Under the pieces are notes generated by a model. That model was given only the letters and a program-made list of their open reading frames with translations. It was not told the DNA's origin and made no database searches. A program made the position numbers and the translations under genes. Below are positions 1 through 64,000 of a DNA stretch of 64,000 nt, piece after piece (the first letter of the stretch is position 1; each line of letters starts with the position of its first letter). This DNA is from Roseateles oligotrophus (lineage in GTDB: Bacteria > Pseudomonadota > Gammaproteobacteria > Burkholderiales > Burkholderiaceae_C): contig NZ_JAJIRN010000007.1 in the NCBI RefSeq assembly GCF_025717515.1, forward strand, positions 372,001 to 436,000, in the 5' to 3' direction.

Positions 1-226
1 TTTGTTCCGGCAGGCTATAGCCGGCCGCCTCGACGGCTTCGCGCAGTGGCGCCAGAGTCAAGGCGGCGGAGCCGCTGACGCTGGCCGTCTCGGTCGCCAA
101 GTTGACCTCCGCCCCGCTTACGCCGGGCACCCGCAGCAAGGCTTTTTCCACCCGTTTGACGCAGGAAGCGCAGGTCATGCCGGCGACGGGGATTGTGAGG
201 GACTGGATGTTCGAGGGATTCATCAT
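1..226 (-). CDS. copA: Copper-translocating P-type ATPase, N-terminal heavy-metal domain (partial)
   Basis: The gene enters from the left edge and only about 75 N-terminal residues are present. They form one heavy-metal-associated (HMA) domain with the metal-binding motif GMTCASC at residues 16-22, as at the N-terminus of CopA-type Cu(I)-exporting P1B ATPases of the inner membrane. Two ATGs are in tandem; the first, at 226, is used here. The start lies only about 6 bases past a MerR-type -10 element, so the message may be leaderless. The next gene outward is a small HMA protein, which fits copper handling. The ATPase core is outside the window, so a different HMA protein such as a mercury carrier is not excluded. 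Confidence 0.75.
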
Positions 227-232
227 GGCGGG

Positions 233-263
233 ATACTAAGGCTTGCCACGATGGGCAGGTCAA
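233..263 (-). promoter_or_regulatory. MerR/CueR-family type promoter for the copper ATPase
   Basis: On the minus strand a -35 element TTGACC (258-263) and a -10 element TAGTAT (233-238) are separated by 19 bases. This over-long spacer is the hallmark of promoters activated by MerR-family regulators such as CueR. The spacer carries an imperfect dyad (CCTGCC near the -35, GGCAAG near the -10) placed as in known copA promoters. The regulator gene is not in the window. Confidence 0.7.
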
Positions 264-291
264 GCTCTCTTTGCGCAGACTTGGCCTTGGG

Positions 292-330
292 CCGATCCGA
301 TCCGATCCGATCCGTTTCGCTTCGCTTCGG
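292..330. repeat. Short tandem repeats (CCGAT)4 and (TTCGC)3
   Basis: Four copies of the pentamer CCGAT (292-311, plus a partial copy) are followed directly by three near-copies of TTCGC (316-330). They lie in the intergenic region between the ATPase promoter and the small HMA gene and are not inside a convincing reading frame. Confidence 0.85.
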
Positions 331-341
331 CTGAATTGCTT

Positions 342-360
342 GCCCGGCATCGTGCCGGGC
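342..360. other. Perfect 8-bp inverted repeat (hairpin)
   Basis: GCCCGGCA and TGCCGGGC flank a 3-base loop. The stem could form in RNA upstream of the small HMA gene. No T-run follows, so it is not a classical terminator. Confidence 0.55.
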
Positions 361-452
361 GGCCACCTCAACCATACAGGCAAGACCTGACCCTTACACG
401 CCGCTCGCGCGCCGGTTTATGCTCAGCCCTGTTCAACCAAAAAATTCCCTCC

Positions 453-644
453 ATGTACGAATTCAAACTCCCCGATATGACTTGCGGCCATTGTGTGGCC
501 GCCATCACCAAGACGGTTCAGGCCTTGGACTCTTCCGCCAAACTGGAATTTGACCGAGAGGCCAGAATCCTGCGGGTCGAAAGCGAAAAAGGCCGCGAAC
601 TGTTCGTCGCGGCCTTGACCGAAGAGGGCTATCCGCCCGCTTGA
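453..644 (+). CDS. Small heavy-metal-associated protein (copper chaperone-like)
   Basis: This is a 63-residue single HMA domain with the motif MTCGHC at residues 9-14, the ferredoxin-like size and order of CopZ/Atx1-type chaperones that carry Cu(I) to CopA. No signal peptide is present, so it should be cytoplasmic. The ATG at 453 is chosen because the domain begins immediately and nothing upstream is conserved-looking. It is divergent from the copper ATPase gene. The motif has GHC instead of the more usual ASC, which is common in this subgroup. It ends 4 bases before the convergent oxidoreductase gene. Confidence 0.8.
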   Translation: MYEFKLPDMTCGHCVAAITKTVQALDSSAKLEFDREARILRVESEKGRELFVAALTEEGYPPA

Positions 645-648
645 GGCA

Positions 649-2793
649 TTAGGCTTTCTTCAGCAAGCCGATGTCGATCGGCAGCTTGCGCACGCGTACG
701 CCGGTGGCGGCGAAGATCGCGTTGGTGACGGCCGGCGCGATCGGCGGGGTGCCGGGCTCGCCGATGCCGCCGGGCGCTTCGCTGCTGGGCAGGATATGCA
801 CTTCCACCTTGGGCATCTCGCTCATGCGCAAGACCGGGTAGTCATGGAAGTTGCCCTGCTCGACGCGCCCTTCCTTGTACGTGATTTGGCCGTAGAGCGC
901 CGCCGAGAGGCCGTAGCAGATCGCGCTTTCGATCTGGTGCGTGATGGTCAAGGGGTTGACCGTTAGGCCGCAGTCCACCGCCGCGACGACGCGGTGCACC
1001 TTGGGCGTGCCGTCCTTGGCGATGCTGACCTCGGCGACCTCGGCCACATAACTGCCAAAGCTCTCGGCCACCGCAATGCCGCGGAAGATGCCCTTGGCGG
1101 CCGATTTTCCCCAGCCTGCCTTGCTTGCTGCCAGCTCCAGCACGGCACGCAGGCGCGGCTGCTTGGACAGCATTTGCAGGCGGAACTGCAGCGGGTCGGC
1201 CTTGGCCGCAGCGGCCATTTCGTCGACAAAACTCTCCAGGAAAAAGACGTTTTGCGAATGCCCGACCGAACGCCAGAACCAGACCTGCGGGCCCGGTTCG
1301 GCCTGACCATAGGCAATGCGCTGGTTGGGGATCTCGTAATGGTGGTCGGCCAAACCCTCGACCGCCATCGCATCGACACCGCTGGCCGGCAACTTCATGA
1401 AGCCGGAGCCGGCCATGATGGAGGGGCATCCGATGTCGGCGCGCAAGAGGCTCACCCGGCCCTTGTCATCGAGCGCGCCCTCGAACTTGACCACCGAGGC
1501 CGGCCGGTAGAAGCCCGCCGCCATATCGTCTTCGCGTTCGTAGATCAGCTTGACCGGGTGGCCGCTGAGCTTGGACAAGAGCGTCGCGCTGATGGTGAAG
1601 TCATGCGCAAAACGGCGCCCAAAACCACCCCCCAGCAAGCTGGTGTGGACCTGCACCTTGTCGATCGGCACGCCGGCAATTTGGGCGACGATTTGCTGCG
1701 TGGGCCCCTGACCTTGGGTGCCGAGCCAGACCGTGGCCGCGCCCTCGCGCACCCAGGCGGTGCAGTTCAGCGGCTCCATACAGGCATGGGCCAAGTAGGG
1801 CACTTCGTAAGTGGCGCTCAGTTGCGCGCTTGAATTGGCGGCGGCGTCTTTCAGGTTGCCGCTATCGACCGCGACCGCGCCGGCATTGCTGGCCGCCTCG
1901 CTCAGCATGCTGGAGACCTTGGCCGTCGACAGCTCGGCGCCGGCGCCTAGATCCCATTGCGCATTCAGGGCCGCGCGACCTTTTTTGGCCGCCCAAAAGC
2001 CGCTCGCCAACACGGCCACGCCGTTGTCCAAGTTGATTACATGACTGACACCCTTGACGGCGCGGGCCGCCGCTTCGTCACTGCTCTTGAGCTTGGCGCC
2101 GGCCGCCGGCGCGCGCGCCATCACCGCGACGAGCAGGCCCTCGACATGGGTATCGATGCCGAACTGCGCCGTACCGTTCACTTTGGCCGCACTGTCGATG
2201 CGGCGGGTCGGCTTGCCCAGAATCTTGAAGTTCTTGCTGTCCTTCAACTTCGGCGCGCTTGGCACCGGCTGCCTGGAGGCATGCTCGACTAGGGCCCCAT
2301 AGGCGAGCTTCTTGCCGCCGGGGCCGATGACATGGCCGCGCTCGGTGCGCAGCATCGCCGCATCAACTTTCCACAACTCGGCCGCCGCCGCCACCAGCAT
2401 CTCGCGGGCCGCAGCGCCCGCCTGGCGCAGCGGCGTCCAATGCGCGCGCACGGTGGTGCTGCCGCCGGTGCCTTGCATGCCGAACAGCGGGTTGTTGAAG
2501 GCCGCATCGGCCGGCGCTTGCTCGACGCCGACCCGCGCCCAGTCGGCGTCCAATTCCTCGGCCACCAGCATCGGGATGGCGGTCAGCACGCCCTGGCCCA
2601 TCTCGGACGAGCCGCAGAGCACGGTGACGCGGCTGTCCGGCGTGATGCGCAGCCAAGCACTGGGCGCAAAGGTATTGCTGACCGACTCGGCGAGCGCACG
2701 CTTTGGGGCCAGGGGGAGGGCGAAAGACAGCATCAAGGCGCTGCCGGCGCTGCTCTTCAGGAAGCCACGGCGGGAGGTTTGCAGAGTGTCCAT
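649..2793 (-). CDS. Molybdopterin-binding oxidoreductase large subunit (isoquinoline 1-oxidoreductase beta / xanthine dehydrogenase family)
   Basis: This 714-residue protein has the two Mo-cofactor domains typical of the IorB-type large subunits of the xanthine dehydrogenase superfamily, which hydroxylate N-heterocycles or oxidise aldehydes. The N-terminus SRRGFLK followed by a hydrophobic stretch and an AxA site (ALAESV) is a twin-arginine signal, so the folded enzyme is exported to the periplasm. Glycine-rich cofactor motifs GGGFGRRF and GEPGTPP are visible. The gene starts 2 bases after the stop of its 2Fe-2S partner, so they form an operon. No c-type cytochrome subunit or Mo-cofactor insertion gene is adjacent. 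The substrate cannot be read from sequence. Confidence 0.88.
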
Positions 2794-2795
2794 CT

Positions 2796-3263
2796 TCAGG
2801 CCCCTTTCTTCAGCGTCGCCGAGGCGTCATGGATGGCGGCGCGCACCTGGTTATAGGTGCCGCAGCGGCAGATATTGCCGCTCATGGCCTGGTCGATGTC
2901 GGCATCGCTGGGTGACTTTTTGGCGGCCAGCAGCGCGCAGGCGCTCATGATCTGGCCGCTCTGGCAGTAGCCACATTGCGGCACGTCGATCTTGACCCAG
3001 GCGGCTTGCACCACCTTGCCGGTCTTGCTGGCAGAGATGCCTTCAATCGTGGTGATCTTCTTGCCCGCCGCAGCGGACAAAGGCAGGCTGCAGGCGCGCA
3101 CAGGCTGGCCGTCCAAATGCACGGTGCAGGCGCCACACAGGCCCATGCCGCAACCGAACTTGCTGCCCGTCAGCTGCAGGTCTTCCCGCAGCGCCCAGAG
3201 CAGTGGCATATCGGGGTCGGCATCCACGCTGGCGGGCTTGCCGTTGACGGTCAGTTTGATCAT
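2796..3263 (-). CDS. 2Fe-2S subunit of the molybdenum hydroxylase (IorA-like)
   Basis: At 155 residues it has the usual length for the small iron-sulfur subunit. Two clusters are visible: a plant-ferredoxin type (CGMGLCGAC around residues 42-50, then a fourth Cys in VRAC) and the C-terminal four-helix type (CGYCQSGQ and CRCG). It passes electrons from the Mo centre of the large subunit. The ATG at 3263 is preceded by an AGGAA ribosome site 5 to 6 bases upstream and the protein begins directly with the ferredoxin fold. It has no signal peptide, consistent with co-export bound to the Tat-tagged large subunit encoded just downstream. Confidence 0.9.
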
Positions 3264-3368
3264 CGAAATTCCTAGCAGAGGAGGGGGTTCTTGGTTGCTG
3301 CGCGCGGATTCAACGCAGCGCCGGCCAGCATACACAGGACGGGCCGGCTTGTCTCAAGTTGCCTGAGA

Positions 3369-3926
3369 TCAGGGCTTTTTGAGTGCTTGCCGCTGGTTCA
3401 GAAAGCTCTGCAAATCGGCCATCTCCGTATGTTCGATGACCCGCCCGTCCTCCACCGTGAGCGTCAAAATGATGGGGGCCTTGCTGCGCACCACTGGCAG
3501 GCCCGGGTGGGCAAACGACCAGTCGGTTTCAGCGATAAAGACGGCCTTGTTGCCCGCCACAAAGCTGCTGCCGACCTTGAATTCGTGGGTGTCGATATAG
3601 GGGTAGACCGTGTGAAAGTATTTCAGCAGCGCTGGCTTGCCATGCTGATCAACATCGCCAAAGACGAGCTTGGCGGTCGGGTCGAGGAAGCGAATCTGCT
3701 CCGCCATCAAGGGTTCCAAAGTCGCCCAATCTTTGCGCAAATAGGCTTGGAGATAGCGTTCCGCGAGCTGGCGTGTCTCGCTCGACAGGGCTGCGTACTG
3801 GGCGGCCGGGTCGGCCGTAGCCGCATCCGCCTTAGCCGCCGCGGCGATGGCGCCGCCGCTGGTGAGCAAACTGAGTGCCACATACAGGCAGGGCAGCAGA
3901 GGTTTGAAGCAGTACTTTGTGCGCAT
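3369..3926 (-). CDS. Secreted NTF2/SnoaL-like protein
   Basis: The predicted 185-residue product starts with a signal peptide (charged MRTK, a hydrophobic run to about residue 30, AxA cleavage region). The mature part has the helix then curved-sheet pattern of nuclear-transport-factor-2-like folds (LAERYLQAYLRKDW, then FLDPTAKLVF). This fold serves many small-molecule enzymes and binding proteins, so function is not assignable. The reading frame is open far upstream, but the ATG at 3926 is chosen because it places the signal sequence at the N-terminus. The gene is divergent from the LytS-type kinase. Confidence 0.7.
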   Translation of the reverse strand: MRTKYCFKPLLPCLYVALSLLTSGGAIAAAAKADAATADPAAQYAALSSETRQLAERYLQAYLRKDWATLEPLMAEQIRFLDPTAKLVFGDVDQHGKPALLKYFHTVYPYIDTHEFKVGSSFVAGNKAVFIAETDWSFAHPGLPVVRSKAPIILTLTVEDGRVIEHTEMADLQSFLNQRQALKKP

Positions 3927-4181
3927 CGGGGTCTCGTGGTGAGGGGATGGAAGAAATGAAGGTTCAAGCCTGTGGCTTGTCTCGACGGCGCTAAATGTGG
4001 CGCAAAGTCGTTGTCCCAGAGATTCGTTTGGGATGAAACCCCGCCGCCGAGGCATCGGCTTGCCGCAAGCCGGCGCGCGGATCGAATAAAGTGCCCGTAA
4101 TCGCCTGTCTAGCGCCTTGCTTGCCATCCGCTCGTGCGGTAGAAAGTTACTTTGAAAGCATCCTCGGCCGCCCACGCCTCA

Positions 4182-5303
4182 ATGCGTCAAGCCCGCAGCG
4201 CTTTAGCGTTGCCGCGCTGGCAGCTGCTCGGCAAGGCCTTGCAGCGTTTGCTGGTTTGCGCTGCGGTTTGGATGGTGATGTGGCTGCTGATGGCGCTGGC
4301 TCAGGTCACCGATGCGAGCAACGCGGGGCGAAATAGTTTCGGGCTCGTCCAAGTGCTGCGCTCAAGCTGGTCGGCCTTCCCGCCCTTCATCCTGCTCTCC
4401 TGGTTTTTGTCCCTGCATGCTTGGCAGCGGCCGCAAGCGTGGTCCAGCCCGGAGAAGCAGTTGCGCATCTTTGTGCTCAGCATGACGGGGTTCGCATTCG
4501 CTTGGTTGGGCTATTTTTGGTTGCTGGAGTTGCTGCGCGGCGGCAAGTTGCCGGACGCTTGGTGGGCATTCGTTCTCAGAAACCGCTGGTACTCGTTTTT
4601 CTACGACCTGGTGTTGGCGAGCGGGGCATTCTTTGCACAGGCCTTTATCGTTGCCAAGCTGAATGCTCGCGAGCGCGAGAAGGCCTGGCAGCGTGAGCAG
4701 ACGGATAAATTGCGCCTGCGTTTGCTCTTGCTGCAAGGGCAATTGGAGCCGCATTTTCTGTTCAATGCGCTCAATAGCGTGTCCGCCTTGGTGCGGGGTG
4801 ATGACCGTAGCTTGGCCCTGAGCGCCTTGGCCCGCATCAGTGAGTTGCTGCGCTATGCCTTGCGAGCGAGCAAGACCGAATGGGTCAGCGTGCAGGACGA
4901 ACTCAGTTTCATGCGCGACTATTTGGAATTGCAGCGCCTGCGTTACGGTGAAAGCCTGTCCGTGCGCTGGGACGTTAGCGAGGCCGCATGGGAGGACGTT
5001 GCTTGCCCACCCTTGATGTTCCAGCCCTTGGTGGAGAACGCGATACGCCATGGTCTGGAGGCTTGCGACGGCGAGGGCTATGTGGAGTTGAATTTGGCGC
5101 GGGACGACGCCGGCATGCGCCTGACGCTGCGCAACCCGGTCGCGGCTGTCCCGCAGGACCGGGGTGGACATGGCCTGGGTTTGGCGGCAACCCGCGAGCG
5201 GCTGCAGATTTTGTACGGCGATGCCGCCCGCCTGATCACGACCCCGCAAGGCGCCAGCTACAAGACCGAATTGATCCTTCCCTGGCGAGAGTTGCATGAG
5301 TAG
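4182..5303 (+). CDS. LytS/AlgZ-type sensor histidine kinase
   Basis: About 373 residues. Four transmembrane segments fill the first half (runs near LLVCAAVW, FILLSWFL, LRIFVLSM and WYSFFYDL). Then comes the His-kinase box of the LytS/YehU class (LEPHFLFNALN), an N-box (PLVENAIRHGLE) and a G-box (GHGLGLAATRERL). This class phosphorylates LytTR response regulators, and one follows with an 8-base overlap. The input signal is unknown because no periplasmic sensor domain is present. The ATG at 4182 was chosen; a TTG at 4152 in the same frame is an alternative and neither has a strong ribosome site. Confidence 0.85.
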   Translation: MRQARSALALPRWQLLGKALQRLLVCAAVWMVMWLLMALAQVTDASNAGRNSFGLVQVLRSSWSAFPPFILLSWFLSLHAWQRPQAWSSPEKQLRIFVLSMTGFAFAWLGYFWLLELLRGGKLPDAWWAFVLRNRWYSFFYDLVLASGAFFAQAFIVAKLNAREREKAWQREQTDKLRLRLLLLQGQLEPHFLFNALNSVSALVRGDDRSLALSALARISELLRYALRASKTEWVSVQDELSFMRDYLELQRLRYGESLSVRWDVSEAAWEDVACPPLMFQPLVENAIRHGLEACDGEGYVELNLARDDAGMRLTLRNPVAAVPQDRGGHGLGLAATRERLQILYGDAARLITTPQGASYKTELILPWRELHE

Positions 5304-6087
5304 TCCTTGGCGTGTTTTGGTCGTTGACGATGAGGCGCTGGCGCGCAGCAATTTGCAGCTGGCGCTGATGGATCATCCACGCTGGCGCTGCGCCGGTGTT
5401 TGCGCCGGGGCCGCCGAGGCCCGCGTCGCGATGGCGCAGCGTGAGGTCGATCTGCTCTTGCTGGATATTCAGATGCCGCGTCAAAACGGACTCAGCTTCG
5501 CGGCCGAGCTGTGCGGCTTGGCCAAGCCGCCCTTGGTGGTTTTTGTCACCGCTTATGACGAACATGCCTTGGCCGCTTTCGACGTCTTTGCGCTGGACTA
5601 CTTGCTCAAGCCCTTTGACGATCAGCGCTTCGCGGCCATGCTGGCGCGAGCCGAGCAGGCCTTGACGCTCAAACAAAATGCCGCCTATGCCGAGTCCATG
5701 GGGGGCTTCTTGCGCGAGCAAGGCAGCCTGGCCAATGGCAACGCCTGCCCGGAGTTGGACTTCTTGACCGTTCGCTCGGTGGGTTTGGTGGAGAAGATTG
5801 CCATGGCCGATATCGAATGGATCAGTGCCGCCGGCAATTACGTTGAGTTGCATTTGCAGGGCGCTGCCGGCGTGCGTGTTGTGCTGCATCGGTCCACCTT
5901 GAGTGCCTTGGAGTTGCGCTTGCCGAAGGCGCAATTCATGCGTGCGCACCGCACCGCTCTGGTTCGGTGCGACGCCTTCACCAGTCTTGAAGTGACCGGC
6001 GACGGCACCTACCGGGCCACCTTGCGTTCGGGGGAGACGGTGCCGGTGAGCGAGCGTTTCATGAAAGATGTGCGGGCGCGGTTTTGA
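5296..6087 (+). CDS. LytTR-family response regulator
   Basis: The 263-residue protein has an N-terminal receiver domain (acidic pair VDDEA near residue 11, phospho-acceptor Asp in LLLLDIQMP near residue 55, Lys in LLKPF) and a C-terminal LytTR DNA-binding domain (starting near LTVRSVGLVEKI and containing AAGNYVELH and AHRTALV). It overlaps the kinase gene by 8 bases, so the pair is translationally coupled and cognate. LytTR regulators bind spaced direct repeats. The large TonB receptor gene next door converges on it and is not an obvious target. Confidence 0.9.
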   Translation: MSSPWRVLVVDDEALARSNLQLALMDHPRWRCAGVCAGAAEARVAMAQREVDLLLLDIQMPRQNGLSFAAELCGLAKPPLVVFVTAYDEHALAAFDVFALDYLLKPFDDQRFAAMLARAEQALTLKQNAAYAESMGGFLREQGSLANGNACPELDFLTVRSVGLVEKIAMADIEWISAAGNYVELHLQGAAGVRVVLHRSTLSALELRLPKAQFMRAHRTALVRCDAFTSLEVTGDGTYRATLRSGETVPVSERFMKDVRARF

Positions 6088-6123
6088 TGCCGGGCCGGAG
6101 AGCTTGGTCGCAACAGGAGCAAA

Positions 6124-6158
6124 GAAAAAAGGCCAGCATCAGCGGGCCTCTCTTTTTT
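6124..6158. terminator. Bidirectional intrinsic terminator
   Basis: The stem AGGCC/GGCCT (6130-6134 with 6145-6149) is preceded by an A-run and followed by CTCTTTTTT. It lies between the convergent LytTR and TonB-receptor genes and can serve both strands. Confidence 0.75.
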
Positions 6159-6183
6159 CAAATAACGACCTGTCAGAGCGGTA

Positions 6184-9100
6184 TCAGAACTTGTGGTCGT
6201 ACTGCACCGAGAACTTCAGATAGCGCGGCTCGGTATAGCTGATCACGCGGCCATAGGTCGGGTTCGGCGTGAAGGTGGTGCCGACGTTGTAGGCCTCATC
6301 AACGTTTTGAGCGATCTGGTTGTTCAAGACATTGAAGACGTCCATTCTGAGTTGCAAGCCCTTGAGGACGGGCGGATTGAACACCACATTGACATCCAGG
6401 CGCTTGTCCCAAGGCAGATTGCCAATCGAGCCGCGCGGCGAGGGCAGCTTGTCGCAATAGTGATAGCCCGAGTCGTAACCCGAGTTCGGTTTGCTCGGGT
6501 AGCTGCCCGAACAGCTGCGCGGGCGACCCGAGGCCAGCAAGGCGTTGGCACCGAGCTGCCACATATCATTCAACTGCACAAAGCCATAAGCCTTAAACGA
6601 ATGCTTGCGTGAGTTAGGCAGCGGGCCATAGGAATGCTCCATCAGGTCGGCGTAATCCCAGGAGCGGGTTTCGCCAATGTCGGTCTGGCCGACGTCGGAT
6701 TGGGTCTGGCCTTCGGTATTGCCCTTGCTGTCGGCGTAGGCGTAGCTGAGCTTGCCGTACCAACCCTGGCTGAGCGGATGTTCGGCGAAGACGTCAAAGG
6801 CAAAGAAGGTGCGCTTGGGTTTGTCAAAACCGATGTCTTTGGCCGACACCGTAACCTTGGTGTAGTTGCTCCTGGTGCCGGCATAGTCGACGTTAAAGGT
6901 GGCATCTTCGCCCGGGTTGAAGGGCACGCATAAGACACCTGAACCGCTGCCAATCCAGTTTTTGGTGTCGATCTTGTGGTCATCGGCATACTTCTGCAGC
7001 GCATCGCCATAGCCGCAATAGTCATCGATGGTCGAAGTTAGCCTGCGGTAGGTGACCTTGCCGCCAATATTGAAGGACTTGCTCAGCGCCTTCTCAAAGC
7101 CGAAGGAAATTTCGTCTTGGCTGTTCGGCTTCATATTGTCGACCATCAGGGTCTGGCGATCTTTCTTGCTGCCGTCTTCGCCGTCGGGGCTGTACTTGGG
7201 CGTGAGGTTGAAGCGCCCTTGGGGTGAGCCGTCCGGATTGACGCCGGTATAGGTGAAGTATTGGAACAAGAAAGAGGAAGGGCCCGCACCTCGCACCGCC
7301 AAATGCGTCGGCATCTGCACCGAATAGCGTCCTGCGCTACCGTAGACCTTCAGCGTGGCGTCGCCGTTGACGTCCCAAGTGGCGGCCAAGCGCGGTGAAA
7401 GCTGGTTCTTTTGCTCCAGGAACACCTCCTTTTCGTTGTTCTTGTTCTGGAACGACTCGCTGCGCAGACCCAGGCCCAGCATGAAGTTTTTGCTCACTTG
7501 GAATTTGTCTTCCAAATACCAGGCCGAGGTGTCCGAGTAGGCATTCGTGACCGAGGCGAAGTTGAACTCGCGGCCGTAATAGCCTGCCGCTGCCAAGGCG
7601 CCCGGGCCCTCGCTGATGAGCTTTGCGCCGGGGAAGCTGCCGCCGGTAGGGTCGCCCGCGCTCGCCAATTTACGGTAACGGTAGGTGCCGGCGCCGGGGT
7701 TGATGTCGCCGTTGTTCAGCGAGCTCAAGCGGTTGACGTCCATGCCGGCGCGCAAGGAATGTTGGCCCAGCTTGTACTCGAGGTCGAGGCGGAAGGATTT
7801 GGTTTTGTCTACCGAACCATCGGGCAACACATTGTTCAGCAGGGGTTGCGGATTGTTGTAGACGACGCCCGGTGCGGTGCCGGCAGGGTTGACGTCGACA
7901 AAGTACTGGCTGCCGCCGGTGGGCCCGCCGAAGGCAAAGGTGTTGATCTTCTCGGTCTTGGTCTGGCCGTACATGGCCGTCAGCGTCAGGTCGTTGCTGA
8001 GGTTGCCGGTGTACTTGAGGAACTGAACGTCTGAGCCGACCGGGGTCTGATTGAACTCGTTTTTGTAGTGGTCGCTGAAGTCGGTGGCTTGCGCGCCTTT
8101 GCGCGTCAGCGTGGGGTAGTCGAAGCCGCTGACCTTGCGGTCACGGGTCGAGTTGTCGCCAATCAGAGTCAGCTCCAGGCGGTGATCCTCATGCAGATTC
8201 CAGTCGAACTTGCCCAGGTAGCGGGTGGTCTTGTCTTCGCGCTCGGCCCAGCCCCATTTGCCGCTCGACACGCTGGTGGTGGGCAGATCAACTCGGCTCG
8301 AATTCGTGTTCTTTTGATCCGCCGCGACGAACATGAAGAGCTTGTCCTTGATCAGGGGGCCGCCGACATAAGCGCCCATCTGAGTCTCGCTCTGGGTGTT
8401 CTGATCCTGCAGGCGGAACAGTTTGCCGTCGGTGGCTTCATTGCCGGGCTTGCCGGTGACCGCGTAGTTGATGTCCTTGGCGCGACTGCGCAAGGCATTG
8501 GGTGCGACGCTGAGCAGCGTGCCGGCCGCCCAGTCATTGCTGCCGCTCTTGGTGATGATGTTGACCACACCTCCCATTGAGCGGCCGAACTCGGCACCGA
8601 AACCTCCGGTGATGACCTGCATTTGCTCGATCGCACCGAAGGGCAGCGACGAGGCGCCCAGGCCGGTATTGGGGTTGGTCACCACCATGCCGTTGATGTA
8701 GAAGGAATTCTCCGAGGCGGCACCGCCGCCCAGGCTGGCCGCGCCGTTGTAGCGCGAGTCGCCGCGGGTGGCGTTGGGTGCCAGCTGCATGACGGCCTCG
8801 ACCGTCTTTTGAATCGGGAGCGCGTCGAGTTGTTTGGCGGTGAAGCTGACGCCGTTGTCGGCGGTCGATACGTCAATGGTTTTGGCGCGTCCGATCACCT
8901 GCACGGTTTCCAATTTGGCGCCATCTAGGAAGGAGACTTCATTGCCCTTGCCGACCTGGACCAAGATGCCCTCCCGGCTGCTGACGACCGCGCCATTGCG
9001 CATCACGCTGACCTTGTAGACGCCGGTGGGCAGCGATGTGGCTTGATAGCGGCCCTGCGCGTCGGGGCTGAGGGTTCGCTTGAAGCCGGTCGCGCTGTTC

Positions 9101-9258
9101 TCCAGCAGCACCGTGCTGTCAGCGGCCGATTCAACTTGGCCATAGATGGTGCCGGTGGCGTTGGACTGGGCCTGGGCCGGGATTTGCACGGCAAGGCCCA
9201 AAGCGGCGCCTCCCAAGGCCAGGGCCAAAGCGCGTGCGAGTGCGGTTTTCTTGTACAT
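6184..9258 (-). CDS. Oar-like TonB-dependent outer-membrane receptor
   Basis: The 1,024-residue protein has a signal peptide ending near AQAQS (about residue 31), then a carboxypeptidase-regulatory-like beta-sandwich (about 35-110, with GTIYGQV at its start), a TonB plug domain (about 115-240, containing FGAEFGRSMGGVVNIITKSG) and a long beta-barrel ending in an aromatic residue (QYDHKF). This architecture matches the Oar/CarboxypepD_reg group of receptors for large or unknown ligands. The ATG at 9258 is preceded by AGGAG; an upstream in-frame ATG at 9291 lacks a ribosome site. No substrate genes are adjacent. It ends in a shared terminator with the LytTR gene. Confidence 0.88.
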   Translation of the reverse strand: MYKKTALARALALALGGAALGLAVQIPAQAQSNATGTIYGQVESAADSTVLLENSATGFKRTLSPDAQGRYQATSLPTGVYKVSVMRNGAVVSSREGILVQVGKGNEVSFLDGAKLETVQVIGRAKTIDVSTADNGVSFTAKQLDALPIQKTVEAVMQLAPNATRGDSRYNGAASLGGGAASENSFYINGMVVTNPNTGLGASSLPFGAIEQMQVITGGFGAEFGRSMGGVVNIITKSGSNDWAAGTLLSVAPNALRSRAKDINYAVTGKPGNEATDGKLFRLQDQNTQSETQMGAYVGGPLIKDKLFMFVAADQKNTNSSRVDLPTTSVSSGKWGWAEREDKTTRYLGKFDWNLHEDHRLELTLIGDNSTRDRKVSGFDYPTLTRKGAQATDFSDHYKNEFNQTPVGSDVQFLKYTGNLSNDLTLTAMYGQTKTEKINTFAFGGPTGGSQYFVDVNPAGTAPGVVYNNPQPLLNNVLPDGSVDKTKSFRLDLEYKLGQHSLRAGMDVNRLSSLNNGDINPGAGTYRYRKLASAGDPTGGSFPGAKLISEGPGALAAAGYYGREFNFASVTNAYSDTSAWYLEDKFQVSKNFMLGLGLRSESFQNKNNEKEVFLEQKNQLSPRLAATWDVNGDATLKVYGSAGRYSVQMPTHLAVRGAGPSSFLFQYFTYTGVNPDGSPQGRFNLTPKYSPDGEDGSKKDRQTLMVDNMKPNSQDEISFGFEKALSKSFNIGGKVTYRRLTSTIDDYCGYGDALQKYADDHKIDTKNWIGSGSGVLCVPFNPGEDATFNVDYAGTRSNYTKVTVSAKDIGFDKPKRTFFAFDVFAEHPLSQGWYGKLSYAYADSKGNTEGQTQSDVGQTDIGETRSWDYADLMEHSYGPLPNSRKHSFKAYGFVQLNDMWQLGANALLASGRPRSCSGSYPSKPNSGYDSGYHYCDKLPSPRGSIGNLPWDKRLDVNVVFNPPVLKGLQLRMDVFNVLNNQIAQNVDEAYNVGTTFTPNPTYGRVISYTEPRYLKFSVQYDHKF

Positions 9259-9673
9259 GGATCGGTCTCCTGAGATCAAAGTTGTGCACATCGGGTCCGC
9301 TCGCTGGGATTGCGGAGCTGGGCGTTAAGGTCCGATGTGGCAAGACTGACTCTAGGAATTCAAGGCGGGCCGGACATGCGCAGCGGGATGAATCACCGCC
9401 AAGGTGTTGTGGGGCCTGCGGAGGCGTTGCCGAAGTGAACAGGGTTCGATATTCAGGGACGGAATCGGCGCCAAACCCGGTTCGGCCCAGCCGATCGGCG
9501 TTTCATCTCCCTTTCGCCGCTCTTTTGTTTCTCTTTTGGCTCACCCGGGCGCTCCAACGTCAAAGATGGTCGGACTCAACACTCATGCCATCGCGGCTGC
9601 GGGCCTTGGCTTCAGAGTGATGACCGCGCCCCATCTGGGGTGGGCTTGGCTGAATTCAAAAGGGGAGCGCGCG
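9259..9673. other. Intergenic region upstream of the TonB receptor
   Basis: About 415 bases between the divergent receptor and small coiled-coil ORF. Open frames cross it on the plus strand, but they show no domain-like pattern and no ribosome sites. It presumably holds the receptor promoter; I could not pick out convincing -35/-10 elements. Confidence 0.4.
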
Positions 9674-9910
9674 GTGGCTGAGAAACGTCCGGCGTGGAAG
9701 CGCATGAGTCAAAACGAACTAGAGCGCGAGAGCGCGCTGGTGCGAGCCAAAGAGCGCGCGCTGCGCGAGCGGCTGCGGCGGCGCGAGCAGTTGTCGGGCG
9801 ATCAGCAGGACCCGCTGCATCTGCGCAGGGTCGAGCAGTTGCGGCTGCAAGTTGAAGCGCTTGGGGGCGCTGCGCAGGCCTTGCGTCACCGCGCGCAGCC
9901 GCGCCGCTGA
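9674..9910 (+). CDS. Small charged coiled-coil hypothetical protein
   Basis: A GTG start is preceded by AAGGGGAG at good spacing and opens a 78-residue frame rich in Arg, Glu and Leu (ELERESALVRAKERALRERL), predicted as one long helix or coiled coil. No family is recognised. The same frame is open further upstream (to 9404), but that part lacks any protein-like pattern. It converges on the DUF349 gene with a 34-base gap. The strong ribosome site is the main support; the charged composition could also be a by-product of G+C bias. Confidence 0.4.
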   Translation: MAEKRPAWKRMSQNELERESALVRAKERALRERLRRREQLSGDQQDPLHLRRVEQLRLQVEALGGAAQALRHRAQPRR

Positions 9911-9944
9911 ATTGAGCGACGGGCTGCGGCGATGCCGGGCCGAC

Positions 9945-12854
9945 TCAGGCGCCGAAAGTGCCGGCCGGCGCCTTGGACAGCGCTGCGATGACCGCGTGAA
10001 GCCGCTGGGCTTGGGCAGGCGTGCAGTTGTTCGCTCGCAAGCCGGTGCTCAGCCAGGCAGCCTGTTGCAGTGCGCCCTGCTGGCTTGAGGCCCGACCTTC
10101 CAGCACGTCCTTCATCGTCTTGAGCTTCAATAAACGGCGGGCCGCCTGCATGGCCTCGGACGCCGGCATATCCAGCGCGGCCTCCAATTGCAAAAGCAAG
10201 TCGTCAAGATCGACCTTGGCCGGCGCGCGCTGCGTCAAGGCCAAGTCCCAACCGGCGGGCAGAGCGGGAAGGGCGGCCCAGCGGGTGGCGAAATCAAGCT
10301 CGTCGGCACCATCTGAACCGTCGGGCTGCTGGCCTTCTTTGGACTCGCACAGCCGCAGCTTGGCGGACAGCGCCTCGCACTGAGCCTGCCAAATCAATTG
10401 ACCGCGGCCGTCGAGAATTTGCATTGCGGCGGCGTGGGCGGCTTGCAAGCGCGCGTCCAAGGCGTTTGCCACGGCGCGCGGCAACTCGGCACCTTGGCGC
10501 CAAGCTCGGTCCACCTCGGCCAGCGTGCGTCGAATTTCGGCGTCAGGCGTTTCGACCGTCAAGGCGATCAGGCGTTGCAAGCTGGCTTCGTACTCGGCCA
10601 GGCTGCTCGCCTGCGCTTCTTCACGGGCATCAAAGGCGGCCGAGCGCTGCGCGAAGACCGCATCGGTGGCGGCCTTGAAGCGGCTCCACAAGTCGTTCTC
10701 GGTCGGGCGAGCCAGTGCCAGGCTGCGGGCTTGCTCCTGCCACTCGGCTTGCAAGTCACGCACCCTTTGCGTTACGTCGCGCAGCTGCGGGTTCTGCTGC
10801 AGCTCTTGCAGCAAGGCCTCGGCGCGCTTGATCAACAGCTCGCGCTGTGCCTCGGCGGCACGGCGGGCTTGCTGCAAGGGCAATTCGATGCGGTCCAGGC
10901 TGGCGCGCTGGCGCTGCAGCAGGGCTTCGCGATTGGCCATCGGTACGGTGTGCTCGACCGGCCCCAGCTGGCGCCAGGCCAGTTGAAAGGCGGACAGGGC
11001 GCGCAGGCATTCCTTCCATTGCGCGCTGGCGGCTTCGCCGGCGGCGTCGGCGCTGGCCTCGGGCAAGGCGTCGAGCTGGTCCAAGAGCAGCTCGCGGCTG
11101 GCCAAGTTCGCTTCGCGGGCGATCTTGAGCTCGGCCAATTGCGCCGCCACCGGCTGGTTGGCGATTTGCAAGGCAGCGTCAAAGCGCTGCCATAGCGCCT
11201 GGCCCGCGCCGGCACTCAGGCGATCAACTTCCTTCCAGCGTTTGCGCAAGGCCTGGATGGCCTCACGCTGAGCCTTCAGATTGAGCTTGGCTGGCTTGAC
11301 GGGTGCGCTTGGAGCTACAGCTTCGCCGTCGGCTGTGGCTTCGGCCACTGTGTCGTCGGCGGGCTCAGCGGCCACATTGGGCTGTGCCTCGGCCGGCGCG
11401 GCAGCGGCCTGAGCGGCGGCGGTGGCTTCGGCAAGGCTTTCGGCCTCGGCCACCAAGGCGTCGAGTGCGCGTGCGCCGCCCCATTGCTCCCAGTCCCGCA
11501 GGCGATTGCGTTCGGCCAGCAAGGGCAGGTGGCGCTCGCGCAGAGCCTCCGCCAGCGAGGCGGGATCGACGCCCTGCAGCAGGTCATCAATTTGCAGCAG
11601 CTTTTGCTGCATATCGCTCAAGAGCCCGGCCGCTTGATCGGCCTCGGCCTGCTCCAGAATGGTTTGGAATTGCGCGGTTTGCTCGGGGCTGGCGCTGCTC
11701 AGGCTGGGCCGCTTGTTGCGTGCTTCGGCGCTGCGCTTGGGCTTCGGCGAGGCCTCGGTTTGAGCGGCCGGCTGATCATCCAGCTGAGCCGGCGCGTGGG
11801 CGCGCAGCCATTGCTCGAAGCGCTGATTCAACAGGCGAGACAGGCTGGCGTCCGCCACGGGTTCCATCAACTGCCACTGCTGTTTGATGGACGGGGTGCT
11901 TGGCGCTGTTGGCGCTGTTGCCTCAGGCGAGCCGGCTTCTGGGTCGACGTCGAGTTTGGTTTCGGCTGCCGGTGCGGCATCGGCCGAGTCCAGCGCTGCG
12001 AGCCAAGTCAAACGTGCCTCGGTTTGCTGGAGCGCTTGCAAGGCCTCGCCGACGTTTCCGACCAAAGCGATATGAGCGGCGCTGCCGGCCGCCGCGCTAA
12101 GGTCCGGGCAGCGCTGTTGCAATTGCTGCAGGCCTTGGGCTTGTGCGCTCAAGTCATCCTTGAGGCCCGCAGCGGCCGCTTGCTCGGCGGCTTCCGCCCA
12201 AGTGTTGAGTGATTGGGTGGCGTCGGCGGTCCAGCGTTGCAGCGCTTGCTCGAGTTCGCTGCGCTGGCGCAAATTGCTGTTCAAGGCCCCGCTCAGGCCT
12301 CGGAACTGCTCAATCTGAGCCGGTTCCAAGAGTTCGGGATCGAGTGCTTGCCAGTCGCGGTCCAGGCTGACCAAAACGTTGATGGCCAAATGCGGCTCGG
12401 CGCTCAGCGCGGTGGCGCTGGCAATCAAGGTTTGCGCTTGCGCGCGGGCCTCGCGCCTGGCAACGGCGGCTTCGAGGCGCGTCTTGGCGACCCGGTGCAC
12501 GCGTCGGTCATGGCTGCGGAATTCGCGCTCGGCCTGCTTCAGGGCGGCTTCGCCGGTGAGAGCTTCTACGGCGGCGAGTTTGATGTCCAGCAAAGGGGCA
12601 GTTTGAGCCAGGGTCAGCAAGGCGGCGTCGTCGCCCATGGCGGCTTGCAGGCGGGGCGCCCAGTCGGCCTTGGCGGCTTTTACGGCCTCCAATTTCTGGC
12701 TCTTTTGCGCGGCTTTTTGCTCCACTGCGCGTTCGGCCTGGGCCGCCTGGGCCTGTGCGTTCGCTGTCTGCTTGCCCTTTGACTTGGCGGCAGACGGGGT
12801 GGCCGTGGCGTCGGCGGATTTGCGCCCGAATTTCTTGAAGATCCAGCTCAGCAT
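9945..12854 (-). CDS. DUF349 domain-containing protein
   Basis: A 969-residue, very Ala/Gln/Glu/Leu-rich helical protein. Several DUF349 repeats (about 70 residues each, with a conserved LRKRWKEV or LQAEWQEQ core and F/WxRF) occupy roughly residues 540-860. The N-terminus (MLSWIFKKFG followed by a Lys/Ala-rich segment) is non-secretory. The ATG at 12854 is chosen because the residues upstream are Arg-rich and out of character; no strong ribosome site is seen. DUF349 proteins are widespread in Betaproteobacteria and their role is not established. The gene appears to stand alone. Confidence 0.85.
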   Translation of the reverse strand: MLSWIFKKFGRKSADATATPSAAKSKGKQTANAQAQAAQAERAVEQKAAQKSQKLEAVKAAKADWAPRLQAAMGDDAALLTLAQTAPLLDIKLAAVEALTGEAALKQAEREFRSHDRRVHRVAKTRLEAAVARREARAQAQTLIASATALSAEPHLAINVLVSLDRDWQALDPELLEPAQIEQFRGLSGALNSNLRQRSELEQALQRWTADATQSLNTWAEAAEQAAAAGLKDDLSAQAQGLQQLQQRCPDLSAAAGSAAHIALVGNVGEALQALQQTEARLTWLAALDSADAAPAAETKLDVDPEAGSPEATAPTAPSTPSIKQQWQLMEPVADASLSRLLNQRFEQWLRAHAPAQLDDQPAAQTEASPKPKRSAEARNKRPSLSSASPEQTAQFQTILEQAEADQAAGLLSDMQQKLLQIDDLLQGVDPASLAEALRERHLPLLAERNRLRDWEQWGGARALDALVAEAESLAEATAAAQAAAAPAEAQPNVAAEPADDTVAEATADGEAVAPSAPVKPAKLNLKAQREAIQALRKRWKEVDRLSAGAGQALWQRFDAALQIANQPVAAQLAELKIAREANLASRELLLDQLDALPEASADAAGEAASAQWKECLRALSAFQLAWRQLGPVEHTVPMANREALLQRQRASLDRIELPLQQARRAAEAQRELLIKRAEALLQELQQNPQLRDVTQRVRDLQAEWQEQARSLALARPTENDLWSRFKAATDAVFAQRSAAFDAREEAQASSLAEYEASLQRLIALTVETPDAEIRRTLAEVDRAWRQGAELPRAVANALDARLQAAHAAAMQILDGRGQLIWQAQCEALSAKLRLCESKEGQQPDGSDGADELDFATRWAALPALPAGWDLALTQRAPAKVDLDDLLLQLEAALDMPASEAMQAARRLLKLKTMKDVLEGRASSQQGALQQAAWLSTGLRANNCTPAQAQRLHAVIAALSKAPAGTFGA

Positions 12855-13064
12855 GTGGTCGCGGCGGTAGCCGCCGGTCAGTTTTGGGGTGTGTTGTTGG
12901 ACGCGCATCGCGCGCGTCGCCGCCCGGAGTGTAGGCGGACGGCCGTTTAGCACCCCTCTGACGCGGTTTTCGACCGAAGCGCGCCTTGCCTCGGGCGGCG
13001 CCGGCATGGGACGAGGCCGGTTCGCTGGGCTGACCCTCCCAGCTTGAGACCAGGCCTGCCGGGC

Positions 13065-14276
13065 CTACTGCTTGACCAGACTCAGCATGTCGCGCTGCGC
13101 CAGCTTGACCAGCCCCAAGACCTCCGCATGGTAGGCCGTGGGGTCGGCGATGGCGCTGGTGAATACAAACTGCACGTCGGCTCCGGTGCCGCCCAGCGTG
13201 GTGCCGAGCAGCGCGCCCATCAGGCCGCGCTCCTTCTGAGCGGGCGCCTCGACGTAGAAGGACTCCGTACCGCCCAGCAGTGACTCCGCCAGCGTGACGA
13301 CGACATCGCCGTCTTTGGCCGGACTGGCGCTTTTGCCGAAATTGGCCGTGTAGCCGCCGGGGGCGGACTCCCCCTTGGGCGAGGCCGCCGCCGTGCGGAA
13401 GGCAATGCGCGACTGCCCAGCCAGCAGGCCGACCTGGGCATAGGCGTTGGCCTTGTAGGTCGAGATGATCTTGTCGGCTTCTTTGTCGCGCTGCTCGCGG
13501 CTCTTGTACTGCGGGCCCACGGTGTAGGCAATTTGCCGCTCGCCGGGTTGGTAGCTTTGCGTGGTCGCGGCCTTGGTCGAGCCGAGTGTGATCACGTAGC
13601 TGGCCTTGACGATATGGGCATTCAATTCCTTGGCCAGCGCCACCTCCAGGCCCGGCAATTCATAGATTTCTCCGGTGCGGGTATTGGAGGGGCCGCCCTC
13701 GGTGGAACTCTTTTGTCCCCAGCCCGAAACCCAGTCCTTGATCAGCGTTTTCAACTGGACGCTGAACTTGCCCGTCTCGGCGTTGTAAGGCAGGTAGGGC
13801 TTCAAGCCACTGGCGCCGACGAGCATCACGTCGCCGTCCATATTGGCGAACTTTGAGTAGTTGGAGATGCCCGCCAGCGCCGTTATTTTCTGATAGCCGG
13901 GGCTGGCCAGCACGGTGGCCTCGGGCAAGACCTCATAGCCATTGGCCTGCAGGTCATCGCGCAGCTGCTGGTAGATGTCATCGCTAATTGCGGCCAGCAG
14001 TTTGAGGTCGAAGACCGGCATTTGCAAGGTGGCGGAGGTGTCGGTCTTGTTGGCGAAGAGGCCGCTGGTGTTGGTCTTCTCGCCGCCTGTCGACGCTTGA
14101 AAGGACAGCAGCACATTGGTGATGGCCACCCGTTTGTTGCCGGCGAGCCGCGCCGCGTTGCTGTCGGTCAGCTCGACCTTGGCTTGTGGGGCGGGAGCTT
14201 GCGCGCCGGCCCATGTGCAAACCAAAAGAGCAGCGACAGAAAGCGCTGTTTTGAAGACAAGGGTTGAGGCAGGCAT
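13065..14276 (-). CDS. Exported protein of unknown function
   Basis: The 403-residue product has a clear signal peptide (MPASTLVFKT, hydrophobic core, AGAQA cleavage near residue 26) and a GGAG ribosome site before the ATG. The mature part has alternating strand-like segments (KRVAITNVLLSFQ, GDVMLVGASGL, ASYVITLGS) suggestive of a periplasmic or outer-membrane-associated beta-rich protein. I do not recognise a family. It lies 110 bases downstream of the ECF sigma factor on the same strand, so it may be co-transcribed with it or be one of its targets. It is intact, with no frameshift. Confidence 0.7.
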   Translation of the reverse strand: MPASTLVFKTALSVAALLVCTWAGAQAPAPQAKVELTDSNAARLAGNKRVAITNVLLSFQASTGGEKTNTSGLFANKTDTSATLQMPVFDLKLLAAISDDIYQQLRDDLQANGYEVLPEATVLASPGYQKITALAGISNYSKFANMDGDVMLVGASGLKPYLPYNAETGKFSVQLKTLIKDWVSGWGQKSSTEGGPSNTRTGEIYELPGLEVALAKELNAHIVKASYVITLGSTKAATTQSYQPGERQIAYTVGPQYKSREQRDKEADKIISTYKANAYAQVGLLAGQSRIAFRTAAASPKGESAPGGYTANFGKSASPAKDGDVVVTLAESLLGGTESFYVEAPAQKERGLMGALLGTTLGGTGADVQFVFTSAIADPTAYHAEVLGLVKLAQRDMLSLVKQ

Positions 14277-14386
14277 AGAGGCTCCGTGGGTTCAGGTGAA
14301 ACTGGAGCGGCGTATTTGCTACCCCATACCCAACTACGCAACAAACTCGGTCCAAACGGCTCATTCACCTCTTTATTCAGCCAGCC

Positions 14387-14998
14387 TCAGCGCTGCGCCA
14401 ACTCCCGGTGCAACCAGGCCCGGGCCATGGTCCAGTCACGTTTCACGGTTGCCGCTGAGATGGCCAGCAAGTCGGCGATCTCGTCAATCTCCAGCCCGCC
14501 AAAAAACTTCAGCTCGACCACCTTGGCGGCGCGGGCATCGATCAGCTCGAAGGCCAGCAAGGCCTCGTGCACCTGCACCACCTCGCTGTTGATGCTCTGG
14601 CCGATTTCCTCGGCCTCGGTCAAGTTCAGGGACACCAACTCGGCCTCGCGTTTGGCTGCTTGTTTGGCGATCGCATGGTTGACCAGAATGCGCCGCATCA
14701 TCAGCGCGGCCACGCCCATGAAGTGGGCTCGGCTTTGCCAATCGGTGCGGGTCTGCTCCTTGAGGCGAAACCAGGCCTCATGGGTGAGTGCGGTGGCGCT
14801 GAGCGTGTGGCCGGCCGACTCCTTGCGCATCTGCGCGGACGCGGCGCGCTTGAGTTCGCCGTAGAGTGCGGTGAATACCTGGTTGACGGCCTGTGCCGAG
14901 TTCGCCGGGCTTGCCGCATGTTCCGAGCTTGCCGACGCGCCGCCGTCCAGCTGTTGCAACCACAGCGTCAAATCAGCGCAGGCGGGGTTTGTTTCCAT
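14387..14998 (-). CDS. ECF sigma factor of the kinase-associated type (TIGR02999-like)
   Basis: From the ATG at 14998 the product is 203 residues. Sigma region 2 spans about 40-115 (THEAWFRL, then RRILVNHAIAKQAAKR) and region 4 about 145-198 with a helix-turn-helix (EIADLLAISAATVKRDW). In ordinary ECF factors the residues before LxxEAF are acidic (DAED-like) and contact the beta-prime clamp. Here they are S67-A-T-A, with no acid and two phosphorylatable residues. This matches what is known of ECF factors that are switched on by phosphorylation (the EcfP/PknT pair of Vibrio). A Ser/Thr kinase gene is divergent 88 bases away. No anti-sigma gene is present. The frame is open upstream to 15154 but overlaps the kinase start. 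Confidence 0.88.
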   Translation of the reverse strand: METNPACADLTLWLQQLDGGASASSEHAASPANSAQAVNQVFTALYGELKRAASAQMRKESAGHTLSATALTHEAWFRLKEQTRTDWQSRAHFMGVAALMMRRILVNHAIAKQAAKREAELVSLNLTEAEEIGQSINSEVVQVHEALLAFELIDARAAKVVELKFFGGLEIDEIADLLAISAATVKRDWTMARAWLHRELAQR

Positions 14999-15003
14999 TG
15001 GGT

Positions 15004-15081
15004 CGATTGTGTGGCCGACCGGGCTTTCCCGAACAGAGGGCTTGTGCGGATGGGGTCGGCGCGTAGACCGCCGCACAATCG
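15004..15081. promoter_or_regulatory. Symmetric CACAATCG elements before both divergent start codons
   Basis: Each gene of the divergent sigma/kinase pair is preceded by CACAATCG, then five bases, then ATG (minus strand 15011-15004; plus strand 15074-15081). Together they form a perfect 8-bp inverted repeat across the intergenic region. They could be matched operator half-sites or -10-like elements of leaderless transcripts. The sequence alone does not decide. Confidence 0.5.
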
Positions 15082-15086
15082 CGCTC

Positions 15087-17825
15087 ATGCCCTCTTCAGC
15101 GCCCTCTTCAGCCCCTTCTTCGAAGCCTGTCTCCAGCGCCTGGCCTGCCATCAAGGCCTTGTTCGAACGGGCGCTTGAGCAGCCGCAGGCGCAGCGCGAG
15201 GCCTGGGTACGCGATCAGGCCGCGAGCGACGCCGACGCCTCGCTGAGAGACGAGGTCTTGTCGCTATTGGCGCATCACCGCGATGCGACCGGCGGGTCGG
15301 AGTTTTTGGCCGAGTCGGCCGCGCAGAGCCTGGCCGGCGGCGCTGCGCAGAGCCTGGCCGGCGGCGCTGCGCAGAGCCTGGCAGACGGCGCTGCGCGCCG
15401 GGGCCAAAGGCTGGGTGCTTGGGAGGTCGTGCGGCCCTTGGGCGCCGGTGGCATGGGCGAGGTGTTCGAAGCACGCCGCGCCGACGGCCAATACCAGGGT
15501 CGGGCGGCGATCAAACTGCTCAAACGCGGCATGGATTCGGTGGCGGTCTTGCAGCGTTTTGCACAAGAGCGCCAAGCGCTGGCGCGCCTGCAGCATCCGC
15601 ATATTGCCGGCCTACTGGACGCCGGCCTGAGCGCCGACGGCCTGCCGTTTTTTGTGATGGAGTATGTCGACGGGCAGCCGCTCGACCTCGCCGCAGCCAA
15701 GCTCCCGGTCGAAGCCCGCCTGGCCTTGTTCTTGCAGCTGACAGACGCGGTCGAGCATGCGCACCGGGCGCTGCTGGTACACCGCGATCTCAAGCCCGGC
15801 AATGTGCTGGTGACGCCCGAGGGTCAGGTCAAGCTCTTGGACTTTGGCATCGCCAAGGCGCTTGATCCGCTCGAAGGTAGTGGTGGCGTCGGCGACGACA
15901 CGACGGTCGGCTCGGCGCGCCCCTTCACACCCAACTACGCCAGCCCCGAGCAGGTGCGCGGCGAGCCCGTCACCACCTCAACCGACATCTATTCGCTCGG
16001 CGTCTTGCTCTATCAATTGCTGACCGGCGTGCGCCCGACCGGCCGGCGCGCCACCACGCCGGCCGAGGCCGCCCGCAGTGTCTTGGACGAGACGCCCACC
16101 CGGCCCAGCGGACTCAGCGAGGATCTGGGCTTGGGCCCGGATTGGCCGAGCACCCGCAAGCGCTTGAGCGGCGATTTGGACAATATTCTGCTGAAGGCAC
16201 TGGAGAAAACGCCGGCCCGCCGCTACGCCTCGGTCGAGGCCTTTGGCGCCGATCTGCGCGCTCATTTGGCCGGTTATCCGGTCTCGGCCCATGCCCCCAG
16301 CCGGGGCTATCTGCTGGGCAAATTCGTGCGCCGCAATCGCCTGCCGGTGGGCTTGGGTCTGCTGGCGGTATTGGCGCTGCTGGGCGGCGCCGCCGCAGCC
16401 ACCTGGCAGGCGCACGAGGCGGCGCGCGCGCGCGATGAGGCGCAGGCCCATCTGGCGCGCATCCGCAACATCACCCGCGAGGTGGTGCTGCGCCACGGCG
16501 ACGCCATCACCCATTTGCCGGGAGGCCTGAAGGTCAAAGAGAGCTTGCTGAAAGACCTGCTCAAGCACCTCGAGCAACTCGCCGCGGAAGGCGGGCAGGA
16601 CAGCAGCGGGCAGGGCAGCGCCTGGCAAGCCGATATTGCGACCGTCTATGCCCGTCTGGCCGATATCGAAGCCGATGACAACGGTGCCTCCTTGAACAAG
16701 GGCGCGGAAGCGCGCGAATTTGCCGATCGAGCCGTGAGCCTGGCCGAGCGGGTCTGGCTGCAGCAGCGCGGCGATGCCGATTTCGTCGGCCTGTATGTGC
16801 AGGCGTTGCAGGTGCAAGCACTCGGCCTGCGGGCGGCCAAGAAGCCGGCCGAGGCTGTGCAGCTGATGGAAAAAGCGCTGGCGCGGCTCGACGAGGCCGA
16901 CGCCGCCGTGCCGGCGGACAAACGCCGGGCGCTGCAGTTGACGCGGGCGGCGGCGCTGCTGCGCATGGGTTTGTTCTACGACAACCAGACCAACGCCAGC
17001 CTGAACAAGCCCGAACTTGGCCTGCAATGGTTGGCCAAGGGTGAGGCCTTGTTGGACCAGTTGGGCCAAGCGGCAAAAGAGCCGCAGTGGCACGAGATCA
17101 GCGCCTCCTTGTACGGCGCTCGTGCGCTGACGTTGGCGCGTGTCAACAAGCTCGCCGAGGCGCGCGTGCAGGCCGAGGCTGCCGTCGCATCGCGCCAGGC
17201 CGCGGCCGCGCTGGCGCCCAACAACACGGCGGTGATAGACGGCGTTGTCAGCGAGGCGGCCAATCTGGGTGTGATCCTGTTGCGCCAGCCCGATGTGGCG
17301 GCCGCGCTGCTGGCGACCCAACTCTCCTGGACGCAATGCGAGCGCCTGGTGCGCGAGGCCGGGCCGGGCAATAAATGGGAAGCCGACTTGCCCCGCGTGG
17401 CCCTGCATCATGGCCGGGCCTTGGTCGAAAACCAGCGCTACGCCGAGGCGCTGCCGGTCGTCAAGCTGGCGCTGGACGGACTCGCGGCGCGGGCCGCCAA
17501 GCAGCCCAGCCCCTATCTGGCGCGCTTGCAGGCTTGGCAAAACCTCTATCTGGCGCGGGCCTTGCACGGCAGCGGCCAAGCGGCGCCGGCCTTGGCCCTG
17601 TTGCACCAATCGGTCACCGTGTTGATGCCAATGGCCGAGGCCGAAAAGGCGCGCGACGCCTTGCTCAACCTCGGCGAGGGTCAGGCCTTGCTGGCGCAAT
17701 GGGAGCCCGCGCAGCGCACGCAATGGCAGGCGCAAGCCAAGCGCAGTTACCAGCGCGCCCATGCGATCACTGCCCTGGCCGGCGACCATGCCCAACGCTA
17801 TCAGGCCTTGGGTGGTGTTTTGTAA
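15087..17825 (+). CDS. Receptor Ser/Thr protein kinase with C-terminal helical repeats
   Basis: 912 residues from the ATG at 15087. A short Ser/Ala N-terminus and a three-copy AAQSLAGG repeat (about 77-102) precede the kinase domain (about 108-390): glycine loop GAGGMGEVFEA (119-129), Lys143 in AAIKLLK, HRDLKPGN (232-239), DFG (252-254) and SPE (286-288). All catalytic residues are present. One transmembrane helix lies at about 419-440, followed by about 470 residues of TPR-like helices, presumably periplasmic. It is a Hanks-type kinase of the kind that pairs with TIGR02999 sigma factors, and that sigma gene is divergent next door. Sigma phosphorylation is an inference. Confidence 0.9.
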   Translation: MPSSAPSSAPSSKPVSSAWPAIKALFERALEQPQAQREAWVRDQAASDADASLRDEVLSLLAHHRDATGGSEFLAESAAQSLAGGAAQSLAGGAAQSLADGAARRGQRLGAWEVVRPLGAGGMGEVFEARRADGQYQGRAAIKLLKRGMDSVAVLQRFAQERQALARLQHPHIAGLLDAGLSADGLPFFVMEYVDGQPLDLAAAKLPVEARLALFLQLTDAVEHAHRALLVHRDLKPGNVLVTPEGQVKLLDFGIAKALDPLEGSGGVGDDTTVGSARPFTPNYASPEQVRGEPVTTSTDIYSLGVLLYQLLTGVRPTGRRATTPAEAARSVLDETPTRPSGLSEDLGLGPDWPSTRKRLSGDLDNILLKALEKTPARRYASVEAFGADLRAHLAGYPVSAHAPSRGYLLGKFVRRNRLPVGLGLLAVLALLGGAAAATWQAHEAARARDEAQAHLARIRNITREVVLRHGDAITHLPGGLKVKESLLKDLLKHLEQLAAEGGQDSSGQGSAWQADIATVYARLADIEADDNGASLNKGAEAREFADRAVSLAERVWLQQRGDADFVGLYVQALQVQALGLRAAKKPAEAVQLMEKALARLDEADAAVPADKRRALQLTRAAALLRMGLFYDNQTNASLNKPELGLQWLAKGEALLDQLGQAAKEPQWHEISASLYGARALTLARVNKLAEARVQAEAAVASRQAAAALAPNNTAVIDGVVSEAANLGVILLRQPDVAAALLATQLSWTQCERLVREAGPGNKWEADLPRVALHHGRALVENQRYAEALPVVKLALDGLAARAAKQPSPYLARLQAWQNLYLARALHGSGQAAPALALLHQSVTVLMPMAEAEKARDALLNLGEGQALLAQWEPAQRTQWQAQAKRSYQRAHAITALAGDHAQRYQALGGVL
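15321..15392 (+). repeat. Three tandem 24-bp repeats inside the kinase gene
   Basis: Two identical copies and a third with two changes encode AAQSLAGG-like octapeptides just before the kinase domain. The in-frame unit length means copy number can change without breaking the gene. Such repeats are prone to slippage, so linker length may vary between strains. Confidence 0.9.
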
Positions 17826-17863
17826 GCGCTGCCGTTTTTGGCCGCGCCTGCGCTTGAGGTTCT

Positions 17864-18586
17864 TTAACGGGCTTGTCCGCTTTTGCACCTGACTTTTTGC
17901 CCATTCGTAGCGCCAATCATGCCGATGCCCGCCAAGACCAGCAACAAGCTGGTCGGTTCTGGGATGTTGTTGCCGCCGCCGCTTGCCCCTGAAGTAACAC
18001 GCCAGCTGCCGGCACCGCGCATGTTTGAAAAGCCTTCGGACAGGCTGGCGTACAGCGGCTCGCTGTGTATGCCGGTCGAGTATTGGCGCAGGTAGTTGCT
18101 GGCGAGAAGCTGCTGGTCGTAACCATCGAAAGCTTCCGTCAATGTCGATGTATAGGGTTCCAGGGTCGGGATCACGACGGCCCCATCGAGGTAAAAGCGC
18201 GCCATCGTCACCTCGCCGCTATTGCCGGTGCTGAGCGCGAGGCCGGTCAAATGGCCGCCCAGGGCCGAACCGGTATTCATGAAGGCGCTGCCGCCGTGAT
18301 ATTTCCAAGACAGGACGTCCGGCAGCAGATTGGCGTTGCAGCCCACATGCACCGGCCCGGCCCCGCAGCCCGCGTTGATCAAGGGGCCGGCGACGGTGAA
18401 TTCAAATTCGATGCCCGAGCCGTCCAGGCCGCCGTAATGAGCCCAGTTGGCCGAGCCCCAGCTATTCGCCCAGTAGGTGATGGGCGCCTTGTAGGTGTAG
18501 GTGACCGAGGCCTGTGCGGGCATCAGGGTGACAAATGTGAGGGCCATTGCGCCGAGCAATTGGGCACCGTTTGTTAGCATTTTCAT
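17864..18586 (-). CDS. PEP-CTERM sorted exported protein
   Basis: A 240-residue protein with an N-terminal signal peptide (MKMLTNGAQL, hydrophobic run, AQAS near residue 27) and a C-terminal sorting tag: the tripeptide PEP in NNIPEPTS, then a hydrophobic helix (LLLVLAGIGMIG) and a basic tail. Such tags direct exosortase/XrtA processing and are common in exopolysaccharide-producing Betaproteobacteria. The middle part is Gly/Ser/Tyr-rich without a recognised domain and has two Cys residues. The start at 18586 was chosen for the signal peptide. It is convergent with the Ser/Thr kinase gene. No exosortase gene is in this window. Confidence 0.82.
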   Translation of the reverse strand: MKMLTNGAQLLGAMALTFVTLMPAQASVTYTYKAPITYWANSWGSANWAHYGGLDGSGIEFEFTVAGPLINAGCGAGPVHVGCNANLLPDVLSWKYHGGSAFMNTGSALGGHLTGLALSTGNSGEVTMARFYLDGAVVIPTLEPYTSTLTEAFDGYDQQLLASNYLRQYSTGIHSEPLYASLSEGFSNMRGAGSWRVTSGASGGGNNIPEPTSLLLVLAGIGMIGATNGQKVRCKSGQAR

Positions 18587-18770
18587 GGTCAGGGTCACTT
18601 TCAAAAGTCGTTGGCAGGTTTTGAGAGTGCAGGCCAGTCGCGCTGGCGCCATCTTTGCGAAGCTCTCTATGCCTTACGACGATGTTCCGACCTAAAAAGC
18701 TCATGCCCCAATAGAAATATTTGTGCCCAGAGGCAGAGGGGGCGAACGGAGCGCCGCGCGTTCATCGCGT

Positions 18771-18790
18771 CACTGTAAACTTATACAGTG
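18771..18790. promoter_or_regulatory. LexA (SOS) box-like palindrome
   Basis: CACTGT and ACAGTG arms frame an A/T-rich centre, giving the exact CTG-N10-CAG form of beta/gamma-proteobacterial LexA sites (CTG 18773-18775, CAG 18786-18788). The ATG of the nuclease gene follows the palindrome directly, so bound repressor would block any promoter here. Initiation must be very close to the start codon (leaderless or nearly so), or a downstream ATG at 18845 is used. Confidence 0.7.
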
Positions 18791-19609
18791 ATGACACCTT
18801 CCGCCCAAGGCCCAAGCCCGACCCGCCAGCAATTGACGCGCCTGATGAGAATCTGGTCATCCGGCACCTGGCCTTGCCATGATGGTCTGGAGCTGGATCT
18901 GGTGGCGGCGGCTTGGGTGGCGCTGGAGTTGTCGGCCGAAGGGCGCCAGACCTTGCGGCTGACGCAGGCCGGTATTCGCTGTGTGGCCGAGGCGCGGCGG
19001 CGCAATCAACGCGTATTGAGCGCACATGATGCCTTGGCCACAAGGATGGCGCGCGAGCTACTGCTTGGCGGACGCATCGTCTGGCGCGAGTTGTCGCTGC
19101 GGGCGCAGGCACAAGCTGGTTTGGCCGAAGAGGATCAGGCGCCCACCGAAGCCGGAGCCGAGTTTTTGCTTGAACCTTTGGCCGAACAGGCCAAGCCGAA
19201 ACCGGGGTGGCGGGTCGCGCGGCCGGATCTTTTTTCGGTCCGCAACACCTCGGTGGAGGACTATTTGCAGCCGGTCGTGCATGAGGTCAAGGTCAGCCGA
19301 GCCGACCTGCTGTCGGACCTGCGCCATGTGGCCAAGCGCGAGTCCTACCAATGGCTGTGCAACGAGTGCTATTACGTGTTTCCGGTCGGCGTGGCCGAGG
19401 CGGCGGAAATTCCCGAAGCCTTCGGCATTTGGCTGCTGCACGGTGGCGTCGAGGCGGGGCGTGTGGAGTTGCTGAGGCCGGCAAGGCATAAGCCCTGCAA
19501 GCTGCCATTTGACGTCTGGCTGGCCTTGGCCAAGGCGACACCGCTGCGGCTCGATGAGGATTCGGCGCAAACCCATTTGGGCAGGGCCGACGGGGACGGC
19601 GAACTTTGA
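18791..19609 (+). CDS. MmcB-like PD-(D/E)xK nuclease-fold protein
   Basis: 272 residues. The C-terminal half carries RPDLFSV (Asp146), then HEVKVSRADLLSD (Glu165-x-Lys167), then LCNECYYVFPVG. The order D, ExK, core strand resembles the MmcB-like DNA-repair family with a restriction-endonuclease fold. The N-terminal half is helical and unrecognised. A GTG at 18788 lies inside the palindrome; the ATG at 18791 is preferred. The last 4 bases overlap the start of the helicase gene, so the two are coupled. The LexA-like box suggests DNA-damage induction. Assignment to MmcB is by motif only; another nuclease-fold family is possible. Confidence 0.7.
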   Translation: MTPSAQGPSPTRQQLTRLMRIWSSGTWPCHDGLELDLVAAAWVALELSAEGRQTLRLTQAGIRCVAEARRRNQRVLSAHDALATRMARELLLGGRIVWRELSLRAQAQAGLAEEDQAPTEAGAEFLLEPLAEQAKPKPGWRVARPDLFSVRNTSVEDYLQPVVHEVKVSRADLLSDLRHVAKRESYQWLCNECYYVFPVGVAEAAEIPEAFGIWLLHGGVEAGRVELLRPARHKPCKLPFDVWLALAKATPLRLDEDSAQTHLGRADGDGEL

Positions 19610-21897
19610 AACCCTATTCGGTGGCGGTACGGGCGCTGTGCGAGTTCACCGCCAAGCAGGGCGATCTCGACCTGCGCTTCACCCCGGCCCCGAGCGCGCA
19701 AGAAGGCATCGCTGGACACGCCTTGGTGGCGGCGCGGCGGCCGGCACATTACCAGGCCGAACTGGCCTTGAGTGCTGAGTTTCAAGGTTTGTTGGTGCGT
19801 GGACGCGCCGATGGGTTTGATGCCCTTCTGGGCCGGCTTGAGGAGGTCAAGACCTTCAAGGGGCGGGTCGAGCAAATTCCTGAAAATCACCGGTTGCTGC
19901 ATTGGGCACAGCTGAAGGTCTACGGCGCGATGCTGTGCCAGGCGCAGGGTTTGGCCGAGCTCGAGTTGGCCTTGGTCTATTTCAATATCGGCTCGCAGCA
20001 GGAAACCATGTTGATCGAGCGCCACGCGGCCGTCGATTTGCAGGCGTATTTTGAGCTGCTGTGCGGGCGTTTTTTGGTTTGGGCCGAGCAGGAGTTGGCA
20101 CATCGCGGCGCGCGCGACTCGGCCTTGTCGGCGCTGGCTTTTCCGCATGGGAGCTTTCGCCCCGGCCAGCGTGATCTGGCGGCGGGCGTCTACCGCGCGG
20201 CGCAGACCGGCCGCTGCTTGATGGCGCAGGCGCCGACCGGCATCGGCAAGACGGTCGGCACGATCTTCCCCTTGTTGAAGGCCTGCCCGACCCAGCAGTT
20301 GGACAAAATCTACTTTCTGGCCGCCAAGACGGCGGGTCGCGGCTTGGCCTTGGAGGCCTTGAGTCTGCTTAAAAATAGCGTTATGGCGCTGCCCTTGCGG
20401 GTGCTGGAACTGGTGGCGCGCGACAAGGCCTGCGAGCACCCGGACAAGGCCTGCCATGGTGAGTCTTGCCCGCTCGCCAGGGGTTTCTATGATCGCTTGG
20501 CGGCGGCGCGTGCGGCGGCGGTGAGCGCCTCAATCGGCAAGCTGCTCGACCGAGCGACGCTGCGTGAGCTGGCCTTGGCGCATGAGATCTGCCCCTATTA
20601 CCTGAGTCAGGAACTGGTGCGCTGGAGCGATGTGGTGGTGGGCGACTACAACTACTATTTTGACGTCAGTGCGCTGCTGCACGGCCTGATGCAGGCCAAT
20701 CAATGGCGGGTGGCGGTCTTGGTCGACGAGGCACATAACCTGGTCGAACGCGGGCGCAAGATGTACTCGGCCGACTTGGACCAGGCGAGCTTGCGGGCCG
20801 CAAGGCTGAACGCGCCGGCCGGCCTGAAGAAGCCGCTCGATCGCCTGCATCGGCAGTGGAATGAAATGAACAAGGAGCAGGCCGAGGACTATCATGTCTT
20901 GGGCGGCTTGCCGCTCAAGTTCTTGGCGGCGGTGCAGTTGTTGAATGCGGCCATCTCTGAACACCTTGCGGACCATCCGACCGAAGTCAATGCCACGCTG
21001 CAAACCTTCTACTTCGAGGCCTTGCATTTCGTGCGCATGGCCGAGTTGTTCGGCACGCATTCGTTATGTGATCTGAGCCAGTCCAGCAAGGCTTCGGCCA
21101 GCTTGGCGCGCGCCAACTCGGTGCTGTGCTTGCGCAATGTGTTACCGGCACCGTTTCTTGGGCCAAGGTTTGCCGCCTCGCGCACCACCGTGCTGTTTTC
21201 GGCCACGCTGCAGCCGATGCAGTATTTCTCCGACATCCTGGGCCTGCCGCCCGACACGGCCCGGCTGGAGGTGGCGGCGCCTTTTGCGGCCGAGCAATTG
21301 CGGGTGTCGGTGGCCGGCCAAATCTCGACCCGCTATCAGCAGCGCCGCGCGTCGCTGCCGGCCATCGTGGACCTGATGGCGCGCCAGTTTGAGGCCCAGC
21401 CCGGCAACTATCTGGCCTTCTTCAGCAGCCATGATTATTTGCAAGAGGCGGCGGCCTTGTTTGAGGCCCAATGCCCCGAGATCACGGTCTGGAAGCAGGC
21501 CCGGCGCATGGCGGAGCAAGAGCAGCAGGCCTTTCTGGACCGCCTGACGCCGGACAGCCAGGGCATTGGATTTGTCGTGCTGGGGGGCTCGTTTGGCGAG
21601 GCGGTGGACCTGCCCGGCAAGCGCTTGATCGGCGCCTTCATCGCCACGCTGGGGCTGCCGCAAGTGAATGCCGTCAATCAGCAGATCAAACTGCGCCTGG
21701 ATCAGTTGATGGGCGGTGCCGGCTATGACTACACCTATCTCTATCCGGGCCTGCAAAAGGTCGTGCAGGCGGCCGGCCGGGTTATACGCAGCAGCAGCGA
21801 TTGCGGTGTCTTGCACTTGATGGATGACCGCTACGGCCGGCGCGAGGTGCAGGCCTTGCTGCCGAGTTGGTGGTGCTTGAGTCACTGCCAGCAATGA
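19606..21897 (+). CDS. DinG/XPD-type iron-sulfur helicase fused to a RecB-like nuclease domain
   Basis: 763 residues. Residues about 1-160 form a PD-(D/E)xK nuclease of the RecB/Cas4 type: Asp69 in GRADG, E80-V-K82 and the QxxxY signature (Q102, Y106). The helicase follows: Walker A GIGKT (212-216), four Cys placed as in the XPD/DinG 4Fe-4S domain (276, 283, 288, 329), DEAH (374-377) and motif VI QAAGRVIR near the C-terminus. It should unwind DNA 5' to 3' and cut it. The start is a TTG whose bases overlap the upstream stop codon (TTGA), and translation probably depends on the first gene. Operon and LexA-like box point to DNA repair. Confidence 0.88.
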   Translation: MKPYSVAVRALCEFTAKQGDLDLRFTPAPSAQEGIAGHALVAARRPAHYQAELALSAEFQGLLVRGRADGFDALLGRLEEVKTFKGRVEQIPENHRLLHWAQLKVYGAMLCQAQGLAELELALVYFNIGSQQETMLIERHAAVDLQAYFELLCGRFLVWAEQELAHRGARDSALSALAFPHGSFRPGQRDLAAGVYRAAQTGRCLMAQAPTGIGKTVGTIFPLLKACPTQQLDKIYFLAAKTAGRGLALEALSLLKNSVMALPLRVLELVARDKACEHPDKACHGESCPLARGFYDRLAAARAAAVSASIGKLLDRATLRELALAHEICPYYLSQELVRWSDVVVGDYNYYFDVSALLHGLMQANQWRVAVLVDEAHNLVERGRKMYSADLDQASLRAARLNAPAGLKKPLDRLHRQWNEMNKEQAEDYHVLGGLPLKFLAAVQLLNAAISEHLADHPTEVNATLQTFYFEALHFVRMAELFGTHSLCDLSQSSKASASLARANSVLCLRNVLPAPFLGPRFAASRTTVLFSATLQPMQYFSDILGLPPDTARLEVAAPFAAEQLRVSVAGQISTRYQQRRASLPAIVDLMARQFEAQPGNYLAFFSSHDYLQEAAALFEAQCPEITVWKQARRMAEQEQQAFLDRLTPDSQGIGFVVLGGSFGEAVDLPGKRLIGAFIATLGLPQVNAVNQQIKLRLDQLMGGAGYDYTYLYPGLQKVVQAAGRVIRSSSDCGVLHLMDDRYGRREVQALLPSWWCLSHCQQ

Positions 21898-21898
21898 A

Positions 21899-21933
21899 AA
21901 TCGCCAGTCGGTTCACGTACCGAACTGGCGATT
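21899..21933. terminator. Long hairpin between convergent genes
   Basis: AATCGCCAGT and CGGT pair with ACCG and ACTGGCGATT, with one bulged base and a 6-base loop. It sits between the helicase and inhibitor genes, so it can form in transcripts from both directions. There is no T-run, so it may stop transcription inefficiently or protect 3' ends. Confidence 0.65.
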
Positions 21934-21948
21934 GAAGGGACTCTTGCT

Positions 21949-22224
21949 TCAGACGGCGTTAACTTCGATGACCCGGCTGTCTATGGCTTGCGCCTCCCAG
22001 CGCCGCTTGCGCACAAAGTGCAATAGATGGTGACCAGGGCTTTGTGCTTGCAGCTCGAAGACCTGAGTACCACCGTCGCCGACGGTCGCAGCGGCCGGTT
22101 GACGAAAACTTGTTCCGATCAGCGCTATATGTTCGTGAGGTTCAAGCAACTCCCATGTATAGCCGGTGCTGGCGCCTGAGCCCAACTCGACTTCGAAGCT
22201 CACTCCTGGTGCGACGGTCAGCAT
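21949..22224 (-). CDS. Chagasin-family (I42) cysteine protease inhibitor
   Basis: 91 residues, about the family length without a leader. The three loops that plug papain-like active sites are recognisable: GASTGY (17-22, for NPTTGY), VGDGG (48-52, for GxGG) and KRRWE (73-77, for RPW). There is no signal peptide, unlike many chagasin homologues, so it is probably cytoplasmic. A strong AGGAGAG ribosome site precedes the ATG. It lies 43 bases downstream of a papain-like protease gene on the same strand, so the natural target is probably that protease. This is an inference from proximity and family specificity. Confidence 0.85.
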   Translation of the reverse strand: MLTVAPGVSFEVELGSGASTGYTWELLEPHEHIALIGTSFRQPAAATVGDGGTQVFELQAQSPGHHLLHFVRKRRWEAQAIDSRVIEVNAV

Positions 22225-22267
22225 TTGTCTCTCCTTTCAAACGGCTGGCCGCCGGATGGTCTAGCCT

Positions 22268-23959
22268 TCACACATACCATTTGTGATGCATCGCCGAGTC
22301 TGTACCCTCGACGAAACAGTCCAGGCGGCCGGGCGCCCAAGAACTGACACCCACGCCTGAGCTGAGTACGCCGCCCAGATCCTCTTCGCCGCTCCAGCTC
22401 TGACCATCCCACCACTTATGCATCATGTGGAAGGTGGCACCTGGGTAGAACACGTCGATGCGGTTTGGCCCCCAAGACTCAGCACCCGGCTCGCCGCCCA
22501 CATAGCCTCCGAGGCTTTCCCAGCCGCTCCAGGCTGCGCCGCTCCACCACTTGTGATAAAGCTTGCTGTCGGTGCCTTTGACGAAGCAGTCGAGCCGGTT
22601 GGCGCTCCAGGATGAAACGGCAGGGCCGGACGCTAGTGCGCCGCCCAAGCCTTCCCAGCCACCCCAGTGGGCGCCGTCCCACCACATGTGATACATCGCG
22701 GAGTCCATACCACGGGCAAACACATCGATGCGGTTCGGCCCCCAGGACACCGCGCAAGGGTCGGACGAGAACTGGCCGCCCAAACTCTCCCAGGCGCTCC
22801 AGCCGCCCTGGAACCACTTGTGATACATCCGGTGGTCTGTGCCGACGGCAAAAATGTCCAGCCGCCCGGGGCTCCAGGAGCAAATGGCCGGCGCACTTTG
22901 AATGCTGCCGCCCAGGCTTTCCCAGCCCTGCCAATTGCTGCCGTCCCACCAGCGGTGGTGTGTGGCCGAGTCGGTGCCGCGTGCGACCACGTCGATGCGA
23001 TTCACAGCCCATGAGGTGGCGCTTGGTTTTGATGTTATGACGCCGCCCAAACTTTCATAGCCATGCCAACCTGCGGCCGGTTGCGGCAGTACGACGCCTT
23101 GTGCGGTGGCAAAGGGATAGGCGTCGAATTTGCATTCTCCGTAACCGATTTTGAAGAAGCCGGCATTGCCGAAGGTGGTGTCCCAGGAGTTCTTGCAGAT
23201 CCAGCATTGCTCGGCTTCGGAGTAGCCGATCACCTGCACACAGTGCCCGCCGACATAGGCTCCCGATACATGGTGATAGACGCCGCTGCCATAGGAGAAG
23301 AAGTCGTCGTAGACATCGAAGGAGGCGGAGCAGGGGCCCACATTGCTGAGGTAGTTCTTGCGGTCCACGATGCTGCTGAGTAAACCGTGCGAGCCGACTT
23401 TGACGGCTGAAGCGGCGCGATTCGGGATATTGCCGCAGTGGGGAATCCAGTAGTGTGGAGCGGCCGCCGTGCTTTGGGGTGGATTCTCGAAGGCCGCCAT
23501 ATAGGGGAACAGATTGTCCGGCACGACGCCGCGCACCTTGATCTGCTCAAGGCAGTCGTTAGCATTCCAGCCCCCGCAAGTCGCACCGTGAGACGAGCAG
23601 AAATGAGCGTCGGCCTCGGATAGATTGAGAAGCTGCCCTTTTTCGATCGATGCCATCGATTCGATCAAGGCGGTGCAGCAGAAGGAGACGCAGGAGCCGC
23701 AGTTCTTCTGGTCTTTGACCGAGGTGACGTGATTGCCGTTGCGATTGCGCCAATCGACCGCCGGGGCAAAGGCCGGCGGGGCCTTGCTTTGCGGCAGAGG
23801 CGATGCGGCGGCTTCGATATCTTCCTTGGTGAAGATGACGCCAAGCAGGGCCTTTTTTTGGTCGTCATTGAGCAATGACTGCGGGGTTTGTCTTGGCGTC
23901 CAGCGCGCCTTGGCCTGAGTCAGGCTTTTAGACAGGGCATTGATGTCGAGTGTTGGCAT
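22268..23959 (-). CDS. Papain-like (C1) cysteine protease with C-terminal PLL-type beta-propeller
   Basis: 563 residues. Residues about 1-60 resemble a short pro-region. The C1 peptidase domain (about 65-290) has Gln84 and Cys90 in DQKNCGSC, His239 in GGHC and Asn257 in KNSWD, so the catalytic set is complete. Residues about 298-563 hold six repeats of about 45 residues ([12 protein letters not shown]...YHKWWDG...GWESLGG), the pattern of PLL/DUF346 sugar-binding propellers. No signal peptide is visible, so export, if any, uses another route. The ATG at 23959 follows GGGAG; an in-frame ATG 24 bases upstream has no ribosome site. The inhibitor gene follows. Confidence 0.9.
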
Positions 23960-24104
23960 TTGAAGACTCCCGATGTTGAACAAGACCGATAAGTCGCGCC
24001 GCTCGGAGCGAGCGAGGCGACACTTGGCTGTTTCACACTAGGCGGTTTTTTGCATGATTTAAATACCTGCCCCCTAGCTTGTCGGATCGACTTTGGAGTT
24101 CAGG

Positions 24105-24407
24105 ATGACCAAGAACAGCCCGCTTTACTTTTGGCTATGCGGCCACAGGATTGTTTGTTTTTTGATGCTGACGATCAGCTTTGTCAGCTTCGGCGCGCTG
24201 TCCTTGGACTTGATCCGGCTGCTTTCTGCCAATGCCGGTTTCTTGTTCGCCAACGGTTGGGCGGGCTTGGTCGACGGGGGGCTTCGACAGTTGATCGAGT
24301 TGTCGGCCAGTGCCTTGGCGGCGATGGCCTGCTATGTGCTTTTCAAGTTATGCGAGCACGCCTTGGTGCACCGACTTGCACATGCTCAGTTCGAGGCCCG
24401 TCGCTGA
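24105..24407 (+). CDS. Small inner-membrane protein of unknown function
   Basis: 100 residues with two strongly hydrophobic segments (about 14-38 and 62-82) and a basic C-terminus ending FEARR. GGAG lies 8 bases before the ATG. No family is recognised. It is divergent from the protease gene and converges on the TetR regulator, so context gives no clear hint. The Cys/Phe-rich membrane segments and good ribosome site support a real gene. Confidence 0.6.
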   Translation: MTKNSPLYFWLCGHRIVCFLMLTISFVSFGALSLDLIRLLSANAGFLFANGWAGLVDGGLRQLIELSASALAAMACYVLFKLCEHALVHRLAHAQFEARR

Positions 24408-24419
24408 GTCACGAGCCGT

Positions 24420-25169
24420 TCAAAGCCTTGTCAGCGCGCTGTTCAGTTCGTCACGCAAACGGCGCAGGCCCAACAATTCTTGCTCGGGGGCCTGCAGGGC
24501 AGGCCACAGGAGCGCGACCAAGTCGCGGGCACTGGCGTCGATATCAATTTGGCGGCCGGCAATGATGACTTCCCACAAAATATGTTCCATGGGGCCGAAC
24601 ACCAGCGAGCGCAGCAGCCGCAGTGGAATGTCGCTGCGCACCTCGCCGCTGGCCTGGCCGCGTGCCAGCAAGTCCATCAAAGGCGCGGTGTAACGGCGTT
24701 GCAACTCGACAAAGGCATTGCCAAACTCTTGGCCCGAGTTGTCTTGCTTTTTTCGCCCTTCAGACAGCACCAGGGCGCACAGACCGGTGCCCTGAATCAG
24801 GAACAGGCGCAGATGCGTGTGCACCATGAATTCAAGCTGCTCGCGCACCGGCGCCTTGCGCGGCAGGCCGGTTTCTATCGCCGCGATGATCTCGTCATAC
24901 CAGTCGCTGATCACCCGCATGCACAGCTCGCGCTTGCCGCGAAAGTAGGTGAAGACGGTGGCCTCGGAGATGCCAAGGCGCTGAGCGATCTCGGTCGTGG
25001 TGGCGCGCTCAAAGCCGCGCTCAGAAAATACCTCACGGCCGACCCGCAGGATGTCGCGCACGCGCTGCTCGGCCTTGGCGCCGGTAGGCGAGCGGCGTTG
25101 GGTTGGAGCGATTTGGGTGGGCGGCGTGGTCACGGAGACTATTCTGCGCAAAAATTGAGTAAAGCTCAA
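24420..25169 (-). CDS. TetR/AcrR-family transcriptional regulator
   Basis: Up to 249 residues. A TetR helix-turn-helix is at about residues 38-85 (RDILRVGREVFSERGFERATTTEIAQRLGISEATVFTYFRGKRE is its extent; key residues TTTEIA, ISEATVF, YF). The ligand domain is helical and unassigned. No ATG is available: the start is a TTG at 25169 or a GTG at 25133. It is divergent from the methylcrotonyl-CoA carboxylase beta gene and may control it, although Pseudomonas-type liu clusters use a MerR-type LiuR. A perfect palindrome in the shared intergenic region is a candidate operator. Confidence 0.85.
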   Translation of the reverse strand: MSFTQFLRRIVSVTTPPTQIAPTQRRSPTGAKAEQRVRDILRVGREVFSERGFERATTTEIAQRLGISEATVFTYFRGKRELCMRVISDWYDEIIAAIETGLPRKAPVREQLEFMVHTHLRLFLIQGTGLCALVLSEGRKKQDNSGQEFGNAFVELQRRYTAPLMDLLARGQASGEVRSDIPLRLLRSLVFGPMEHILWEVIIAGRQIDIDASARDLVALLWPALQAPEQELLGLRRLRDELNSALTRL

Positions 25170-25258
25170 GTCCTGCTTGCGTCAAGCGCCGCTCTGGCCT
25201 ATTCTTCGGCCTTCGCGCATCGGTTCTGATCGATGGTGAGTCATGTTCATGAGTTTTG

Positions 25259-25271
25259 TGAGTTCTACTCA
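25259..25271. promoter_or_regulatory. Candidate operator TGAGT-N3-ACTCA
   Basis: A perfect palindrome with 5-bp arms around TCT lies 35 bases before the carboxylase beta start. A related TGAGTCA occurs at 25237-25243. Both lie between the divergent TetR and carboxylase genes, where an autoregulating TetR protein would bind. No binding data can be read from the sequence. Confidence 0.4.
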
Positions 25272-25305
25272 TTCTGTTCAAGTACAAGCGTTTTTTGGAG
25301 ACACC

Positions 25306-26913
<1,608 letters not shown>

Positions 26914-26915
26914 TG

Positions 26916-26938
26916 TGTAAAATGAGCGCAAATTTACA
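26916..26938. promoter_or_regulatory. Inverted repeat upstream of vapBC
   Basis: TGTAAA and TTTACA arms separated by 11 bases lie just after the carboxylase stop and before vapB, in a short A/T-rich patch. A second pair, GTGTA (26915-26919) and TACAC (26945-26949), is nested with it. Its position fits an operator bound by the VapBC complex. Confidence 0.5.
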
Positions 26939-26952
26939 TATTGGTACACATC

Positions 26953-27231
26953 ATGCGCACGAATATTGAAATCAATGATGACTTGATGGATTTGGCCATG
27001 AAGTCGGGGGCCTTCAAGACCAAGAAGGACGCGGTCGAGGCGGGCCTGCGCTTGCTGGCGCGGCAAGCGGCCTACCGGGAAATTCTGGCCTTGCGCGGCA
27101 AGTTGCGCTGGGAGGACGCGCCGCGTGCCGCCGAAGGCATGTTGAATGAGCCGGCGGCGGCTTACAGGGCCAAGCTCGAAGCAGGTCTGCCCACGGACGC
27201 GGACGCGGACGCGGAGTCGGGCTCACGATGA
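26953..27231 (+). CDS. vapB: VapB-type antitoxin
   Basis: 92 residues. The N-terminus MRTNIEINDDLMDLAM followed by KTKKDAVEAGL is the ribbon-helix-helix form of the VapB (DUF2191) antitoxins, which bind DNA and neutralise VapC. The C-terminus has three GGACGC hexamer repeats encoding an Asp/Ala tail. It overlaps vapC by 4 bases (ATGA). The gene sits between two leucine-catabolic genes and is probably an accessory insertion. Confidence 0.88.
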   Translation: MRTNIEINDDLMDLAMKSGAFKTKKDAVEAGLRLLARQAAYREILALRGKLRWEDAPRAAEGMLNEPAAAYRAKLEAGLPTDADADAESGSR

Positions 27232-27629
27232 TTCTGGTGGATTCCTCGGTCTGGATAGACTTTTTCAACGGTCGCGACACCGTCGGTGTGCGGCGTTTGA
27301 GCGATCTGTTGGAGGACGCCAGCGCGCCCTTGGCGCTGGCCGACCTGGTGCTGTTCGAGGTCTTGCGCGGCTTTCGTGATGAGCGCGACTATCTGGCCGC
27401 AAGGCGGGCGCTGGGTGCGCTTGATGTGGTCGATATCGGCGGCGAAGAAAGTGCGCTGCATGCCGCCGAGCATTACCGCGCGCTGCGTGCCGGTGGCTTC
27501 ACCGTCAACAGCCCGGTCGATGTCTTGCAGGCCAGTTTCTGCATCGAAAATGACTACGCCCTGCTGCATTCGGATCGCGACTTCGATGCGATGGAAGCGA
27601 TGCGTGGCCTGAAGGTCTGGAAACATTGA
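27228..27629 (+). CDS. vapC: VapC-type PIN-domain ribonuclease toxin
   Basis: 133 residues with the PIN acidic residues in place: Asp5 (ILVDSSVWID), Glu44 (LFEVLRG), Asp98 (SPVDVLQ) and Asp116/Asp118 (HSDRDF). VapC toxins are Mg-dependent endoribonucleases, often cutting tRNA or rRNA. It is translationally coupled to vapB. Both genes appear intact, so the module is probably functional. Confidence 0.9.
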   Translation: MILVDSSVWIDFFNGRDTVGVRRLSDLLEDASAPLALADLVLFEVLRGFRDERDYLAARRALGALDVVDIGGEESALHAAEHYRALRAGGFTVNSPVDVLQASFCIENDYALLHSDRDFDAMEAMRGLKVWKH

Positions 27630-27651
27630 TGCGATCTACCGAGAAGAGGCC

Positions 27652-28188
27652 ATGACAGAGCAGACCATTTCGATTCGGGCCCTGGCGCCGTCCGACTGCC
27701 TGGGCGAGTTGACCGCTTTGTTGCACAAGGCCTATGCCTCGCTGGGCGCGCAGGGTTGGAACTTCACCGGCGTTGACCAAAGCGTTGAAGTCACCGCCAA
27801 GCGGGTCGCGACCGGACATTGCCTGGTCGCGCTGCAAGGCGGCGCCATGGTCGGCACGGTGATGGTGCGCGGCCCCTATCGTCCCGGCGTCGATGCCTGG
27901 TACCTGGATACCCCCTGGTACACCCGCGCCGACACCGCCATCTTGTCGCAATTCGCCGTTGACCCGCAGTGTCAGGGTCAAGGCCTGGGCGCGCGCCTGA
28001 TGCAGGCCGCCGAAGCTTGGGGCCGCGCGCAGGGCATGGCCTATGTGGCGCTTGATACCGCCCGGCCGGCCGAGCATCTGCAGCGCCGCTATGCCGCCAG
28101 CGGCTATCGGGCCATGTGCGAGATCCAATGGGAAGGCAAGACGTACGCCAGCGTGTTGATGGTCAAGACCTTGGCGGAGGGGAGCTGA
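27652..28188 (+). CDS. GNAT-family N-acetyltransferase
   Basis: 178 residues. The acetyl-CoA binding motif A is clear (QFAVDPQCQGQGLGARLM, Q-x-x-G-x-G loop near 110-120) and is followed by a motif-B-like YVALDTARPAEHLQRRY. Substrate is unknown. It begins 22 bases after vapC, and the next gene begins 2 bases after its stop, so it belongs to the same plus-strand transcription block. Confidence 0.88.
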   Translation: MTEQTISIRALAPSDCLGELTALLHKAYASLGAQGWNFTGVDQSVEVTAKRVATGHCLVALQGGAMVGTVMVRGPYRPGVDAWYLDTPWYTRADTAILSQFAVDPQCQGQGLGARLMQAAEAWGRAQGMAYVALDTARPAEHLQRRYAASGYRAMCEIQWEGKTYASVLMVKTLAEGS

Positions 28189-28190
28189 AC

Positions 28191-29390
28191 TTGCGGCGCG
28201 ACTTTTCACAAACCATGCGCTCCACCGTCTTGTCGATGCTGAGCTTGTTGGGACTGTTTATTGGCTCGGTGAGTGCCGAGACCCAAGTCGATGCGACGTC
28301 ACTGCACAAGGATATTCGCGAGGCAGTGCTGCGCGTACCCGTCGCCGTGCAAGACGCGTTTGGGCGAGATGTGGCCGGCGACTTGCTCGTGACGACGTTC
28401 AAACCGAACGGGCCGGGGCCGTTCCCCCTGCTGATCATCAGCCATGGTCGCAACAGCGAAAAGCGAGGCGAATATGGGCGCCAGCGCTTTGAGTCGGCGG
28501 CGCGCTTTTTTGTCCGCAAGGGCTTCGCCGTGGCGGCGCCTTTGCGCTTGGGCTATGGCGAGTTGGCGTCTCAAGGTGACCCGGAAAATAGCCATGGCTG
28601 CAGCCGGCCGAACTACGCACCGGCGCTGGCTGCGGCCGCTCGGCAAATCGTGGCGGTCGCTCAGGCGATGGCCACTCAGCCCGATGTGGATGCCAGCCGG
28701 CTGGTTCTGGTGGGGCAGTCGGTCGGTGGGATTGCGAGCGTGGCGGCCGCGGCGATGCGTCCGCCGGGTTTGGTGGCAGCGATCAACTTCGCCGGCGGCC
28801 ATGGTGGTAGCCCGACCGTGCACCGCGGTGAGCCTTGCCAGCCGGCGCAATTGAAACGTCTGTTCCAAAGCTACGGCGAACTCAATGCCGGTGCCGAGGC
28901 GCCGACGCCGACGCTGTGGATCTACACCGAGAACGATATGTACTTTGCCCCGCGCCACAGTCGCGACTGGGCCGAGGCCTATAGAAGCGGCGGTGGCTTG
29001 GTGGATTACCGGCTCTTGCCCGCCATCGGCGATGATGGACATCGCCTCTTTGCCGCCGCCAATGATGTCTGGCAGCCTTTGGTTGATGAATTTCTTACCC
29101 AGCAAGGCTTCAGCCAGAGCGGCGTCATGAAGCCGCCGCCCGGCACCGAGTTCGCGCCGCTGAGCGATGTGGAAGCACTGCCATTGCATTCATTTACCGC
29201 TCATGAGGGCTACAAGAAGTTTTTGCTGTCCAAGCCGCCACGCGCCTTTGCGCTCAATAGCGATGGTGAGTTTGGCTATGCGAGTGGTGAGGATGTTTTG
29301 TCCCGCGCCTTGGGCTTTTGCCAAAAACGCAAGGGCAAACCGTGCAGCTTTTACGCCGTCGATGACAAAGTGGTCTGGAGGCCTCAATGA
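28191..29390 (+). CDS. Secreted alpha/beta hydrolase (dienelactone hydrolase-like)
   Basis: About 399 residues from a TTG at 28191 that is preceded by a strong GGAGGGGAG site at the end of the previous gene; an ATG at 28215 is the alternative. An N-terminal signal peptide (hydrophobic run ending GSVSAET) suggests export. The hydrolase core has an oxyanion-side ISHGRNS, the nucleophile elbow GQSVGG, an acid in YTENDMY and a His in DDGHRLF. A C-terminal extension of about 90 residues is unassigned. Exact substrate unknown; it is not part of any known leucine pathway. It overlaps the hydratase gene by 4 bases. Confidence 0.78.
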   Translation: MRRDFSQTMRSTVLSMLSLLGLFIGSVSAETQVDATSLHKDIREAVLRVPVAVQDAFGRDVAGDLLVTTFKPNGPGPFPLLIISHGRNSEKRGEYGRQRFESAARFFVRKGFAVAAPLRLGYGELASQGDPENSHGCSRPNYAPALAAAARQIVAVAQAMATQPDVDASRLVLVGQSVGGIASVAAAAMRPPGLVAAINFAGGHGGSPTVHRGEPCQPAQLKRLFQSYGELNAGAEAPTPTLWIYTENDMYFAPRHSRDWAEAYRSGGGLVDYRLLPAIGDDGHRLFAAANDVWQPLVDEFLTQQGFSQSGVMKPPPGTEFAPLSDVEALPLHSFTAHEGYKKFLLSKPPRAFALNSDGEFGYASGEDVLSRALGFCQKRKGKPCSFYAVDDKVVWRPQ

Positions 29391-30190
29391 ATAGCAGTAA
29401 CTATCAAACGATACGGGTGCAACGCGAAGGCCTGGCCGGCCATATCGCCCGCGTCAGCCTCAATCGCCCCGATGTCCGCAATGCCTTCAATGAAGTAGTG
29501 ATCGCCGAGCTGACTGCGGCCTTCGCCGAGCTAGGGCAAGACCCGACCCTGCGTGCCGTCGTGCTGGCCGCCGAAGGCAAGGCCTTTTGCGCCGGCGCGG
29601 ACCTCAATTGGATGAAGGCGATGGCGGGCTTCAGCTGGGAGCAGAACCACGCCGATGCGGCGCTGCTGGCCGAAATGCTGTGGACGATTTACAGCTGCCC
29701 GGTGCCGGTGATCGCCCGCGTGCAGGGCGATGTCTATGCCGGCGGCGTCGGCCTGGTGTCGGTGTGCGATGTGGTGGTGGCGGTGGAGTCGGCGGGCTTT
29801 TGCCTGTCCGAGGCCAAGCTGGGTTTGTTGCCCGCCACCATCGGCCCCTATGTGGTGCGGGCCTTGGGCGAGCAGGCTTCGCGCCGCTACTTCGTGACGG
29901 CCGAGCGCTTCAGCGCGGCCGAAGCCCATCGCCTGGGGCTGGTGCATGAACTGGCCACGGCCGAGGGCTTGGACGAGAAGGTGGGCGCGATCGCCGCCGC
30001 CATCGCCGCCAACGGACCGCAAGCGGTGCGCGCCTGCAAACGCTTGGTGCAGGATGTGGCTGACAAGCACATCACACCGGCGCTGCGCGACGACACCGCC
30101 CGCCGCATCGCCGACATCCGCGCCAGTGCCGAGGGCCGCGAGGGCGTGCAGAGCTTCCTGAACAAGAGCCGGCCGGCTTGGCTGGCTTGA
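29387..30190 (+). CDS. liuC: Enoyl-CoA hydratase family, probable methylglutaconyl-CoA hydratase
   Basis: 267 residues with crotonase-fold signatures: oxyanion-hole motif AFCAGADLNWM and GDVYAGGVGLVSVCD. In the setting of carboxylase subunits and HMG-CoA lyase it most likely hydrates 3-methylglutaconyl-CoA to HMG-CoA (LiuC). The start ATG overlaps the stop of the hydrolase gene. The biotin operon follows after 21 bases. Other hydratase specificities cannot be excluded from sequence alone. Confidence 0.85.
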   Translation: MNSSNYQTIRVQREGLAGHIARVSLNRPDVRNAFNEVVIAELTAAFAELGQDPTLRAVVLAAEGKAFCAGADLNWMKAMAGFSWEQNHADAALLAEMLWTIYSCPVPVIARVQGDVYAGGVGLVSVCDVVVAVESAGFCLSEAKLGLLPATIGPYVVRALGEQASRRYFVTAERFSAAEAHRLGLVHELATAEGLDEKVGAIAAAIAANGPQAVRACKRLVQDVADKHITPALRDDTARRIADIRASAEGREGVQSFLNKSRPAWLA

Positions 30191-30211
30191 TGAACCGGCC
30201 GCATAAATTCA

Positions 30212-31573
30212 ATGACGATGTCTATTCAACAAGATTGGCAGCAGCGCAGCCTGGCCGCCGTCTGGCACCCTTGCACGCAGATGGCGCGGGCGGCGGTGGT
30301 GCCGCCCTTGGCCATCGCGCGCGGCGCCGGCCCTTGGTTGTATGACTTTGATGGCGCTCGCTATTTCGACGCCAACAGCAGCTGGTGGGTCAATCTGTTC
30401 GGCCATGCCGATGCTGGCCTGAACGAGGCCATCAAGCAGCAGCTCGACACCTTGCCGCATGTGATGCTGGCCGGCTGCACCCATGCACCGGCGGTGCGCC
30501 TGGCCGAGCGCTTGAGTGCGCGCACGGGTGGGGCCTTAGGACATGTCTTCTTTGGCAGTGACGGTGCCAGCGCGGTCGAGATTGCGCTCAAGCAGAGCTT
30601 TCATAGCTGGCGCAATCTGGGGCGGGGCGACAAGCGCGAATTCGTCTGCCTGAAGAACGGCTATCACGGTGAAACCATAGGCGCCTTGGCCGTCACCGAT
30701 GTGGCGGTATTCCGCGACGCCTATGACCCGCTGCTGATGCGTGCGCATATCGTGATGTCACCCGACAGTCGCCTTGCTAACGAAGCAGCTGCACTGGCCG
30801 CGATGCGCGAGCTGCTGGCCGGGCGCAGCGAGCACATCGCCGCCGTCATCGTCGAGCCGCTGGTACAGGGCGCTGCCGGCATGGTGATGTATTCGGCCGA
30901 CTATCTGCGCGGCCTGCGCAAGCTTTGTACCGAGTTTGAGGTGCACCTGATCGTTGACGAAATCGCGATGGGTTGCGGACGCACGGGCACGTTCTTTGCG
31001 TTTGAACAGACGCGGCCGCAATGCAAAGCCGACTGGCCGGATTTCATCTTGCTCTCCAAAGGCATCACCGGCGGCACGCTGCCTCTGTCCCTGGTGTTGA
31101 CCACCGAGGCGGTCTATCAGGCCTTCTGGAGCGAGGACGTCACGCGCGGCTTTTTGCATTCGCATTCCTATACCGGCAATGCCCTGGCCTGCGCGGCGGC
31201 GAATGCGGTGCTGGACCGCTTCGATGCGGGTCAGCTCAACGCCAACGCCTTGCAGTCGCAGCTCTTGGCCGAGGCCTTCGCGCCGCTGGCCTCGCATCCG
31301 CGCGTCCGCCATTTGCGCCAACTCGGCATGGTGCTGGCTTTTGATGTGCAAGACGCCGGCCTGCGCTTTGCTGAGCGTTTTCATCTCGCCGCAAGAGCGC
31401 ATCAGCTGCTGATTCGGCCGATCGGCAACACGGTCTATCTGATGCCGCCCTATGTGGTCGATGCCGAGATTGCCGCCTTCCTGGTGCAGGCGTTGCGCTC
31501 GACCCTGGACGAGGTCTTGGCTCAGCCGATGAACCCTACCGTTAGCGCAAAGGACGACGCCCATGTTGCTTGA
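30212..31573 (+). CDS. bioA: Adenosylmethionine-8-amino-7-oxononanoate aminotransferase
   Basis: 453 residues, class III PLP aminotransferase. BioA features include HPCTQM near the N-terminus, SSWWVNLFGH, the Asp in VDEIAMG and the PLP lysine in LSKGITGG. It converts KAPA to DAPA using S-adenosylmethionine as amino donor. It heads the bioA-F-D-B run and overlaps bioF by 11 bases. The next in-frame ATG is two codons on, so the start is uncertain by 6 bases. Confidence 0.95.
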   Translation: MTMSIQQDWQQRSLAAVWHPCTQMARAAVVPPLAIARGAGPWLYDFDGARYFDANSSWWVNLFGHADAGLNEAIKQQLDTLPHVMLAGCTHAPAVRLAERLSARTGGALGHVFFGSDGASAVEIALKQSFHSWRNLGRGDKREFVCLKNGYHGETIGALAVTDVAVFRDAYDPLLMRAHIVMSPDSRLANEAAALAAMRELLAGRSEHIAAVIVEPLVQGAAGMVMYSADYLRGLRKLCTEFEVHLIVDEIAMGCGRTGTFFAFEQTRPQCKADWPDFILLSKGITGGTLPLSLVLTTEAVYQAFWSEDVTRGFLHSHSYTGNALACAAANAVLDRFDAGQLNANALQSQLLAEAFAPLASHPRVRHLRQLGMVLAFDVQDAGLRFAERFHLAARAHQLLIRPIGNTVYLMPPYVVDAEIAAFLVQALRSTLDEVLAQPMNPTVSAKDDAHVA

Positions 31574-32792
31574 GCATCTGCGGGCCAAGCTCTCGGCGAT
31601 CGAGGCGCAAAGCCTGACCCGCTTTCTGCGCCAAGCCGAGAGCCCGACCGCGCCGCGCCAGCAGGTGCGCGGGGCCGACGGCGTGACGCGTGAGTTATTG
31701 ATGTTCTGCTCGAATGACTATCTGGGCCTGGCGGCCGAGCCGCAGATCACCGCAGCTCTGATCGAAGGCGCGATGATCTATGGCGGCGGCTCCGGCGCTT
31801 CGCCCTTGATCAGCGGCCATAGCCGCGCTCATGAGCAAGTCGCCGAGACCTTGTCCGCTTGGATGGCTCCGCATATCCCGGAAGCCAAGGCCTTGGGTTT
31901 TTGTACCGGCTATATGGCGAACTTGGCCGTCGTCACCGCCTTGGGCGACGAGCAGACCGAGATCTTTTCGGAAGCCTGGAATCATGCCTCGCTGATCGAC
32001 GGCAGCCGGCTCGCGCGCGCGCAAGTGACGCGTTATGCCCATGCCGATGTGGCGCAGCTGCGCGGCCTGCTGGCGGCCAGCCAAGCCAAGGTCAAGCTGA
32101 TCGTCACCGATGCGGTCTTCAGCATGGATGGGGACCTGGCCCCGCTGCCCGAGTTGCTGGCGCTGGCCGATGACTTCGACGCCTGGCTGATCGTTGACGA
32201 TGCGCATGGCTTTGGCGTGCTGGGTGAGCGCGGCCGCGGCTCGCTGGAACATTTCAAGCTGCGCAGCGAACGCTTGATTCTGGTCGGCACGCTGGGTAAG
32301 GCGGCCGGCTTGGCCGGGGCCTTTGTGGTGGCGCATGCCACCATCACCGACTATTTGCTGCAGGCGGCCCGCAACTACATTTTTTCGACCGCCTCGCCGC
32401 CGGCCATCGAGCATGCCTTGCTGACCAGCCTGGCTTTGATCGAGAGCGACTTAGGTGCCGAGCGGCGCGCCAACTTGCGCCGCTTGCAAGCGCAGTTGCG
32501 CGTCGGCATAGCGGCGATGTTGGCGCGGCACCCGGCCTTGGGCTGGCGCTTGGCCCCATCCGACACCCCCGTGCAGCCGCTGATCATCGGCGGCAATGCC
32601 GAGGTGATGGCGCTGGCGGCAAGGCTTGAGCGTGAGGGCCTGCGCGTGCCCGGCATCCGTCCGCCGACCGTGCCGGCCGGTGAGGCGCGGCTGCGCATTA
32701 CCTTGTGCGCCACGCACGTCGAGGCGGATGTGGATCGGCTCTTGCTGGCGCTGGCTGCGGCGGCCGCAGATATGGATGTCAGCACGCCATGA
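31563..32792 (+). CDS. bioF: 8-amino-7-oxononanoate synthase
   Basis: 409 residues, alpha-oxoamine synthase family. Visible signatures: SNDYLGLA near residue 52, GGGSGASPLISGHS, the PLP-contact VDDAHGFG and the PLP lysine in GTLGKAAG. It joins pimeloyl-ACP (or -CoA) and alanine. It overlaps both neighbours, by 11 bases with bioA and 4 with bioD, so translation is coupled. Confidence 0.95.
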   Translation: MLLEHLRAKLSAIEAQSLTRFLRQAESPTAPRQQVRGADGVTRELLMFCSNDYLGLAAEPQITAALIEGAMIYGGGSGASPLISGHSRAHEQVAETLSAWMAPHIPEAKALGFCTGYMANLAVVTALGDEQTEIFSEAWNHASLIDGSRLARAQVTRYAHADVAQLRGLLAASQAKVKLIVTDAVFSMDGDLAPLPELLALADDFDAWLIVDDAHGFGVLGERGRGSLEHFKLRSERLILVGTLGKAAGLAGAFVVAHATITDYLLQAARNYIFSTASPPAIEHALLTSLALIESDLGAERRANLRRLQAQLRVGIAAMLARHPALGWRLAPSDTPVQPLIIGGNAEVMALAARLEREGLRVPGIRPPTVPAGEARLRITLCATHVEADVDRLLLALAAAAADMDVSTP

Positions 32793-33490
32793 AGGGCTTT
32801 TTCATCACCGGCACCGACACCGAGGTCGGCAAAACCTGCATCACCGCCGGGCTGACCTTCGCCTTCACGCAGGCGGGCCTGCGGGTGGCTCCGATCAAGC
32901 CTTTGGCGGCCGGCCAAGAATTTGTAGATGGCCAATGGGTCAACGAGGATGTGCAGCGCCTGCATGCGGCTCAAAACATCGGCATGACGGCGGACCAGGT
33001 CGGCCCCTTGCAATTCCGCGCCGCCTGCGCGCCGCATATTGCCGCCGCCTTGGAGGGCCGCAGCATTGAGCGCGCGCCCTTGCTGGCCGCGATTCACGCC
33101 AGTGCCGCCTTGGGCGAGCTGGCGCTGGTTGAAGGCGTTGGCGGCTTTCGGGTGCCTTTGTGTGAAGGGTGGGACACAGCCGATCTCGCCGTCGATCTCG
33201 GCCTGCCGGTGGTGCTGATCGTCGGCCTGCGCCTGGGCTGTATCAACCATGCGCTGCTGACGGCCGAGGCCGTGCGCGCCCGTGGTTTGAGGCTGGTCGG
33301 CTGGGTAGCTAATACGGTGGACGCCGAGATGCCGCATCTGACCGACAATCTGACCGCGCTTGGCGCATCACTGGATGCGCCTTGCTGGGGCCATGTGCCT
33401 CGCTTGGAAAGCCCCACTCCGGCGGCCGTTGCCGCGCATTTGAATTTGAATCACGCGCTCTTGCACTCGCGAGCCGCCTTGTCTTTGTAA
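32789..33490 (+). CDS. bioD: Dethiobiotin synthetase
   Basis: 233 residues with the P-loop GTDTEVGKT at residues 7-15, Lys in IKPLAAG and EGVGGFRVPL. It carboxylates DAPA to dethiobiotin with ATP. The ATG at 32789 overlaps the bioF stop (ATGA) and puts the P-loop at the usual position. The bioB gene follows 21 bases later. Confidence 0.95.
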   Translation: MKGFFITGTDTEVGKTCITAGLTFAFTQAGLRVAPIKPLAAGQEFVDGQWVNEDVQRLHAAQNIGMTADQVGPLQFRAACAPHIAAALEGRSIERAPLLAAIHASAALGELALVEGVGGFRVPLCEGWDTADLAVDLGLPVVLIVGLRLGCINHALLTAEAVRARGLRLVGWVANTVDAEMPHLTDNLTALGASLDAPCWGHVPRLESPTPAAVAAHLNLNHALLHSRAALSL

Positions 33491-33511
33491 GTTCAGGAAG
33501 TACTACTTTTT

Positions 33512-34582
33512 ATGACCCACTCCCAAACCGTCAATCAAATCCAGTCGCTGACCCCGACCACCGACGCCGAGCGCCGGGCTAACAAGACCTGGACGGTCAA
33601 AGAGGTCGTGGCGCTGTACGACCTGCCCTTCAATGACCTGATGTTCCGCGCCCAGCAGGTGCACCGCGAGAACTTCGATGCCAATGCGGTGCAGCTGTCC
33701 ACGCTGCTGTCGATCAAGACCGGCGGCTGCGAGGAAGACTGCGCTTACTGCCCGCAGTCGGCGCATTTCGACACCGGCCTGAAGGCCGAGAAGTTGATCC
33801 CCTTGCAAGAAGTGCTGGAAGCGGCGCGCGCGGCCAAGGCCAATGGCGCGACGCGGTTTTGCATGGGTGCCGCCTGGCGCACGCCGAAAGATCGCCACTT
33901 GGAGGCGATTGGTGAGATGGTCAAGGAGGTCAAGGCCATGGGTCTGGAGACCTGTTTGACCGCAGGCATGCTGGGTGATGGTCAGGCCGAGCAACTGGCC
34001 GAGGCAGGCCTTGATTACTACAACCACAACCTTGATACCTCGCCCGAGTTCTATGGGCAGATCATCACGACCCGCACTTATCAGGACCGCTTGGATACGC
34101 TGGACCGGGTGCGCAATGTGGGCCTGAAGGTTTGCTCGGGCGGCATTGTTGGTTTGGGTGAGACGCGCGGGCAGCGTGCGGGCTTGATCGTGCAATTGGC
34201 CAATCTGAATCCTTATCCGGAGTCGGTGCCTATCAATAATTTGGTCAAGGTCGAGGGCACGCCTTTGGCCGACGCCGAGGCGCTGGATCCGTTCGAGTTC
34301 ATCCGCTCGATCGCGGTGGCGCGGATCACGATGCCACGTGCGATGGTGCGCTTGTCGGCCGGGCGCGAAGAGATGCCGGAGAGCATGCAGGCGCTGTGTT
34401 TCTTGGCGGGAGCTAACTCGATGTTCTATGGCGACAAGCTGCTGACGACGTCGAATCCGCAGGCGGAGAAGGATAGGGCGTTGTTGGATCGGCTGGGGAT
34501 GCGGTGTGCGACCGAGGAGAAGTTGGTGCCGCAGGCCGAGGCTGAGGATGGCTGCGGGAAGGTGAGTTGCCACGCGCATTGA
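33512..34582 (+). CDS. bioB: Biotin synthase (radical SAM)
   Basis: 356 residues. The radical-SAM cluster motif CEEDCAYC (C-x3-C-x2-C) is near residue 71, and residues for the auxiliary 2Fe-2S cluster are in [15 protein letters not shown] and [11 protein letters not shown], with the final Arg in [16 protein letters not shown]. It inserts sulfur into dethiobiotin. The start follows AGGAAG. Codon style becomes slightly less biased towards the 3' end. It is followed immediately by the first 241-bp inverted repeat. Confidence 0.96.
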
Positions 34583-34616
34583 GGTCGGTTTAAATGGGCA
34601 TTGCTTTGCAGGGTAC

Positions 34617-34857
34617 GACCGTGCCGGGAGTTCGCCCCGGCGGGCGACCTTCTTTCTTGGGCGGCCAAGAAAGAAGGCAAAGAAACCGCCCCTGCCGCAT
34701 GGCCCTTCGGGTCCGCTCGGATGCTCAGGTTTACCGGGCCGCGCCCAACTCACTTCGCTACGCTGCGTTCAAACAGGGGGCGCGAATTCAGTCTTTGAAG
34801 TCGCTCCGCGACGCCCGGCAAACCTTCCGCTCCTCGCCCATGCAGAAGGGGAACCCC
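34617..34857. repeat. 241-bp interspersed repeat, left copy
   Basis: This copy is nearly identical, in inverted orientation, to 35388-35628. It begins GACCGTGCCGGG and ends GGGGAACCCC. Inside is a 13-bp perfect stem CCTTCTTTCTTGG/CCAAGAAAGAAGG with a 4-base loop (34648-34677). Open frames cross it in several phases but none looks coding. It is best described as an interspersed, possibly mobile non-coding repeat that falls between bioB and the small gene. Confidence 0.85.
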
Positions 34858-34958
34858 GGAATACCTCACGCCTCGCTGCGCATCGGCGCGGGATTCGTGC
34901 CCTCATGTGCGCGCTCACCGACACGTTAGGTCTTACAAGCGTTTTTCTGGAGGAACTG

Positions 34959-35264
34959 ATGAACATTGCTACGCAGGTCGAAGGTGAACGCATCGCTAAA
35001 GACGTTGCTGACCATGCTTCGGCGCTAGAAGTCGTACTCAAACGCCCCAAGTTCTTCTCGATGTGGAACTATTGGCTGTCACTGCTATTCGGGGCCGCTT
35101 GGGGTGTGTTCATGGTGTCGTATGCGGGGCCATACACACAGCTCATCCTAGGTGCAGCCTCAGGCATAGCGCTTGTATTGGCGATTGCTGTTTTTAAGGA
35201 GTGTCTCAGCCTCCGTCGGCGTCTTGATGCAGTGATTACCTTGTTGCTCCAACATGAGCGCTAA
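34959..35264 (+). CDS. Small membrane protein located between two inverted repeats
   Basis: 101 residues with a soluble N-terminus (ATQVEGERIAKDVADHAS) and two hydrophobic segments (about 38-58 and 63-80), then a basic helix with FKECLSLRRRLD. GGAGG precedes the ATG by 6 bases. No family is recognised. Base composition is visibly more A/T-rich than neighbouring genes. Being bracketed by 241-bp inverted repeats, it may be cargo of a mobile or recombining unit. It separates the biotin operon from the carboxylase alpha gene. Confidence 0.6.
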   Translation: MNIATQVEGERIAKDVADHASALEVVLKRPKFFSMWNYWLSLLFGAAWGVFMVSYAGPYTQLILGAASGIALVLAIAVFKECLSLRRRLDAVITLLLQHER

Positions 35265-35307
35265 CCTGCTTAATTTAATTTCCAATGCAGGTCATTCCGG
35301 ATTGGTA

Positions 35308-35337
35308 CGTTGGAGTGAGCGAACGCGAACTCCAACG
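35308..35337. other. Perfect 9-bp inverted repeat downstream of the small gene
   Basis: CGTTGGAGT and ACTCCAACG flank a 12-base loop, 44 bases after the stop of the small membrane protein. It may act as a transcription terminator or 3'-end stabiliser; no T-run is present. Confidence 0.55.
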
Positions 35338-35387
35338 ACGCGGGAGAGTGTTTTATCTGCCGACGTGCAGCGAGGCTTGGTTGTTTA

Positions 35388-35628
35388 GGGGTTCCCCTTC
35401 TGCATGGGCGAGGAGCGGAGAGTTTGCAGGGCGTCGCGAAGCGACTTCAAGAGCTGGCTTCGCGCCCCTTGTATGAACGCAGCGTAGCGCAGTGAGTTGG
35501 GCGCGGCCCGGCAAACTTGAGCGCCACAGCGGACCCGAAGGGCCATGCGGCAGGGGCGGTTTCTTTGCCTTCTTTCTTGGACGCCCAAGAAAGAAGGCCG
35601 CCCGCCGGGGCGAACACCCGGCACGGTC
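35388..35628. repeat. 241-bp interspersed repeat, right copy (inverted)
   Basis: Inverted counterpart of 34617-34857 with the same length. It keeps the 13-bp hairpin arms (35568-35580 and 35585-35597) while the loop and scattered positions differ. The 117 bases between it and the carboxylase alpha gene contain only an ordinary leader with GGAG before the ATG. Confidence 0.85.
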
Positions 35629-35745
35629 TGGCAGGGATGGTGATGTTGCGGCGAAGCCCCGGCGAAATGAAGGTATTGCGGCCGTCCCAGAGACCCTGGA
35701 AGTAAAAGTAAGAGTTCAAAGTTCACGAGACTGGAGACAAACAAA

Positions 35746-37746
35746 ATGTTCAAGAAAATCCTGATCGCCAACCGTGGCGAAATCGCCTGCCGAGTCGCGG
35801 CCACTGCCCGCCGAATGGGCATCAAAACCGTCGCCGTCTACTCCGACGCCGACGCCAAAGCCAAGCATGTGCAGGCCTGCGACGAGGCCATCCTGATCGG
35901 CGGCCCCGCCCCCCGCGACTCCTACCTGCAATGGCAGCGCATCATCGATGCGGCCAAAGCCACCGGCGCCGAAGCCGTCCACCCCGGCTACGGCTTCCTG
36001 AGCGAGAACGAAGCCTTCGCCCAGGCCTGCGCCGCCAACGGCATCGCCTTCATCGGCCCTTCCCCCGCCGCCATCCAGGCCATGGGCCTGAAAGCCGAAT
36101 CCAAGCGGCTGATGGAAACCGCCGGCGTGCCGCTGGTGCCCGGCTACCACGGCGCCGACCAAGACCCGGCGCTGCTGCGCGCCGAGGCCGAACGGATCGG
36201 CTTCCCTGTCCTGATCAAGGCCAGCGCCGGCGGCGGCGGCAAAGGCATGCGGGCCGTTTACAGCAGCGACGAATTCGACGCTGCCTTGGCCTCCTGCAAG
36301 CGCGAAGCGATCAACAGCTTTGGTGACGACGCAGTCTTGATCGAGCGTTATGTGCAACGCCCCCGCCATATCGAAATCCAGGTCTTCGGCGATAACTTCG
36401 GCGACTGCGTCTACCTGTTCGAGCGCGATTGCTCGGTGCAGCGCCGCCACCAGAAGGTGCTGGAAGAAGCGCCCGCGCCGGGCATGACGGCCGAGCGCCG
36501 CGCCCAGATGGGCGGCGCAGCGGTGGCGGCGGCCAAGGCGGTCGGCTATAGCGGCGCCGGCACCGTCGAGTTCATCTGCGAACAAGACGGCCGCTTCTAT
36601 TTCATGGAAATGAACACCCGCCTGCAGGTCGAGCATCCGGTGACGGAAGCAATCACGGGGCAGGACCTGGTCGAGTGGCAATTGCGCGTCGCTGCGGGCG
36701 AGCCGCTGCCGCTCAAGCAAGAACAACTGACGATGACCGGCCACGCGATCGAGGCGCGCATCTGCGCGGAGAACCCCGACGCCGGCTTCCTGCCCGCCAC
36801 CGGCGCCTTGCATGTGGCGCGCTGGCCCGAACATGTGAAGTTCCAGCGCGGCAATGTGCGCATCGATGCCGGCGTGGACGAGGGCGACGCGATCAGCCCC
36901 TTCTACGACTCGATGGTCGCCAAGCTGATTGTCTGGGGCGAGGACAGGGCACAGGCCTTGGCGCGCCTGGACGCTGCGCTGCGCGACACCCATATCGTCG
37001 GCTTGCAAACCAATGTGGCCTTCTTACGCCGCTGCGCCGCGACCGCATCCTTTGCGAGCGCCGACCTCGACACCGCATTGATCGAGCGCGAGCGCGCCGC
37101 CTTGTTCGAGCAGCCGGGCCTGCCTCTGAGCACCAGTGCTGCGGCGGTCGTCGCACATACGCTGGCGGCCGAGGCCGCGCTGCAAACCAGTGACCCCTGG
37201 AGTCGCCGCGACGGCTGGCGCATGTACGGCGCCTCGGCGCGTCGCTTCGATCTGGAGATTGCCGGCGTCCATCACGAGGTCTTGCTGTCGCGTCATCATC
37301 AAGGCGGCATGCAACTGACCGTGGCCGGCGAGGCGATCGCTTTTGCCGCCAATTCGGCCAGCCTGGAAGCCCATGAGTTGCTCTTGGGTGAAGGCCTCAG
37401 CCAGCAGCGTATCACCGTCAAGACCTATGCCGAGGGCGAGACGGTGGCGGTGTTCGCGCCGACCGGCTCGGCCCTGGTGGTCGAGATCGACGTGATCGCC
37501 CGCGCCGGCAGCGGCCCGGCCGAGGGCGGGCGCTTGACCGCGCCGATGCCCGGCAAGCTGGTTGGCTTCCTGGCTCAGGTCGGCGATGCGGTCAGCAAGG
37601 GACAGCCGCTGGCGGTGATGGAGGCGATGAAGATGGAGCACACGATCAGCGCGCCGCGCGACGGTGTGGTCGCCGAGCTGCTGTTCGCGGTCGGTGACCA
37701 GATCGGCGACGGCGCCGAGTTACTGCGCTTGGAAGCAGCGCAATGA
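35746..37746 (+). CDS. liuD: Methylcrotonyl-CoA carboxylase alpha subunit (biotin carboxylase / biotin carrier)
   Basis: 666 residues, full length for MccA/LiuD. Order: biotin carboxylase N-domain (IANRGEIACRV), ATP-grasp (ASAGGGGKGMR near 165; EMNTRLQVEH near 288), C-domain, linker, and a biotinyl domain with the target Lys in EAMKMEH near residue 627. It carboxylates its own biotin and passes CO2 to the beta subunit. GGAG lies 10 bases before the ATG. The need for biotin ties it functionally to the bio operon just upstream. Confidence 0.95.
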   Translation: MFKKILIANRGEIACRVAATARRMGIKTVAVYSDADAKAKHVQACDEAILIGGPAPRDSYLQWQRIIDAAKATGAEAVHPGYGFLSENEAFAQACAANGIAFIGPSPAAIQAMGLKAESKRLMETAGVPLVPGYHGADQDPALLRAEAERIGFPVLIKASAGGGGKGMRAVYSSDEFDAALASCKREAINSFGDDAVLIERYVQRPRHIEIQVFGDNFGDCVYLFERDCSVQRRHQKVLEEAPAPGMTAERRAQMGGAAVAAAKAVGYSGAGTVEFICEQDGRFYFMEMNTRLQVEHPVTEAITGQDLVEWQLRVAAGEPLPLKQEQLTMTGHAIEARICAENPDAGFLPATGALHVARWPEHVKFQRGNVRIDAGVDEGDAISPFYDSMVAKLIVWGEDRAQALARLDAALRDTHIVGLQTNVAFLRRCAATASFASADLDTALIERERAALFEQPGLPLSTSAAAVVAHTLAAEAALQTSDPWSRRDGWRMYGASARRFDLEIAGVHHEVLLSRHHQGGMQLTVAGEAIAFAANSASLEAHELLLGEGLSQQRITVKTYAEGETVAVFAPTGSALVVEIDVIARAGSGPAEGGRLTAPMPGKLVGFLAQVGDAVSKGQPLAVMEAMKMEHTISAPRDGVVAELLFAVGDQIGDGAELLRLEAAQ

Positions 37747-38657
37747 GCACGCTGCCTTCCCGCGTTACCCTGGTCGACGTCGGCCCCCGCGACGGCCTGC
37801 AGAACGAAAAAGAACTGGTCGCCACCGAGCACAAGGCGCAGCTGGTCGAGATGCTTTATCTGGCCGGCCTGCGCGAGATCGAGGTGACCAGCTTTGTCAG
37901 CCCGAAATGGGTGCCGCAGATGGCCGACAACGCGGCGGTGATGGCGGCGATCAAACGCCAGCCTGGCGTGCGCTACTCGGTGCTGACGCCGAATCTGAAG
38001 GGTTTGGAGGCCGCTCTGCCCACTCGCCCGGACGAGATCGTCGTCTTCGCGGCGGCGTCCGAAGCTTTCAGCCAAAAGAACATCAACTGCTCGATTGCCG
38101 AGAGCATCGAGCGCTTCGCCCCGGTGGTGGAGGCTGCGCATGCGACCGGCATCAAGGTGCGCGGGGCGCTGTCTTGCGCGGTCGGCTGCCCTTACGAGGG
38201 CGACATCAACGCCGACCAGGTGGAGCGCGTGGTGCTGTTGATGAAGGGCATAGGCGTTGACCATCTGGGGGTGGCTGACACCATAGGCGTGGGAACGCCT
38301 CGCAAGATACAGGCGGCGATGGAGCGCGCCTTGAAGCATTACCCGCTGGTCGAGGTCAGCGGGCATTTCCACGACACCTATGGCCAGGCGCTGGCGAATA
38401 TCTATGCCTGCCTGGAAATGGGCGTGCATAACTTCGACACCAGTGTGGCGGGCCTCGGCGGTTGCCCTTATGCCAAGGGCGCGACCGGCAATGTGGCGAG
38501 CGAAGACGTGGTCTTCATGCTCAATGGGCTGGGCATCGAGACCGGCATCGATATCGACAAGCTGGTCGACGCCGGCGCGTTTATCTCCGGCGTGCTGGGG
38601 CGGCCGCCGGTGTCAAGGGTTGGCCGGGCCTTGCTGGCGAAACGCGCTGCGGCCTGA
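37743..38657 (+). CDS. liuE: Hydroxymethylglutaryl-CoA lyase
   Basis: 304 residues of the DRE-TIM metallolyase family. Visible: VGPRDGLQNE (metal and substrate residues) near the start, and the active-site Cys loop GLGGCPYAKGATGN near residue 240. It cleaves HMG-CoA to acetyl-CoA and acetoacetate, the last step of leucine degradation. It overlaps the carboxylase alpha gene by 4 bases. It converges on the hydrolase gene with a 4-base gap and no visible terminator. Confidence 0.94.
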   Translation: MSTLPSRVTLVDVGPRDGLQNEKELVATEHKAQLVEMLYLAGLREIEVTSFVSPKWVPQMADNAAVMAAIKRQPGVRYSVLTPNLKGLEAALPTRPDEIVVFAAASEAFSQKNINCSIAESIERFAPVVEAAHATGIKVRGALSCAVGCPYEGDINADQVERVVLLMKGIGVDHLGVADTIGVGTPRKIQAAMERALKHYPLVEVSGHFHDTYGQALANIYACLEMGVHNFDTSVAGLGGCPYAKGATGNVASEDVVFMLNGLGIETGIDIDKLVDAGAFISGVLGRPPVSRVGRALLAKRAAA

Positions 38658-38661
38658 TCAC

Positions 38662-39333
38662 TCAGGCCAGCAGATGCTTGTTGAAGAAAGCTAAGGTGCG
38701 GGCCCAGGCCAGCTCGGCGCTGGCCGCGTCATAAACCTCGGGGCGCTGCTCGTTGAAGAAGCCATGCTCGGCGGCATAACGGTAAATTTCGGCTGAGGCC
38801 GGCAGCTTGGCCTGCAAGGCATCCGCAGCGGCCGGTGTGATCCAGTCATCCAGATTGGCAAAGTGACCCTGGAACGGGATTTTGATCTTTGCCGGGTCCG
38901 CCAAGTCGGCCGGCGGGATCCCGTAAAAGCAGCTGGCCGCACTTAAGCTCGGCAGGTGCACGGAGGCGGCGATGGTCAGCGCGCCGCCCATGCAAAAGCC
39001 GGTCACGCCAATCTTGGTGCAATGATGGGCCAAAAAGGCCAAGGCGCCGGCCAGGTCCTGGTGGGTGGCGTCGGCAAAGTCCAGGCCGCGCTTCAGATGC
39101 GTGGCTTCATCGGTATTGCTGGCCAGGCGGCCACGGTAGAGGTCGGGTGCCAGGGTGGTGAAACCGGCCGCCGCGAACCGATCGGCCACGCCGCAAATCT
39201 GCGGGTTCAAGCCCCACCATTCTTGAATCAGAATCAGGCCTGGGCGCTTGAGCCCCTCGCTGCTGTCGGCCTCGGCCAGGTAGGCGGTGCTGTTGGCGCC
39301 GTCGGGGCGTGTGAAGGCTATGGTCTGTCCCAT
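38662..39333 (-). CDS. Dienelactone hydrolase family protein
   Basis: 223 residues, the typical size. The catalytic triad of the family is visible: Cys nucleophile in GFCMGG (near 115), Asp in LDDWITP, His in EHGFFN. The conserved Glu loop QEWWGL is near residue 37. These enzymes open lactones such as dienelactone, but many homologues have other ester substrates. No aromatic-degradation genes are nearby. It is followed upstream (minus strand) by the aldo/keto reductase after 43 bases. Confidence 0.88.
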   Translation of the reverse strand: MGQTIAFTRPDGANSTAYLAEADSSEGLKRPGLILIQEWWGLNPQICGVADRFAAAGFTTLAPDLYRGRLASNTDEATHLKRGLDFADATHQDLAGALAFLAHHCTKIGVTGFCMGGALTIAASVHLPSLSAASCFYGIPPADLADPAKIKIPFQGHFANLDDWITPAAADALQAKLPASAEIYRYAAEHGFFNEQRPEVYDAASAELAWARTLAFFNKHLLA

Positions 39334-39376
39334 GAAGCTTGCTCGCTTGTTTTGCTAACGGAGATCAACGACGGCC

Positions 39377-40357
39377 TTAAGGCAAGGCCTGGCCGCGCGC
39401 ACTGAGATAGAGCCGATACCAGTCGTCGCGGCTCAGTTGAAGGGTTGTGGCAGCGGCGCAAGCGCGAATTCGATCGGGCCTTGTGCTGCCGATGACCGCC
39501 TGTATGCCCGCCGGGTGGCGCAGCAGCCAGGCCAGCACGATGCTCTCCGCGCTCACCGCATATTGTTCGGCCATGCTCAGCACCAGTTTGGCGGTGGCCT
39601 GCTGGGTCGGGCTGGCGCGGTCTGACTTGGCGCCGCTGAAAATGCCTTGTGCCAAAGGGCTCCAGGCCTGCAGCTGAATGCCTTGCTGTTGGCAATACTG
39701 CAGCGTGCCGGCCCAGGGCAGGGCGCTGGTGTTTTGCGGGTCGTTGAAAGTACTGTCGTGGTCCAGCCAGTCCAACTTGGCCAGGCTCATTTCCAGTTGA
39801 TTGGCCACCAGCGGCGCATCCAAGGCCTGTTGCAGCCAGCGCATTTGACCGGCCTGCATATTCGAGACGCCAAAAAAGCGCACCTTGCCAGCGCTGCGCA
39901 ATCGGCTGAAGGCTTCGGCAATCTCCTGCGGCTCCATCAAGGGGTCGGGGCGGTGCAGCAGCAGGATGTCCAGATGCTCGACGCCGAGGCGCCGCAAGCT
40001 GGCCTCGGCGGCGGCCACGATGTAGGCGCCGGACAAGTCATAACGGGCCGGCCCGGCGTCATCGGCGAAGCGAATGCCGCATTTGCTCTGCAAGAGGATG
40101 TCGTCGCGCAGCGACGGCTGGCGGCGCAGCAGTTCGCCGAAACATTGCTCGGCGGTGCCGCGTTTGTAGATGTCGGCATGGTCGAACAGCGTGATGCCGA
40201 TTTCGCGTGCGGCTTCCAGCGCCGCATGGGCTTGCGCGATATGGCTTTCGGTAACGGCGCCGCCTTGCCAGTCACTGCCCATGCCCATGCAGCCGAGGAT
40301 GAGGCGGCCGCTGCCAGGTAAGAGTGAGGGCGAGGGCAGGGTGTTTTGCATATTCAT
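39377..40357 (-). CDS. Aldo/keto reductase
   Basis: 326 residues, TIM-barrel NADPH-dependent oxidoreductase. The tetrad is recognisable: Asp and Tyr in HADIYKRG, Lys in QSKCG, His in LLHRPD. Near the C-terminus GSTRPDRI contacts the cofactor phosphate. It resembles the YdhF-type group. The first ATG overlaps the stop of the phosphofructokinase gene by 4 bases, so the two are translated together although their reactions are unrelated on present knowledge. Confidence 0.9.
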   Translation of the reverse strand: MNMQNTLPSPSLLPGSGRLILGCMGMGSDWQGGAVTESHIAQAHAALEAAREIGITLFDHADIYKRGTAEQCFGELLRRQPSLRDDILLQSKCGIRFADDAGPARYDLSGAYIVAAAEASLRRLGVEHLDILLLHRPDPLMEPQEIAEAFSRLRSAGKVRFFGVSNMQAGQMRWLQQALDAPLVANQLEMSLAKLDWLDHDSTFNDPQNTSALPWAGTLQYCQQQGIQLQAWSPLAQGIFSGAKSDRASPTQQATAKLVLSMAEQYAVSAESIVLAWLLRHPAGIQAVIGSTRPDRIRACAAATTLQLSRDDWYRLYLSARGQALP

Positions 40358-41571
40358 TCTGGATTGAGTACCTTGGCCACCGGGTTGGGGCGCAGCCGGA
40401 AGGCGTCCGGCAGGCCGGAGCCCAAGAGTGGGCGCAGGTAGAGGCGGAAGGCATCGGTGACATCGGTACCGCTGGCCGCAATGAACTCGTCCTCCATCAC
40501 GCGGGTTTTGCCGGCGACGGCGGTCAGCGGAAGTAACTCGTAATCGACCGAGTAGTAGCCGCTGCGTTTGATGGCGACCGAACCGTCGCGGCCGGCATTG
40601 AAGGCAAACTGCACCGCTTTTTCACCGACCTCGCGGGCCTCGCGCTGGTCCACATCCGACACACAGCCGATGAAACTGCGCTGCAGATAGCCGAAGGTGT
40701 CGCCGCGCACCCGCTTGATGCCGAGCTTGTCTTTGATCTCTTCGCACAGCAGATCGGCCAGCGCGCCGTTGCCGGACAGTTGCACATTGCCGTGGTCGTC
40801 GCGTTCCAGATCCCTGGCCAGCTGCGCGGCAATCGGCTGGCCGGAGGCGTCGTGGATGCCTTCGGAGACGGCGATCACGCAGCGCCCAAACCGCTCGTAG
40901 GTCGCCTTCACATCGGCCAGGAATTGCTGCAAGTCGAACACGCGCTCGGGCAAATAAATCAGGTGCGGGCCGTCGTCGGGGAACTTCTTGCCCAAGGCCG
41001 AGGCGGCGGTCAGAAAGCCGGCATGTCGGCCCATCACCACGCCGACATAGACGCCGGGCAGCGCCGCGTTGTCGAGGTTGGCGCCGGCAAAAGCCTGGGC
41101 CACAAAGCGCGCGGCCGAGGGGAAGCCGGGCGTGTGGTCATTGCCGACCAGGTCGTTGTCAATCGTCTTGGGGATGTGGATGCAGCGTAGCGGGTAGCTT
41201 GCCGCGGCGGCTTCTTCGCTGACGATGCGCACGGTGTCGGACGAGTCATTGCCGCCGATATAGAAAAAATGCGTGATGCCATGGGCCTGCAAGACCTTGA
41301 AGATCTTGTGGCAGTAAGCGGCGTCGGGTTTGTCGCGCGTCGAGCCCAGGGCGGAGCTCGGCGTCTGTGCCACCAGTTCGAGGTTGTGGCTGGTTTCCTG
41401 CGTCAGGTCGACGAAGTCTTCGTTGATGATGCCGCGCACGCCGTGGCGGGCGCCGTAGACCAGGCCGACCTGGTGCTGGCGGCGCGCTTCGAGCACGACG
41501 CCGACCAAGGATTGATTGATGACGGCGGTCGGGCCACCGCCCTGGGCGACGAGGATCTTGCAGAGGGACAT
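40354..41571 (-). CDS. pfp: 6-phosphofructokinase, probably pyrophosphate-dependent
   Basis: 405 residues. Sequence features: GGGPTAVIN at residues 11-19, GGND at 106-109 and PKTIDND at 134-140. ATP-dependent enzymes usually have GGDGS and PGTIDND; the Asp at the second position and the Lys before TIDND are the marks of the PPi-using group. It phosphorylates fructose 6-phosphate, reversibly if PPi-linked. The donor is an inference from these residues. It is first in a two-gene operon with the aldo/keto reductase. Confidence 0.9.
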   Translation of the reverse strand: MSLCKILVAQGGGPTAVINQSLVGVVLEARRQHQVGLVYGARHGVRGIINEDFVDLTQETSHNLELVAQTPSSALGSTRDKPDAAYCHKIFKVLQAHGITHFFYIGGNDSSDTVRIVSEEAAAASYPLRCIHIPKTIDNDLVGNDHTPGFPSAARFVAQAFAGANLDNAALPGVYVGVVMGRHAGFLTAASALGKKFPDDGPHLIYLPERVFDLQQFLADVKATYERFGRCVIAVSEGIHDASGQPIAAQLARDLERDDHGNVQLSGNGALADLLCEEIKDKLGIKRVRGDTFGYLQRSFIGCVSDVDQREAREVGEKAVQFAFNAGRDGSVAIKRSGYYSVDYELLPLTAVAGKTRVMEDEFIAASGTDVTDAFRLYLRPLLGSGLPDAFRLRPNPVAKVLNPE

Positions 41572-41748
41572 GAGCGTTCCTTGGCATGGTTAGGGTGCGT
41601 GGTGATTGTGACTTAGCTTTGAGCCTTTGGCATGCCCGTATAAGCGGTGCTAATGAGGCTGAAGCGAATCAAATCAAGCTTGCCTAGTGAGCGAGCTTGG
41701 GCGTACAAAGCGAGACCACAACAAGCCACCTTGGCCCTGGAGACAAGC

Positions 41749-42864
41749 ATGAAAGTCGGATGCCCTAAGGAAATCAAGAATCACGAATACCGCGTTGGCC
41801 TGACTCCGGCCAGCGTGCGCGAGCTGACCTCGCGCGGCCACCAGGTGCTGGTGCAGACCGGTGCCGGTGCGGCCATCGGCCTGCTGGATGAGCATTACGT
41901 GGCGGCCGGCGCCAGCATCGCGCCGGATGCGCAGGCGGTGTTTGCGCAGGCCGACATGATCGTCAAGGTCAAGGAGCCGCAGCCGCAGGAATGCGCGATG
42001 TTGCGCGAAGGCCAGATTCTTTACACCTATCTGCACCTGGCACCCGATCCGGAGCAGACCGCCGCCTTGGTCAAGTCGGGCGCGGTCTGTATCGCCTATG
42101 AAACCGTCACCGGGCCCGGCGGCGGTCTGCCGCTGCTGGCGCCTATGAGCGAGGTGGCCGGGCGCATGTCGATTCAGGCCGGCGCGGCCCACCTGGAAAA
42201 GAGCAAGGGCGGCATGGGCGTGTTGCTGGGCGGGGTGCCAGGTGTTGCCCCCGCGCATGTGGTGATCATCGGCGCCGGCGTGGTCGGCACCCATGCGCTG
42301 CAAATGGCCGTGGGCATGGGCGCGCGCGTGACCGTGCTGGACCGTAACGTCGATCGCCTGCGGCAGCTGGACTTGGTCTTTGGCAACCGCATCAGCACCG
42401 GCTATTCGAATGTGCAGAGCCTGGAGGAGTCGGTGCTGGCGGCCGACCTGGTGATCGGCGGCGTGTTGATTCCCGGTGCGGCGGCGCCCAAGCTGGTCAC
42501 ACGCGAGATGATCTCGCGCATGAAAAAGGGTGCGGTAGTGGTCGATGTGGCGATCGATCAGGGCGGCTGCTTCGAGACCTCGCACGCGACCACGCATGCC
42601 GATCCGACCTTTGTGGTTGACGGTGTCGTCCATTACTGCGTCGCCAATATGCCCGGCGCTGTGGCACGCACCTCGACCTTTGCATTGAACAACGCCACCA
42701 TCGCTCATGCGGTGGCGCTCGCCGACAAGGGCTGGCGCCGGGCCTTGAACGACAACGCCTATCTCTGCGCGGGTCTCAATGTGGCGCTGGGCCAGTTGAC
42801 CTACGAGGCGGTGGCGCGCGATCTGGGCTATGAATATGTGCCGGCCGAAGGCTTGTTGAACTGA
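41749..42864 (+). CDS. ald: Alanine dehydrogenase
   Basis: 371 residues, standard length. MKVGCPKEIKNHEYRVGLTP at the start, catalytic Lys in KVKEPQ and His in YLHLAPD, and the NAD-binding GAGVVGTHA are present. It interconverts alanine and pyruvate plus ammonia. GGAG precedes the ATG at 41749; the frame is open about 100 bases upstream but without a ribosome site. It is divergent from the phosphofructokinase gene across 177 bases with no gene, where no certain promoter could be picked. Confidence 0.95.
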   Translation: MKVGCPKEIKNHEYRVGLTPASVRELTSRGHQVLVQTGAGAAIGLLDEHYVAAGASIAPDAQAVFAQADMIVKVKEPQPQECAMLREGQILYTYLHLAPDPEQTAALVKSGAVCIAYETVTGPGGGLPLLAPMSEVAGRMSIQAGAAHLEKSKGGMGVLLGGVPGVAPAHVVIIGAGVVGTHALQMAVGMGARVTVLDRNVDRLRQLDLVFGNRISTGYSNVQSLEESVLAADLVIGGVLIPGAAAPKLVTREMISRMKKGAVVVDVAIDQGGCFETSHATTHADPTFVVDGVVHYCVANMPGAVARTSTFALNNATIAHAVALADKGWRRALNDNAYLCAGLNVALGQLTYEAVARDLGYEYVPAEGLLN

Positions 42865-42991
42865 GATTGCCTAGCTGTCGGCTTTGTCGCCGGCGCCGGG
42901 CTTTGATTCAAATCAATGGCCCGGCGCCCATGCCTTGAAAAGAGGTGTTAAGTTACGGGGTGAGATTTTTGTAGCCAAGGAGAACATTGCC

Positions 42992-43303
42992 ATGTCCGAA
43001 GTCAATCAAGCCCATAGCGATCGCCTGATGAGCGATCTGCATGCCGTTGTTTCCGAAGCCGAGAGCTTGCTGCGCGCTACCGCCGGTTCGGCCAGCGAAG
43101 GTGCAGCAGAGTTGCGCGCCAAGGTTCAAGCCAGCCTCGATCGTGCCAAACATAACTTGGCAGATCTGCAGGATGCGGCGGTAGAAAAGGCCCGGGCAGC
43201 GGGTCGGGCCACCGATCTCTACGTGCACGAGAAGCCCTGGCAGGCTATCGGCCTCGCGGCCGGTGTGGGCCTGCTGCTGGGAATGCTGATCAGCCGACGC
43301 TGA
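42992..43303 (+). CDS. DUF883 (ElaB/YqjD-like) membrane-anchored protein
   Basis: 103 residues. An amphipathic helical N-part (residues 1-75) is followed by the signature VHEKPWQAIGLAAGVGLLLGMLISRR, whose hydrophobic helix anchors it in the inner membrane. Homologues YqjD and ElaB of E. coli bind ribosomes in stationary phase. AAGGAG precedes the ATG at 42992. In E. coli the yqjD, yqjE and yqjK genes are contiguous. Here the other two lie about 2.5 kb away, beyond an opposing regulatory gene. Confidence 0.88.
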   Translation: MSEVNQAHSDRLMSDLHAVVSEAESLLRATAGSASEGAAELRAKVQASLDRAKHNLADLQDAAVEKARAAGRATDLYVHEKPWQAIGLAAGVGLLLGMLISRR

Positions 43304-43323
43304 GTCGGCAGTCAGTCGGAATC

Positions 43324-43357
43324 AAAACAAAGCCGGCACCGCCTTACTCGGAGCCGG
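43324..43357 (-). terminator. Probable terminator of the REC/EAL gene
   Basis: On the minus strand CCGGC and GCCGG pair around a 15-base loop and are followed by CTTTGTTTT. The stem overlaps the stop codon of the REC/EAL gene. The DUF883 gene on the other strand ends 20 bases away and may share it. Confidence 0.45.
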
Positions 43358-45596
43358 TTTTGGCTTGCGCCATCCAGATTTCCAATTGGTCGGCCGGCAT
43401 TGGGCGGGCGAACAAATAACCCTGACCTTCATGGCAACCCAGGCTGAGCAAGAGCAAGCGTTGTTCTTCGGTCTCGATGCCCTCGGCGATCACCGTCAGT
43501 CCCAGGCCGCGACCCAGGTTGATGACCATTTGCGCAATGGTGGAGCCGGCGGTTGAAGTCTGCGCTTCACGTACAAAAGCGCGGTCAATTTTTAGCCTGT
43601 CCACATCCAACTGACGCAAATGGCTCAGCGATGAGAAGCCGGTGCCAAAGTCATCGATCGCGACGGTAATGCCCAGTTTCTTGATGTCGGCGAGGATGTG
43701 CATCACCAATTCGGTGTCCTCCATCGCCATCGACTCGGTGATTTCGAGTTCGAGATTGCGCCCGGCCACACCGATGTCGCGCATGGCCTGGTTCAACACA
43801 GGCAGGAACTCCGGATGGCGGAATTGCGCCAAAGAGACGTTCACACACATACGGAAATCGGCATAACCGAGCTCCAGCATGCGCTTGAGTTGGTGGCAGG
43901 ATGTGCGCAGCACGAACTCGCCGATGCTGATGATGAGCCCCGACTTTTCGGCCAGCGGGATGAACTGATCCGGCGGCACATATTTGCCGTCCTCGGTGCG
44001 CCAGCGCAACAAGGCCTCGGCACCAATGGCTTGGCCGCTGGGCAGATCAACCTGGGGTTGATAGACGACAAACAGCCGGTTTTCTTCAAAGCCGGCGCGC
44101 AAGCCCTTCAATAGCTTGAAGCGTTCGCGCGCATCCGTGCCCATGGCGGGCGAGAAATATTGGGAGGAACCACGGTGTTGCTGCTTGGCCTGCTTGAGCG
44201 CGATTTGCGCGTCCAGTAAGAGTTCCGAGCCAACCGCTGCCGACTCGGTCAATCGCACCAGTCCGGTTGTGGCCGATAACTGCAAACGTTCGCCGGCCAC
44301 GGAGAAGGGTTCCAGGAAGACGTCCTGAATGGTCTCCCCGCAAACCACCTTGTTTTCGCCCAGCAGGCCGAAGGTGTCGGCGCCGATGCGCGCCATCGCC
44401 GTGCTCAGGCCGAGCTTGGAGCCTAGCCTGGCGACAACCGATTGCAAGACCTGGTCACCGAAGTGATGACCGAAGGCATCATTGATGTCGGAGAAGTCGT
44501 CGAGGTCAATCAGGGCCAAAGTGATGCCGGCCGGGTCTTTGAGGTTCTTGTCCAGCAATTCAACGAAGCGATTGCGATTCGGCAGCTTCAGCAGTTGGTC
44601 GTTATAGGCTTGGTCCAATAACTTGCTGTAGAGCACGACGTTCTCGAAGCCCACCGAGATGTTGGAGCAGAAGGCCCGCAGCAGTTGCTGATCGAGTTCG
44701 CTGAGCTTGCGTCCGACATCGACCAAGGCCGCCATCGGCCGCCCGTTGGAAAGGCCGAAGTACAGACAGGTGCCTTCGTCATAGATGTTCTCGCGCTGGG
44801 TCAAACAGCGTTGCAGACGCTCACGCACCGTTTTGATCGGCACCAAGGCGAGCGAACAATTGATCAGCCCGCTGTACTGGCCGGCTGCCGCGACGATGCG
44901 CACATCCGTCTCGGCTTCGTTTTCCATCTGTGCGCAGACCATGCCCTCGGGCAAGATGCCCAACATCGCGCAGAGTTGGGTGACGACCCCCTCGGCAAAG
45001 CGGTGCAGACCGCGCAGTCGGCTCAATTCGGTGCTGGCCTCGACGATCATTTCCAGGCCGCGCCGGTTCGAATCCAAAGAGCAGATCTGGCGATAGGAGC
45101 GGATTGCGGCCGTCAAAACCGTGTACAGCCGCGTGCGCGTCAGCTCGGATTTGGTCTTGTAATCGTTGATGTCATAGGCCTGCACCGTTTCGATCTCGGG
45201 TGCATAGCCGGGCTGGCCGGTGCGCAAGATGATGCGCACGGCGCCAAGTCGTAAATCGTCACGGATGTAGCGAACCAGTTGCAGGCCCGCGTCTTCGGAT
45301 TCCATCACGACGTCCAGCAAAACGACCGCCAGATCGCCTTCGCTGGCCAGCACTTGTCTGGCCTCGGCCGCCGAGTTGGCGTGCAAGAAGGTTAGTGGCA
45401 GGCCTTCAACCAGCAAGCCTTGCATCGCAAGCTCGGTGGCTTTATGGACGTCCCCGTCGTCATCGACGATCAAGACACGCCAAGGCTGACTCGATGAGTG
45501 ATCGCTGGCCTCGCCGTGTTCGGGGCCATCCAAAAATTCCAATAGATCGTCGTCGTCCTGATGTTCGGACTTGGCCGGACTGTTTGTCTCGCGCAT
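43344..45596 (-). CDS. REC-DUF3369-GGDEF(degenerate)-EAL c-di-GMP phosphodiesterase
   Basis: 750 residues. Order: receiver domain (acidic VDDD near 45, phospho-Asp95 in VLLDVVM), DUF3369 sensor-like domain (about 175-315), a GGDEF domain (about 325-470) whose active site reads GADTF instead of GGDEF, and an EAL domain (about 490-745) that keeps EALLRW, NVSLAQFR, ITESM, IDDFGTG and AEGIETEEQ. It should therefore degrade, not make, c-di-GMP, with phosphorylation as input. No kinase gene is adjacent. It lies opposite to and between the yqjD-like and yqjE-like genes. Confidence 0.92.
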   Translation of the reverse strand: MRETNSPAKSEHQDDDDLLEFLDGPEHGEASDHSSSQPWRVLIVDDDGDVHKATELAMQGLLVEGLPLTFLHANSAAEARQVLASEGDLAVVLLDVVMESEDAGLQLVRYIRDDLRLGAVRIILRTGQPGYAPEIETVQAYDINDYKTKSELTRTRLYTVLTAAIRSYRQICSLDSNRRGLEMIVEASTELSRLRGLHRFAEGVVTQLCAMLGILPEGMVCAQMENEAETDVRIVAAAGQYSGLINCSLALVPIKTVRERLQRCLTQRENIYDEGTCLYFGLSNGRPMAALVDVGRKLSELDQQLLRAFCSNISVGFENVVLYSKLLDQAYNDQLLKLPNRNRFVELLDKNLKDPAGITLALIDLDDFSDINDAFGHHFGDQVLQSVVARLGSKLGLSTAMARIGADTFGLLGENKVVCGETIQDVFLEPFSVAGERLQLSATTGLVRLTESAAVGSELLLDAQIALKQAKQQHRGSSQYFSPAMGTDARERFKLLKGLRAGFEENRLFVVYQPQVDLPSGQAIGAEALLRWRTEDGKYVPPDQFIPLAEKSGLIISIGEFVLRTSCHQLKRMLELGYADFRMCVNVSLAQFRHPEFLPVLNQAMRDIGVAGRNLELEITESMAMEDTELVMHILADIKKLGITVAIDDFGTGFSSLSHLRQLDVDRLKIDRAFVREAQTSTAGSTIAQMVINLGRGLGLTVIAEGIETEEQRLLLLSLGCHEGQGYLFARPMPADQLEIWMAQAKTGSE

Positions 45597-45779
45597 GAGG
45601 GCCTGTGCTCCAGCCTATGGATTGACAATAGCTTAAGGGTATTTCATTTTGGACCCTGCCACCATCAGCGAAATTGCCTATGAAGCAACGTTCTTGCTGG
45701 CATTGTTTGCGGTTATAGACGATTTGCAGCAGCATTGATCAAACGATTAGCGCGGCAAGATGATTTTTTGGAGAAAAAT

Positions 45780-46193
45780 ATGACGAGCGAGCCGGGGAGC
45801 AAGCAGCGAGGTGATGCAGAGGCCGCGCCAGGTGCAGGGTTGATGGTTTCCTTGCGGCGTTTTTTCGGGCATGGATTGGAGATGGTGCAGATCCGTATCG
45901 AGCAGATATCACTGGAATTCGAGGCCGAAAAGCTCAGGCTTTTCAGCGCCCTGATTCAGTCGCTCTTGGCTTTGCTCCTGGCCGCAGCAGCGCTGGGCAT
46001 GTTGAGCCTATGCCTATTGCTGGTGACGCCCGAGACTTGGCGTTGGCTGACGGCGCTGGTTTTGGGTCTGCTTTACCTGGGCCTGGCCTGGCTTTGCTGG
46101 GGTCGCGCAGAGCGCCAGTTGAGCCAGCCCGGCGGCGCCTTTGCCGGCAGCGTGGCCGAGTTGGGGCGTGACCGCAACGCCTTGGAGCCCTGA
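45780..46193 (+). CDS. YqjE-like (phage holin superfamily III) membrane protein
   Basis: 137 residues. A helical N-part is followed by two close transmembrane helices (about 75-100 and 105-125), as in PF07332 proteins. These are not true holins in most proteobacteria; their role is unknown. GGAG lies 8 bases before the ATG at 45780. The next gene starts directly after its stop. Confidence 0.8.
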   Translation: MTSEPGSKQRGDAEAAPGAGLMVSLRRFFGHGLEMVQIRIEQISLEFEAEKLRLFSALIQSLLALLLAAAALGMLSLCLLLVTPETWRWLTALVLGLLYLGLAWLCWGRAERQLSQPGGAFAGSVAELGRDRNALEP

Positions 46194-46457
46194 ATGTTTA
46201 CACGCGAATTGGTTGAACTTCAGCAACGTCAACTGGCCTTGCGCCTGCGCAATATCGAGTTGCGCGCCGAAATGCATAGCGAAGCTCAAGCCTTGCTCAA
46301 ACCCATGGGCTGGGTCGGCGCGGCCGGTGGTCTGGCCGGCGCCTTGCTGATGGTGACGGGCTTGCGCCGCCCGGGTTTTGTCGGCCGGGTCCTGAGCTTC
46401 GCCGCGCTTGGTCTGCGTCTGGCGCGTTTGATGAGTTCCTTGCGCGCCAAGCCCTGA
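46194..46457 (+). CDS. YqjK-like small protein
   Basis: 87 residues that begin with a helical, Gln/Arg-rich segment (ELVELQQRQLALRLRN) and have a hydrophobic helix (about 38-57). The ATG follows the previous stop without a gap, so it depends on translation of the YqjE-like gene. Position and form match YqjK of the enterobacterial yqj operon; sequence similarity is weak, so the name is tentative. Confidence 0.65.
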   Translation: MFTRELVELQQRQLALRLRNIELRAEMHSEAQALLKPMGWVGAAGGLAGALLMVTGLRRPGFVGRVLSFAALGLRLARLMSSLRAKP

Positions 46458-46469
46458 AGCAATTGCCAA

Positions 46470-48926
<2,457 letters not shown>

Positions 48927-48983
48927 AAATCAAGGGCTTAGCGCCCGCATGTGGCGGACTTTCTTCATGACGCGGGCGTTTTG

Positions 48984-49691
48984 TCAGGCGCCAGGCTCGC
49001 TGCTGCGCCGGCAAATGCCGACCTGGCCCAGGCGTGCGCGTTCTTCCTGGCTCATCGGCGGCAGCAAATTGGCGTCCTTGGAGGCCAAGCTGGTCAAGAA
49101 GCCTTCCACAGCAGCGTGCCCGACTTCCAGCAGGTCGAAAGAGCTGGGGTCCATCATCCATTGGTGCAGCAAGCCGTCCACGAGGGCCACCAAGGACAGC
49201 GCGGCAACGCGGGTATCCAGGCTGGCTGGCAATTGCCCTAAGCCGACGGCGTGATTGAACGCGGCACGGTTTTGCTCGCGCCATTCGCGGTGCGCGGCCA
49301 GTTTGCGTTCTTGCAAGGCCTGCATCTCGCCGGTGTACTCGACCTTTTGCATCGCGATTTCAAACACACGGCGGGTGCGTTCGTTGTGCATGGCCGAGTA
49401 GAAAACGTTGACCAAACCCCAACGCAATTCCGTCAGCGTCAGGTGGGCTGCGGCCGCGCTGGGCGGGTGCATGCCTTCTTCGAGCGGCATGGTGGCGCGC
49501 TCCATCATGGCGTTGAACAACTCGGCCTTGTCCTGAAAATGCCAGTAGATCGCCCCGCGCGTCACGCCCGCCGCCAAGGCAATGTCTTGCAGCGAGCAGC
49601 GCGAAACACCGCGTTGCTGGAACAGCAACTCCGCCGCGTCGAGCAAGCTGTTGCGCGTTTCCTGGGCTTCGAGTTTGGTTTTCCTGGCCAT
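48984..49691 (-). CDS. acrR: AcrR/TtgR-type TetR repressor
   Basis: 235 residues. The TetR helix-turn-helix is at about 12-60 (SLQDIALAAGVTRGAIYWHF), very close to the AcrR/TtgR pattern; the remainder is the ligand domain. It is divergent from a complete RND pump operon, and an AcrR-type operator lies between them, so it most probably represses the pump and itself until a toxic ligand binds. The ATG at 49691 starts directly with the DNA-binding part. Confidence 0.92.
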   Translation of the reverse strand: MARKTKLEAQETRNSLLDAAELLFQQRGVSRCSLQDIALAAGVTRGAIYWHFQDKAELFNAMMERATMPLEEGMHPPSAAAAHLTLTELRWGLVNVFYSAMHNERTRRVFEIAMQKVEYTGEMQALQERKLAAHREWREQNRAAFNHAVGLGQLPASLDTRVAALSLVALVDGLLHQWMMDPSSFDLLEVGHAAVEGFLTSLASKDANLLPPMSQEERARLGQVGICRRSSEPGA

Positions 49692-49712
49692 CGTGAGGAT
49701 ATTTTAACCTCG

Positions 49713-49742
49713 TTTACATACATACGCGGATGTATGTATAGA
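49713..49742 (+). promoter_or_regulatory. AcrR-type operator overlapping the pump promoter
   Basis: TACATACAT (49715-49723) and ATGTATGTA (49730-49738) form a perfect 9-bp inverted repeat with 6-base spacing, the same arms and spacing as the AcrR site of E. coli acrAB. A -35 TTTACA (49713-49718) and -10 TATAGA (49737-49742), 18 bases apart, overlap both arms, so bound repressor would exclude RNA polymerase. Confidence 0.85.
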
Positions 49743-49792
49743 ATGCGAGCCATTCTTGTTCAGTTGCTTCTACACATTTGCCTCCCATCACC

Positions 49793-51040
49793 ATGCCGAC
49801 AAAAAACGCATCCTTGACCCCACGCGCGCTGAGTACCGGCGCTCGGGTTCTCTACCTGATTCCCTTGGTCATCGCCGTGGCTGCCGCATTGACGGCTTGC
49901 GGCGGCGGCACGGGTGATAGGCCCGCCGCTGGCGGCGGCGCCCCTCCACCGCCTCAGGTTGGCGTGATCAGCGCGCAGCAGCAGGCCGTGGCCTTGCAGA
50001 CCGAATTGCCTGGCCGGGTCGAGGCCTTGCGTACCGCGCAGGTGAGGGCGCGCGTCAATGGCGTGGTGCTCAAGCGCTTGTTCACGGAAGGGGCCGAAGT
50101 CAAAGCCGGCCAGGCCTTGTTCCAGATCGACCCGGCGCCCTACCAGGCTGCACTCGACAGCGCTCAAGCCAACTTGGCCAAGGCGCAGGCCAATCTGAGC
50201 CAGGCGGCCGCTCAAGCCGAGCGCAACAAGCCTTTGTACGAAGGCCGGGCCATTTCGCAGCAGGAATATTTGATTTCGGTTGCTAGCGCCAAATCCGCCG
50301 AGGCCGATGTGGCCGCCGCAAAGGCCGCCATCACCGGTGCCAAGCTGAATCTGGACTATGCCCATGTGACGGCCCCGATTTCCGGCCGCATTGGCCGCGC
50401 GCTGGTGACCGAGGGCGCGTTGGTCAGCGCCGCCGAGGCGACCCAGCTGGCCCTGGTTCAGCAGACCTCCAGCGTGTTTGTCAATTTCACCCAGAGCGCC
50501 AACGAGGTGCAGCAAATGCGCCGAGCGCTCAATGCCGGCCAGTTGCGCAAGCTCGCATCCAAGACCGGCCAGCCTGCGGCCGAAGTGCGCATCGTGCTGG
50601 ACGACGGCAGCGAGCTCAAGCAAGCCGGCCGACTGCTCTTCACCGATTTGAGCGTCGACCCGAGCTCCGGCCAGGTGATGCTGCGCGCCGAGGTGGCCAA
50701 TGCCGAGGCTCAGCTCTTGCCCGGCCAATATGTGCGGGTGCGCCTGGTGCAGGCCGAGTTGCCGGCCGGTATTTTGCTGCCGCAGCAAGCCGTCAAGCGC
50801 GGTAATCAGGGGGACTCGGTGCTGGTCATCGGCCCCGACAACAAGCCGCTGAACCGCATGGTCAAGATCGGCCAGGCTGCCGGCAATCAATGGGTGGTGC
50901 TGGACGGTCTGAAGGTCGGCGAGCAGGTCATTGTTGACGGCTTCCAGAAGATGTTCGTGCCCGGCGCGCCGGTGACGCCGGTGCCTTGGAGCGCTGCACC
51001 CTTGTCTGCCGCCTCGGCCGCCAACCCTTCAAGCAAATAA
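49793..51040 (+). CDS. RND efflux periplasmic adaptor (AcrA/MexA-like lipoprotein)
   Basis: 415 residues. A lipoprotein signal ends in LTAC (Cys36), anchoring it to the inner membrane. Then come the lipoyl half-motifs (LPGRVEALRTAQVRARV, and VTAPISGRIGR), a helical hairpin (ALDSAQANLAKAQANLSQ) and beta-barrel/membrane-proximal domains. It bridges the pump and the outer-membrane channel. It starts at the ATG at 49793, about 50 bases past the predicted promoter, and is followed by the pump gene after 15 bases. Confidence 0.93.
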   Translation: MPTKNASLTPRALSTGARVLYLIPLVIAVAAALTACGGGTGDRPAAGGGAPPPPQVGVISAQQQAVALQTELPGRVEALRTAQVRARVNGVVLKRLFTEGAEVKAGQALFQIDPAPYQAALDSAQANLAKAQANLSQAAAQAERNKPLYEGRAISQQEYLISVASAKSAEADVAAAKAAITGAKLNLDYAHVTAPISGRIGRALVTEGALVSAAEATQLALVQQTSSVFVNFTQSANEVQQMRRALNAGQLRKLASKTGQPAAEVRIVLDDGSELKQAGRLLFTDLSVDPSSGQVMLRAEVANAEAQLLPGQYVRVRLVQAELPAGILLPQQAVKRGNQGDSVLVIGPDNKPLNRMVKIGQAAGNQWVVLDGLKVGEQVIVDGFQKMFVPGAPVTPVPWSAAPLSAASAANPSSK

Positions 51041-51055
51041 GCCGAGGATCACGCA

Positions 51056-54000
51056 ATGGCACGTTTTTTCATTGATCGACCGATTTTTGCCTGGGTGATT
51101 GCGCTGTTCATTTTGGTGTTTGGCGCTGTCGCCATCACCAAACTGCCGGTCGCCCAGTACCCGACCGTGGCGCCGCCGTCGCTGGTCATCAGCGCCATCT
51201 ATCCGGGAGCTTCCGCCAAGACGCTGGACGAGAGCGTTATTTCCGTGATCGAGCAAGAGCTCAATGGCGCGCCCGGCCTGGCCTATCTGGAGTCGGTCAG
51301 CCAGGCCAATGGCACCGGTGCGATCACCGTGACCTTTGAGCCCGGCACCAACATCGACCTGGCTCAAGTCGAAATCCAGAACCGCTTGGGCCGTGCCACG
51401 CCGCGCCTGCCGGCCGCCGTGGTGCAGCAGGGCGTGCGGGTGGACAAGGCGCGCAGCAACTTCTTGTTGTTCGTCACCTTGTCGTCCAAGCATGGGACGA
51501 TGGATCCCGTGCAGTTGGGTGATTACGCCTCGCGCAACATCATCCCCGAGATCCAGCGCCTGCCCGGCATTGGCCAGGCTCAGCTGTTTGGCACCGAGCG
51601 GGCGATGCGCATCTGGCTGGATCCGGCCAAGATGCTGTCCTTCAATATCAGCCCGTCCGAGGTCAATAACGCGATCCGCAATCAGAATGCGCTGGTGCCG
51701 GCCGGCACGCTCGGTGATCTGCCGAATCTGTCCAGCCAGACCATGTCGGCCACCGTGGTGGTCAAGGGTCAGCTGGAAAGCGCCGCGCAGTTCCAGAACG
51801 TGGTGCTGCGCGCCAACGCCGACGGATCGAGCGTGCGACTGAAGGACGTCGCGCGCATCGAACTGGGCGGTCAAAGCTATGGTTCCTACTCGCGCCTGAA
51901 CGGCAAGCCCTCCACCGGCATCGGCATCCAGCTGGCGCCGAGTGGCAATGCGCTGGCGGCCGCCGATGCGGTCAAGGCTCGCATGCTGGAGTTGCAGCGC
52001 TACTTCCCCGAGGACGTCAACTACGAGATCCCTTACGACTCGTCCAAGTTCGTCGACATCTCGATCAAGCAGGTGGTGATGACCTTGATCGAGGCCATCG
52101 TGCTGGTCTTCCTGGTGATGTTCCTGTTCCTGCAGAACTGGCGCTACACGCTGATTCCGACCCTGGTCGTGCCGATTGCGCTGCTGGGCACCTTCGCCAT
52201 CATGTTGACGATGGGTTTTTCCATCAATGTGCTGACGCTGTTCGGCATGGTGCTGGCGATCGGCATTTTGGTCGATGATGCGATCGTGGTGGTGGAGAAC
52301 GTCGAACGCATCATGAACGAGGAAGGGCTGTCGCCGCTGGAGGCGACCCGCAAGGCGATGGGGCAGATCTCCGGCGCGATCATCGGCATCACCGTGGTGC
52401 TGGTGTCGGTTTTCGTGCCGATGGCCTTCTTCGCCGGGTCGGTCGGCAATATCTACCGGCAGTTTTCGCTCGCGATGGTGGCGGCGATGCTCTTGTCCGC
52501 GCTGATGGCGCTGACGCTGACGCCGGCGCTGTGCGCGACGCTGCTCAAGCCCGTGCAGGCCGGCCATGCGCATGCCAAGACCGGCTTCTTCGGCTGGTTC
52601 AATCGCGGCTTCTCGCGCACCGCCAAGGGCTATGAAGGCTGGGTCGCCAAGCTGCTGCGCCGCAGCGGGCGTGTGCTGCTCATCTATGTGGCGCTTGTGG
52701 CCGTGGTCGGCGTGCTCTATGTGCGTATGCCGACTTCCTTCTTGCCCAATGAAGATCAGGGTTATCTGATCGTCAATGTGCAGCTGCCGCCGGGTGCGAC
52801 GACCAACCGCACCGAGGCGGCGGTCAAGCAGGTGGAAGACTTCATGCTCAAGCAGCCCGAGGTGCAGGCCACCGTCGGCGTGATCGGTTTCTCCTTTTCG
52901 GGTCAGGGGCAGAACGCGGCGCTGGTGTTTGTGCCGCTGAAACCCTGGAGCGAACGCCATGGCCCCGAGCACAGCGCACAGGCGCTGGCCGGGCGTGCCT
53001 TCGGCGCGATGATGGCGGTGCGCGATGCCTTCATCTACCCGCTGTCGCCGCCGCCCATCCCCGAGCTGGGCACCGCTTCAGGCTTTGCCCTGCGTCTGCA
53101 AGACCGCGCGGGTCTCGGTCACGAGGCCTTGTTGAATGCGCGCAATCAGTTGATGGGCATGGCCGCCAAGAGCAAGGTGATCACCGGCATGCGGCCGGAC
53201 GGCCTGGAAGATGCGCCCCAGTTGCAGGTCGAGATCGACCGCGACAAGGCGAATGCGCTGGGCGTTGCCTATGAATCGGTGGCGGCGGTGATAGGCACCC
53301 AGCTGGGTTCGGCCTATATCAATGACTTCCCGAGCAGCGGCCGGTTGCAGCGGGTGATCGTGCAGGCCGAGGCAGCCGCGCGGATGAAGCCCGAGGACTT
53401 GCTCAAGCTGAATGTCAACAACAATCTGGGCAAGAGCGTGCCGCTGGCGGCCTTCGCGACCACGCATTGGAGCAGCGGTCAGATGCAGGCGGTGCGCTAC
53501 AACGGCTACCCGGCGATGCGTCTGGCCGGCGATGCGGCGCTGGGTGCATCCACCGGCGACGCCATGAAGGAGCTGGAGCAGATGATCGCCAAGCTGCCGG
53601 CCGGTATCGGCTTCGAGTGGACCGGCCTGTCGCGTGAAGAAAAGCTCTCGGGCTCGCAGGCAACGATTCTGCTGGTGTTCTCGCTGCTGGCGGTGTTCCT
53701 GTGTCTGGCCGCGCTGTACGAGAGCTGGACCATCCCCTTGGCTGTTTTGCTGGTGGTGCCGCTGGGCTTGCTGGGGGCCTTGGCCGGTGCCTCGCTGCGC
53801 GACATGCCCAATGACGTGTTCTTGAAGGTGGGCCTGATCACCATCATCGGCCTGTCAGCCAAGAACGCGATCCTGATCATCGAGTTCGCCAAGGACTTGC
53901 AGGCCGAAGGTCTAGGCCTGATCGAATCGATTCTGCAAGCCTGCCATCTGCGTTTTCGGCCCATCATCATGACCTCGATGGCCTTCATTCTTGGCGTTAT

Positions 54001-54226
54001 GCCTTTGGTGTTCGCCAGCGGCGCGGGCTCGGCCAGCCAGCGCGCCATCGGTACCGGCGTGATGGCCGGCATGATCTCGGCCACCTTGTTGGCGGTCTTG
54101 TTCGTGCCGGTGTTCTTCTTGGCGGTGCGGCGTGTTTTCAAGGGCACCGAGCGGCAACGCCAGCTCAGCGCCCAACATCATCTAGCTAGCGGCGTGGCGC
54201 AGGCGCCAGCGTCGGCTCAGGAGTAA
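51056..54226 (+). CDS. RND efflux transporter (AcrB/MexB-like, HAE1 family)
   Basis: 1,056 residues with the 12-helix RND layout and two large periplasmic loops. The N-terminus MARFFIDRPIFAWVIA, the proton-relay Asp pair in GILVDDAIVVVENV and the Lys in SAKNAILIIEFAKD are all present, so it should be active. It pumps drugs, dyes and solvents out using the proton gradient. Very close to AcrB/MexB in pattern, but the substrate range is unknown. Confidence 0.95.
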   Translation: MARFFIDRPIFAWVIALFILVFGAVAITKLPVAQYPTVAPPSLVISAIYPGASAKTLDESVISVIEQELNGAPGLAYLESVSQANGTGAITVTFEPGTNIDLAQVEIQNRLGRATPRLPAAVVQQGVRVDKARSNFLLFVTLSSKHGTMDPVQLGDYASRNIIPEIQRLPGIGQAQLFGTERAMRIWLDPAKMLSFNISPSEVNNAIRNQNALVPAGTLGDLPNLSSQTMSATVVVKGQLESAAQFQNVVLRANADGSSVRLKDVARIELGGQSYGSYSRLNGKPSTGIGIQLAPSGNALAAADAVKARMLELQRYFPEDVNYEIPYDSSKFVDISIKQVVMTLIEAIVLVFLVMFLFLQNWRYTLIPTLVVPIALLGTFAIMLTMGFSINVLTLFGMVLAIGILVDDAIVVVENVERIMNEEGLSPLEATRKAMGQISGAIIGITVVLVSVFVPMAFFAGSVGNIYRQFSLAMVAAMLLSALMALTLTPALCATLLKPVQAGHAHAKTGFFGWFNRGFSRTAKGYEGWVAKLLRRSGRVLLIYVALVAVVGVLYVRMPTSFLPNEDQGYLIVNVQLPPGATTNRTEAAVKQVEDFMLKQPEVQATVGVIGFSFSGQGQNAALVFVPLKPWSERHGPEHSAQALAGRAFGAMMAVRDAFIYPLSPPPIPELGTASGFALRLQDRAGLGHEALLNARNQLMGMAAKSKVITGMRPDGLEDAPQLQVEIDRDKANALGVAYESVAAVIGTQLGSAYINDFPSSGRLQRVIVQAEAAARMKPEDLLKLNVNNNLGKSVPLAAFATTHWSSGQMQAVRYNGYPAMRLAGDAALGASTGDAMKELEQMIAKLPAGIGFEWTGLSREEKLSGSQATILLVFSLLAVFLCLAALYESWTIPLAVLLVVPLGLLGALAGASLRDMPNDVFLKVGLITIIGLSAKNAILIIEFAKDLQAEGLGLIESILQACHLRFRPIIMTSMAFILGVMPLVFASGAGSASQRAIGTGVMAGMISATLLAVLFVPVFFLAVRRVFKGTERQRQLSAQHHLASGVAQAPASAQE

Positions 54227-54231
54227 TCGCA

Positions 54232-55623
54232 ATGAATCGCCCTAGTTTCCTCCCCATCACGCTGATCGCGGCCGCGTCAACCTTGTTGCTCAGTGCCTGC
54301 ATGTCTTTGGCACCCGAGCACAAGACGCCGGCGGCGCCGCTGGCAGCAAGCTGGAATCATGCTTCGGCAGACGGGCAAAGCGCTGCCGACTTGCCCTGGC
54401 AGAGCTTCTACGCCGCCGACGCGCGGCTCAGCGAGCTGATCGCAATCGCCCTCAAGAACAACCGCGATCTGCGCATGGCGCTGCTCAATGTCGAGCAGGC
54501 GCGCGCGCTGGCGCGGGTCGCCGACGCCAACCGCCTGCCCACCATCGGCGCCGGACTCAGCGCCAATCGGCAGCCCAAAACAGACGGCAGCGGCGGCAGC
54601 AGCAATAGCTACCAAGCCGGCTTGCAGATCAGCGCCTTCGAGCTCGATTTGTTCGGGCGAGTGAAGAGTCAGAGTGACGCTGCGCTGGCGCGTTACTTGG
54701 CCAGCGCCGAGGGCAGCCGCTCCGCGCAGATCAGCCTGGTGGCCGGCGTGGCTTCAAGCTATCTGGCGCTGCAAGCCGATCACGAGTTATTGGCCTTAGC
54801 GCGCCAGACGGCAGCGGCCCGCGAGGACAGTTTGCGTTTGACCAAGCTGAAATTTGACGGCGGCGCCGGCTCGGCCCTGGACCTGAGTGGGGCCGAGTCC
54901 GCTGCGGCGGCCGCGCGCGCCAGCCTCGCGCAGGCCAAGCGTCAGCGCGAGCAAAGCGAGAACGGCCTGGTGCTGCTGCTCGGTCAGCCGCTGCCCGCTA
55001 ACTTGGCCGGTGGCCAGCCATTGGCGGCCGCTCGGGTGTTCGAGCTGCCGGCCGGTCTGCCGTCCGCGGTCTTGATCAAGCGCCCCGATGTCTTGCAGGC
55101 GGAGCAATTGCTGATCGCGGCGAATGCCAATATCGGCGCGGCGCGGGCGGCCTTTTTCCCGTCCATCAGCCTGACTACCAGCTTAGGGACAGCCAGCAAT
55201 GAGCTGTCGCAATTGTTCAGCAACACGGTTTGGAGTCTGGGCGCGCAAGCGCTGATGCCGATCTTTGATGCCGGGCGCAATCAGGCCAATCTGGAAGCCA
55301 GCAAGGCGGCGCAAGCGATTGCGGTGGCGCAGTACGAAAAGACGGTGCAGCAGGCCTTCCGTGAGGTGGCCGACGCCTTGGCGGGCCGCGCCACTTATGC
55401 GGAGCAAGTGCGGGCGCAGGCCGAGCAAACCCGCGCCGAGGCCGAACGACTGCGTCTGGTGGGGCTACGTTTTGCCAATGGCGCGTCGAACAGCCTGGAG
55501 CTACTGGACGCTCAGCGTGCCAGTTATGCTGCGCAGCAGGCCTTGTTGCAGACCCGCCTGGGCCTGCTGCTGAACAATGTGCAGCTATACAAAGCGCTGG
55601 GCGGTGGCGTCGGTAAAGGTTGA
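54232..55623 (+). CDS. Outer-membrane efflux channel lipoprotein (NodT/OprM family)
   Basis: 463 residues. The lipobox LSAC gives Cys23. Two repeats of the outer-membrane efflux protein domain follow (LPWQSFYAADARLSELI ... ALKNNRDLRMALLNVEQARA ; FPSISLTTSLGT). It completes the tripartite pump with the adaptor and transporter, starting 5 bases after the transporter stop. A strong terminator closes the operon. Confidence 0.94.
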   Translation: MNRPSFLPITLIAAASTLLLSACMSLAPEHKTPAAPLAASWNHASADGQSAADLPWQSFYAADARLSELIAIALKNNRDLRMALLNVEQARALARVADANRLPTIGAGLSANRQPKTDGSGGSSNSYQAGLQISAFELDLFGRVKSQSDAALARYLASAEGSRSAQISLVAGVASSYLALQADHELLALARQTAAAREDSLRLTKLKFDGGAGSALDLSGAESAAAAARASLAQAKRQREQSENGLVLLLGQPLPANLAGGQPLAAARVFELPAGLPSAVLIKRPDVLQAEQLLIAANANIGAARAAFFPSISLTTSLGTASNELSQLFSNTVWSLGAQALMPIFDAGRNQANLEASKAAQAIAVAQYEKTVQQAFREVADALAGRATYAEQVRAQAEQTRAEAERLRLVGLRFANGASNSLELLDAQRASYAAQQALLQTRLGLLLNNVQLYKALGGGVGKG

Positions 55624-55640
55624 GTTGCAATTGAGCATGA

Positions 55641-55666
55641 AAAAGGCGCTCCGAGGAGCGCCTTTT
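55641..55666. terminator. Intrinsic terminator of the RND operon
   Basis: AAAAGGCGCTC and GAGCGCCTTTT pair perfectly around the loop CGAG. The flanking A- and T-runs make it effective in both directions, so it can also serve the convergent small gene at 55693. Confidence 0.92.
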
Positions 55667-55692
55667 CTCATGGGCCTTGGCCTATTTGCTCA

Positions 55693-55935
55693 TCAATGCG
55701 CGCGCACCCAGGCCAGGCCTTCGGCCGTTGCGTAACGCATTGCGGCGCGCTGGCTGATGAAGCGTGGCGTGAAGCGCATGACCCGGTCATGGCTGGCCAT
55801 GCCGCGTCCTGAGCGGATTGAAACGGACGCAGCAAAACTGCCATCGTCCTGGGGTTTGATCATGGGTGAGACAAGATATTTGCCCACCTCAATGCTGTTT
55901 TTAGTTTGCATTTTTCTGAGAGAGGTGTGCGCCAT
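55693..55935 (-). CDS. Small conserved-looking hypothetical protein
   Basis: 80 residues: a short basic start, then a strand-rich part (GKYLVSPMIKPQDDGSFAASVSIRSG) followed by MRFTPRFISQRAAMRYATAEGLAWV, a sheet-then-helix pattern. No function is recognised. Either the ATG at 55935 or the one 24 bases inside could be used; neither has a strong ribosome site. It is convergent with the efflux operon. Confidence 0.6.
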   Translation of the reverse strand: MAHTSLRKMQTKNSIEVGKYLVSPMIKPQDDGSFAASVSIRSGRGMASHDRVMRFTPRFISQRAAMRYATAEGLAWVRAH

Positions 55936-56247
55936 GACAGCTGTCGCGGCGCGATATGGCGAAGGGAGATTTTCTATTGACTGCGTGATCGGGGTACGCG
56001 CATGGGATCGTGAGTCTTCGTGGCCTCAAACGATGGTATTGGCTTTGTCGTTGTGGCTTGGTGGCCGCATGACGGGTGCCGGGCTCAATGGGCCGACCTT
56101 TGTTTTGCTTGCCGGGATTTGTAATTATTTTGGCAAGGTGACACTCGCGACGCATCAGCATTCAATGGCGCGCTTGGTTTTGTTGGGGGCAAAACCGCTT
56201 GATCCGGGGAGATCAAACTCAAAACGGGTAGTACAGAGAGTCAAAAC
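55936..56247. other. Intergenic region with lower G+C
   Basis: About 310 bases between the small hypothetical gene and the cold-shock terminator. Open frames on both strands show no ribosome sites or domain patterns. Nothing further can be supported here; a promoter for the small hypothetical gene is expected but not identified. Confidence 0.4.
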
Positions 56248-56279
56248 AAAAGGGTCAGCACTTGCGCGCCAACCCTTTT
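56248..56279 (-). terminator. Terminator downstream of the cold-shock gene
   Basis: AAAAGGGT and ACCCTTTT pair around a 16-base loop, with a T-rich tract on the minus-strand side (TTTTGTTTT). A second small stem, GGCGC/GCGCC at 56287-56300, lies between it and the stop codon. Confidence 0.6.
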
Positions 56280-56312
56280 TAGTCACGGCGCTTGCGCGCC
56301 GTACCGGGGCTA

Positions 56313-56528
56313 TTACAGGCCGCGGATGTTCGAAGCTTGCAGACCCTTAGGGCCTTGCTTGACTTCAAACTCAACCTTTTGGTTTTCGGCCAAAGTGCGG
56401 AAGCCGCCGTTGTTGCGGATTTCGCTGTGGTGAGCGAACAGGTCCTTGGAGCCGTCTTCTGGCGTGATGAAGCCGAAGCCCTTGCCGTCGTCAAACCACT
56501 TTACGGTGCCAGTTTGCATTGTCGTCAT
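56313..56528 (-). CDS. CspA-family cold-shock protein
   Basis: 71 residues, one OB-fold cold-shock domain. RNP1 (GKGFGFI) and RNP2 (LFAHHS) are intact, as is GTVKWFDD at the start. It binds single-stranded nucleic acid and melts RNA structure. AAGGAA precedes the ATG at 56528; a second ATG lies three codons on. The long upstream leader suggests RNA-level control, though not every CspA paralogue is cold-induced. Confidence 0.95.
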
Positions 56529-56756
56529 GATGTGTTCCTTTTGAAACTATTGAAAAAACACTCCGCGGCTTGCGACTTTGCAAGGCCTGCGAAGACAGAA
56601 ACACTCAAGAACAGTCAAACGGGAGTTGAAACTGAAGCGAGCCTAGCGCGACGAATAAAGCGTACGTACGGCGGGGCTGCAGATTGAAGACCTTGAAGAA
56701 ACGGTCTTGTGCGTATCTATCCAGCTAATGTAGCACGAATATGACTGGTTTGTCTA
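56529..56756 (-). promoter_or_regulatory. Promoter and long 5' leader of the cold-shock gene
   Basis: On the minus strand TAGACA (56751-56756) and TACATT (56727-56732), with 18-base spacing and an extended -10 TG, form a plausible sigma-70 promoter. Initiation near 56720 would give a leader of about 190 bases, like the thermosensing leaders of cspA genes. The remaining bases up to 56886 hold nothing else that I can support. Confidence 0.55.
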
Positions 56757-56886
56757 TGTTTTCGAGTTTTAGCTTGGAGATCTCGCTCGACGCCAATGTG
56801 GTGTTGGATGTTTGAAGGTGCGTTTGAGGGCGCTTAACCGACTCGGCGTCTTGCATACTCCTCTTTTGCCCAGAAAGGATGCAGCG

Positions 56887-57735
56887 ATGAAGATCGATAT
56901 CGGTGGCGGTGTGCGCTTATTCGTGGATGTCGAGGGGCCTGAGTGGGTGCCGGATGGTCCCGCTCTGCGGCAAAAGCCGACGCTGATCTGCCTGCATGGC
57001 GGGCCGGGTTTTGACCACAGTGGTTTTAAACCGTCGTTTTCTCGTTTGGCCGATTTGGCGCAAATCATCTATTACGACCACCGCGGCCATGGCCGCAGCG
57101 ACGAGAGGCCGCGTGCCGAGTGGACGCTGGACACCTGGGCCGATGATGTGGTGCGCTTGTGTGATGCATTGGGTATCGTCAAGCCCATCGTGCTGGGTCA
57201 GTCCTTCGGGGGCTTTGTCGCGCAGCGATATATTGCCCGTCATCCCGGTCACGCATCCAAGGTGATCCTGTCTAGCACCTCGCCCAATATGGTGATGGCG
57301 CGCAAGCTGGCGATGTTTGAAAAACTTGGTGGCGCTCAGGCTCGCGAGCTGGCGCAGAAATTCTGGAGCGAGCCAACGCCGGCCAGTTGGGCGGCGTATT
57401 GGGCCGGCTGTCGCAAGCTCTACAACAGTACCGAGCCACGTGACCCCGATGCGGGTCAGCGCACCTTGTTGCGCGAGGACATCCTGCTTCATTTCGTTGG
57501 AGGCGAGAAGCAGGGCATGGATCTATTGTCCGGCCTGGCGCGGGCGCAATGTCCGGTGCTGGTGATGGCGGGCGAAGAAGACCCGGTTTGCCCGCTGGAG
57601 GATGCGCGCGACATGGCGGCCGCCTTGCCGGCGCAATGGTCGCAACTGGTCAGCTTCGCCGGCGTCGGCCATGGCGCTTGGCGCGATGACCCTGACGCCG
57701 CCTTTGCCGTGCTGCGTCAGTTTATTCAGCGCTGA
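56887..57735 (+). CDS. Alpha/beta hydrolase, proline iminopeptidase-like
   Basis: 282 residues. HGGPGFDHSG (oxyanion region, near 37), YYDHRGHGRSD, the nucleophile elbow GQSFGG (near 107), the acid in GEEDPVCP and the His in VGHGAWRDD form a complete triad. The HGGPG motif is typical of prolyl iminopeptidases and related C-C or ester hydrolases. No signal peptide. AAGGA precedes the ATG at 56887. Its stop codon and that of the convergent PilZ gene make up one palindrome, TGATCA. Confidence 0.88.
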   Translation: MKIDIGGGVRLFVDVEGPEWVPDGPALRQKPTLICLHGGPGFDHSGFKPSFSRLADLAQIIYYDHRGHGRSDERPRAEWTLDTWADDVVRLCDALGIVKPIVLGQSFGGFVAQRYIARHPGHASKVILSSTSPNMVMARKLAMFEKLGGAQARELAQKFWSEPTPASWAAYWAGCRKLYNSTEPRDPDAGQRTLLREDILLHFVGGEKQGMDLLSGLARAQCPVLVMAGEEDPVCPLEDARDMAAALPAQWSQLVSFAGVGHGAWRDDPDAAFAVLRQFIQR

Positions 57736-58098
57736 TCAGGGATTGATCAAGGCCGCCAACTCGCGCTCTACCAGCGTCGCGTCGCCCAGATTCATCTCGA
57801 TCAGGCGGCGCAAGTGGGTGATGCTTTCGATATCTATGCTGCGACACAGAAAACCGGCATGTTTGCCCTCTACATGGGCCAACTCGCCGGCCATCGCGAT
57901 GACGGTCGTTTTGTCGCTCAACAACACCTTCAGCAAGCAAGGCAGGTTGAGCGCAAGTTCGACCGCGTCGGGCATGCTGAGTAGCGCGCCCTTCAGCGAC
58001 AGATCAAGCACCTGTGCCTTCAAGTGTTCTTGGGTAGTGATGAGCTCGGCCTCGACGTCGAAGGGGACGCGAGCGAAATGGCGGCGTTCGGTATTGAT
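57736..58098 (-). CDS. PilZ-domain c-di-GMP receptor with apparent ATC start
   Basis: The conventional reading starts at a TTG (58023) and gives 95 residues with only half of the PilZ motif (DLSLKG, the DxSxxG element). The frame stays open upstream and there encodes ERRHFARVPF, the RxxxR element that begins PilZ domains. An in-frame TAG lies beyond, and no ATG, GTG or TTG occurs in between. AGGAG (58105-58109) sits exactly 6 bases before an ATC codon at 58098, which would start a protein beginning INTERRHF. The best model is therefore a 120-residue PilZ protein from an ATC start, or a recent ATG-to-ATC change. A complete motif means c-di-GMP binding is likely. Confidence 0.75.
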   Translation of the reverse strand: MNTERRHFARVPFDVEAELITTQEHLKAQVLDLSLKGALLSMPDAVELALNLPCLLKVLLSDKTTVIAMAGELAHVEGKHAGFLCRSIDIESITHLRRLIEMNLGDATLVERELAALINP

Positions 58099-58187
58099 GG
58101 CAGGCTCCTGTTGACTGATTTGATGCTAGCAGAAGCGGTCCCGTACGGCGACCGGATTAGCGACCTGATTCGCGCCAGTTTGGGTCG

Positions 58188-58634
58188 TCAGCTGTCGTGG
58201 GCGTAAATGGTGCTTTGGTCGACCGCCTTTTGCAGACGCAAGGGCACGACGGCGTCCAGTCCCATCGATTCCAAGGTGTACCAAGCGGCGCGCAGATAGG
58301 CCGCGGTGGCATCGCGAATTTCCTCGTTTCCTTTGTCGCCGGGTTGGGCGAATCCCAATATCGCCAAGTTGTCGCCGCTGGGTTTGGCCTTCACGCTTCT
58401 TGGTTCGAGCGGCGGCGCCTTGTAGCGTCTGGCGATCTTGGCGAGCAGGGCCTGCACCTCATCGCTGTGGGCCGAGGGCCCCAGCAGGCGAGCCAAGTCA
58501 CCGAGCACTTGCTCGGCAGCGGCGGCCAATAGCTGCGCCGCATGGTCGCTGCCGCCGCTCAAATAGAGGCCGGCCGCTAAGTCGGCGTATTCCAAGGCCA
58601 TGGTCAGCTTGGATAGGTCGGCTTGAGTGCTCAT
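58188..58634 (-). CDS. Hypothetical helical protein
   Basis: 148 residues from the ATG at 58634, largely alpha-helical (ALEYADLAAGLYLSGGSDHAAQLLAAAAEQVLGDLARLL). No signal peptide and no recognised family. The repeated HAAQLL/LRAAWYTLES helices could form a small bundle. It lies between the PilZ gene and the degenerate GGDEF gene, all on the minus strand; a shared role in signalling is only a guess. Confidence 0.65.
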   Translation of the reverse strand: MSTQADLSKLTMALEYADLAAGLYLSGGSDHAAQLLAAAAEQVLGDLARLLGPSAHSDEVQALLAKIARRYKAPPLEPRSVKAKPSGDNLAILGFAQPGDKGNEEIRDATAAYLRAAWYTLESMGLDAVVPLRLQKAVDQSTIYAHDS

Positions 58635-58770
58635 GAATTTGGTTTTGGATAAGGGTGAGGCCAAATCGACCTCTGGGCGCAAGCGTCTGAGTGTAGGCCG
58701 AGCCAGCCCGGTAAGCTGGGGCTTGGCCCGAGCACAAAGTCACGCGGAGCCATGCTGAGTTAAGCGCCGA

Positions 58771-59433
58771 TCAGGCCGCGCCGCTGCGCAAGCTATTGCC
58801 GCCGCCACGGCGTGCTGCGGCCAAGGCGCTCTCGGCGCGTTCCAGCAAACGGGCGACATCGTCGGCCGGCCCGCGCCAAGCGCTCAGGCCCATGCTGAGG
58901 CTGCCGCCGCTGCGCTGCTTGGGCCAAGCCGAGCGGACTCGCTCGCAGACCTTGCGCGCCGAGGCCAGATCGACATCGATCAAGACCAGCAGCAGGCCGT
59001 TGCCGGAGCCGCGGCCTTGGCGAGCGATCAAATCTTCGGGGCGACATTGGCGCAGCAGCAGCTCGGCGAGTTGCACCTGCTGAGTCACGCCTGGCGTAGC
59101 CCCGTCGGCCTCAAGGGCCACCAAACACAGGCCGGCGCCAAATTTTTCGGTATGAGTCAGCAACTCACTCAGGCGCTCCAGTAGATGCTCGCGTTCCAGT
59201 AACTCGGTGCTGCGGCCCAGCAGACTCAATTGATGAAAGCGCCGATGGTGTCGCAGCGCGGCCTCGAAATCACCGGCCTGCGCACACAAGTCGCTCAGGC
59301 GCTCAAGGGTGGCGCTCAAATCAGCCGCTAGCGCTGGGTCGGTCGCTTGCGTTTCGGCTTGTGCCTGTGCTTGTGCAATTGCCAGCTCCAATGCTTCGCG
59401 GCCGGCGCTGACTGGATTCATTTCGGGCGGCAT
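58771..59433 (-). CDS. Degenerate GGDEF-domain protein
   Basis: About 220 residues. Residues about 1-90 are helical. The rest follows the GGDEF fold in order (LVALEADG, RPEDLIARQG, LLLVLIDVDLASARKVCERVR, SMGLSAW, LLERAESALAAARRGGGN), but where the active motif should be it reads RGSGNG, and metal-binding residues are missing. It cannot be a cyclase by known chemistry; a binding or structural role is likely. It is last in the permease/regulator/kinase operon, 59 bases after the kinase stop. Starts at 59433 or 59421 are both possible. Confidence 0.7.
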   Translation of the reverse strand: MPPEMNPVSAGREALELAIAQAQAQAETQATDPALAADLSATLERLSDLCAQAGDFEAALRHHRRFHQLSLLGRSTELLEREHLLERLSELLTHTEKFGAGLCLVALEADGATPGVTQQVQLAELLLRQCRPEDLIARQGRGSGNGLLLVLIDVDLASARKVCERVRSAWPKQRSGGSLSMGLSAWRGPADDVARLLERAESALAAARRGGGNSLRSGAA

Positions 59434-59492
59434 TCGTGGCTCAATCTGCTTGGCATGTGACAGGCTCAAGGATAGCGCGCCGCCGGCCAATA

Positions 59493-60833
59493 TCAATCCC
59501 TTGCAGGGATTGGTAGAAATAGGCTGACCGCCAAGCCGCCGCCGGCCCGGTTGGCCAGCGTGATGTGCCCGCCATGGGCCTCGGCTATTTCTCGCGCCAG
59601 CGCCAGACCCAGGCCGGTGCCGCCGCCTTGGGCGTTGCGTTTGGTCGAGTAGAACGGCAGCAGCGCTTGCGCCAACACCGCCTCGCTCATGCCGGGCCCG
59701 TGATCGGTGATCGTCATCACCAGCGCCTCCCCGCGCCACTGCAGGCTTAGGCCGACGCCTTCGGGCGGCCCACCGGCCTCATGGGCGTTTTTGATCAGGT
59801 TGATCAAGGCTTGCTCGATCTGTCCGGCATCAAAAAATCCGGCCTCCCCAGGCGGCGCACTTTCCAGCTTGAACTGGCAATGGGCACTCAGCCCGGCCAA
59901 GAACTCGGGCCACAAGACGGGGCTTGGCTGTGGCAGCGGCAGCTTGGCAAAGCTGGCGTAGCCGGACAGAAATTGATGCAGATGGCTGGCGCGCCCGCCT
60001 ATGCTTTTGAAGACGCCCTCCAAGCGTTCGATCTGGCCACGCCGCGCCAACTCGGCGCCGCTGTGCGCTAGAGAGGAAATGGGCGCCAGCGAGTTATTCA
60101 GCTCATGGCTCATCACCCGAATCACCCGCTTCCAGCTCGCCACCTCCTGGCGCGACAGCTCGCGCGTCATGCGGCGAACCAACAGCAGGCGGTGCGCCTG
60201 ACCCTGCAGCAAGAGGCTGCGCTGGGAAATGTGAAACTGCTCCTCTTGCTCGTTTTCGAGCACGCTGACGAGTTGGTCCTGCTGGCTTTGCAAGGCCGCA
60301 GCCAAGGTCGGCGGGGCATCTGCCAAAAGCTCGCTCAAGGTGGTGCCGGACAAGCTGCGTCCCTTGGCCAGCAATTGGCGTGCGGCAAGGTTGGCATAAC
60401 TGACGATGCCTTGCGGGTTGCACAAAAGCATCGCGACGGGCGTGTTCTGCACCACGGTGTCCAGCAGCAACTCGCGCTGCGCGAGTTGTTTCCGCTGCTC
60501 GCGCAGGGCCAGGCCTAACTCGCTGTGCAAGCGCAGCAATTCGGCCAGCTCGGGCGGCTGATCACGGCCGGGCGCCGCCAGCGACATGCTGAAATCGCCG
60601 TCGCGGTAGCTCAAAACAGAACCCTCCAGCGCCCTCAGAAGCCGACGCAGTGGCGCCAGCATCAGGCCGGCCAACCAGATCAGCAAGGCCAGCAATATCA
60701 GCGCACCCCCGATCAGTGCTGCCATGTTTTGCATCGCCGGCCAGTTGCTCAGCGCCGCATTGGCCAGCCCGCCGGCCAGCGCCGCCATCAGCAGCAGCAG
60801 GGTCAGACGGGTCTGCAGGCCCGGGCTGCGCAT
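59493..60833 (-). CDS. Sensor histidine kinase (NtrY-like)
   Basis: 446 residues. Two transmembrane helices (about 9-30 and 38-60) enclose a tiny periplasmic loop, so sensing is probably within or below the membrane. Then a PAS-like domain (about 122-220), the phospho-acceptor His243 in MSHELNN, N-box NLIKNAHEAGG and G-boxes DHGPGM and GGTGLGLA. Its ATG shares one base with the stop of the response-regulator gene (TGATG), so the two are coupled and cognate. Confidence 0.92.
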   Translation of the reverse strand: MRSPGLQTRLTLLLLMAALAGGLANAALSNWPAMQNMAALIGGALILLALLIWLAGLMLAPLRRLLRALEGSVLSYRDGDFSMSLAAPGRDQPPELAELLRLHSELGLALREQRKQLAQRELLLDTVVQNTPVAMLLCNPQGIVSYANLAARQLLAKGRSLSGTTLSELLADAPPTLAAALQSQQDQLVSVLENEQEEQFHISQRSLLLQGQAHRLLLVRRMTRELSRQEVASWKRVIRVMSHELNNSLAPISSLAHSGAELARRGQIERLEGVFKSIGGRASHLHQFLSGYASFAKLPLPQPSPVLWPEFLAGLSAHCQFKLESAPPGEAGFFDAGQIEQALINLIKNAHEAGGPPEGVGLSLQWRGEALVMTITDHGPGMSEAVLAQALLPFYSTKRNAQGGGTGLGLALAREIAEAHGGHITLANRAGGGLAVSLFLPIPARD

Positions 60834-62182
60834 CAGCCGGCGTCCAGACCGTAACGTTCCATCCGCCGGTACAAGGCTTGGCGCGACAGGCCCAGCTCCT
60901 GCGCTGCGCGGCTGACCACACCGCCGGCAGCGGCCAAGGCGCCCAGCACCGTCTCGCGGCTGGGCTCATCCAGGTTGCGGTTGGCGGCGGCCGCCGGCGT
61001 TGGGGTCGTCAAGCCCAGATGGCCGGGCTGAATCGCGCCTCCATCGGCCAGTAGACCGGCGCGCGCCATCACGTTTTTGAGTTCACGCACATTGCCCGGC
61101 CAGGGGTGGGCGAGCAGGGCGCTGCGGGCCGGCTCGGAAATGCGCCTGCTGCCGCCCGGGCCGAGGAAAAATTCGGCCAGCGGCAAGATATCGTCGCGCC
61201 GGTCGGCCAAGGCGGCCAGCCGCAGCTCAAACACATTAAGGCGGTAGTACAAGTCTTCGCGGAAAGTTCCCGCAGCCACCATCGCCTTCAAATCGGCATT
61301 GGTGGCGCTGATGACCCTGACCTTGGATTCGCGCGTCCGGCTGCTCCCCAAACGCTCAAAACGACCGGTCTCCAAAACTCGCAAAAGCTTGACCTGACCG
61401 GCCAGCGGCAGCGTGCCGATCTCGTCCAAGAACAGCGTGCCGCCATTGGCCGCCTCGAAGCGGCCTTCGCGCGCCTTGTGGGCGCCGGTGAAGGCGCCGC
61501 TGTCGGCACCGAACAGTTCGGCCTCGATCAAATCGGCCGGCAAAGCGCCGCAGTTCAGGGCGACAAACGGGCCCTTGCACTGCGCCGAGTTGGCATGCAC
61601 CAGCGCCGCAACGCGCTCCTTGCCGCAGCCGTTCGGGCCGCTGACCAAGACCGGTAAATCCGTACGCGCCACTTGAGCGGCCAACTCCAAGGTTGACAGC
61701 ATCGCCTCGGAGGCAAACACCAAGCCGTCCAAGTCGAAGCGCCGTTGCAAGGCCTCGCGGCGATCACGGCGCTGCTGATGATGGCGCCGCAACTCGCCCG
61801 AGGTTTCCGACAACTCCAGCAGATTTCCTATCGTGATGATCAGCTTGGCGTCGTCCCAGGGCTTGGCCAGATAGTCGGCCGCGCCGGCCTTGACCAACTC
61901 CACCGCCGCCTCCAGCCTTGTCCAGGCGGTCAGCAGAATCACCGGCAGGTCGGGATATTTGGCTCGAATGGCGCGAAACAGCAGCGCCCCTTCCGCGCCC
62001 GAGGTGGTGTCGGCCGTGAAGTTCATGTCCTGTATCACCAGGTCGATGTTGCGGCCGGCCAGCAGGCCTAAGCCCGCCTCGGGGCTGGCCGCATACAGCG
62101 GCTCAATCTCGTGCAGAGACAGCAGCAGCGAGAGGGCCTCGCCGACGCCGGGGTTGTCGTCAATGATCAGTACGTTTGCCAT
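60833..62182 (-). CDS. Sigma-54-dependent response regulator (NtrC family)
   Basis: 449 residues. Receiver domain with phospho-Asp52 in VIQDMNF, AAA+ domain (about 145-380) with a Walker-A variant GPNGCGKE and the sigma-54 loop GAFTGA, and a Fis-type helix-turn-helix (RAAQELGLSRQALYRRM) at the end. It should activate sigma-54 promoters when phosphorylated by the following kinase. The ATG at 62182 begins the receiver domain directly. The two ABC permease genes lie upstream in the same direction with a 19-base gap, so they may be both co-transcribed and regulated. Confidence 0.93.
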   Translation of the reverse strand: MANVLIIDDNPGVGEALSLLLSLHEIEPLYAASPEAGLGLLAGRNIDLVIQDMNFTADTTSGAEGALLFRAIRAKYPDLPVILLTAWTRLEAAVELVKAGAADYLAKPWDDAKLIITIGNLLELSETSGELRRHHQQRRDRREALQRRFDLDGLVFASEAMLSTLELAAQVARTDLPVLVSGPNGCGKERVAALVHANSAQCKGPFVALNCGALPADLIEAELFGADSGAFTGAHKAREGRFEAANGGTLFLDEIGTLPLAGQVKLLRVLETGRFERLGSSRTRESKVRVISATNADLKAMVAAGTFREDLYYRLNVFELRLAALADRRDDILPLAEFFLGPGGSRRISEPARSALLAHPWPGNVRELKNVMARAGLLADGGAIQPGHLGLTTPTPAAAANRNLDEPSRETVLGALAAAGGVVSRAAQELGLSRQALYRRMERYGLDAG

Positions 62183-62201
62183 CAGGGTGAGAGCATAACA
62201 A

Positions 62202-63422
62202 TCAAGCGCCTCTGAGTGCTTCGACCGGAGGCAAAGCCGCCGCCCGGCGGGCCGGCGCCAGCACCGCCAGTTGCCCCAAGCCCCACAGCACGAAGGCACC
62301 GATCGGCAAAAAGGCCAGCGGCAGCGGCGGCAACTCATAACTCTTCATCAGCAGCAGACTGATACCGTAGGCGGCGATCATGCCCAGGCCTATGCCTATC
62401 GTCGAGAGTATGAAATTCTCGGTCTGAAAGTAGCGCAAGATCTGACCCCTTGTGGCGCCAAGCGCCCGGCGGGTGCCAATCATGCGGGTGCGTTGCTGGA
62501 CCCAGAAGCTGGCCAGGCCGACGATGCCGAAGGCGGTCACCACCAGCAGGCCTAAGCAAACGGCGGCCAGCAGATTGATCATGCTGCGGTCCTGGCGGTA
62601 GTAATGCTTGCGCTTGTCGGCCAGGCTTTGGCTCTCGATCAGGATGCGCTTGGCCCCGCTCTTGTCCAAGGCCAAGGCCGCTGCTTTCAGCACCTCGTCG
62701 CGCTTGCCCGGCTCGGTCCGTGCGATGAAATAGCCACCGCGAAAAGTCTCGCGTACCGGCAGCAACATGCTGTAGTTCAGCGACTCGTCCTTGCCGCCCG
62801 GTTGCGGCGATACCAGGCGGTCAACCACGCCGACCACGCGGATCGGCTTTTCGCCTAAGCCATAGATCACCTGGCCCAGTGCATCGCCTTTCGGAAACAT
62901 GCGCGTGGCCATCGCCCGGTTGAGGATGATGGCCGGGTAGCTCGCGTCCTCGGACTTCTCCAGATCCAGCAAATTTTGGTATTCGCCCGCCTCGAAATCC
63001 CGACCGGCAACCAGGCGCAGGCCTAGCGTCTTCAACCAAGCCTCGCTGACGTTGTACATCGACGCGGTGACGCCGCCGCCATCTTCCTTTTGCTGCAGTC
63101 GCATGGTGCTCATGGACATGTTTTCGCCAAAGGGCAGTTGATTGACCAAGGTGGCATCCTTGACGCCGGGCAATGCCCGCAAGGCCTGCAGGTCGGCGCG
63201 GGTCTGCGCGTCCTGATTCTCGACCGGGCCAATGGCACCGATGCGGAGCGAGACGATCTCTTGATCGGCCAGACCCGAAGGTTCGTTGATCTTGTCGATC
63301 CGTTGCATGATCAAAAACAAGGCGTTGCAGACGATGGCGCAGGTCAAGGCGATCTGCAGCACGATCAAGAATGACGCCGTTTTGTGGCGCTTCAAAGTGG
63401 CGAGGATGGGCAGGATGTCCAT
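62202..63422 (-). CDS. MacB/FtsX-type ABC transporter permease
   Basis: 406 residues. One N-terminal transmembrane helix, a large periplasmic domain (about 50-270) and three C-terminal helices with the FtsX-family core (GTRRALGATRGQILRYF). Such permeases act with a MacB/LolD-like ATPase in mechanotransmission or peptide export. A second permease of the same type precedes it; the ATPase is presumably beyond the right edge. Confidence 0.9.
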   Translation of the reverse strand: MDILPILATLKRHKTASFLIVLQIALTCAIVCNALFLIMQRIDKINEPSGLADQEIVSLRIGAIGPVENQDAQTRADLQALRALPGVKDATLVNQLPFGENMSMSTMRLQQKEDGGGVTASMYNVSEAWLKTLGLRLVAGRDFEAGEYQNLLDLEKSEDASYPAIILNRAMATRMFPKGDALGQVIYGLGEKPIRVVGVVDRLVSPQPGGKDESLNYSMLLPVRETFRGGYFIARTEPGKRDEVLKAAALALDKSGAKRILIESQSLADKRKHYYRQDRSMINLLAAVCLGLLVVTAFGIVGLASFWVQQRTRMIGTRRALGATRGQILRYFQTENFILSTIGIGLGMIAAYGISLLLMKSYELPPLPLAFLPIGAFVLWGLGQLAVLAPARRAAALPPVEALRGA

Positions 63423-63449
63423 ATTGCTAATTCCGTCCTTCTTGAGACT

Positions 63450-64000
63450 TTATTGAGACTTCAATTGCAGGGCCGGCGTGACCTGGCAAGCGCGCCAGGC
63501 GGGCAAAATGCCGGCGATCAGGCTTGCGGCCAAGGCCAAGCCTAGGGTGGTGGCTAACATCAAGGCGTCCATCTCGATCAGTCCGGCGTATTCACTGGCG
63601 CCATTGCGCACCGCCATGACGCCGGCCCAGGTCAGGCCCAGACCCAACAATCCACCGGCCAAGCCGAGACTGCCGGCCTCGACCAGAAACTGCGCAAAAA
63701 TCTGCCGGCGAGGCGCGCCCAAGGCGCGGCGCGCGCCGATCTCGCCCGAGCGGCGCAGCGCCTTGGCCAGTTGCAGGCCGACCGTGTTGGTCAGGCAAAC
63801 GGCCAGGAAGCCGAAGGCCAGCCAGAGTTGCAGGCCAATGTCATCGGGCACCACTTGGCTCTGCTTGAGCCAGGCCATCACGTCACGCATGCGCACATTG
63901 CTGGGGCGCTCGAAACGGCCGCTGGCACGCTGTTGCTCCGAGTATTGGTTCAGGTAGTTCAGGTAGTTTCTCGCCTTCTCGGGGCTGTCGAGTTGGGCCC
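63450..64000 (-). CDS. MacB/FtsX-type ABC transporter permease (partial)
   Basis: The reading frame is open to the right edge; about 183 C-terminal residues are present. The FtsX core ARRALGAPRRQIFAQF is visible, with three transmembrane helices and the ending PALQLKSQ typical of this family. It lies 27 bases upstream of the second permease. The start, and probably the ATPase gene, are outside the window. Confidence 0.88.
   Translation of the reverse strand, partial: AQLDSPEKARNYLNYLNQYSEQQRASGRFERPSNVRMRDVMAWLKQSQVVPDDIGLQLWLAFGFLAVCLTNTVGLQLAKALRRSGEIGARRALGAPRRQIFAQFLVEAGSLGLAGGLLGLGLTWAGVMAVRNGASEYAGLIEMDALMLATTLGLALAASLIAGILPAWRACQVTPALQLKSQ

Follow-up and report, generated by a model that had tools for sequence, protein, structure and literature searches.

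A probable kinase-switched ECF43-type sigma factor and its divergent PknS-like transmembrane kinase in Roseateles oligotrophus

The window, by which we mean the whole stretch of 64,000 nucleotides analysed here, contains a gene for an ECF sigma factor and a gene for a transmembrane Hanks-type Ser/Thr kinase, which are divergent with their start codons separated by 88 bases. The host genome of the pair is 5.76 Mb in size. An initial annotation of this DNA had described an intact membrane kinase lying 88 bases from the sigma factor, and the kinase motifs, PF00069 and hydropathy agree with that description. It had also noted that no anti-sigma gene is present; a Pfam and NCBIfam scan of the two genes flanking the pair found none in these adjoining genes. 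The features of the locus are as follows.

13065..14276, minus strand: exported protein, 403 aa, candidate output (hydrophobic N-terminus; conserved neighbourhood)
14387..14998, minus strand: ECF43-type / TIGR02999 sigma factor gene (ATG start, 203 aa, P0001; TIGR02999, PF07638)
14618..14620, minus strand: Thr127 in the sigma linker, probable counterpart of EcfK T106 (suggested by the S/T/D/E content of its column)
14789..14800, minus strand: SATA, sigma residues 67-70, replacing the acidic region-2.2 motif (read directly; paired with EAED by hhalign)
14792..14794, minus strand: Thr69 of the sigma factor, expected activating phosphosite (column conservation; position of the EcfP phospho-Thr and of EcfK T51 as reported in PMC8999054 and PMC13147305)
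15031..15051, no strand: 21-base block between the divergent genes, possible control site (identical in the congener G005)
15087..17825, plus strand: PknS-like transmembrane Hanks-type Ser/Thr kinase gene (ATG start, 912 aa, P0002; PF00069, best PDB match 9eed)
15126..15314, plus strand: N-terminal helical module of the kinase, common to PknS (profile matches; aligned in 9eed; structure model)
15423..16235, plus strand: kinase catalytic domain, residues 113-383 (PF00069)
16341..16397, plus strand: predicted membrane-spanning segment of the kinase, residues 419-437 (hydropathy peak 2.15)
17864..18586, minus strand: PEP-CTERM-like protein, weak candidate output (PF07589 just below cut-off)

The sigma factor is a member of TIGR02999 (Sig-70_X6), scoring 178.6 bits against a curated cut-off of 126.15, and is also over the cut-off of PF07638 with 145.6 bits; no difference from the ECF sigma factors of these two families was seen. 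Its region 2.2 has no DAED-like acids and carries Thr at the third place of the motif, a Ser/Thr kinase gene is nearby, and the adjoining genes scanned hold no anti-sigma. On these features, rather than by the published ECF43 group model, it is classed as ECF43-type. The AlphaFold2 model of the sigma factor is all-helical (pLDDT 75.7), the chains listed for this model are mostly sigma factors, and Thr69 is the second residue of a helix spanning residues 68-82. A sequence search of the PDB returned no relatives at E ≤ 0.1.

In ordinary ECF sigma factors, the region-2.2 acids grip the beta-prime clamp. Residues 67-70 of the window sigma factor had been annotated as S-A-T-A on codons 14800-14789, and direct reading agrees. 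The lack of acids is real because a profile comparison by hhalign, of 33 family members with 11 other ECF sigma factors from related genomes, pairs S67-A68-T69-A70 with E-A-E-D of the ordinary sigma factors (columns checked), which leaves the window protein with no acids at the clamp-contact positions, as the initial annotation had supposed. Residues were then counted by position in 97 aligned family members, namely the window sigma factor, 85 taken from fetched loci and 11 that came out of a kinase search across the class, a set biased towards kin of the window sigma factor. Left out of this set were the fragment L118, the window ORF and two repeats, L074 (same place as L061) and L152 (the L057 gene again); the counts are near-identical with L152 kept in (n = 98). 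The idea that SATA is an unusual motif was rejected because an acid occurs at the Thr69 position in 0/97 members and Thr in 87/97, with Ser in a further 4. As judged from these sequences, absent region-2.2 acids are the normal state of ECF43 sigma factors and no oddity. The ECF43 consensus is reported as QTTA, with Thr in 88% of members (PMC13147305).

The remaining motif places vary. Of the 97 members, 8 have D/E at position 70, and at position 67 there are 13 with Ser and 31 with D/E; an acid is kept at the first motif place in a third of the family, and the window sigma factor has none. Thr is absent in a few members, including two congeners with SKGE and SQGE, both of which still adjoin kinases.

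The kinase scores 130.8 bits against PF00069 (cut-off 31.7) and its motifs are complete: GAGGMGEV at residue 119, AIK at 141, HRDLKPGN at 232, DFG at 252 and SPE at 286. Hydropathy indicates one hydrophobic segment near residues 419-437, followed by about 470 residues that make up a long outer C-terminal part. By sequence, its best solved relative is 9eed at 178.6 bits, the next being PknB at 126.5 bits, and the 9eed alignment starts at kinase residue 15 and runs from the N-terminal segment through the catalytic domain. The 9EED entry is PknS (PMC13147305). The window kinase thus shares with PknS an intact Hanks domain, one predicted span, a long outer C-terminal part and an N-terminal helical segment. 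A Pfam scan for TPR repeats, a PknS-like feature of the outer part, assigned no TPR family to P0002 at E ≤ 0.001.

Two known ECF43 systems, EcfP/PknT of Vibrio parahaemolyticus and EcfK/PknS of Xanthomonas citri, resemble the window pair. The EcfP regulon reportedly confers polymyxin resistance on V. parahaemolyticus. The motif of EcfP is STTA where the window has SATA, with Thr at the third place and a kinase nearby in both (PMC8999054); the EcfP motif stands instead of DAED, and phosphorylation of the Thr is reported to restore the charge in ECF43 (PMC8103513). The analogy to EcfP/PknT had been drawn from the outset and is strengthened by a sigma factor that is over the TIGR02999 cut-off, without region-2.2 acids and with the family Thr, and by a kinase that is nearest to PknS. 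EcfK has Thr at the T51 position, as the window sigma factor does at Thr69, and its T106 has a probable counterpart there; PknS is the nearest solved kinase, N-terminal segment included. The systems also differ: QATE of EcfK keeps one acid where SATA has none, and PknS is given as 833 residues against 912 for the window kinase (PMC13147305). The PknS/EcfK pair governs a type VI secretion system, whereas neither of the two scanned genes flanking the window pair is of that kind.

Vibrio and Xanthomonas therefore provide precedents for a sigma factor switched by a kinase, and the same mechanism very probably applies here. At the present locus the acids are missing, the Thr is conserved, the kinase motifs are intact, the kinase is homologous to PknS and the two genes show paired inheritance. 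We conclude with considerable confidence, by analogy to these systems, that this ECF43-type sigma factor and the PknS-like transmembrane kinase are cognate partners and that the sigma factor is activated by phosphorylation; the phosphorylation itself, the signal and the regulon are what we infer. Lacking the region-2.2 acids for gripping the beta-prime clamp, the newly made sigma factor would be idle by default. The outer part of the kinase would sense a signal, and the kinase would then phosphorylate Thr69 and perhaps linker Thr127 too. With the added charge the sigma factor could bind RNA polymerase and switch on its target genes, the neighbouring exported-protein gene probably among them.

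Thr69 is the expected switch because EcfP (STTA) and EcfK (QATE), the published cases, are phosphorylated at the matching Thr: the second Thr of STTA by PknT (PMC8999054) and T51, the Thr of QATE, by the neighbouring kinase (PMC13147305). In EcfK, the authors conclude that T51 or linker T106 alone suffices, the T51A single change being functional, and they report 76.9% for T106 (PMC13147305). In our alignment the Thr127 column holds S/T/D/E in 69/97 members, a share close to that value, and Thr in 9/97. Thr127 probably matches EcfK T106, a second activating site, a match drawn from the column content rather than from the sequence of EcfK itself, and a second phosphosite at Thr127 is likely. 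For this reason, replacement of Thr69 by Ala alone may leave the sigma factor active. That the switch lies mainly in the linker, with Thr127 activating in the manner of T106 and Thr69 minor or redundant, would fit both the sufficiency of T106 in EcfK and the presence of Thr at this S/T/D/E-rich column, but it is improbable: the Thr69 column is much better conserved than that of Thr127 (87/97 against 9/97 Thr), Glu128 already gives charge beside Thr127, the close relative AAP65 has Ala at the Thr127 column, and SATA, unlike QATE, has no acid at the fourth place.

The cognate relation between the sigma factor and the kinase is reflected in their distribution. A kinase lies within 1 kb in 78/88 sigma rows (a recount with untrimmed frames and one locus entered twice), and the 10/88 without one within 1 kb include some at contig ends. 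Within the genus, a sigma factor at least 73% identical is present in 3/18 genomes (a 41% match in G014 was left uncounted), and a kinase at E ≤ 1e-100 is found in the same three. Since the genes are linked in G000 and G005, G008 is the sole independent co-occurrence. The window, G005, G008 and AAP65 form one clade in the sigma tree (support 0.995), and the same four genomes form one clade in the kinase tree (100/100), which includes one of the two AAP65 kinases; a second kinase tree groups both AAP65 kinases with this clade. In the congener G008 the orthologous genes are split onto different contigs and both are kept: contig C29 carries the sigma gene, flanked on each side by about 4.4-5 kb in which no kinase was found, and contig C1 carries the kinase gene, at a distance of some 70 kb from the contig end and with no TIGR02999 match listed nearby. 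The lone sigma gene of G008 is what speaks for a sigma factor that is active without phosphorylation, controlled for example by its amount, with the kinase acting on another target; we consider this very unlikely, as the orthologous kinase is kept elsewhere in G008 and the clamp-contact positions have no acids. Least probable of all is phosphorylation of Ser67 instead of Thr69, which the initial annotation had offered on equal terms: Ser67 aligns at the place of the first acid, and ECF59 and the former ECF60 are reported to use a serine as the site (PMC8103513), yet the Ser67 column is Ser in only 13/97 members and D/E in 31/97, and STTA of EcfP also has Ser there while its second Thr is phosphorylated (PMC8999054), so that by family conservation and the EcfP/EcfK precedent Thr69 would be the site.

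The neighbouring genes were considered as outputs. Both flanking proteins had been named as candidates; the exported protein gains from the comparison and the PEP-CTERM protein stands weakly. The exported protein has a hydrophobic N-terminus and no family in Pfam, and a comparison with 59 related genomes gave matches in G000 and G008 only. Its homologue adjoins the SATA sigma factor in G008 (L059), and in AAP65 (L075) two paralogous sigma factors, SPTA and GPTA, flank it at about 4 kb from the SATA sigma factor; these paralogues join the same sigma clade (support 1.0). The homologue is absent from G005, so that it lies beside the sigma factor or close paralogues in 3/4 genomes of the sigma clade. 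This conserved neighbourhood points to the exported protein as the likeliest local output. That the exported-protein family is tied to this sigma factor alone was rejected: 7/300 genomes of the order match, the window's own included, and the distant homologues in the other 6 have no such sigma factor within 1.5 kb.

The PEP-CTERM-like protein scores 20.2 bits against PF07589 (cut-off 20.7), and a search at E 1e-10 found no homologues of this ORF in the compared loci. G005 (L074) also has a PEP-CTERM protein on that side of its kinase, the body of which is unrelated; a conserved output is thus unsupported. A regulon marked by the 21-base block is likewise unsupported by a search of G000, G005 and G008 with up to 3 mismatches: the block is exact at the intergenic site in G000 and G005, and the only other site is one with 3 mismatches in G000, G008 having none.

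The N-terminal segment of the kinase forms a module of three to four helices in its structure model (18-30, 34-44, 48-68 and 70-87; pLDDT 82.8), and a fold comparison of this model gave no clear match. The PknS segment is also described as three to four helices by AlphaFold2, conserved among Xanthomonadaceae homologues and possibly functional (PMC13147305). Among the literature passages found in a search for a wide spread and a docking role of the module, only those of PMC13147305 mention the segment. The module also occurs in kinases beside TIGR02999-type sigma factors in records titled Acidobacteria, Planctomycetota, Gemmatimonadetes, Bacteroidetes and others. The module profile, which was run on 39 genomes of 22 genera, was built from 26 segments; no source record bore the title of a proteobacterium, and one segment (A4) came from an unclassified bacterium. 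In 9/39 genomes the first 150 candidates were scored. The profile matched at least 33 places in 15/39 genomes, which come from only 2 of the 22 genera, and 27 of the 33 places listed are within 3.5 kb of a TIGR02999-type sigma factor. The 39 genomes include 16 with a sigma factor over cut-off, to which all 15 belong; 0/23 others are positive among the candidates scored.

In the window's own genome, with a profile excluding that genome, the module is found in 3/3 sigma-adjacent kinases and 0/9 others. Across 10 genomes with 110 kinases, a genome-wide threshold places it in 21/31 near-sigma against 4/79 far kinases, a near-sigma count reached in 0/20,000 within-genome shuffles. A more sensitive gene-level search finds it in 42/42 near-sigma kinases, a different set (40 rows from the window, genus and family loci and 2 from AAP65), and in 6/62 far kinases, or 7/62 with an in-sample profile; 17 of the 79 far kinases were left out of this search, their sizes of 325 and about 500 residues marking two other families. 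The 7 far module kinases, together with far L135, which is without the module, all fall inside the near-sigma kinase clade (FastTree, support 0.997). With the far positives sharing this clade, a link between module and sigma adjacency beyond that due to kinase ancestry is not established, and going by the tree, ancestry accounts for most of the pattern. Because the far exceptions fall in the same kinase clade, the module marks a subfamily of sigma-partner kinases. A docking role, in which the module would be a sigma-docking domain defining a dedicated sigma-kinase subfamily across phyla, is a tentative suggestion that we hold to be possible but somewhat doubtful.

To the mechanism known from Vibrio and Xanthomonas, the present analysis adds a narrowed phosphosite, a probable second site, the split pair of G008 and the kinase module. 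The pair is a further clean case of Hanks kinases joined directly to RNA polymerase, and the split pair of G008 offers a natural way to test if the sigma and kinase genes need adjacency. If the docking role is true, the module would explain how these kinases find one sigma factor among many possible targets, and why the unlinked G008 pair can still work. From the comparison, the N-terminal segment of PknS acquires a role that can be tested, in the specificity of the kinase for its sigma factor.

The array of Beta proteobacterium AAP65 (L075:1460-12380) comprises three TIGR02999-type sigma factors, with the motifs SATA, SPTA, and GPTA, and two kinases, all consecutive, and a homolog of the exported protein sits between the last two of the three sigma factors. 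This array is a local duplication of the divergent sigma/kinase unit. The sigma factors of two congeners, G009 (L062:4747-5346) and G004 (L063:4663-5280), carry the motif SQGE or SKGE, in which the fourth place is acidic and the third place lacks threonine; the kinases adjoining these sigma factors still carry the N-terminal module.

Within the gap that separates the divergent sigma and kinase genes, a 21-base block (window 15031-15051) is identical in the congener G005, although the intergenic sequence surrounding it diverges between the two. The kinase gene contains 3.2 copies of a 24-base unit (window 15321-15396), which encode AAQSLAGG repeats and lengthen the linker between the catalytic domain and the N-terminal module, whereas the G005 orthologue has approximately one copy.

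The genome from which the window derives also encodes a kinase, L135 (G000:C23:180155-180802), that belongs to the sigma-partner clade. Despite its position inside this clade, L135 has neither the N-terminal module nor an adjoining TIGR02999 sigma factor, and it constitutes a natural control.
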